Source: a virus. From it: 25,931 nt of DNA. Under the pieces are notes generated by a model that ran no database searches, was not told where the DNA came from, and saw nothing but the letters and a program-made list of their open reading frames with translations. Where the stretch lies: IMG/VR virus record IMGVR_UViG_3300047476_000173, positions 1 to 25,931 of that record. One strand, given 5' to 3'. The first letter of the stretch is position 1, and every line of letters starts with the position of its first letter. Both the position numbers and the translations under genes were made by a program. This document shows, piece after piece, positions 1-25,931 of the stretch.

Positions 1-1
1 C

Positions 2-217
2 GAAGGCGACGAATACCCTATCCCCGCCGATCAGAAACGATACATAGATAAGGTGAACGAAGAAGCGAAAGCGGTCTGTAGAACCTGCCCGGTTATCCAA
101 AAGTGCCTAGACTACGCCTTGTCCGCTCAAGAAGCCGAAGGGGTCTGGGGCGGGACGACCTTCAAAGAGCGGGAATTACTTATCGCGGCGAAGAAGCAGA
201 CGCGCTTGAAAGGCTAA
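2..217 (+). CDS. whiB: WhiB-family iron-sulfur transcription factor, C-terminal part
   Basis: The gene is open from the left edge of the window and ends at TAA 215-217; its start lies outside. The visible 71 residues contain VCRTCPVIQKC, the C-x2-C-x5-C part of the four-cysteine cluster ligand set (the first Cys must lie upstream), then GVWGG, the turn that defines the family, then a basic tail (AAKKQTRLKG) of the kind that contacts DNA. WhiB proteins bind a [4Fe-4S] cluster and act with the primary sigma factor; phage copies can alter host transcription or superinfection. It is the only + strand gene here and converges on the lysis genes 29 bases away, so it belongs to a separate transcription unit. 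Family assignment is secure; its target genes cannot be read from the sequence. Confidence 0.9.
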   Translation, partial: EGDEYPIPADQKRYIDKVNEEAKAVCRTCPVIQKCLDYALSAQEAEGVWGGTTFKERELLIAAKKQTRLKG

Positions 218-246
218 AAGCTTGACTATAAGCCAACGAAGCAAGA

Positions 247-588
247 CTAATCTTCTTCGTCTAGGTCGCCGTAATCTGCCCAGTCGAACTCTTCCATTTC
301 CGCTATTTCCAAAGCGTCCTTGATTTGTTCGTTATCTTCCGCCTGTTGAGCGACTACCGCCCTAAAGGTCTTTTCGATATCGGCTAGAGTCCAATGAGCT
401 TTCCAGATGAGGATTACGCCGAGAACAGTTACGATCGTGCCGAGAACAGTTCCGACGGCTATCATTCCGCCCCAGAACCAGCCTACAGGGGTAGGGGCAG
501 AGATTCCTGCACCCGTTAGGAAGAAAGCCATAAAGATACCGATAATTCGGATACCGATGCTCTTGAGAATCTTCTTACTGCTATTCAT
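247..588 (-). CDS. Holin-like two-helix membrane protein
   Basis: A 113-residue protein with a short basic N-terminus (NSSKKILKS), a hydrophobic segment at about residues 12-31, a second at about 37-61, and a long acidic tail ending DYGDLDEED. This charge layout (basic start, two membrane spans, charged cytoplasmic tail) is common in phage holins, which permeabilise the inner membrane to release or activate the endolysin. Its ATG at 588 lies inside the end of the M23 peptidase gene (8-base overlap), which supports joint translation and a lysis role. It is the last gene of the leftward operon. The holin call rests on topology and position, not on a recognised family motif. A membrane-anchored accessory protein is the alternative. 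Confidence 0.6.
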   Translation of the reverse strand: MNSSKKILKSIGIRIIGIFMAFFLTGAGISAPTPVGWFWGGMIAVGTVLGTIVTVLGVILIWKAHWTLADIEKTFRAVVAQQAEDNEQIKDALEIAEMEEFDWADYGDLDEED

Positions 589-1087
589 TTAGTTTTGCTT
601 CCTGTTCTGCGACTCGACGGCTTATGTATTTGTGAGCGTCCCAAACTTTGCCGACCGCACCGCCCTTAGTAACGTTCGAAAGCGTAAAGTGTAGGTGAAC
701 GCCGCTCGAAGCCGACCCGGTAGTTCCCGCCCCGCCCATAGAGTCCCCAGACTTGACCTTAGTTCCGACCTTCAGCGGCGACTGCGTGTTTAGGTGGCAA
801 TACATAAAGAAAAGAGTTGCGGGTTTCTGCTCTTTACCCCAAGGGCAGTTAGCGACCTTCAACTCGACAACCCAGCCAAGAATGTCCGACCAATAGTTAG
901 CCGAAACAACTCCGTCGTTTACTGCCGGGAGTGGAGTTCCTTTCCCGAACGGGTAAATCTTCTTCTTAGTTTTCGGATCTAACCCGTTGTAGTCGCAACC
1001 CCTATGCGGGCGACCTGTTAGGCGTTTACGTTCCGGGCTTAGAGAACCGAACTCGTCAAATACTACGGGGAATGGGAGTTGCCACAT
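581..1087 (-). CDS. M23-family peptidase (endolysin)
   Basis: This 168-residue protein carries the zinc-ligand set of M23 (LytM-type) metallopeptidases: H28-x3-D32 in PHRGCD, H98 in MYCHL, and H131-x-H133 in VHLHF. The Gly-rich stretch before the last motif (GGAGTTGSASSG) is also typical. M23 enzymes cut the peptide part of peptidoglycan. There is no signal peptide, no membrane segment and no separate cell-wall-binding domain, so release through a holin is likely. It overlaps the holin-like gene downstream by 8 bases and starts 1 base after the stop of the 71-residue membrane protein. This places it in the lysis cassette rather than in the tail, although a virion-associated M23 domain cannot be fully excluded. 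Confidence 0.85.
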   Translation of the reverse strand: MWQLPFPVVFDEFGSLSPERKRLTGRPHRGCDYNGLDPKTKKKIYPFGKGTPLPAVNDGVVSANYWSDILGWVVELKVANCPWGKEQKPATLFFMYCHLNTQSPLKVGTKVKSGDSMGGAGTTGSASSGVHLHFTLSNVTKGGAVGKVWDAHKYISRRVAEQEAKLNE

Positions 1088-1088
1088 T

Positions 1089-1304
1089 TTATAGACCTAG
1101 CACTTTCGTTAGAGCGATACCGACAAAACCTGAGAGTGAAGCTATTCCGAGTAAAGCCCAGCGGAATTGTTCTAGGACTCGGATTCGCTTTTCGTGATCG
1201 AGAACGTTCCGCTCAGTCCAAGTAATGTGATTTGGTAGGCGCTCATTTAGGATAGTTACTTCTCTAATGAGTTCTTGCGCCCAAGTTGGCACTTTATCTT
1301 CCAC
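1089..1304 (-). CDS. Small membrane protein of the lysis cassette
   Basis: A 71-residue protein with an N-terminal amphipathic, probably coiled-coil region (about residues 8-47, rich in E, R and L) and one C-terminal membrane helix (about 48-69, WALLGIASLSGFVGIALTKV). Small proteins of this build next to endolysins in actinophages are often annotated as holins or as membrane accessory proteins. It sits directly upstream of the M23 gene, separated by a single base, and downstream of the tail genes. With the 113-residue protein it gives the cassette two membrane proteins around one enzyme. Which of the two forms the pore cannot be decided from sequence. Confidence 0.6.
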   Translation of the reverse strand: MEDKVPTWAQELIREVTILNERLPNHITWTERNVLDHEKRIRVLEQFRWALLGIASLSGFVGIALTKVLGL

Positions 1305-1344
1305 GCGTCGATTCTTTCTTGTATCGGGCGTAGGGGGTCAAGTT

Positions 1345-1602
1345 TTATTCGGGTAGAACTTCGGGTTCTAGTTCTTGCGGTGCGGGTCGCGGCTTAGTCG
1401 GTTCGCTAGGGTTATCTCCCGGAATATCGGCAGTCGGATCGGTTAGAGAGAGAATTACCTGCTCCGCCCAAGCTTCCGCTTCACCTTCAGACCAAGCAGT
1501 CCCGTCTGCCCAGTTAGGTTGATGAAGGAAAGGTTCGGGGTTTATTCCGTCGAAAAGCCAAACTGCGCCCTGTTCGTCGATCTCGTAAGTAAAATTAGGC
1601 AA
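1345..1602 (-). CDS. Small tail-fibre-associated protein, TTG start
   Basis: The open frame extends further upstream, but the likely start is TTG at 1602. It has a strong ribosome binding site (AAGGAG, six bases upstream) and overlaps the end of the tail-fibre gene by 8 bases. The 85-residue product begins PNFTYEIDEQGAVWLFDGI and continues with W-x-D-G-T-x-W and an EAEAWAEQ helix, then a Pro/Glu-rich tail. This pattern (substrate-like beta hairpin, WxDGTxW, EAEAWA helix) recalls short proteins encoded after tail fibres, which are often assembly factors or fibre-tip components. The role is inferred from pattern and position only. The upstream 35 codons of the open frame lie entirely in the fibre gene and are probably not translated. 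Confidence 0.6.
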   Translation of the reverse strand: MPNFTYEIDEQGAVWLFDGINPEPFLHQPNWADGTAWSEGEAEAWAEQVILSLTDPTADIPGDNPSEPTKPRPAPQELEPEVLPE

Positions 1603-2530
1603 AGAGCACTCCTTCCAAACCGCTCGCAGTTGTAGTTCGAGCCGTCCAAGTAATTCCGTCGGGAGAAGTTGCAATAGCCCCAGCCGAACCGCCCGAATTG
1701 TAACCAACTAGAACCCAGTTACCCGCGCCATAACTTATATCACGAACAATCATATTCGGGATAGTTCTTGTCGTCCAAGTAATGCCGTCGGGTGAAGTCA
1801 TAACCGCAGTCGAAGCACTTCCAAAATTGTAAGCAAAAATCAAGCCGTTTGCTCTACGAAAGCCGCTAACTGTAAATCCAGCAGTTGCCCTAGAAGTAAA
1901 AGTTCCGCCGTTAGCAGAGCTAAGGATCGCAGTTGAGTTAGAAACTAAAAATTGTGTATCAGTTGCCCAAACTTGAGTTGCGTTTGTTATAGAGCCGTCG
2001 TCAATTAGCCAACTCGCTCCACCATTTACGCTTGTGAAAACGTCGCCACCAAAGTTCGCGCTATAGATATAGCGGTTACGAAAAGCAGAACCCTTATCGC
2101 CTACAACCGCAGAGCCGCTTGCGCCACCGAAGAGTTGAACATTTCCGATTCGTTGCCACCTGTTACTTGTATCGAAATCTACAAATTGTCTATCTTCAGT
2201 AAAAAGACCATTTCTACCCGATCGCTGATTAGGTGGGCTGAACTGTTGCGTCCAAGTAGAGCCGTCTGCCGAAAACCAGTTACCACCGCCCGGCGCACTT
2301 CCGTTGTTCGTAAAAGTAGACCAAGTTCCACTAATAGGATCACGATCGACTAGACCAATACCCGAACCACCACTTGTTCGGGTAGTCCAAGTAATGCCGT
2401 CGGGTGAAGTAACAATGCTTGAATTGCCAGCGGCGACGAAAAGACCGGGAGTAGAAGAAGCACCTGCGCTAGTGCGCTGGAACTTATCGAAGGTAGAAAG
2501 CCCAGAACGAAGAACTGTAGAAACAGCCAT
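1595..2530 (-). CDS. Tail fibre / receptor-binding protein with BNR-like repeats
   Basis: The 311-residue protein is built from repeats of an S-x-D-G-x-T-W element: TSPDGITWTTR at 41-51, SADGSTWT near 87-94, SVNGGASW near 167-174, SSANGGTF near 204-211, TSPDGITWTTR at 245-255 and TSPDGITWTAR at 288-298. This is the Asp-box (BNR/sialidase-like) signature of beta-propellers, where it stabilises each blade rather than forming the active site. Spacing is irregular, giving perhaps six blades. Together with its place at the end of the tail genes, before lysis, this suggests a distal fibre or receptor-binding protein. No enzymatic residues are recognised. Two of the repeats are identical over 26 bases, so recombination between blades is possible. 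Confidence 0.65.
   Translation of the reverse strand: MAVSTVLRSGLSTFDKFQRTSAGASSTPGLFVAAGNSSIVTSPDGITWTTRTSGGSGIGLVDRDPISGTWSTFTNNGSAPGGGNWFSADGSTWTQQFSPPNQRSGRNGLFTEDRQFVDFDTSNRWQRIGNVQLFGGASGSAVVGDKGSAFRNRYIYSANFGGDVFTSVNGGASWLIDDGSITNATQVWATDTQFLVSNSTAILSSANGGTFTSRATAGFTVSGFRRANGLIFAYNFGSASTAVMTSPDGITWTTRTIPNMIVRDISYGAGNWVLVGYNSGGSAGAIATSPDGITWTARTTTASGLEGVLFA
1773..2410 (-). repeat. 26-bp direct repeat inside the fibre gene (1773-1798 and 2385-2410)
   Basis: The two copies are identical over 26 bases and encode TSPDGITWT in blades 245-255 and 41-51. A third, slightly diverged copy lies at about 1643-1669, and a more distant one at about 2250. The near-identity at DNA level between blades that differ elsewhere suggests recent duplication or gene conversion. 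Confidence 0.85.
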
Positions 2531-2541
2531 AAACTAACCCC

Positions 2542-2871
2542 TTAAGAGATCTGAGAACCGAAAAGGCTAAAGCTTAGGTTTGCGCTACTTGCGTAAACAG
2601 TTACTACGTCCGTCGCCGCCAAAGTAATACCAAGAGTCAAGTTAGTAGCGTCGCTAGCCGCTATAGCAGTATCGAAAGCGATATAGTGCTGATTCACGAT
2701 CGAAGCACCCGCAGGGCGAATAGCAATACGAAAAGTCGCCGCAGTCGCCGCCCGGTTCGCAATAGTAAGAGTCGAGATAACAGTCTGCGTTCCCGCAGGG
2801 CTAGTGTAAACGTCCGTATTAGTAGTTGCTGAAGGTGCTGACTGAGCTAGAACTCTGTAAATTGTTGGCAT
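2542..2871 (-). CDS. Small virion structural protein (beta-sandwich type)
   Basis: A 109-residue protein starting MPTIYRVLAQSAPSATTNTD, rich in Thr, Ala and Ser with alternating hydrophobic strands (TVISTLTIANRAATAATFRI, VVTVYASSANLSFSLFGSQI). The pattern YTSPAGTQTVISTL...NQHYIAFDT...LGITLAATDVVTVYAS recurs in short structural proteins encoded among tail genes of actinophages and other phages. It lies between the fibre gene (11 bases away) and the 85-residue tail protein (3 bases away), so it is probably a baseplate, collar or fibre-attachment component. A precise role cannot be assigned. Confidence 0.55.
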   Translation of the reverse strand: MPTIYRVLAQSAPSATTNTDVYTSPAGTQTVISTLTIANRAATAATFRIAIRPAGASIVNQHYIAFDTAIAASDATNLTLGITLAATDVVTVYASSANLSFSLFGSQIS

Positions 2872-2874
2872 TTT

Positions 2875-3132
2875 TTATGCTCCCATTAGTAGAAAATTGT
2901 CGAAACCGCCGCCGCCGCCTAGATCAGTCCAAGCAGTTCCGTTGTAGACCTGAGCTTGCTGAGTAGCGGTTAGATAACTAACCATTCCAGCGGAAACCGC
3001 AGTCCCAAGAGCAGAACTCCTAGCCGTCGAAGAAGCAAAAACCATAACTGTTTGATCCATTAGATAGCCTTGAACGTTCGCGGCAGTTAGGACTTCTCCA
3101 GCCGTAAAGACTTTGCGACCAAGACCGGGCAA
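2875..3132 (-). CDS. Short minor tail protein
   Basis: An 85-residue protein with the recurrent phage tail pattern FTAGEVLTAANVQGYLMDQTVM followed by VYNGTAWTDLGGGGG. In related phages this unit is the N-terminal attachment part of longer fibres: a short helix-strand module, then a beta hairpin around YNGTAW. Here it ends after a Gly run and a hydrophobic FDNFLLMGA tail, so it is a stand-alone small protein. It sits 10 bases downstream of the large minor tail protein. It may cap the tail tip or anchor the fibre. The assignment is based on the recognisable motif and on position. Confidence 0.6.
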   Translation of the reverse strand: MPGLGRKVFTAGEVLTAANVQGYLMDQTVMVFASSTARSSALGTAVSAGMVSYLTATQQAQVYNGTAWTDLGGGGGFDNFLLMGA

Positions 3133-3142
3133 TTGGGACTCC

Positions 3143-4375
3143 TTAGAAACCTAGAACGTTACTGCTACTATCTAGCATACCAAATACAGGGTCGTCCAAA
3201 ACTAGATAGGTTAGATCGACTGTAGCCAGACCGAAGTTCACGATATGTTCGCCCGCGATATCGACTGAGTGATTTAGGCGGATAATCTCGGCGTAGCGGA
3301 CGATCGCTGGCGGTAGGTTCGATGGCAAGAACGTAACCTTTACTACCGATCCGAGTTCGAGTCCGAGAATCTGATTCTGCTGGGTAGAAGTAAGACTGTT
3401 TAGGCGGACATTTAGAGAGTCGAACCTGTATTGCGGTTGCGAGTATTTTGAAGCCAGATAAGTTGCGGTATCGGTGAGCTGAGTATCGTCATTTAGCAGA
3501 AGGTCGTCAAGCGTTAGGTTGTAGATTCCATAAGCGTTCTGGGAATCGGTATCGTTAGCGATAACCTGCGTGTTAGTAATCACCGAAGAAGCGACGATCT
3601 CGTTAGCCAAATCTTCCGACCCATACATAACCACTAAGTCTTGATAAGGGATACCCGTTCCTGTATTCGACAACTCGATAAGCCCGACCGAACTAGGCGC
3701 AACTGTTCGATCCTGAAAAGTCGCTTTCCCGTCCTTAGCGATAAAGAACCGCCCAAGCTCAGACTGCTCGACCTTCTGAATGTAGGCAAGTGCGCTAGTC
3801 CCGTCCGCGATTACGTCCGCACCTAGATAAGCCGACCCGGTATCTATCTGGCGGTTCTCTGGCGACCATTCAACAAAAGGACTATCGAGAACGGCGTTCA
3901 CTCTAGCCCCCGAAAACTGCGGGGTAGCGGTCGAAGCGGGCAAAGTCTGATTCGTAAGCTCGGCAAAGCCGTCCGAAGTAACAAACGAAGCAACAGCGTC
4001 GCCATTAGAAGAGTAAGCAAGATTCCAGTCGTCTACCGAACCGAAATACTGAATAACGTCATTAGTCCAAATACGAACTTGCCGTTTAGGAATAATGTTT
4101 CCGAAATAAGGCGACGCTTCATAAGTAGGGTCATAATAGCGATTCTGATTATTCAGTTCGACGACCGCTTCACCCGAAGAGAAGTTACCGATATCATTAG
4201 CCTTACCGCGTCGAATCTCGAACCCGGTCACGTCCGAAGTAATGTCGATAAAGATAGTTCCGCCGAGAACCCAGTCTGGATCGTCAAGCCGACCCGCAAC
4301 GGGGTCGTCAAGAACTAGGAATGGTCCACCCGCACCCCGCAGGTCGAACCCGATTTCGACTTTCTCAGTAGGCAT
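3143..4375 (-). CDS. Minor tail protein (distal tail / tail-associated)
   Basis: This 410-residue protein directly follows the tape measure gene, with a 1-base stop/start overlap at 4375. The N-terminal half contains ITSDVTGFEIRRGK...GEAVVELNNQNRYYDP, a pattern typical of actinophage minor tail proteins related to the distal tail hub. The C-terminal half is a mixed alpha/beta region of the tail-associated kind, ending in a strand-rich domain. A 21-residue element (LVLDDPV-x-G-x-LD, then VLG) occurs at residues 19-39 and again at 390-410, 13 of 21 positions identical. The protein probably forms the tail tip beneath the tube. Dit and Tal functions are not separated into two genes here, so it may combine both. 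Confidence 0.7.
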   Translation of the reverse strand: MPTEKVEIGFDLRGAGGPFLVLDDPVAGRLDDPDWVLGGTIFIDITSDVTGFEIRRGKANDIGNFSSGEAVVELNNQNRYYDPTYEASPYFGNIIPKRQVRIWTNDVIQYFGSVDDWNLAYSSNGDAVASFVTSDGFAELTNQTLPASTATPQFSGARVNAVLDSPFVEWSPENRQIDTGSAYLGADVIADGTSALAYIQKVEQSELGRFFIAKDGKATFQDRTVAPSSVGLIELSNTGTGIPYQDLVVMYGSEDLANEIVASSVITNTQVIANDTDSQNAYGIYNLTLDDLLLNDDTQLTDTATYLASKYSQPQYRFDSLNVRLNSLTSTQQNQILGLELGSVVKVTFLPSNLPPAIVRYAEIIRLNHSVDIAGEHIVNFGLATVDLTYLVLDDPVFGMLDSSSNVLGF

Positions 4376-6495
4376 TAGACCAAAGCCACGTTCGATCGGT
4401 TGTATTTGTTTAGTTCGGCTTGAATAGCTTGACCTACCGCCTTGCCGTCCGTTCCAAGACCTGCCCGGACGTTGATAGTAATAGTCTGAGCGCCCTGACC
4501 CTGCGTATTACGAAGATAGTTGCCCGCAAGTCGTCTAGTAACACTACTGTTCGCCCCAGCGACCCCTGCGTTACCCGCCGCTATATCCGAAAGACTAAAA
4601 GTAATCTGCTCGAACTCCTGAGAAGGCACTTTTAGATTCGTGATCATAGAGTTAAACGTCGAAGTAAACGCGTCCGCGAGCGCGGTCGCCGCGTCCACTA
4701 ACGCTTGCTCTTGGCTCATAAGACCCGCCACAAGCCCGCCAGCGACTTCCACGCCGTTATTGAACATAACTAGGGCGGTATCTTCCGCTATGGCTTCTCC
4801 GACCCGCTCAAGCTCGGCAAACAGGTTATTGAGTTCGCCTACAGTCCCCGCCCCGCCCTTGATAATCTCGGCGGCGGTAGCAGACCCCGCTTCCAACCCT
4901 GCGTCTACGATCTGCTTATACAGGTTCTTATCAAGACCAAGTTCCCTAAGTTGCTTCAACTGAGAAGCGAACTCTTTGCTCCGAGTTACTACGTCGGTAA
5001 AGTTCGAAACTAGGTTGCCCGTTTCCTGATTCACTAACTCGGTGATCGAAGCGAACCCACGAACCGCGTCCTTTACGTCCCCGATAAGAGCTTGAGCAAG
5101 ACTGCGCTTAGAAGCAAGTTCGTCCCTTTGGCGGGCAATAGCAGTTAGGGCTTTACGCTCGGTCGCAACATAGTCGAGAAGGTTCTTCCCGGCTCTAGCG
5201 ATAATCGTTCCGTTACCGATTCCGTTCTGAATAGACTCGGTAATTGCGTCGAAACCGCTAGTGGCGGTCTGCTCGAACTGACCGATCTCACGCCCTAAGT
5301 CGATAAGCGGTTTTACGCCTTCACCAAGAGCCATAAGTTCTTTAGAGAACTCGGATAGGGCTTCGGTTTCCTTTGCTAAAGCTTCTGCGACTTCCTGAGC
5401 CGCCTTCTTAGCCGCGTCCGCAGATTTCTTAGTTGCGTCCGAAACTTTCTTTACGTTCTTTATGATCGGGTCGGTCGGGGTAATCGGTGAACCGAAAAGA
5501 CTTCCCGTAATGTCGCTTTTAGTCGCCGCCTTAGCCGCTTCTGCTTGCTTTTTGTAAATGTCGTCTACGAACTTGTTATACCGAGTGAAGAAGCTACCAA
5601 ATGGTCGGGCTAGGAACTTATCGAACTGACCCGTAAAGAGATAACCCAAGCTTTCGCCCGTATCCGCAACCGCAAAAGCGATCTGGGAAATACCAATAAC
5701 CGCACTACTCGCAAAGTCAAGAAGGGTCTGGAAAGCGCCTTTACCCGAAATACCCTTGAAAAGTCTGTCGAACTGATTTATCGTTTCGCCGATAGCAACA
5801 GTTAGATTCGAGAACCCGGTCGTAAAGTCTTTAGAAGAAACTAACTCGGCAACATTCTCGATATACGGGATAAGAAGCTTGCCCAAAGACTCTGCCGCTT
5901 CGTCCGTAGCGACTTTGATACGGGCAAAAGGGTTCTGCTCGGCGGCAATTTTAGCGGCGTTCGCAGTCTTATCCGCAAGCGCACCCATAAGGTCGCTAGC
6001 GCCCCTAATCTCTGGGACTAACCGGGTAAGAGAAGTGAACTGACCGCTTTGCGCTTTAGCAATAGCATTAGTAGCGGTTTCAAGACTGACCTGCTTATAG
6101 GCGGCTAGATCGGCGGCAAGACCTAAAAGACTCTGAGCTTTAGCAACGTCCCCCGTTACCGCCGCGAGCTTGCCGAGTGCAGGGCGCAACTGATCGTCGG
6201 CTATTGCGACACTTCTCGACATAGAAGAGATAAACTCTTCGTTCGCTATAAGAACTTCGTCGGTTGCTTGAGTCGTATTGCGTAGAGTGTTAGCAAGAAG
6301 AGCGACTGACTTAGAATCTTCGACGGCGGCTTTCGCCATATTCTTTAGCCCGTTAGTAATAGCCGCCAGACCCAGACCCACGCCCAGAGAACCGATAGTG
6401 CTTTTTAGACTTTTACTAAGCCCGCCAAAAGCCTTTTGAGCGTTCTTTACGCCCTTCTGATCGAACTTCGAAACAATTGGGACAATGACTGCCAT
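4375..6495 (-). CDS. Tape measure protein
   Basis: At 706 residues this is the longest gene of the window, placed between the tail chaperones and the minor tail proteins. The N-terminus (KFDQKGVKNAQKAFGGLSKS) is the usual start of actinophage tape measures. It is followed by hydrophobic stretches at about 36-50 and 255-300, and long Ala/Lys/Glu-rich helical segments around 340-400 and 440-560. The C-terminus (TITINVRAGLGTDGKAVGQAI, about 660-700) is a conserved end. Tape measures set tail length at roughly 0.15 nm per residue, which would give a tail near 100 nm; this is an inference. No lytic transglycosylase or peptidase motif was seen. Confidence 0.88.
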   Translation of the reverse strand: MAVIVPIVSKFDQKGVKNAQKAFGGLSKSLKSTIGSLGVGLGLAAITNGLKNMAKAAVEDSKSVALLANTLRNTTQATDEVLIANEEFISSMSRSVAIADDQLRPALGKLAAVTGDVAKAQSLLGLAADLAAYKQVSLETATNAIAKAQSGQFTSLTRLVPEIRGASDLMGALADKTANAAKIAAEQNPFARIKVATDEAAESLGKLLIPYIENVAELVSSKDFTTGFSNLTVAIGETINQFDRLFKGISGKGAFQTLLDFASSAVIGISQIAFAVADTGESLGYLFTGQFDKFLARPFGSFFTRYNKFVDDIYKKQAEAAKAATKSDITGSLFGSPITPTDPIIKNVKKVSDATKKSADAAKKAAQEVAEALAKETEALSEFSKELMALGEGVKPLIDLGREIGQFEQTATSGFDAITESIQNGIGNGTIIARAGKNLLDYVATERKALTAIARQRDELASKRSLAQALIGDVKDAVRGFASITELVNQETGNLVSNFTDVVTRSKEFASQLKQLRELGLDKNLYKQIVDAGLEAGSATAAEIIKGGAGTVGELNNLFAELERVGEAIAEDTALVMFNNGVEVAGGLVAGLMSQEQALVDAATALADAFTSTFNSMITNLKVPSQEFEQITFSLSDIAAGNAGVAGANSSVTRRLAGNYLRNTQGQGAQTITINVRAGLGTDGKAVGQAIQAELNKYNRSNVALV

Positions 6496-7023
6496 TTAAA
6501 ATAATCTCCTAGAAGCTATTGCCGCGAACTGATCCAATACCATTCTAACTTCCGCCTGAACTGCGGGTAGGCTCTTGTCCGCCGCCTTCCAAACAATTCG
6601 AGAAGGCTTACTGCCGAAAGCGTAGTTTAGGGCGGAAATAAACGCCGCACCCTGCTTCGTTCTTGCCCTTTGCGCCGTATCCGCTATAGCAACCGACGGG
6701 GCGTTTACTTGAATCTTCACTAAAGAAGTTACGTTCGCTTGTCTTGACCGGGAAGATTTGAAGTTTATAGAAACCGACTTAGCAGGAACTCGTTTTCTTT
6801 TGTAATTTACAGAATTATTCCAAGAAGTTCGTCCGTTGTGCGTAAAGCCGTCTTTGCTTCGACCAGCAAAAGGCGACGTTGAAGGAATCGCATTTACTAT
6901 CTCGGCTTGAAGTTTCTTAGCGGGCTTCTTAGCTTCTGACTGAAGTTGTCTGACCAGCGTAGGCTCGATAGCCTTCAGTCGCCGCATAAGATCCGGGACG
7001 TTCGAGTAAATAATGTCTGCCAT
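6496..7023 (-). CDS. Putative tail or neck protein between chaperone and tape measure
   Basis: A 175-residue basic protein whose ATG overlaps the stop of the frameshifted chaperone (TAATG at 7025-7021) and whose stop abuts the tape measure start. It has an N-terminal helix with VPDLMRRLKAIEPTLVRQLQSEAKKPAKKLQ, a middle stretch rich in S, N and K (SRSRQANVTSLVKIQVN), and a C-terminal helix. The start resembles HK97 gp10-like tail-completion proteins, which are normally encoded upstream of the tube gene and not here. Function is therefore uncertain: a tail-completion protein moved to an unusual place, or an unrelated tail assembly protein. No gp10-like gene is otherwise evident in the usual slot. 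Confidence 0.5.
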   Translation of the reverse strand: MADIIYSNVPDLMRRLKAIEPTLVRQLQSEAKKPAKKLQAEIVNAIPSTSPFAGRSKDGFTHNGRTSWNNSVNYKRKRVPAKSVSINFKSSRSRQANVTSLVKIQVNAPSVAIADTAQRARTKQGAAFISALNYAFGSKPSRIVWKAADKSLPAVQAEVRMVLDQFAAIASRRLF

Positions 7024-7432
7024 TACCGCTTACTCATTTCGTTTGCTTTCCAAATAAGATATCGCCCCATAGTCCAAAGCATTCTGTCCGACTGCTCTAA
7101 AAGGACACTTGGAGCGATACCTGTTTCGCAAGCTAGGCTGGCGATAAACCAATGAGAACTATCGTCGCCTAGCCCCTTTATTTTGGGTCGGCGACTTCAC
7201 TTGCTCCCACAGATTCGACTGATTCGAGCCAAGACTCAAAATCGAGAGTAGTTGCCTTCGTGCGGAACTCGGCGGCGTGAACCAAGAACAGAAGATAACT
7301 TATCTTCATATCTTCTTCGATCTTGCTCACCGAAATATTGAAGTGATTCTCGAACTTGACTAGATCGCTAGCCGAGCAAACTACTTCTTTAGTTTCGCCG
7401 TTTAGAAAGGTAACGCGTAGGGTTATTCTCAT
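7023..7432 (-). CDS. Tail assembly chaperone, long form made by -1 frameshift
   Basis: The short ORF (7178-7432, 84 residues) ends GAC CCA AAA TAA. The canonical slippery heptamer C-CCA-AAA lies directly before the stop. Shifting back one base at 7181 opens a frame of 52 codons ending at TAA 7025-7023. It encodes GDDSSHWFIASLACETGIAP and then a helical LIWKANEMSKR end. This has the look of the T domain in lambda G/GT-type chaperones (HW start, small helical protein). The product is 136 residues. The downstream stop overlaps the next ATG in a TAATG junction, as expected if the second frame is real. Long and short forms coat the tape measure before tube polymerisation. No start codon with a ribosome site precedes the second frame. 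Confidence 0.82.
7178..7432 (-). CDS. Tail assembly chaperone, short form (G-like)
   Basis: The unshifted product has 84 residues: a beta-strand start (MRITLRVTFLNGETKEVVCS), two helices with KFENHFNISVSKIEEDMKISYLLFLVHAAEF, and an acidic end SEVADPK. It lies between the tail tube gene and the tape measure region, where every siphovirus of this type places its chaperones. It is made by all ribosomes that do not slip at 7181-7187. The ratio to the long form is known to matter in lambda. The family is too variable to be certain from sequence alone, but position, size and frameshift site agree. Confidence 0.8.
   Translation of the reverse strand: MRITLRVTFLNGETKEVVCSASDLVKFENHFNISVSKIEEDMKISYLLFLVHAAEFRTKATTLDFESWLESVESVGASEVADPK
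7181..7187 (-). other. Programmed -1 ribosomal frameshift site CCCAAAA
   Basis: On the - strand the in-frame codons GAC CCA AAA TAA contain the heptamer C CCA AAA, which fits X-XXY-YYZ exactly (X=C, Y=A). The zero-frame stop follows immediately. Both tRNAs can re-pair after slipping back one base. The GGGG run starting 6 bases downstream may add to a stimulatory structure, but no clear pseudoknot was traced. Confidence 0.82.
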
Positions 7433-7454
7433 TTTTGATTAGTCCTTATTAGGT

Positions 7455-7871
7455 TTATAGACCAGCGGTCGAGCGGGTGATCGCCCCGACAGTCGGAAGA
7501 GTAACGTCGAACGTCTGTAGATCGCCGACCGCACCCGAAATCGGAGTGTATTGCGAGATAAGAACTGTCGCGGTGTAAGCCGGGTTAGTCGCTGAAACTG
7601 CGGTAGCGTTCGGGCGAATAACAACAGTTCCTTCAGTTCCGATTAGCGGGAACAGGGTTGCGTCCACCGAACCTGCGCCGAAGTCCTGCTGGAAGTTCAA
7701 AGTAACCGAACCGCTCTTTAGACCAGCGGCAACTTCTCTCCAGCCGTTAGAACCGAGTGAAGTCTTGTCGATCTCTTCGACAGTAATCTCAAGCGAAGCG
7801 CCAGCCAAGCTTGCCGATAGGTCAGTTCCGTTTAGACTGACGTATCTTGATGTAACAACTACTTTTGGCAT
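7455..7871 (-). CDS. Major tail tube protein
   Basis: A 138-residue beta-rich protein: VVVTSRYVSLNGTDLSASLA, LEITVEEIDKTSLGSNGWRE, SGSVTLNFQQDFGAGSVDAT, and a C-terminal VGDLQTFDVTLPTVGAITRS. These strands and the turn KTSLGSNGWREVAAGLKSGSV are typical of short siphovirus tube proteins, in which the residue after the T-S loop begins the second sheet. Position is diagnostic: directly after the tail terminator gene and before the chaperones. It should be one of the most abundant virion proteins. The gene has no extra Ig-like domain. Confidence 0.8.
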   Translation of the reverse strand: MPKVVVTSRYVSLNGTDLSASLAGASLEITVEEIDKTSLGSNGWREVAAGLKSGSVTLNFQQDFGAGSVDATLFPLIGTEGTVVIRPNATAVSATNPAYTATVLISQYTPISGAVGDLQTFDVTLPTVGAITRSTAGL

Positions 7872-7883
7872 TTTTTTCCTTTT

Positions 7884-8288
7884 TTAGTCAGCCTGAACGA
7901 CAACGTTGAACTCTGCCGCTAGGTATGTTGTTTCACCGATAGTCGTTGCGCCGTAGTTTCGCATATCGGTAACCACGACGGCGTAAGCCACGCCGCCGAG
8001 AGTCTTATCTGATTCTATCGCACGTCTGATAGACGAAGTTCCGCTAGCCGAGCAATACTCGTCCAGAGCGTTCTGTGCGGTGCGAGCGTCTGCTCGACCC
8101 ACTACTAAAGTGATCGTGAAACTGTATTCGCTAAGTGCGTTATTGAAAGCCCGGTGATAATTTATGCCCGCAGGAACGATAAGGGCAAAGGGCGGGTTCA
8201 CTAACTCCGGGAGAGTAGCCGAGCTTCGAACGTTAGCGGTAAGAAGATTAGCGGCAAGACCAGAACGAATAGCAGAAATAGAAGCCAT
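7884..8288 (-). CDS. Tail terminator / tail completion protein
   Basis: A 134-residue protein beginning ASISAIRSGLAANLLTANVR and containing PPFALIVPAGINYHRAF, then SEYSFTITLVVGRADARTAQ and a C-terminal strand TTYLAAEFNVVVQAD. The helix-then-strand layout with a PPxALV/IP segment is usual for terminators that cap the tail tube and join it to the head. Its ATG overlaps the stop of the head-tail connector (1 base at 8288) and it is followed by the tail tube gene, which is the standard order. No other candidate for this job exists in the module. Confidence 0.68.
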   Translation of the reverse strand: MASISAIRSGLAANLLTANVRSSATLPELVNPPFALIVPAGINYHRAFNNALSEYSFTITLVVGRADARTAQNALDEYCSASGTSSIRRAIESDKTLGGVAYAVVVTDMRNYGATTIGETTYLAAEFNVVVQAD

Positions 8289-8887
8289 TAGGCGAACTTC
8301 ACGATCCTATAAGGGTCTACCAACTGAGCAACGTCCGGGTCGATTCTTGCGCCCACTCGGATAAAGCCCAGATCAGGCGACGAAAGAACGCCGAGCGGGG
8401 AGTCTAGGCGCTTGAAGATTCGGCTTGACTGAATAATGGTCGCTTGCTTGATAGCGATAGGGACGGCAGACCAACCCCAAACGCCCGTAACCTTCACTAA
8501 GGCTTCTCCACCCCAGATAGGGAATGTGTAGTCGCCGATAGCTCTAATGGCATTAGAAGGCACTACTAGCCCGTCTACACGCCCGTTTAGTGGCTCTAAC
8601 TGATAGTCGTCCGCTTGCCAAACAATGTCGTAAGTTCCGTCGGCAGAAGTGTCGGTCGCTACCTGCGTAATCGTTATTGCGTCGTCTATGTTAGTTAGAA
8701 AATCGTTAGTCGCGGTGAAATAGCGAACGGCAGTCCCTGCGTTGTAGAAGCTTCGGGCGGTATACGAATCCATTAGTCGAGAAGCCGACTCGATCGCCAT
8801 TTCTAGCAAAGAATCGTCGAGATTATCCCCGATACGAAGGGCGGCTTTGACTTCCGCTAGGGTTGCGTATCCGTTAGTAATTGCCAT
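8288..8887 (-). CDS. Head-tail connector (gp6-like adaptor)
   Basis: A 199-residue protein with the helical N-terminal adaptor pattern YATLAEVKAALRIGDNLDDS, then EMAIESASRLMDSYTARSFY. A beta domain (TITQVATDTSADGTYDI) with GGEALVKVTGVWGWSAVPIA and a final helix (AIKQATIIQSSRIFKRLDSP) follow. This combination is the signature of HK97 gp6/phi-ETA-type connectors that bind the portal. In most phages the gene follows the major capsid gene directly; here the glycosyltransferase gene lies in between. Residue W at GVWGW and the R-rich C-terminal helix are conserved in actinophage relatives as far as I recall. Confidence 0.75.
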   Translation of the reverse strand: MAITNGYATLAEVKAALRIGDNLDDSLLEMAIESASRLMDSYTARSFYNAGTAVRYFTATNDFLTNIDDAITITQVATDTSADGTYDIVWQADDYQLEPLNGRVDGLVVPSNAIRAIGDYTFPIWGGEALVKVTGVWGWSAVPIAIKQATIIQSSRIFKRLDSPLGVLSSPDLGFIRVGARIDPDVAQLVDPYRIVKFA

Positions 8888-8904
8888 AAACCCATTCTAT
8901 CTGA

Positions 8905-10098
8905 TTAGCGGTTTAGCAATTTAGTAAGCGTCGGCAACCAATGATTCTGCCAAACAACTTCCGAATCGAATTGTTTAGCGAACTCGACTGACTTCTTTGA
9001 AACTCCACGCTCGGCTTTATACGCTTCTTCAAGAGCCGCGACGATCGACGGGACTAGCGGGACTTGCCAGAATGACGACTGCGAAGCGTCCCAAGTAGGT
9101 TGCCCTTCGACTAGCCAAGAGTCGTCGGAAACTAGGTCGGGGGTAGCCGCCCAGTTAGACCCGATCACCCTGCAACCTGCCGCTTGTGCTTCGATAGTGG
9201 GAACTCCGAATCCTTCTCCGAAGGACGGCGCAAGAAATACGTCCATAGCCGAGTAAAGCCCTGCTAGGTCGGTATTAGAGATTCCGTATTTATAGTCGAT
9301 AAAAGGCGGAAATAAAACTGCTTCCTTCGGGATTCCGAAAGCTTGAATCATAGTGATTAGATTCCAACCGCCCGCAGTCCCTAACGGGTCGGTGTGAAGA
9401 TAAAGAACTGCGTCCGGGTGCGACTGCCTAAAGATAGAGAAAGCGAGCAGGTTCTCGCTAAAGGCTTTCCTATGAATCAGACCCGAAGCTTTATTCGCTG
9501 CGTTCATACCGATAACGAACTCGTCCTTTACGCCGAGATAGTCCCTGCCCGGTTGCCCGCCGATCGTTGCCGTCGGCTTGAAAACCTTAGTGTCTACAAC
9601 GTGCGGGACATACTCGCACTCGATACCCTTCGACTCCATTTGGCGAACCCCGAAAGGACTCATAGCGATAGGGGTAACGTTCTCTTTCCGCAGGAACTCT
9701 TCAACTAAGGGCGGCATAGTTACGTGATCGAGTGGAGTCCACCAAGCGACCGGGTGCTTATCCCAAGCTTTACCCTTGATAACCCAACAGTCATAAAGCC
9801 CCATAAGCAAGTCGGGCTGATCGGGATTTAGCGACTTCCAGTGAGCGTGATTCATAGGGGTTACGTCGTTCGAGTAAGGGTCATTACCCCGCGCATAGTG
9901 CGGAATCTCCCCATAGGCGGTTTTATAGGTCGATCGATTGCCTTCAAGCCCGTAATTGGACTGAGCGGCTACATCAAGCCCCGCCCGCTTCATTTGCTCG
10001 ATAAGCACCTGAGCTTGCACCCCATAGCCCGTCGGTTGTCCCGGACTATTCGAGTAGAGCGTTACAGTTCCCTTTAGTTTCTGCGTAGGTTTAGTCAT
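8905..10098 (-). CDS. GT4-family glycosyltransferase inside the head gene cluster
   Basis: A 397-residue GT-B fold enzyme. The N-terminal domain starts TVTLYSNSPGQPTGYGVQAQ, with a helix for acceptor binding. The C-terminal domain has GLYSAMDVFLAPSFGEGFGV followed by PTIEAQAAGCRVIGSN, which contains the E-x7-E motif (EGFGVPTIE) that binds the nucleotide sugar in GT4 enzymes. Motif order and length are normal, so the enzyme is probably active, with an activated hexose as likely donor. It lies between the capsid and connector genes, 17 bases before the connector and behind two hairpins. This suggests a later-inserted module. Likely acceptors are virion proteins; DNA or host wall sugars are alternatives. 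Confidence 0.85.
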   Translation of the reverse strand: MTKPTQKLKGTVTLYSNSPGQPTGYGVQAQVLIEQMKRAGLDVAAQSNYGLEGNRSTYKTAYGEIPHYARGNDPYSNDVTPMNHAHWKSLNPDQPDLLMGLYDCWVIKGKAWDKHPVAWWTPLDHVTMPPLVEEFLRKENVTPIAMSPFGVRQMESKGIECEYVPHVVDTKVFKPTATIGGQPGRDYLGVKDEFVIGMNAANKASGLIHRKAFSENLLAFSIFRQSHPDAVLYLHTDPLGTAGGWNLITMIQAFGIPKEAVLFPPFIDYKYGISNTDLAGLYSAMDVFLAPSFGEGFGVPTIEAQAAGCRVIGSNWAATPDLVSDDSWLVEGQPTWDASQSSFWQVPLVPSIVAALEEAYKAERGVSKKSVEFAKQFDSEVVWQNHWLPTLTKLLNR

Positions 10099-10115
10099 TA
10101 CTCAAGCATAGCGAA

Positions 10116-10142
10116 AACCCCGCCGTTTCAAAGGGCGGGGTT
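10116..10142 (-). terminator. Hairpin terminator between capsid and glycosyltransferase genes
   Basis: A perfect 9-bp stem (AACCCCGCC with GGCGGGGTT) and a 9-base loop. On the - strand it ends GGCGGGGTTTTCGC, giving a short run of four U. It lies between the capsid gene stop (10262) and the glycosyltransferase start (10098), so it should reduce transcription from the capsid gene into the glycosyltransferase gene. Confidence 0.75.
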
Positions 10143-10200
10143 CTCTTGTCGGTAACTAGGGGGAAACCGCTATAGAAGCGTATCACAAAAACCGAGCAAA

Positions 10201-10238
10201 GGTAAACCCCGCAAGCCTACGCACTTACGGGGTCTACC
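10201..10238 (-). terminator. Long hairpin just after the capsid gene
   Basis: Arms 10224-10238 and 10201-10215 with an 8-base loop. Read as - strand RNA all 15 positions pair, two of them as G-U wobbles. Read as + strand RNA the same positions would be A-C mismatches, so the structure is built for leftward RNA. A U-rich stretch (UUUGCUCGGUUUUU) follows. It starts 23 bases after the capsid stop and may act as terminator or as a 3' stabiliser of the capsid mRNA. Confidence 0.7.
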
Positions 10239-10261
10239 AGTCTAGAACTAGGTTCTAAGGT

Positions 10262-11416
10262 TTAGCTTGCGCCACCCTTGAAGAAACCTACGTGGCTAGG
10301 AATAGTCAAGCCACCGCCGACGCGAACAGTTCCCCTGAAGGTCGTAACGTCGGTGTTGAACGCGTAGTCCGCTGACTGAGCGATCTGGATTCCACCTGCG
10401 ACGCGAACCTTGTATGAAGGCAAGTGTCCAAATAGAACTGACTTTGCGCCAGTAGCAACCGCTGGGACTGCAGGGTTCTCGTAAACCGGGTAGCCGAGCA
10501 ACTGTGCTGGCTGACCATTTACTGCGTTGTCTAGCCAGATGTAGTTACCTGCGCCGTCCTTTAGCTTGCGAGCCGCTGCGATACCTGACTTCGACATCTG
10601 GAATCCAAGACCCGGCAACACGCGAGCGCCGTCGGCAATTCCATATACCAAGTCGATTAGGTTCTCGTAAGTAGCCGCACCTGCAACTCCTGTGCCACCT
10701 GTAACAACAGAACCTGCTGAAGTAACTAGACCAGCAGTTCCAGTTGTTAGTTCGGTGTTCATAGCAATACCGAGTGAAGTTCCCAACTGCTGGGCGATAT
10801 ATGCGGTGATGTCGAACCCTGCGTCTGCTACTAGCTCGTTAGCGACACTAACTAGCGCACCGAACTTCGTAGCTCCTAGAGTAATGCTTGCGAAGGTTGG
10901 GTTGCTTTCGCCAATTGCCGAACCTGCCGCAGTTGCGGTCGAACCAGAAATTGCGGTTGCGGTTGGGATAACCAAGTTCTCGCCAGAAGTTGTGTTGAAA
11001 ACTTCTGAAGTCTGAAGCATTGGACCAACTAGAGTTGCGATCTGGAAAACTTGGTCGTAAAAACTCTGACCTACTGTGTTAGCAGAAGGCACTAGAGCCG
11101 CGCGACGTGAGAACTCAGTTCCGCGTGATTCACCGCGAGCGATCGAGCGCAAAAGGTCTGCGTCGGTAGTCGAAGTTTCGGTGGTAGGGGTGAATGAAGC
11201 CGCCGCCTGTGCCGCTTCAACCGAACGCTGGGCGACTTTCTGTGCGGTAGCGATAGAAGCGTCCGCTGAAGCAATGTCGGCTTCGATTCGGTCGATCTTC
11301 TGTAGATCTTCGGCAGATAGTCCGCGCTTCTCAGTTTCAGCAAGGTCGAGAACTTCTCGCATTTGTGAAACTAGGTTGTTGCGAACGTCTGCTTGAGCTT
11401 TGATGAACTCAGACAT
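10262..11416 (-). CDS. Major capsid protein (HK97 fold)
   Basis: A 384-residue protein with an N-terminal helical scaffold-like region (about 1-75, AQADVRNNLVSQMREVLDLA, then EADIASADASIATAQKVAQR), then a mature part with the P-domain and A-domain patterns (VFQIATLVGPMLQTSEVFNT, SVANELVADAGFDITAYIAQ, TTFRGTVRVGGGLTIPSHVG). The N-terminal region fits the delta domain that the protease removes; cleavage probably falls near residues 90-110 (GESRGTEFSRRAALVP), which is an inference. The start ATG at 11416 has AAAGGA five bases upstream. The gene is bracketed by terminators and has its own leader with repeats, so it can be expressed as a unit of its own. Identity is secure. Confidence 0.92.
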   Translation of the reverse strand: MSEFIKAQADVRNNLVSQMREVLDLAETEKRGLSAEDLQKIDRIEADIASADASIATAQKVAQRSVEAAQAAASFTPTTETSTTDADLLRSIARGESRGTEFSRRAALVPSANTVGQSFYDQVFQIATLVGPMLQTSEVFNTTSGENLVIPTATAISGSTATAAGSAIGESNPTFASITLGATKFGALVSVANELVADAGFDITAYIAQQLGTSLGIAMNTELTTGTAGLVTSAGSVVTGGTGVAGAATYENLIDLVYGIADGARVLPGLGFQMSKSGIAAARKLKDGAGNYIWLDNAVNGQPAQLLGYPVYENPAVPAVATGAKSVLFGHLPSYKVRVAGGIQIAQSADYAFNTDVTTFRGTVRVGGGLTIPSHVGFFKGGAS

Positions 11417-11452
11417 AATGTTCCTTTGTTAAATGGATTAGGGATTCTCTGC

Positions 11453-11493
11453 CGAGCAGACTCAGAACAGAACAGGTCGAGCAGACTCAGAAC
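11453..11493 (-). repeat. Two 16-bp direct repeats in the capsid gene leader
   Basis: The sequence CGAGCAGACTCAGAAC (+ strand) occurs at 11453-11468 and again at 11478-11493, offset by 25 bases. Both copies are in the untranslated leader between the tmRNA-like RNA and the capsid ATG. Such paired repeats can be binding sites for a protein or can arise by slippage. No inverted symmetry was seen within a copy. Confidence 0.85.
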
Positions 11494-11531
11494 CTATAAA
11501 CAATTCTAAATGGTGGGTGTAATGCGGAAAT

Positions 11532-11615
11532 TGGTGGACTAGCAGAGAATCGAACTCTGGTCTTAGTCGTTCCCATTTAGGGTCTTAGCGACTAATCGAA
11601 ACCATTACCTAGCCC
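11532..11615 (-). ncRNA. Compact tmRNA-like RNA without mRNA-like domain
   Basis: Read on the - strand, this 84-base element has an acceptor stem GGGCTAG (11615-11609) pairing with CTAGTCC (11542-11536). Pair three is G-U, the alanine identity element. The discriminator A and an encoded CCA follow (to 11532). The T-arm is CAGAG-TTCGATT-CTCTG. Instead of a D-stem it has AATGGTTTCGAT, the D-loop motif of tmRNA. The anticodon arm is replaced by a 7-bp stem TTAGTCG/CGACTAA, placed like tmRNA helix P2 and closed by 19 bases with a CCC/GGG inner stem. There is no tag reading frame and no usable anticodon loop. Actinobacterial tmRNA ends have the same GGTTTCGA and GGACC-TTCGATT layout, from memory. 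A degenerate tRNA is the main alternative. Confidence 0.72.
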
Positions 11616-11621
11616 GGATAA

Positions 11622-11630
11622 AGAATAGCA
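11622..11630 (-). promoter_or_regulatory. Extended -10 promoter for the tmRNA-like RNA
   Basis: The - strand reads TGCTATTCT, a TGn-TATTCT extended -10 box. Six bases separate its end from G1 of the tmRNA-like RNA at 11615, so start of transcription would coincide with the RNA's first base. No -35 box is evident, because that region is the upstream terminator stem. The arrangement terminator, promoter, RNA, capsid gene is compact and coherent. Confidence 0.5.
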
Positions 11631-11635
11631 CCGAG

Positions 11636-11680
11636 AAAAGAAAACCCCGCTAGACGAAAGGGTTAGAAAGTCTAGCGGGG
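11636..11680 (-). terminator. Strong intrinsic terminator before the tmRNA-like RNA
   Basis: An 11-bp GC-rich stem (arms 11670-11680 and 11645-11655, CCCCGCTAGAC and its complement) with a 14-base loop, followed on the - strand by TTTTCTTTTC. It lies 16 bases after the stop of the 52-residue gene. It should end most transcripts of the terminase-to-protease operon and separate them from the capsid unit. Confidence 0.88.
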
Positions 11681-11695
11681 GAACTCGCCGAGCGA

Positions 11696-11854
11696 TTAGC
11701 GAGTTTCTTCTACGGCTTTCACACGAGTTTCTTTAGTCGCGGTAGCCGAGTTCTGAATAGCGTCGATAAGATCCTTGACCACGCCGACGCTAGGGTCGCC
11801 AGCGATCTCTTTGATAAGTTTTACCGCTAGTTCGATTTCATCTTTCGTTGCCAT
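11696..11854 (-). CDS. Small helical protein after the protease (52 residues)
   Basis: This ORF begins at ATG 11854, which shares bases with the TAA of the protease gene (TAATG), and ends at 11696. It encodes a 52-residue protein: a charged helix (MATKDEIELAVKLIKEIAGD), then VVKDLIDAIQNSATATKETR and a short charged end. It is soluble and helical with no Cys. Its place between protease and capsid genes is where scaffold or capsid accessory proteins are often encoded, so a small assembly role is possible. No family is recognised. The start/stop overlap and the terminator that follows support it being a real gene. Confidence 0.7.
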   Translation of the reverse strand: MATKDEIELAVKLIKEIAGDPSVGVVKDLIDAIQNSATATKETRVKAVEETR

Positions 11855-13776
11855 TAGATTCCTAACATTAGTAGATCGAGTTTCTTCTTCTTCAGCGCCA
11901 AAATGTCGCCTTCGACTTCTTGAACTTCTGGAGTCTTAGTAAGTTTACCAACGACTTCGGTAACTAGATTTGCTTGCTCGGCTTCTAACTCTTCTCCGAG
12001 TTCGAGCTTTAGCAAAGCGTCTGCGAGAGTGTCTGCGTCGATACCGCCTTCGAGTGAGCGAACCGAAGTTGTCCCGGTCGTCGAACTATATGCGGGAAAG
12101 GCGACTAAAGATACTTCGTGGAGCGAAACTCGGTTTAGGGTTCGGACGTTGCCCGTCTTATCCCAAGAGTCGCCACCCTGCGGAACAGTAAAGCCAAAGC
12201 TCATAGCCGAAACGTCGCCACGCTTGAGAAGAACCGACGCGTCCCGCCCAGCCTGTGTGTCCGGGAGAGAAGCGATAGCCTTTAGCCCGAAAGAATCTTC
12301 GACAAGGCGTAGAGTCCCCGCCCTAGTCGATCCGAGAACGATACCCGTATCGTGATTCCAAAGAAGCTTTATGTCGTTCCTAGACTTTAGGCTCTTCGAG
12401 AAAGCGCCCGGTGCGATACGTTCGATAAAGGGTAGTGGGCTAGAATCCGAGTTGAAAACCGCCGCATAGCCTTCGAAGGTCATTCCGTCGCCAGTTTCCC
12501 GAATCTCGAACTTCACGTCGGCAGTTCGGGTTTCAGCGTCGCGGTTAGATCGTCCTTCGTCCGCTACGCCTTCAAGTTTCGACTTTATAGCGTAGGCGGC
12601 GTTTAGCCATTTAGTCCGGGTAGGGATAACCATAGACTCGGTTAGTTCTGGGAGTTCTTCGGGTTCGACCAGCGGGTCTACCTTCTTGAGATCGGCGATA
12701 GGGACAGTAACAGTTAGCCCGGTCGATTCCCAACTTCTATCTTCTTCGTCGTAGATAAGAACCTGAGCAGAATCGCCTTCAAGAGCTACAACTTCGCCAG
12801 CATAGGCTTCAGTCCCAATGAGCCAAGCAACAAAGTCGCCGACGGCTAGTTCGTCTGGGAGAGCGCGGGTCTGTTCGATCATACGTTCGCTTTCTTCTTG
12901 TTCTCTAATTCTAGCAACCACCGAGTCTGCGTAATCTTTTGCGCGTCGAGCGGCGGTCTTGCTTGGTCCGCTACCCCAGAGCAAGTGAGCGACTACGCCC
13001 GCCGAAGGATAGTTGTCTGAATTAGGGTTTGCGTCGGGACTATCTAGGTCTACTAGGTGGCGGGCGATCCACGCCGCTATTCGAATCCATTTGTCGTCGG
13101 AAACTTGACCTTCTGCCATTAGTCGAGCTTCTCGGATAGTGCGATCCACTATGCCGTCGCCCGCTAGTCCCTGCTCGTAGTATCGGAGTCCCTGTCTAGC
13201 CGCCGCTCTCATATAGGCGGGGGCTTCCTGATTTATCGCACGAACCGAGTTCTCGTCCGGGAGAGCAACAGGGTCAGTCGCTTTTAGACCGAGCGAGCGG
13301 TAAGCCGCTAGAGCGTCATAGTTATTCTCGACGACTTCGATAATGTTATAGGTTTCGAGAAGTTTCTCAGCGGTTGCCCGCTTGTATTCGGTCTGATCGT
13401 CGCTAGAACCGGGATTCATAATTAGACGGGTATAAGAAACCCCTAAATCGTCTAGGGTCTGCCTAGTGTCCGCTTCGTCGTCTACTGACCTGCCCGTAAC
13501 TATGAAAAGAGCCGCGTCGAGCGACTGAAGATAATCATAGGTTTTGCGTATTAGAGAATTACCACGAATAAGAGTGTCGTCAAGATCACTAATAACAATA
13601 GGTTCGCCCGATTCATTTCTCTCTCCCATAAAAGGTTCGTCGTCGCCAAGACTTATAGCGACTGCTTGAGCTATAGCCGAGTCCTTTGTTTCGTGGCAAC
13701 CGAAAACTTCGCCGCCCTGATCGACGACCGCCCAACCTGAGCAGTCTGCCGATTCGTCCGTAATGTAGTAAGGCAT
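11854..13776 (-). CDS. Prohead protease fused to an N-terminal HAD-like domain
   Basis: A 640-residue multidomain protein. Residues 60-165 form a HAD phosphatase-like domain: D64-L-D66-D-T-L (nucleophile and acid/base), FIVTGR with T94, K132, and EVVENNYD near 147-154 in place of the usual acidic motif. Residues 180-295 hold a helical module (AAARQGLRYYEQGLAGDGIV, then DDKWIRIAAWIARHL and WGSGPSKTAARRAK) that I know from actinophage capsid proteases. An SH3-like stretch lies at 310-370. Residues 420-570 are the HK97-type protease, with H475 in LLWNHD and S526 in AMSFGF as likely catalytic residues. The rest is helical and may be scaffold-like. It processes the capsid protein; the role of the HAD domain is unknown. 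Confidence 0.82.
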   Translation of the reverse strand: MPYYITDESADCSGWAVVDQGGEVFGCHETKDSAIAQAVAISLGDDEPFMGERNESGEPIVISDLDDTLIRGNSLIRKTYDYLQSLDAALFIVTGRSVDDEADTRQTLDDLGVSYTRLIMNPGSSDDQTEYKRATAEKLLETYNIIEVVENNYDALAAYRSLGLKATDPVALPDENSVRAINQEAPAYMRAAARQGLRYYEQGLAGDGIVDRTIREARLMAEGQVSDDKWIRIAAWIARHLVDLDSPDANPNSDNYPSAGVVAHLLWGSGPSKTAARRAKDYADSVVARIREQEESERMIEQTRALPDELAVGDFVAWLIGTEAYAGEVVALEGDSAQVLIYDEEDRSWESTGLTVTVPIADLKKVDPLVEPEELPELTESMVIPTRTKWLNAAYAIKSKLEGVADEGRSNRDAETRTADVKFEIRETGDGMTFEGYAAVFNSDSSPLPFIERIAPGAFSKSLKSRNDIKLLWNHDTGIVLGSTRAGTLRLVEDSFGLKAIASLPDTQAGRDASVLLKRGDVSAMSFGFTVPQGGDSWDKTGNVRTLNRVSLHEVSLVAFPAYSSTTGTTSVRSLEGGIDADTLADALLKLELGEELEAEQANLVTEVVGKLTKTPEVQEVEGDILALKKKKLDLLMLGI

Positions 13777-14045
13777 TAGACGGGAATCCTTAGAAAACTA
13801 ACCACGTGTCCCGCCGACTCGGAAACTATCCATAGGCTTTGTCCCGGAAAGATAAGGAAGTCTTGAGTGCTTGACTTGTCGATACCGAAGCCGTTTAGAA
13901 GGCTGACGTTCCCGTTACCGACATAAAGGGTCTTAGTCGATTCTTCGTTGTGAATATAAATACGAATCGGAGATACTCCTGAGCCGTCTACTTGAACAGG
14001 GGTAGTTCCTACAGTTATACGCCCGGACTCGATAGGCAAAGTCAT
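13776..14045 (-). CDS. Small beta protein between portal and protease
   Basis: An 89-residue protein with strands typical of a small jelly-roll or Ig-like fold: ESGRITVGTTPVQVDGSGVS, RIYIHNEESTKTLYVGNGNV, and DFLIFPGQSLWIVSESAGHV. Similar short proteins with IYIHN and LYVGN lie near portal or capsid genes in several phage groups and are usually unnamed. Both ends overlap neighbours by one base (TAATG at 14045 and 13776), so its translation is coupled to the portal and protease. Head decoration or a portal accessory function are possible; neither is proven. Confidence 0.6.
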   Translation of the reverse strand: MTLPIESGRITVGTTPVQVDGSGVSPIRIYIHNEESTKTLYVGNGNVSLLNGFGIDKSSTQDFLIFPGQSLWIVSESAGHVVSFLRIPV

Positions 14046-15370
14046 TAGTAAACGCTTTCGGGATCTTCTGGGTTTATCTGAGCGACCGACTGAAGTTGCG
14101 TCGAAGGAAGCCCTGTGTGAATAATCGGTGGCAGACCGAGCTTTGCTAGAACGTCGGCTGGGTCGAAGCCCGCGTCGGTAAGAGTCTTAGCCATAGTTAC
14201 CCGTTGTTGTTGCTCTACTAGGTTCGCGGCGGCTAGATCGACGTTAGCGAGTGGGACGCGGTAAACGCTTCCGCCGTTTACAGGTGGCAAATCTTCGAAG
14301 CGTCGAACGTCGTCTACTGAAAGCCAGCCCGTTAGAAGCGCAGAGTTATAGGCGGTAGTTCTTGAATTGAAGTCGCCACGCATAAGCCCGTCTACATTGA
14401 ACTTAATAAACTCTCCCGGTGCGAGAAGTTTCGAATAAGACCATTCGACCTTTTCTATGTAGGGGCGCAAGCAGTGCGTTACGAACTGAATCGCATTCTG
14501 CTCCACGCTTGCGTAACTCTGGGTGCCGGGAATGCCCATCATAGAAAGCGGAATGTTGAAAGCTCTCGCAATTTCTTCGACCGCAAAGCGTCGGCTCTCT
14601 AGGAACTGTGCCGCGTCATTGTTTACAGTTGTCGTCTTGTAAGTTGCGCCACCCGTTAGGATTCCCGTTCGGTGCGCTTTCCTAAAGCCTTTATGAGCTG
14701 AGTCGAATCCGTCGCGCAATTGGGCGGCTTGGTCGGGTAGCAGGTTGCCCGGATACTCGATAATTCCCTGAGTAGTCGCACCCTGACCGAAGAAGCGGGC
14801 GGCGAAAGACTGAAGAGCCGAAGCCACGCCTAGAGCTTCTTTTAGTTTCTCTACTCGGCTAATGCCTTTGATAGCGCCCGGTTCGAGAAGGTCGGTTATG
14901 TGAATAATGTCGTCCGAAGTAAGCCCGTTAGGTTCGCCGTCATAAGAGAAGATTTTGCGACCGATAGCCGAACGCGTAACAGTAACCTTCGTCGGATCGA
15001 GAACTACTAGGTTTACTACTTCCCCAGAGTTGTTCCTGAAAACTCTTGTATAAGAATTGCCGTTCACCATTAGGGAAACTAGGACTTGCTGGTAGTGAGC
15101 CGAGCGGCTTGAGTCGATATCGGGCTGGTCTACCCAAGCAGGACGATTAGTTAGGTAAACCCTTTGACCGAGTTCGCGGCGGTAAGCGCCGAGCGGTAGT
15201 GTCGAGATAGTGTCGCTGATTAGGCTAACCGCTGAGAAGAAAGCGACGATCTCGAAAGCAGTCTTAGGGTTGATAACTGTCCCGGACTGATTCTGAATCT
15301 CTAGGTCTGAGCCAGCGCCCCAAACAGTCTGAAAACTAATCGCTCGACCTTCGAAGAGATTACCTAGCAT
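14045..15370 (-). CDS. Portal protein (HK97 type)
   Basis: A 441-residue protein with the features of HK97-type portals: FEIVAFFSAVSLISDTISTL near the N-terminus, SSRSAHYQQVLVSLMVNGNS, then VEEIARAFNIPLSMMGIPGT with QSYASVEQNAIQFVTHCLRP, and the crown-forming SRTTAYNSALLTGWLSVDDV. The C-terminal 70 residues are polar and probably flexible. The portal forms the dodecameric ring at the capsid vertex through which DNA is pumped. It lies between a small membrane protein gene and the beta-protein gene in the usual terminase-portal-protease-capsid order. Length fits the family well. Confidence 0.92.
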   Translation of the reverse strand: MLGNLFEGRAISFQTVWGAGSDLEIQNQSGTVINPKTAFEIVAFFSAVSLISDTISTLPLGAYRRELGQRVYLTNRPAWVDQPDIDSSRSAHYQQVLVSLMVNGNSYTRVFRNNSGEVVNLVVLDPTKVTVTRSAIGRKIFSYDGEPNGLTSDDIIHITDLLEPGAIKGISRVEKLKEALGVASALQSFAARFFGQGATTQGIIEYPGNLLPDQAAQLRDGFDSAHKGFRKAHRTGILTGGATYKTTTVNNDAAQFLESRRFAVEEIARAFNIPLSMMGIPGTQSYASVEQNAIQFVTHCLRPYIEKVEWSYSKLLAPGEFIKFNVDGLMRGDFNSRTTAYNSALLTGWLSVDDVRRFEDLPPVNGGSVYRVPLANVDLAAANLVEQQQRVTMAKTLTDAGFDPADVLAKLGLPPIIHTGLPSTQLQSVAQINPEDPESVY

Positions 15371-15508
15371 TTATTTACTTCTTTCTAAAGCCAAGCCGAA
15401 AAGCGTTAGCCCAATACCTGCCACGATTAGACCTGCGGGCGGAAAGATAAAGCCAGCGCCTAAAGCGATAGCGACTAAGCCGAGAGCTTGCGTAAGAGTA
15501 GCTAACAT
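15371..15508 (-). CDS. Small two-helix membrane protein between TerL and portal
   Basis: This ORF runs from ATG 15508 to TAA at 15371. It directly abuts the portal ATG and starts 6 bases after the TerL stop. The 45-residue product is almost entirely hydrophobic: LTQALGLVAIALGAGFIF, a Pro-Pro turn, then AGLIVAGIGLTLFGLALE and a basic RSK end. This is a helical hairpin, likely in the inner membrane. Small hydrophobic ORFs at this place are seen in other actinophages, but I know of no assigned function. A role in lysis timing, exclusion or head assembly at the membrane is speculative. Confidence 0.72.
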   Translation of the reverse strand: MLATLTQALGLVAIALGAGFIFPPAGLIVAGIGLTLFGLALERSK

Positions 15509-15514
15509 ACCTGC

Positions 15515-17035
15515 CTAAGAGTAGAACTGCGGGATAACTTGTTCTTCCATTCTAGCCGACGCTCTGTCGTATGCCATAAGTAAAGCGATCGCATTATCGA
15601 CCTTGAGTTTCGGTTGGCGATAGTCCTTTGTAATTCTTGCGCCACGAGCGTCCATTTTGAGAACGCAGTTATCTATGTGCCTTGAGAGCGACGGGTCGCC
15701 ATTATGCACAAACTTTACATTTTGGATAGCGTCGTAAAGTTTCGAAGTTGCGGGGACAGTTCGTTCTGGGCTATTCCGATACATTACGACCGGGATTCCC
15801 GATTCCTGCCAGAGAAGAAGCTCGTCGAACCAGTAAGACGGGTCGCAAGCCATTTCCTTTATTCGCGGAAACCTATTCACAAAGTCCAGAAGCCAAGCGG
15901 TTACTTCGTCCTTCGATACTCGCCAAGAGTCGTCGTCTACCGCAAAGTTCTTTTCCCAAGAAGCCGCCCGAATGACTCTGAAGGGTTGCCCTTCTTCTTT
16001 CGGCAAGATAACCGCCACGATCGAAGTCGAGTCATTATTCCAAGAGCCGTCGAAGCCTAAAACGTATTCGTCGTCTGGGGACATTTCGAAGTCCCGTTTG
16101 AGATTCTCCCAAGCGCCCGCAGGAAGCCACGCTTGTTTCTGGCTAACCCATTGATTAAGTCGTTTAGTTCGGAACTCGGCTTCGGGGGTGCGCCTAACTG
16201 CGCTCTCGAAGTCTTGCTCGGAAACTAAATCGTTGAAACCCGGATTTGCTTTAGCCCATTGAGCCGGGTCTTTGTGATCGCCTTCGGGGTCGGCTTCCCA
16301 CCAAGCCATAAAGAAAGAAGGGTCGTCTACTTCCCCGCTAATTATCTTCTTGCCGTAGTTGTAAAGCTGATAGGCGATAGAATCTTCGCCCGTAGAATCC
16401 GTCTTAGTTCCCGCAGTTGTGATTGCTACCAGTTGCCCGATCTTGCCACGATTACCCATAGCCAAACTGAAAACGTCGAATAGGTCGCGGTTCTTATGAG
16501 CGTGAAGCTCGTCGAGAATTACTCTGGACGGGTTCAAGCCTTCCTTCGAATAGGCTTCCGCAGAAACCACCTTGAAAACTGAGTTAGTCGAAGGGACATA
16601 GATCGAGTCCTTATAGATTTGAACTAACTCGCTGAGTTCCGACGACTCGACCATTCTCTTCGCTTCATTGAAAACGATTCTTGCTTGTTCCTTCTCGGCG
16701 GCGACCGCAATAACTTCTCCACCGCCAATACCTTCACCGAGCAAACTGTAAAGACCAATGGCGGCAGAAGATAAGCTCGACTTCCCGTTCTTTCTGGGCA
16801 TTCCAATAAGGCAAGTTTGATGAACTAGCCCGCCCTGAGAATCTCTCGCATAAACCCGGCGCAATAGTTCCTTCTGCCAGTCCCGAAGGCGTAGCGGTTC
16901 GCCCATAGCCCCAGCGATTCCGTCTTTACCGATAGACCCGAACGCTTCAGCGAACTCGACGACGTAATCGCCGTCGCCAGCCAACATATCGGCTTCGCTA
17001 ACTGGAGTTAGCCACGTAGGCGGGAAACTACCCAC
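15515..17035 (-). CDS. terL: Terminase large subunit (TerL)
   Basis: A 506-residue motor-nuclease. The ATPase has Walker A G78-M-P-R-K-N-G-K85-S86 and Walker B VILDE (D175, E176), followed by LVAITTAGT as coupling motif III near 202-210. The nuclease domain has acidic residues D329 (GFDGSW), D398 (ACDPSYW) and D480 (KVDNAIALLMAYD), in the RNase H-like order. It cuts and packages the DNA concatemer together with TerS and the portal. The start is GTG at 17035, inside the last codons of terS (8-base overlap). The ribosome site for it is weak, so coupled translation is likely. All key residues are present. Confidence 0.95.
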   Translation of the reverse strand: MGSFPPTWLTPVSEADMLAGDGDYVVEFAEAFGSIGKDGIAGAMGEPLRLRDWQKELLRRVYARDSQGGLVHQTCLIGMPRKNGKSSLSSAAIGLYSLLGEGIGGGEVIAVAAEKEQARIVFNEAKRMVESSELSELVQIYKDSIYVPSTNSVFKVVSAEAYSKEGLNPSRVILDELHAHKNRDLFDVFSLAMGNRGKIGQLVAITTAGTKTDSTGEDSIAYQLYNYGKKIISGEVDDPSFFMAWWEADPEGDHKDPAQWAKANPGFNDLVSEQDFESAVRRTPEAEFRTKRLNQWVSQKQAWLPAGAWENLKRDFEMSPDDEYVLGFDGSWNNDSTSIVAVILPKEEGQPFRVIRAASWEKNFAVDDDSWRVSKDEVTAWLLDFVNRFPRIKEMACDPSYWFDELLLWQESGIPVVMYRNSPERTVPATSKLYDAIQNVKFVHNGDPSLSRHIDNCVLKMDARGARITKDYRQPKLKVDNAIALLMAYDRASARMEEQVIPQFYS

Positions 17036-17480
17036 GATCTGCTTTACGGGCTAACAGTTCTTCGAGTTTCGTCTGCTTCTTCACTTCCGCCACCCCAAGA
17101 CGACTTCTATCAGTAGGGCTAAACCCAAGCAAAGAAAGATTCTCCACAATAGCCCGCTCCAACATACGAAGAGCTTTACGATCTTCGTTCTCACCTTCAG
17201 ACAAAACCTTCTCCCTAAGCCAAACCCGTTCGTCCATTTGCTCGCAAACAATAAGCAAAAGATCTACGTCCGTCGAAGGACTAATCCAAGAATGAGCCAT
17301 AGACCAAACCCGATCCCAAAGCTCAAGCCCAGCGGCAAGCAGTTCGCGGCTAGGTTCCGGGATAGCCGAAACCGCTGGCAAAAGAATTACCGAGTTCTTA
17401 TCGGGCAAAGCCCGCTTACCCGGATTACCAGTAGCCCGCTTTAGCTCGATCGGCTTAGGCGGTCTGCCCATAGTCGCCAT
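17028..17480 (-). CDS. terS: Terminase small subunit (P27-type TerS)
   Basis: The protein begins MATMGRPPKPIELKRATGNP, the signature start of the P27 family (GRPP-x-P...L-x-G-NPGKR). It continues with a helical region (EPSRELLAAGLELWDRVWSM, DVDLLLIVCEQMDERVWLRE), an oligomerisation part, and a C-terminal basic segment. ATG at 17480 is preferred: GAGAAGGG lies nine bases upstream, whereas the TTG two codons earlier would be only three bases from it. The product is 150 residues. TerS recognises the packaging site and recruits TerL. The likely site lies in the upstream gap, before the HNH gene. Confidence 0.88.
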   Translation of the reverse strand: MATMGRPPKPIELKRATGNPGKRALPDKNSVILLPAVSAIPEPSRELLAAGLELWDRVWSMAHSWISPSTDVDLLLIVCEQMDERVWLREKVLSEGENEDRKALRMLERAIVENLSLLGFSPTDRSRLGVAEVKKQTKLEELLARKADRG

Positions 17481-17486
17481 AATCAA

Positions 17487-17653
17487 AAGCCCTTCTCACG
17501 CGTAGGTTCATAGCAAAACAGTAGCAGACCAAACTCTGACTTTCGCGGATAGACGAAAGGAAGGGAGTTCGGGGTAGAGTTCGTGGTAGTTCCCTATCTT
17601 TGACCCGCCCCCCCGAGTTGTACGGGTGGGGCTAGAGTGGGTTTCTGCGGGCT
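17487..17653. other. Non-coding gap between HNH and TerS; candidate packaging site
   Basis: No gene was found in this 167-base gap. It contains a striking C-rich/G-rich element at 17603-17632, with a run of seven C, GAGTTGTACGGG and GGGGC, partly inverted (ACCCG...CGGGT). In many actinophages the packaging cut (cos) lies here, between the HNH and terminase genes, in a sequence of this composition. The exact cut cannot be set without end sequencing. Confidence 0.4.
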
Positions 17654-17986
17654 TTAGAGCGGTTTTGAGCCACGTTTAGCGTTACAGGCTCGGTGCGCGG
17701 GGGCTAGTTGTTGAATGGCTATAACGGGCGTAGAAGGCGTTAGGTGGTCGGCTTCGATTTGATCGCCCGGTTCGAAGGGTTTACCGCATAGGTGGCAGAC
17801 TGTAGCGGTTGCTCTAACTATTTTGGCTAGGCGTGAGTAAGCACCCGAATACTGACCCGTTTCTTTCTTACGTCGATCTCTTCTAGCATTCCGCTCTTGC
17901 TCTACCTTTTGGGCGTGTTCGGGACAGCGGCTTCCGTTAGTGGAGAGTCTCCCGCAGGTTAGGCAGGGTTCGGGTAGGCGGGGCAT
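17654..17986 (-). CDS. HNH endonuclease next to the terminase genes
   Basis: This 110-residue protein has the zinc-binding HNH layout: CLTCG (C8, C11) with CPEH (C21, H24), a basic helix (ARRDRRKKETGQY), then C64-x2-C67, the catalytic EADH (D80, H81), and APAHRACNAKRG (H98, C101, N102). Phages with HK97-type packaging often encode an HNH protein beside terS, where it takes part in end cutting. The ORF ends 168 bases upstream of terS, with the C/G-rich element in between. It has no other domain and is intact, so a packaging role is more likely than homing. Confidence 0.9.
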   Translation of the reverse strand: MPRLPEPCLTCGRLSTNGSRCPEHAQKVEQERNARRDRRKKETGQYSGAYSRLAKIVRATATVCHLCGKPFEPGDQIEADHLTPSTPVIAIQQLAPAHRACNAKRGSKPL

Positions 17987-17999
17987 TAGTTTCTTTTCT

Positions 18000-18182
18000 T
18001 TATTGTTTGTTTCGGTCGGTGGAGTAGTAGCCTGTGCCGTTGAACTTGATTCCGATTCCGCCGATTACTTGGCGTAAAGGTTTAGAGCATTCCGGGCATT
18101 CGGTGGGTTCGTTGTCGTCGAAGATCGAGCGGACTTGTTCGAGCTTATGCCCGTTCTCGCAGACGTATTCGTAGAGCGGCAT
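18000..18182 (-). CDS. FmdB-type zinc ribbon protein
   Basis: A 60-residue protein starting MPLYEYVCENGHKLEQVRSI, the hallmark start of the FmdB/CxxC zinc ribbon family (PLYEY-x-C-x3-GH). The second ligand pair is CPEC (C29, C32). The first pair is C8 and H12, where many relatives have two Cys. The rest contains QVIGGIGIKFNGTGYYSTD, also conserved. Family members are small putative regulators whose biochemical role is not settled. It overlaps the 39-residue ORF by a TAATG junction and ends 13 bases before the HNH gene. Confidence 0.85.
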   Translation of the reverse strand: MPLYEYVCENGHKLEQVRSIFDDNEPTECPECSKPLRQVIGGIGIKFNGTGYYSTDRNKQ

Positions 18183-18301
18183 TACTTTCCCTTTATCTCT
18201 AGCAGAATCTCTCGCAAGATAGCCGCTTCACGTGTAGCCCCATACTCTAAGCACATTTGATAGTGCCTAACGATTACTAGGGTTATTTCGTTCGCGGTCA
18301 T
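18182..18301 (-). CDS. Small helical protein (39 residues)
   Basis: The ORF runs from ATG 18301 to TAA 18184-18182, which overlaps the start of the FmdB gene (TAATG). It also overlaps the end of the double zinc-motif gene by 35 bases. The product is one or two helices (MTANEITLVIVRHYQMCLEY, then EAAILREILLEIKGK). An A/G-rich stretch (AGAAAGAAGCAGAAAG) precedes the ATG. Tight coupling downstream favours translation; the overlap upstream is somewhat long. No family recognised. Confidence 0.5.
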   Translation of the reverse strand: MTANEITLVIVRHYQMCLEYGATREAAILREILLEIKGK

Positions 18302-18560
18302 TCTTTCTGCTTCTTTCTAGTCGGTTGAGTCGAAGATAATGTTTAGCGCAAAGCTCACGCGCCTTCAAAGGCAAATCGCAGGTCGGAACTCCGCAAGTCG
18401 TATGCTTCACGCCCGGTTGCTTAGTCCGAGTCTGAGCGATAAGGATAGCACCCATAGAAGTTTTGACGATCAGACCCGCTTCTTTTCTTTCCCTATAGTT
18501 TGCTAGGTAGTGTTTAGAGCAGAGACCTTTAGCCTTTACGGGTAAACCGCAGAAGCACAT
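18267..18560 (-). CDS. Protein with two zinc-knuckle repeats
   Basis: This 97-residue basic protein contains one motif twice: CFCGLPVKAKGLCSKHYLAN at 2-21 and GVPTCDLPLKARELCAKHYL at 57-76. Each has C-x-LP-x-KA-x2-LC-x-KHYL, which would bind zinc through Cys and His. The spacer (22-55) is basic, and the C-terminus is rich in R, N and K. Single copies of this C...C-x2-H-Y element occur in phage HNH and helix-turn-helix proteins. Here no nuclease residues follow. It may bind DNA or act as a small accessory factor. An internal duplication explains the structure best. Confidence 0.7.
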   Translation of the reverse strand: MCFCGLPVKAKGLCSKHYLANYRERKEAGLIVKTSMGAILIAQTRTKQPGVKHTTCGVPTCDLPLKARELCAKHYLRLNRLERSRKNDRERNNPSNR

Positions 18561-18587
18561 AAAAACCCTTTCGTCGGAGAGAACAGT

Positions 18588-19748
18588 TTACAACTTGAGA
18601 ACTGTTCCTGTGAACTCGGTTGCTTGTTCGAGAACGAAGCAGACTAGACCGGGTTGGCTATCTTCCCCGCTTGTTAGTCGATACCAGTCTGAGCCGTTGT
18701 CGAGCGTCGCGGCTTGAACCCAGAAGCGGCTCGATCCGCGTTCGGTCGAAGCTATCTCTTGGACTCGTAGGTGGTGGAAGTGTCCGCTGGCAAGAATGGT
18801 CGCGGCGGCTATTGGCTGATTCCCGAAGGCTTGAGCTTTCCACCAATTCGGCACTCCTTCGGGGCGGTTTACTTGGTGTCCGTGTGCTAGCCCTAAGCGG
18901 TGGAAGTTGTCGCCGAAAACGTCCACGATTAGAGATTCGTCGTCCCGTTGCGGTTCTAAGAACTTGATTCCCAGACCGACTTCGTTCGAGAGCCGGGCAA
19001 GAGTGCGTCCGATATGGATAGCCCAGTCGTCCGTTGGAGTTCCCACCCGTTGCTTACTGACTCGCCATTGGCAATGATTCGACCCTACCGAAGCGTAAAC
19101 AATCTCGGGGACTGCGCCCGCTAACTGCTTCAAAGTTTCCCAAGCAAGAGTCGTCGCAAGATCGACCTGCGCCATTAGAGACAAATCGTTCGACTGAAGT
19201 TGCGCTAGGTTCGCGGCGTTCCCGAAGTTCTCGATAGTGTCGCCCACGTCGCAAAAGACTACGCGGGTAATCTTCTCCCGCTTCACAACCGCTAGGAGAG
19301 CGTCTATCTTTTCGTGAACCCTAACGATAAGTTCTTCAGTTCCGCCCCTACTAGCCACCTTTCCAACCTGTAAGTCCGACCAGAGAACTACTAGAGCTTT
19401 ACTGCCCGGTTCGGTCTTAGATTTCTTTATCTTTGTTTTCTTTGCTTGCGAGTAAAGAAGCGGTAAGTCGATAGAAGCGTTTACTTTGCGGAAGCGGAAC
19501 TTGTAAGCGGTTAGCCATTCGCCGTCGTATCGTTGCCACCTGCTAGTTCTAGGTTCGCCGACGATCTCGATTTCGGCAGGGTCGAACCCTGCTTCTAGAA
19601 GGAACTGGTCGAAGTTAGGTTTATCTTCCACCCCGAAGCCGTTAGTAGTCGCTTCACCTTCAGACCCGTTGAACTCGACCGCAGGTTTCCAGCCGACGGG
19701 TGCGTCGATCTTAGGTGCGGGTTTCAGATTCTCAAGCATTACACGCAC
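18588..19748 (-). CDS. Metallophosphoesterase (calcineurin-like)
   Basis: A 386-residue protein with the ordered motifs of the calcineurin-like superfamily: LWSDLQVGK (D125; Q replaces the usual H), CDVGDTIEN (D167, G169-D170), GSNHC (N224, H225), AHGH (H289) and GHFHH (H323, H325). The first 115 residues form an extra N-terminal part with a helix and strands (TSRWQRYDGEWLTAYKFRFR). Actinophages often encode such a protein near replication genes, sometimes annotated as exonuclease or phosphoesterase; its substrate is unknown. The start is either GTG 19748 or ATG 19739; both lie in the end of the upstream gene. The missing His may change metal binding. Confidence 0.8.
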   Translation of the reverse strand: MRVMLENLKPAPKIDAPVGWKPAVEFNGSEGEATTNGFGVEDKPNFDQFLLEAGFDPAEIEIVGEPRTSRWQRYDGEWLTAYKFRFRKVNASIDLPLLYSQAKKTKIKKSKTEPGSKALVVLWSDLQVGKVASRGGTEELIVRVHEKIDALLAVVKREKITRVVFCDVGDTIENFGNAANLAQLQSNDLSLMAQVDLATTLAWETLKQLAGAVPEIVYASVGSNHCQWRVSKQRVGTPTDDWAIHIGRTLARLSNEVGLGIKFLEPQRDDESLIVDVFGDNFHRLGLAHGHQVNRPEGVPNWWKAQAFGNQPIAAATILASGHFHHLRVQEIASTERGSSRFWVQAATLDNGSDWYRLTSGEDSQPGLVCFVLEQATEFTGTVLKL

Positions 19749-19959
19749 ATTGTCTCGAGCGGTGAGCAGTCATAGCAGTTCGGCTAAGGATAAGTCCCCT
19801 GCGGCTAGTTTCTTTCCATAGGGCGTTCATATTCCAAGCGGGACTATCTATAGCTTCTAAAAGAATTTCTCTATCTTCTTTCGATAGTTTGTTTGCCACT
19901 CGAATAACCGGGCATTCGGGTTTGTTATCTGGCGGGGTTAGCCCGCTAAGTAAACTCAT
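19732..19959 (-). CDS. Small putative DNA-binding protein upstream of the phosphoesterase
   Basis: A 75-residue protein with a helical core LSKEDREILLEAIDSPAWNM followed by NALWKETSRRGLILSRTAMT and a basic Cys-containing end HRSRQCACNA. The core resembles a helix-turn-helix in which RRGLILSRTAMTAHRSR would be the recognition part. Similar short ORFs stand directly before metallophosphoesterase genes in actinophages, to my recollection. It overlaps that gene by 8-17 bases depending on the chosen start, so the two are translated together and probably work together. DNA binding is inferred from pattern only. Confidence 0.65.
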   Translation of the reverse strand: MSLLSGLTPPDNKPECPVIRVANKLSKEDREILLEAIDSPAWNMNALWKETSRRGLILSRTAMTAHRSRQCACNA

Positions 19960-19963
19960 AGTT

Positions 19964-20167
19964 TCAGTCTATCGTTAGGTTATTAGAGAAGTCGTCTAGC
20001 AACGCGGCGGAAAGATTCACCGCTAACGCTTTAGGTTTGCGTTTCTTCGACTGCTTCCTAAGCCATTCGGCAAGATAGGGGCGGATAGACTCTAGATCGT
20101 CCGACCAGATAAGCCGAGCTTCGAGAAGTAGAGCGGCTTCTAGAACTAACTGTTGGCGGCGGTTCAC
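19964..20167 (-). CDS. Hypothetical helical protein (67 residues)
   Basis: A short protein with an N-terminal helix (RRQQLVLEAALLLEARLIWS), a second helix with a very basic end (RPYLAEWLRKQSKKRKPKAL) and a C-terminal helix (VNLSAALLDDFSNN). It starts with GTG at 20167, which overlaps the TGA of the gene before it (GTGA). It ends 4 bases before the next gene's start. The basic KQSKKRKPK patch could bind nucleic acid. No family recognised. Confidence 0.6.
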   Translation of the reverse strand: MNRRQQLVLEAALLLEARLIWSDDLESIRPYLAEWLRKQSKKRKPKALAVNLSAALLDDFSNNLTID

Positions 20168-20412
20168 TTCTTCTTCTCTTTCTCGATAATTGCTTGAGCG
20201 TTCTTATGCGCCCTAATCGCTTTCGGGTCTCGAGCGCCTTCGAAATAGCGCCCAGCGTGAAACATTATGTTATCTCGCACCCTGTTATCGACTTTCGCCT
20301 GTTGCGGCGCTGGGTCGGCTTTACGGGCGACCGGGTGAAGCCAAGTCTGATCGTGGCGCTCGGCTTCTAAACGTTTCCAGAATAGTTCTACTTCTTCAGC
20401 AGTTTTAGGCAT
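20164..20412 (-). CDS. Hypothetical protein (82 residues)
   Basis: A charged protein beginning MPKTAEEVELFWKRLEAERH, with a central Pro-rich linker (ADPAPQQAKVDNR), an aromatic segment (NIMFHAGRYFEGARDPKAIR) and a Lys-rich end EKEKKK. It joins its neighbours by a 4-base GTGA overlap downstream and an 8-base overlap upstream (20405-20412). It is probably soluble. Nothing indicates a catalytic function. Confidence 0.6.
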   Translation of the reverse strand: MPKTAEEVELFWKRLEAERHDQTWLHPVARKADPAPQQAKVDNRVRDNIMFHAGRYFEGARDPKAIRAHKNAQAIIEKEKKK

Positions 20413-20587
20413 TATCTTCCCCTTTGTCGGCTACTATCGCTAAAGCTAGTTCTAACACTCTTACTAAGTCCATTCGCCCGGCTCTCCAATAACTAGCCCG
20501 CAGGTCGAAAATCTCTTTATAGATTCGTCGGTTCTCGATCAGTCGTCCTTTGCGGCGTTCGAACTCAAGTTCGTTAGTTATCGACAC
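20405..20587 (-). CDS. Hypothetical protein (60 residues), GTG start
   Basis: A highly charged helical protein (ELEFERRKGRLIENRRIYKE followed by IFDLRASYWRAGRMDLVRVL). It starts at GTG 20587 inside the last codons of the upstream gene (overlap 14 bases) and ends in an overlap with the next. Its RRKGRLIENRRIYKEI stretch resembles the G-R-x2-E-x-x-R-I element found in neighbouring small proteins, so it may belong to the same paralogous set. Function unknown. Confidence 0.58.
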   Translation of the reverse strand: MSITNELEFERRKGRLIENRRIYKEIFDLRASYWRAGRMDLVRVLELALAIVADKGEDNA

Positions 20588-20783
20588 TTTTCGACCCCTT
20601 CAGGATAGAGATAATCGCATTTATGTTCGCGGTCTGGGATAGGTTCTTGTCTTGCGCTTGTTTGCGAAGGTGCGTTAGTAGCTCGAGCATTCGTTGGCGC
20701 TCTTCGATACGTCCGTCTACTTTGCCCGAATCGTAGGCGATAAGTTCTTCGTCGGACATTGGTCGATCGTTCGGGTTAGGCAC
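20574..20783 (-). CDS. Hypothetical protein with GR-xx-ER-x-R motif (69 residues)
   Basis: A short protein with an acidic start (NDRPMSDEELIAYDSGKVDG) and then GRIEERQRMLELLTHLRKQ, a helix with the element G-R-x2-E-R-x-R-(M/I)-(L/I)-x-L-L. The same element is in the 131-residue neighbour. A polar C-terminal helix (TANINAIISILKGSKS) follows. It starts with GTG at 20783, in an 8-base overlap with that neighbour. Proteins with this element are common in nests of small phage genes. Its role is unknown. Confidence 0.6.
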   Translation of the reverse strand: MPNPNDRPMSDEELIAYDSGKVDGRIEERQRMLELLTHLRKQAQDKNLSQTANINAIISILKGSKSVDN

Positions 20784-21171
20784 TTGCCGCCCCCTTCAGT
20801 TCGGTAATGGTCTGTCTAATCTCGTAGCACTTCCCGGAGTGATTCGAGCAACGCCCGTCGTCGTCGGCTAGAGCGTCGAAACAAATCTGGCGCTCGAACT
20901 TAGTTAGGACTCTTTCTCGTTCCGCTTTAGCCCCGAAGTAAAGTTCCGCCGAATGAACGTTCTTTGATTCGTCGGCAGTTTCGGAAATAAGCTTCATAAG
21001 TTCGAACAGTTCCTTTTGATAGTTGAATACTGGAGTTCTCTGCCAGTTATCTTTTATCGTTGCGATTAGGGCAATAATCCTGTTCCGCTCTAAAGTCCGT
21101 CCAATTGCTACCGCGTCCATTACCGCAGTCGATAGTTCGTCGCTTTCAAGCTCGATTTTGGTCATTTTCAT
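20776..21171 (-). CDS. Hypothetical protein with two GR-x-ER elements (131 residues)
   Basis: The protein has VAIGRTLERNRIIALIATIK at about residues 22-41 and a second related element GAKAERERVLTKFERQICFD near 80-99. Both fit G-x4-E-R-x-R-(I/V)-(I/L). A Cys-containing segment (ADDDGRCSNHSGKCYEIRQ) near the end could hold a metal ion with C-x5-C and H. ATG 21171 or the second ATG at 21165 may be used; the overlap with the 57-residue ORF upstream is 20 to 26 bases. It lies in the densest part of the small-gene nest. Function unknown. Confidence 0.6.
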   Translation of the reverse strand: MKMTKIELESDELSTAVMDAVAIGRTLERNRIIALIATIKDNWQRTPVFNYQKELFELMKLISETADESKNVHSAELYFGAKAERERVLTKFERQICFDALADDDGRCSNHSGKCYEIRQTITELKGAASA

Positions 21172-21319
21172 ACTTTCTAATCAGGTCGGTAATTTGTTTA
21201 GTTGGCTTAGGGATAGCCTTCAGTTCGGTTAGGATTTCCCGCCGCGCTTCAAGCTTTGCGGTCTTACGGCAAATGTCGAGCATTCGTCGCATTTCGTCAT
21301 AGATCGGGGTATCAGTCAA
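21146..21319 (-). CDS. Small ORF with TTG start (57 residues)
   Basis: It starts at TTG 21319 with GGTGGG five bases upstream, overlapping the previous stop by 8 bases (TTGACTGA). It ends at TGA 21148-21146, inside the next gene by 26 bases. The product is helical (PIYDEMRRMLDICRKTAKLE, then ARREILTELKAIPKP) and again contains an E-x-RR-E-I-L-x-E-L element like its neighbours. Without this gene the interval would be an untypical gap. An internal ATG (codon 10 or 13) is a possible alternative start. Confidence 0.58.
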   Translation of the reverse strand: MTDTPIYDEMRRMLDICRKTAKLEARREILTELKAIPKPTKQITDLIRKYENDQNRA

Positions 21320-21497
21320 TTAGCCCACCATAAACCCTTTGTAAGTGGTCGATAACTTCTCGACGGGCGGCGTTAGCAATAGCCAGAACTTCGGGGTGTT
21401 GCTCCGAATAGGCTTCTTCTTTTGCGTCGGCGAACCGGGTCGCTTCGACCAGAATCTCGTTCACTAGGTCGATAGTGTCTTTTAGGCGGTCGCTCAT
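21312..21497 (-). CDS. Hypothetical helical protein (61 residues)
   Basis: The likely start is ATG 21497, which forms an ATGA overlap with the stop of the upstream 107-residue gene. The frame is open further upstream, but there it would only shadow that gene with an Arg-rich, low-complexity peptide. The product (MSDRLKDTIDLVNEILVEAT...) is a two-helix acidic protein with EVLAIANAARREVIDHLQRV at the end. It overlaps the next ORF by 8 bases. No family recognised. Confidence 0.62.
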   Translation of the reverse strand: MSDRLKDTIDLVNEILVEATRFADAKEEAYSEQHPEVLAIANAARREVIDHLQRVYGGLID

Positions 21498-21817
21498 AGG
21501 TTGTTGCTCCAGACCATAGGGCTTCTTTCGCTGGCGAGAGATCGAATCTCGAAGAGTCCGTCTAGGTCGGGTTCGTTCTTCATAATCTTTCGGGCGTAAA
21601 GAGCGGTGAAGTTGTTGTTTAGTTTGTATCCTTCGGAGTCGGTGAGTCCCGCTACGTGCCACTCCCAACGAAGTTTCTCGAAAAGGGTTTTGATTCCTAG
21701 CTTTGCTTTACCTGCGGCTCTCCATTGGCGGGCTAGGCGGACTAACTGCTTATAGACTTCGGGGTTCTGAGTATCGAACTCGATAAACGCTTGTTCGATC
21801 TTGTTGAAAGATTCCAT
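21494..21817 (-). CDS. Conserved phage protein of unknown function (107 residues)
   Basis: The sequence FIEFDTQNPEVYKQLVRLAR...IKTLFEKLRWEWHVAG...YKLNNNFTALYARKIMKNEP is characteristic of a widespread small phage protein: an N-terminal helix with F-x-E-F-D, an L-W-E-W core and an LNNNF-x-ALYAR-x-I segment. I recall it in many actinophage and other siphovirus genomes without assigned function. It may be a small DNA-binding or replication accessory protein. It has an AAAGGAG ribosome site nine bases before ATG 21817. It shares a TAATG junction with the small membrane protein upstream. Confidence 0.75.
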   Translation of the reverse strand: MESFNKIEQAFIEFDTQNPEVYKQLVRLARQWRAAGKAKLGIKTLFEKLRWEWHVAGLTDSEGYKLNNNFTALYARKIMKNEPDLDGLFEIRSLASERSPMVWSNNL

Positions 21818-21978
21818 TATTTTTTGCTCTCCTTTATTCCTTTGATAAGAAAATAGGTAAATACGCTGAAGAAGATTAGGGCAATAAACCAGTTAGATTC
21901 TTTAGCAAGTTCATTGCTAGCCCACTCGACTAGGACAATAGCGGCAACTATGCCGAGAACGATCAGTAGTTCTTTCAC
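21817..21978 (-). CDS. Small two-helix membrane protein (53 residues)
   Basis: The ORF starts at GTG 21978 (GTGA overlap with the upstream stop) and ends at TAA 21819-21817 (TAATG with the next gene). Its product has one hydrophobic helix at about residues 4-18 (LLIVLGIVAAIVLVE), a short polar loop (WASNELAKESN), a second helix at about 30-45 (WFIALIFFSVFTYFLI) and a basic KGIKESKK end. Both junctions fit tight translational coupling. Membrane proteins in early phage gene nests can act in exclusion or lysis control, but there is no direct evidence here. Confidence 0.72.
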   Translation of the reverse strand: MKELLIVLGIVAAIVLVEWASNELAKESNWFIALIFFSVFTYFLIKGIKESKK

Positions 21979-22220
21979 GCTTCACACCCTTCTTCACCGC
22001 AGTTTGAGTCGCACGAGCATTCTTCGTCGCCGTCGCTGTAAAGCTCGACGTTCTGAAGAAGAGATAAGAACTCGAGAATCTTCGGTAGTTCCGGGTTCGT
22101 GTCGAAGAAGCGACCGATTCGGTTAGCGGCGAAAGCGATTCCGTCTTGGAATGCTTCGTTTTGTGCTTGTTTGAGTCCGCTGAAAGTCAGCGTTACTTCG
22201 TCGTCTGCTTTGTAAGGCAT
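21975..22220 (-). CDS. Hypothetical protein with Cys-rich tail (81 residues)
   Basis: The N-terminal part is mixed (DEVTLTFSGLKQAQNEAFQD, then GIAFAANRIGRFFD) and the C-terminus is acidic with four Cys in ECSCDSNCGEEGC. This C-x-C-x3-C-x4-C spacing could bind a metal ion or form disulfides. It does not fit a known zinc ribbon. It overlaps the helical gene upstream by 1 base (TAATG) and the membrane protein downstream by 4. No family recognised. Confidence 0.62.
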   Translation of the reverse strand: MPYKADDEVTLTFSGLKQAQNEAFQDGIAFAANRIGRFFDTNPELPKILEFLSLLQNVELYSDGDEECSCDSNCGEEGCEA

Positions 22221-22567
22221 TATGCGTCTACCCTTTCGATAAGTCCGCGACTAATGGCTTCGATCTCGGCTTGCTCCCAAAGAGTAAGAATCGACTCCAT
22301 TCTTGGCTTGTCGAACTTGTCTAACGCTTCGGTGAATAGTTTGTCGTAGCGGTCGAGTGCTTCTTCGAGTTCGCTATTCGATAGTTCGTCGAAAACCATT
22401 CCTGCTTTGCGACGCTCTTTCAAAATAGCTTCGATTTCTTCGATCGACTCTTGAGCTTTGAGTCCTACGATTAGGTCTTTTGCCCGGTGAGCGTCGGCGT
22501 AGGCTTCTTCGAAAGCGTGAAGAAGAGCTTTTAGGTTTGTCGTAGATTCGTCTTTGAAGTTAGTCAT
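22220..22567 (-). CDS. Hypothetical helical acidic protein (115 residues)
   Basis: The product is almost fully helical and rich in E, A and L, for example TTNLKALLHAFEEAYADAHR, then ESIEEIEAILKERRKAGMVF and ELEEALDRYDKLFTEALDKF. Heptad-like spacing suggests a coiled coil or helical bundle. It connects to both neighbours by TAATG junctions at 22567 and 22220. Such proteins can be inhibitors or scaffolds, but no function can be assigned. Confidence 0.65.
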   Translation of the reverse strand: MTNFKDESTTNLKALLHAFEEAYADAHRAKDLIVGLKAQESIEEIEAILKERRKAGMVFDELSNSELEEALDRYDKLFTEALDKFDKPRMESILTLWEQAEIEAISRGLIERVDA

Positions 22568-22779
22568 TATGCGATCACCGAGTCTAGAAGTTGAACTGCG
22601 GCTAGGTGCTGACCCTTTAGTGTTGTATACGTCGCACGAAGATTCATTGACTTTTTATCCCAGTAAGTTTTGCCGTCTGCTCCGACAGTTTTCTCAGCCT
22701 GTAGTTTGTCCCAAGCTTCATTCTTTGCGATCTCTAGAGCTTCTACTGCGGCGGTTAGAGTTGCGATTACTTCGGTCAT
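22567..22779 (-). CDS. Hypothetical helical protein (70 residues), first of its operon
   Basis: A short protein made of a helix (TEVIATLTAAVEALEIAKNE), a hairpin (VGADGKTYWDKKSMNLRA) and a second helix ending LAAVQLLDSVIA. It starts at ATG 22779 with AGGGAG eight bases upstream and is preceded by a 121-base gap with a small hairpin. It is therefore likely the first gene of the small-gene operon. Its stop is joined to the next start (TAATG). The fold may be a helical hairpin. No family recognised. Confidence 0.65.
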   Translation of the reverse strand: MTEVIATLTAAVEALEIAKNEAWDKLQAEKTVGADGKTYWDKKSMNLRATYTTLKGQHLAAVQLLDSVIA

Positions 22780-22900
22780 TTCTTTTACTCCCTAGTTTCT
22801 GTAGCCCTTGTTGGCTACCCCTAGAGAGTATCAAAGTTTCGACTAAAAAGGCAGTATTTCAAGCAAGTTTTTTAGGTTGTTATCATTCCGTTACAAAGCC
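22780..22900 (-). promoter_or_regulatory. Leader region of the small-gene operon with a hairpin
   Basis: The gap between the RusA-like gene and the small-gene nest is AT-richer than its neighbours. It has an A6 tract (CCTAAAAAACTTG), and at 22801-22818 an inverted repeat GTAGCC-6-GGCTAC just upstream of the ribosome site AGGGAG. A promoter is expected here, but no convincing -35/-10 pair was found. The hairpin may be an operator or an mRNA element. Confidence 0.4.
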
Positions 22901-23335
22901 CTAAACCCTTGATAAATAGACCCTAGCGCCCGCTATCGGGTAGGTTTCAGGGGTCGAACCCGTCCAAAGCTTGCGGGCTTCGATCTCAACGATAAGGGAA
23001 TCGTCCACCAAAACCCCTGCTTGAGTAAGAGAATCCCCGACCGCACGAACCAAATGGTCTAGATCAGGTTTCCCGCCCGGATAGTCCGCATACTTCGACT
23101 TAGCAGGACGCTCGATAAAGAAATCAACTTCGAGCTTTACGGGTTCGCTAAAAGGAGTAACGTCCTGCGACTCATTCAAAGCAATAGCCGCCGCCAACAT
23201 AACCGCCGATCGCCACTCAGGAAGATACTTCGACGATTCGACCATAACCGCCCTACCGCCACGAACATAAGCAGTCTTGCTACCCTGCGGCGCGGGTCGC
23301 CCTTCGACAAAACAATAAAACTCTTTACGGGACAC
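22901..23335 (-). CDS. RusA-like Holliday junction resolvase
   Basis: This 144-residue protein has the RusA layout: an N-terminal strand pair (FVEGRPAPQGSKTAYV), then KPDLDHLVRAVGDSLTQAGV with D91 and D93, and a third acidic pair D111-D112 in VLVDDSLI, followed by a strand IVEIEARKLW. In E. coli RusA a Lys four residues after the second Asp is important; here it is R97. RusA cuts Holliday junctions symmetrically as a dimer. The gene starts with GTG in a TAGTG overlap with the SSB-like gene, so recombination and ssDNA protection are coupled. Length fits the family. Confidence 0.85.
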   Translation of the reverse strand: MSRKEFYCFVEGRPAPQGSKTAYVRGGRAVMVESSKYLPEWRSAVMLAAAIALNESQDVTPFSEPVKLEVDFFIERPAKSKYADYPGGKPDLDHLVRAVGDSLTQAGVLVDDSLIVEIEARKLWTGSTPETYPIAGARVYLSRV

Positions 23336-23697
23336 TAGAACGGCAAAGCGTCGTCGTCTACCGAAGTCCAGTCCGAAGGAACACTAGCCTTAGCACCCGC
23401 CGCGACAGGTTCGAAAGTTGTTCCGTTTATCGAAACCTTTACCGACTGACCGGGCTTACCTTCACGATCGAGCTTGACCGAGCCGTCCGGGTTCTTCCAC
23501 TGCTCAATAACCGCAGAGTGAATCCCAGTAAAAATACCTTCGACTCCCAAATCGAAAGTTACAGGCTTCTCGAACCAAGCCGTGTAATTTCTTTGAGCAG
23601 TCTCACCATTCTTAGTAGTGAAATTCTCAGTAACGACAACAGCCTTGCCGTCCCAAAAAATCTTCGTAGCAAAACCTTTTACGCTGATAGTCGCCAT
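23335..23697 (-). CDS. ssb: Single-stranded DNA-binding protein (SSB-like)
   Basis: The 120-residue product has an N-terminal strand-rich domain (ISVKGFATKIFWDGKAVVVT, FTTKNGETAQRNYTAWFEKP) consistent with an OB fold. After a flexible linker (PVAAGAKASVPSDWTS) it ends in VDDDALPF. The acidic end closing with D-D-D-x-(L/P)-F matches the conserved SSB tip that recruits replication and repair proteins in bacteria. The strand pattern is divergent from E. coli SSB, so the call rests largely on the tip and on the place beside a RusA-like gene. One-base overlap with the resolvase downstream. Confidence 0.75.
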   Translation of the reverse strand: MATISVKGFATKIFWDGKAVVVTENFTTKNGETAQRNYTAWFEKPVTFDLGVEGIFTGIHSAVIEQWKNPDGSVKLDREGKPGQSVKVSINGTTFEPVAAGAKASVPSDWTSVDDDALPF

Positions 23698-23735
23698 TTA
23701 GCAACCCCTTTCAATAGATACTTCGAGCCTAGCAC

Positions 23736-24002
23736 TCACGACCGACAATGTTCAACTTCCACGCAGTCCTTATGTCCACAAATACGCTCACCGGGCATAA
23801 ACAACTCGCCGGCCACAAGCGGATTATCGTCCCGATCGAACTCCCCACCCCAAGGCTTACAAGGCTTACCGAAACCATAACTAATAGTCTTAGCGGGACG
23901 CATACGGCAACTAAAACACAACCCGTCTTTACGCTCGCGCTTATCCAACGGAACAAAGCTCACCTGCCCGCACCTGACGCAAACTATCTTCTTATCGTCC
24001 AC
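23736..24002 (-). CDS. Zinc-finger-like protein (88 residues), GTG start
   Basis: The protein contains CVRC (C8, C11) with CFSC (C29, C32), a classical four-Cys zinc site, then GKPCKPWGGEFDRDDNPLVA and a second Cys/His cluster CGHKDCVEVEHC near the end. The patterns KPWGGEFD and R-x-CGHKDC-V recur in short phage zinc proteins near replication genes, as I recall them. It starts at GTG 24002, the first gene after the 428-base gap, and ends 38 bases before the SSB-like gene. A role in early regulation or nucleic-acid binding is likely but not proven. Confidence 0.7.
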   Translation of the reverse strand: MDDKKIVCVRCGQVSFVPLDKRERKDGLCFSCRMRPAKTISYGFGKPCKPWGGEFDRDDNPLVAGELFMPGERICGHKDCVEVEHCRS

Positions 24003-24430
24003 CCTAAAACCTTAGCAGTTCCTAATAAACGCTTTGGGTTCTCGAAGGGAGAGAGAAGGGCTTAGTCAAGCTCCAACTCTCTAACGCCAAGGGACTCTTG
24101 GGTTTCGGTCGGGGTCGAGTCTTGCGATATCGACTATCTACGCCGTACGTAATAACAGACTTCTTCGGCTACTGGGTAGATACGATTCAGTAGCGCCGCT
24201 ATTACTCTGCCGATCTCTCTTCGGCTTTTGCCCGGTCTAAAGCTACATTTCTACGCCGAGCGTGCTAAACAGTCTGGCTCTAACCCACTGAGACCGCGAC
24301 TATGAATCGACGGGAAATTGACTTTAGTTCGGTTTAACGAGTTGGCACTCTCCGAACACTTGACCGAAGCCAAGATTTGACCCGAATAGTTCGGGTTTGT
24401 TGCTATTCAGTTATAGGAGTCTTTCTCTTT
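24003..24430. other. 428-base non-coding region with several inverted repeats
   Basis: Neither strand contains a convincing gene or tRNA here. Visible structures are ACCCGAA-TAG-TTCGGGT (24380-24396, perfect 7-bp arms), GTTCGG/CCGAAC (24327-24332 and 24352-24357), a GCCGA/TCGGC hairpin followed by TTTT near 24209-24228, and two similar stretches beginning TCTACGCCG (24137 and 24250). It separates the methyltransferase genes from the Cys-rich gene and probably holds a leftward promoter. An origin or a small RNA are possible. Confidence 0.5.
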
Positions 24431-25441
24431 CTATTTGAAGTTATCGTCGTCGATCAGGAAACGTAGGGCGAGTTCCGCTTGTTGTGGGACAACCCCGTTT
24501 CCGCACATTTTGAGTTCGTCGGCTCGGCTTAGATTATGCCCCGTTATGTGTCCTTCTGGCAAACCCATTAGCCATTCGGTAAATAGCGAACTGAGTCTGT
24601 GCGATCCGTCTTTGCCGTCGGGCTTGGTCGGTGCGGGGGCTTTGCGCCCGATTATCTTCTCCCAGCGTTCTATCGCCGCCGAGAACTTGCCCCAGTTAGT
24701 TTCGCCTAAAAGGACTTCAGCTTCGATTCGGCTCTTCGGGTTGCCTTCTGCTACTTCTTTAGCGGTAGCCCCTTTAGCCATAGATACCCGCGTCGTAGGC
24801 ATAAGCGTAAGTTGTTCTTGTATCGAGTCGGGAACTTTTAGCCCGTTGTTGAAAGCAAGCTCGGCGACCTGATCCTGAGTCTTTACAGTCGTCCCACGCT
24901 CTAACGCCGCCGATTCGCTGACCGCACCTGCGGTTGCGTTCGTAGTAGTAGGCGTTCTGAATAAAACTCGATCGTCGCCGTTCACTAGACCTTTTACGAT
25001 AGTCCCAACCTGCGGAGAAGAACGTCGAAGCCCGGACTCGTAACCTTCAGCAATTGCGTCCCTAGCCTTGAGCGTCGGAAACAACTCCATTCGAACCGCA
25101 ACACCAAGAGAGATACCCGGTATACCCCGATACTCCCCCGAATACCCCTTATCCCGTCGATCGAGATAGTCGTCTATTTCTTCGTCGTGATTACGAACGT
25201 GGGCGACTGTAGGAGTCGGTAGGACTACTTGCCCCCCCCCTAGCGGGGTAGGCGATAACAAAGACTCGTTCTCGTTGGTGAGCCGCCCCTGCGTCTGAAG
25301 CTCGAACAGTTGTCCACCGACAGTCATACCCGATTTCGGAAAGACTGCCTGAAACAACTCCGAGTGCTCGGAGAACAGGCTCTCCTTCTTGGTAATCCAA
25401 ACCCGAAGATTCGAGTTCCAACTCGCTAGCGGCTTTAGCAC
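24431..25441 (-). CDS. Cytosine-C5 methyltransferase, C-terminal module (separate or frameshifted frame)
   Basis: This 336-residue frame ends with RADELKMCGNGVVPQQAELA, which is motif X of C5 methyltransferases, preceded by SSLFTEWLMGLPEGHITGH and a helix ERWEKIIGRKAPAPTKP, all typical of the C-terminal part. Its first 70 residues (SLFSEHSELFQAVFPKSGMT, then GGQLFELQTQ) look like the SGMT-type module that precedes LPTP segments in phage methyltransferases. Those residues overlap motifs VI-VIII of the N-terminal ORF in another frame. A GTG start at 25441 has AAGGGG eight bases upstream. Either a second subunit is translated from there, or the two frames are joined through the G9 run at 25232-25240. 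Confidence 0.75.
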   Translation of the reverse strand: MLKPLASWNSNLRVWITKKESLFSEHSELFQAVFPKSGMTVGGQLFELQTQGRLTNENESLLSPTPLGGGQVVLPTPTVAHVRNHDEEIDDYLDRRDKGYSGEYRGIPGISLGVAVRMELFPTLKARDAIAEGYESGLRRSSPQVGTIVKGLVNGDDRVLFRTPTTTNATAGAVSESAALERGTTVKTQDQVAELAFNNGLKVPDSIQEQLTLMPTTRVSMAKGATAKEVAEGNPKSRIEAEVLLGETNWGKFSAAIERWEKIIGRKAPAPTKPDGKDGSHRLSSLFTEWLMGLPEGHITGHNLSRADELKMCGNGVVPQQAELALRFLIDDDNFK

Positions 25442-25793
25442 TTAGTAATCCCCTTACATTTTCGATAACAACAATTTTCGGTTTTAGTTCAGTAATTGCT
25501 CTCAAGAACTCGAACCATAAGTTAGATCGAGTTCCTTCGGTTAGACCTTTTCGAAGCCCTGCGACCGATACGTCTTGGCAGGGAAACCCGCCCGTAAGAA
25601 TCTCGACGGGTTCTATAGCGGTAAAGTCCACTTTACTAACGTCGTGGTAGTTCGGGACTCCGGGATAGTTTGCGGCTAGGACTGCGGACGGGGCTTTCTC
25701 CCATTCACAATGCCAAGCGACTTCTGCGTCGAAGATTTTGGCTACGGCTATGTCGAGTCCGCCGTAACCGCTAAATAGGCTACCTATCTTCAT
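25191..25793 (-). CDS. Cytosine-C5 DNA methyltransferase, catalytic module
   Basis: The 200 residues from ATG 25793 contain motif I (FSGYGGLD, AdoMet binding), motif IV with catalytic C72 (GGFPCQDVS), motif VI (E111-N-V) and motif VIII (AAHQRERVFVIAYP, about 171-183). The frame then runs through a G9 tract and stops at 25191 after a short unconserved tail (ASSPTDSYSRPRS). Motifs IX and X are only in the other frame. ATG 25793 is preferred over an upstream TTG because the protein starts exactly at the conserved MKIGSLFSG. It methylates cytosine if completed by the second frame; the recognition sequence cannot be inferred. Confidence 0.88.
   Translation of the reverse strand: MKIGSLFSGYGGLDIAVAKIFDAEVAWHCEWEKAPSAVLAANYPGVPNYHDVSKVDFTAIEPVEILTGGFPCQDVSVAGLRKGLTEGTRSNLWFEFLRAITELKPKIVVIENVRGLLSAKAASELELESSGLDYQEGEPVLRALGVVSGSLSEIGYDCRWTTVRASDAGAAHQRERVFVIAYPARGGASSPTDSYSRPRS
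25232..25240 (-). repeat. Run of nine G at the methyltransferase frame change
   Basis: On the - strand the run follows CGCTA and lies 40 codons after motif VI begins to be dual-coded. Eight G instead of nine would fuse both methyltransferase frames into one 453-codon gene (24431-25793). Such runs slip during replication and are also error-prone in sequencing and assembly. Confidence 0.9.
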
Positions 25794-25931
25794 TAGCAAG
25801 CCCGTCGATAATCGCTTGACGAATCTCTGCGCCAAGCTCGTAGGGAATCATAGAGCGGGTTTTCGAACCCTTGAGACCTTGAGTTCCAGTTCTCGATCCA
25901 CGCGGGGCGGCTACGTGGCAGTCCGAACCGG
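25780..25931 (-). CDS. C-terminal fragment of an unidentified phage gene
   Basis: The frame is open from the right edge and ends at TAG 25782-25780, giving 49 residues. It has GSDCHVAAPRGSRTGTQGLK followed by GSKTRSMIPYELGAEIRQAI. The element TGTQGLKGS-x2-R-x-IP is one I associate with the C-termini of actinophage proteins annotated as DNA methylases or DNA-modification factors, but I am not sure of the family. It overlaps the C5 methyltransferase start by 14 bases, so the two are translated together. A link to DNA modification is therefore plausible. Confidence 0.5.
   Translation of the reverse strand, partial: GSDCHVAAPRGSRTGTQGLKGSKTRSMIPYELGAEIRQAIIDGLANEDR

Follow-up and report, generated by a model that had tools for sequence, protein, structure and literature searches.

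A predicted mini-tmRNA confined to the tRNA-like domain in a phage head operon, and its relatives in other phages

The stretch of DNA analysed here (the window, 25.9 kb) is a whole IMG/VR viral record which carries an 84-nt element, including an encoded CCA, at 11615–11532 on the minus strand, co-oriented with all of the surrounding genes. A first-pass annotation made from the sequence had left the strand unstated, and the features it described (acceptor, T-arm, CCA, a D-loop without D-stem, G3-U70, A73 and a hairpin at the P2 position) are all present when the element is read on this strand. The features at the locus are listed below.

10262–11416, minus strand: major head protein gene, downstream of the mini-tmRNA (PHROG 10).
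11532–11615, minus strand: predicted mini-tmRNA, tRNA-like domain (TLD) only (RF00023 35.0 bits, E = 3.1e-13; model R2 68.5 bits, E = 8.5e-17, with the window sequence in the R2 training set; 95 distinct family sequences).
11532–11542, minus strand: acceptor 3' strand CUAGUCC (U70 at 11538), A73 at 11535 and CCA at 11532–11534; G3-U70 and A73 are found in 57/58 dereplicated relatives and were outside the search pattern.
11543–11559, minus strand: T-arm CAGAG-UUCGAUU-CUCUG (5/5 pairs, of which 3/5 covary).
11560–11562, minus strand: tmRNA-type GAC linker 5' of the T-arm (GAC in 58/58 dereplicated relatives, where the parser itself demanded GA).
11563–11569, minus strand: P2 3' strand CGACUAA (pairing and covariation in relatives).
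11570–11588, minus strand: asymmetric internal loop (AARR/AA type) and apical hairpin ACCC-UAAAU-GGGA, in place of the mRNA-like domain (MLD); 3/3 pairs in the apical stem, of which 2/3 covary, and no conserved tag frame.
11589–11595, minus strand: P2 5' strand UUAGUCG (7/7 pairs with both-side changes in 50 sequences).
11596–11608, minus strand: D-loop region GUAAUGGUUUCGA, tmRNA-type without D-stem (GGUUUCGA in 40/58 dereplicated relatives).
11609–11615, minus strand: acceptor 5' strand GGGCUAG, with G3 at 11613 (7/7 pairs with 11536–11542; relatives covary at pairs 4–7).
11645–11680, minus strand: terminator-like hairpin just upstream of the mini-tmRNA, with an 11-bp stem and a 14-nt loop, followed by TTTTCTTTTC (read from the sequence).
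11696–11854, minus strand: small ORF of ~53 aa, the last of the upstream head operon (read from the sequence; kept upstream of the major capsid protein gene in relatives).
11854–13776, minus strand: upstream gene for a prohead protease with a fused phosphatase/kinase-like N-terminus (PHROG 80/415, Pfam Peptidase_S78).

The RNA reads GGGCUAG-GUAAUGGUUUCGA-UUAGUCG-CUAAGACCCUAAAUGGGAA-CGACUAA-GAC-CAGAG-UUCGAUU-CUCUG-CUAGUCC-A-CCA, with 7/7 pairs in the acceptor (including G3-U70), 5/5 in the T-stem and 7/7 in P2. The order of the parts is that of a standard tmRNA TLD, with the GGUUUCGA D-loop (a motif shared with the full tmRNA from phage PegLeg), the GAC linker and the T-arm, and in place of the anticodon arm and the entire MLD there is a 7-bp P2 with a small hairpin as its cap; neither a D-stem nor an anticodon loop is present in the 84 nt. 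The folding energy of the isolated element indicates mild extra stability (z = -1.74 against shuffles), which alone is no proof of an element, and the proof is supplied by homology instead.

The terminator-like hairpin upstream, whose 14-nt loop exceeds the range of the terminator scan, is also found in relatives without the mini-tmRNA such as L009, and no sigma-70-like promoter was found at the mini-tmRNA. The major capsid protein of L009 is 96% identical to that of the window, and as L009 has no mini-tmRNA the element is dispensable. Amongst the head-gene relatives of the window more generally it is present in some and absent in others, and the mini-tmRNA is, as judged from these comparisons, an accessory element which has been gained and lost.

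Other features were seen in the same region. The N-terminal part of the 11854–13776 (minus strand) fusion is HAD/polynucleotide-kinase-like, and the protease gene of Pontimonas phage phiPsal1 is shorter. The head-gene leader (11423–11500, minus strand) contains two tandem, similar hairpin-like repeats (GGTTCTGAGTCTGCTCG... and GTTCTGAGTCTGCTCGGCAGA), and the repeat also precedes the head gene of most relatives and of phiPsal1, with stems that change together from phage to phage (CTGAG/CTCGG, CTGTG/CACGG, CAGCG/CGCGG and GAGTG/CACCG); these repeats are possibly a new leader RNA. Another structured leader, CCACTTCGTGAGCA..AGTGCAAAGTGG, is located ~100 nt upstream of the mini-tmRNA or its site in L031, L034 and L065, preceding the mini-tmRNA in some relatives and standing alone in L065. 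Further elements with a T-arm and acceptor, ending in AGTCCA or AGCCCA, occur upstream of the head gene in L062 (1275–1975, several in tandem) and L063 (upstream of 4678), and model R1 is blind to these diverged tRNA-like RNAs. Elsewhere in the window, two overlapping minus-strand ORFs in different frames (24431–25441 and 25191–25835) each correspond to part of a DNA methyltransferase and are, on this reading, a cytosine methylase gene that has been split or frameshifted.

A search of 96 bases with the Rfam tmRNA model RF00023 matched exactly 11532–11615 on the minus strand, with the alignment running end-to-end from model position 1 to 374 over 11615–11532 and 294 model positions skipped; it should be noted that the 35.0 bits obtained are below the Rfam gathering score of 47 bits. 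Rfam scans of the whole window and of 301 bases missed the mini-tmRNA, probably because of speed filters. Relatives pass the 47-bit cut-off with 71.3, 64.6, 61.8, 61.0, 60.9, 58.0, 57.4, 57.4, 57.1 and 51.2 bits, and the highest score among other viral contigs is 77.0 bits. The end-to-end match and the many relatives above the cut-off point to a tmRNA homologue from which the MLD has gone, and by these scores the element is almost certainly a TLD-only tmRNA, which agrees with the tmRNA-type TLD proposed in the first-pass annotation.

That annotation had also seen no ordinary tRNA here, and we came to the same view as ARAGORN returned no tRNA or tmRNA genes from the window, RF00005 reached 16.4 bits (less than 29) with a misplaced match, and the RNA, with neither a D-stem nor an anticodon arm with a 7-nt loop, is not a tRNA-Ala. 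A permuted or split tmRNA was rejected as well, with RF04321 giving just 20.3 bits for the 3' half only, and the gene order is not of the permuted, mitochondrial type since the 5' acceptor strand lies ahead of the T-arm. The element shares G3-U70, A73 and the tmRNA D-loop with complete tmRNAs, but has a 19-nt capped P2 instead of an MLD with tag and pseudoknots. It has the standard-order TLD and absence of a tag frame seen in the TLD-only tmRNA of phage DS6A, and like it is phage-encoded, as indicated by the head-operon context, the IMG/VR record and relatives in phage isolates.

One possible reading of the P2 loop in the window is UAGUC-GCU AAG ACC CUA AAU GGG AAC GAC UAA, which resembles a resume codon followed by an 8-codon tag. 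This reading was ruled out by a 1-nt deletion in L004, by CAA in place of UAA in L013, and by the finding of a stop at the position used in the window in only 33/95 members. No conserved tag frame was found in the family, as GCN...stop occurs in 30/95 members compared with 31 expected from shuffles, and the earlier claim that the mRNA-like domain is missing is borne out by this, by the capped P2 and by the skipped model positions.

We recovered at least 95 distinct relatives (77–82 nt without CCA) from viral contigs and cultured phages using a parser which required pairing; a first DNA pattern (D-loop plus T-arm) had matched 49 viral stretches and a second pattern at least 120. G3-U70 and A73, noted earlier as alanine identity elements, are retained in 94/95 members as well as in the window, and neither was part of any search pattern. 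The first-pass annotation had proposed looking for covarying P2 stems in related phages, and these were found: 393/406 P2 pairs are standard in the 58 dereplicated members, compared with a mean of 206 and a maximum of 227 in shuffles. In an alignment of 50 sequences both-side changes were seen in 16/22 pairs, and the covariation score was 0.820 compared with 0.180 when shuffled and at most 0.144 when slid, though this alignment was built on the structure itself and its score is open to that bias. The second pattern is blind to pairing in P2, the acceptor and the T-stem and so offers a less biased view, and among the matches listed for it 73/86 distinct sequences have at least 6/7 pairs in P2, 5/5 in the T-stem and 7/7 in the acceptor. 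In L013, a close relative of the window, the acceptor and T-arm are kept and P2 is different yet fully paired. The D-loop has AG rather than GG in all six distinct rows with TGC in the T-loop and in no other row, which is the pattern expected if the contact between D-loop and T-loop at the elbow is kept. CCA is encoded in only 19/95 members, and most would need CCA addition.

The R2 cut-off for membership was set at ~40 bits because the tRNA-Ala of Magritte reaches 32 bits with this model. A pattern which captures only some of the family was scanned against 84,980 bacterial species genomes and produced 14 matches, of which two are real and come from one Phycisphaeraceae MAG; the other 12, with no more than 2/5 pairs in P2, show what is obtained by chance. 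Judged on these alignments, the family is large, structurally conserved and found in many unrelated phages, and its breadth and shared architecture are the new part of this work.

In 21/95 loci the mini-tmRNA has a tRNA gene no more than 300 nt away, on the same strand in all 21; in a 205-kb contig, for instance, a mini-tmRNA sits inside an array of 32 tRNAs, and another lies between tRNA-Thr and tRNA-Asn. The cultured carriers are the Streptomyces phages LuckySocke, GiJojo, pSt2308, BRock, Tomas, Riptide and Alone3, along with Stenotrophomonas phage Jojan60 and phiPsal1. The mini-tmRNAs of these nine phages score 41.5–65 bits with R2, and six cultured phages with the mini form exceed the RF00023 cut-off (among them phiPsal1 with 54.6 and BRock with 64.5 bits). 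Tomas (NC_070781, 88030–88107 and 97147–97421) and Riptide (PV654398, 83298–83374 and 94862–95130) each encode both a mini form and a full-length tmRNA. No near-match to the window was found in INPHARED, and its nearest cultured relative by terminase is phiPsal1 (48.7%), in which the mini-tmRNA occupies the same site upstream of the major capsid gene. This relationship and the shared site point to a Microbacteriaceae host, which we infer for the window; phiPsal1 itself was sequenced from a host culture and later lost (PMC6106888).

We note that hypothetical proteins have been annotated over the mini-tmRNA in GiJojo (PP725410, 17023–17265, gp44) and Jojan60 (ON045087, 37776–37916), and that these are probably mis-annotated ORFs. 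As ARAGORN also returned no mini forms in the loci scanned, there is a blind spot in annotation which GiJojo gp44 illustrates. Two mini-tmRNAs occur in one 136-kb viral contig (G001, loci L178 and L202), at 42520 and 109671. Vibrio phage D239 (OZ196063, ~62488–62556) and phage Eden (NC_048017, 40182–40270) have shorter and longer variants which keep G3-U70 and A73 but differ in the middle part, and further types of tag-less tmRNA-like RNA are a possible explanation of these. Intergenic acceptor plus T-arm fragments in the Streptomyces phages Zemlya (L129, 2501–2541) and phiScoe45 (L132, 2001–2039) are perhaps copies of tRNA 3' ends (attP-like).

Trans-translation is near-universal in bacteria and is a drug target. 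Whether phages fight it had been unclear, and at least 95 covarying members make the question general and now testable in Streptomyces phages. The best explanation we have for the mini-tmRNA, and probably the correct one, is that it is a phage-made, dominant-negative CDS-less tmRNA which blocks host trans-translation. The transcript would be processed at its 5' and 3' ends, charged by the host AlaRS and bound by host SmpB and EF-Tu; it is host SmpB that would be needed, as a search of 13 viral records returned no SmpB gene (bacterial controls were positive). The RNA would then either sequester SmpB or enter stalled ribosomes without a resume codon, inhibiting host trans-translation in a dominant-negative manner during infection, so that nascent chains or mRNAs of the phage escape tagging and decay. 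Counted in favour of this are the tmRNA homology, the near-invariant G3-U70 and A73, the linked D-loop and T-loop changes, the conserved fold, the absence of a tag, the co-orientation with tRNA genes, the lack of a phage SmpB and the DS6A precedent; counted against it are the encoding of CCA in so few members, the failure to find a promoter, the absence of the element from L009 and the RF00023 score of the window below the cut-off, and the presence of both mini and full-length tmRNAs in Tomas and Riptide sits uneasily with a general blocker. That G3-U70, A73 and the elbow are so strongly retained is an argument for the importance of charging or ribosome entry, and not of SmpB sequestration alone, and the strictness with which the P2 cap is maintained in these sequences suggests a specific job for it.

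The same retention of alanine identity and elbow, where a pure SmpB sponge would need less, could also be explained by a minimal rescue RNA, in which Ala-charged mini-tmRNA and host SmpB enter non-stop ribosomes and free the nascent chain untagged, so that ribosomes keep cycling and phage proteins are spared, as proposed for tag-less mitochondrial tmRNAs. We consider this unlikely: we know of no way in which an RNA carrying no stop codon would release the chain, and a TLD-only RNA inhibited tmRNA when tested, going by the passages concerned in PMC4131195 and PMC11915505. The conservation of tag-less mitochondrial tmRNAs together with SmpB speaks for such a rescue role; the lesser need of a pure sponge for alanine identity is indicated by the inhibitor cited in PMC4131195, which worked whether chargeable or not. 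A role as a decoy for a host defence factor which binds or cleaves tmRNA or tRNA, such as the SmpB-like OB-fold RNases proposed in CoCoNuT systems, would fit the sporadic presence of the element among near-identical phages as an arms-race accessory, and SmpB-like domains have been predicted in type II/III-A CoCoNuTs (PMC11090510). However, no defence partner has been identified, the family spans phages of both actinobacterial and proteobacterial hosts, and tmRNA binding by CoCoNuTs is itself a prediction, and we regard such a decoy as less likely still.

In the window group and in phiPsal1 the element is always found immediately ahead of the major head gene, a position which would be accounted for by a cis-acting processing or punctuation signal (an RNase P/RNase Z substrate) between the protease and head-protein transcripts, rather than a trans-acting RNA. 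This is improbable given that other members lie in tRNA arrays and further contexts, that the site is empty in many head-gene relatives, and that such a signal has no need for G3-U70, A73 or a capped P2. Phage integration often takes place at tmRNA genes, and genuine attP-like T-arm pieces occur beside integrases in other (Gordonia) phages, so a relic was also considered, either as a decaying tmRNA or as an attP copy of the 3' end of host tmRNA. An attP copy would carry the 3' half only, whereas compensatory changes maintain both acceptor halves, P2 and the apical stem, which rules it out for the window element; no integrase was seen in the window and the site is inside the head operon. Unless the covariation is an artefact the relic is refuted, and we give it hardly any credence. 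Returning to an inhibitor of host trans-translation, a wider claim can be put forward tentatively, at somewhat less than even odds in our judgement: that these RNAs are a large, previously unrecognised class attacking trans-translation in phages of actinobacteria, proteobacteria and probably others, in which a shared effector (P2, the AARR internal loop and the apical hairpin) replaces the MLD and which may therefore act in the ribosome and not merely as a sponge for SmpB.

An ARAGORN survey found tmRNA in 402 of 18,146 phage genomes (PMC9004378), and the 2025 tmRNA database holds 97,179 sequences, including 79 phage tmRNAs and nine standard-form CDS-less sequences (PMC11915505). Compared with the standard tmRNA (RF00023), the mini form has the same acceptor with G3-U70 and A73, GGUUCGA-type D-loop, P2, GAC linker, T-arm and gene order, but is without a tag frame or pseudoknots and is 84 nt rather than ~350 nt long. 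The mitochondrial tmRNAs of jakobids and relatives (RF02544) also have no tag frame, but their genes are usually permuted where the mini-tmRNA has the standard order, and the CDS-less plastid tmRNAs of ~65 bp in Mallomonadaceae are likewise short but are organellar and represented by two sequences. The tRNA-Ala shares G3-U70, A73, acceptor and T-arm with the mini-tmRNA, which differs in having no D-stem or anticodon arm. The closest known case is Mycobacterium phage DS6A (tmRNA Website tmID 11587; Phage__Mycobacterium.9), which is phage-encoded with little beyond the TLD and no tag CDS, and was listed as 'TLD only' by Hudson, Lau and Williams (PMC4131195); the suggestion in the first-pass annotation that no tag-less phage tmRNA was known is not supported in view of this precedent (see also PMC11915505). 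In the passage of PMC4131195 that reports Mao et al. 2009, a DS6A-like molecule is described as a strong inhibitor of tmRNA whether or not it can be charged, with titration of SmpB as a possible cause; according to Nawrocki, Petrov and Williams (PMC11915505), endogenous tmRNA in E. coli is inhibited by the form found in DS6A. DS6A is a single reported phage case which we liken to ours by description only, whereas the family of the window has 95 distinct members sharing P2, the AARR internal loop and the apical hairpin. The kind of RNA is thus not unprecedented and its novelty is limited by DS6A, but the gain in breadth is large.
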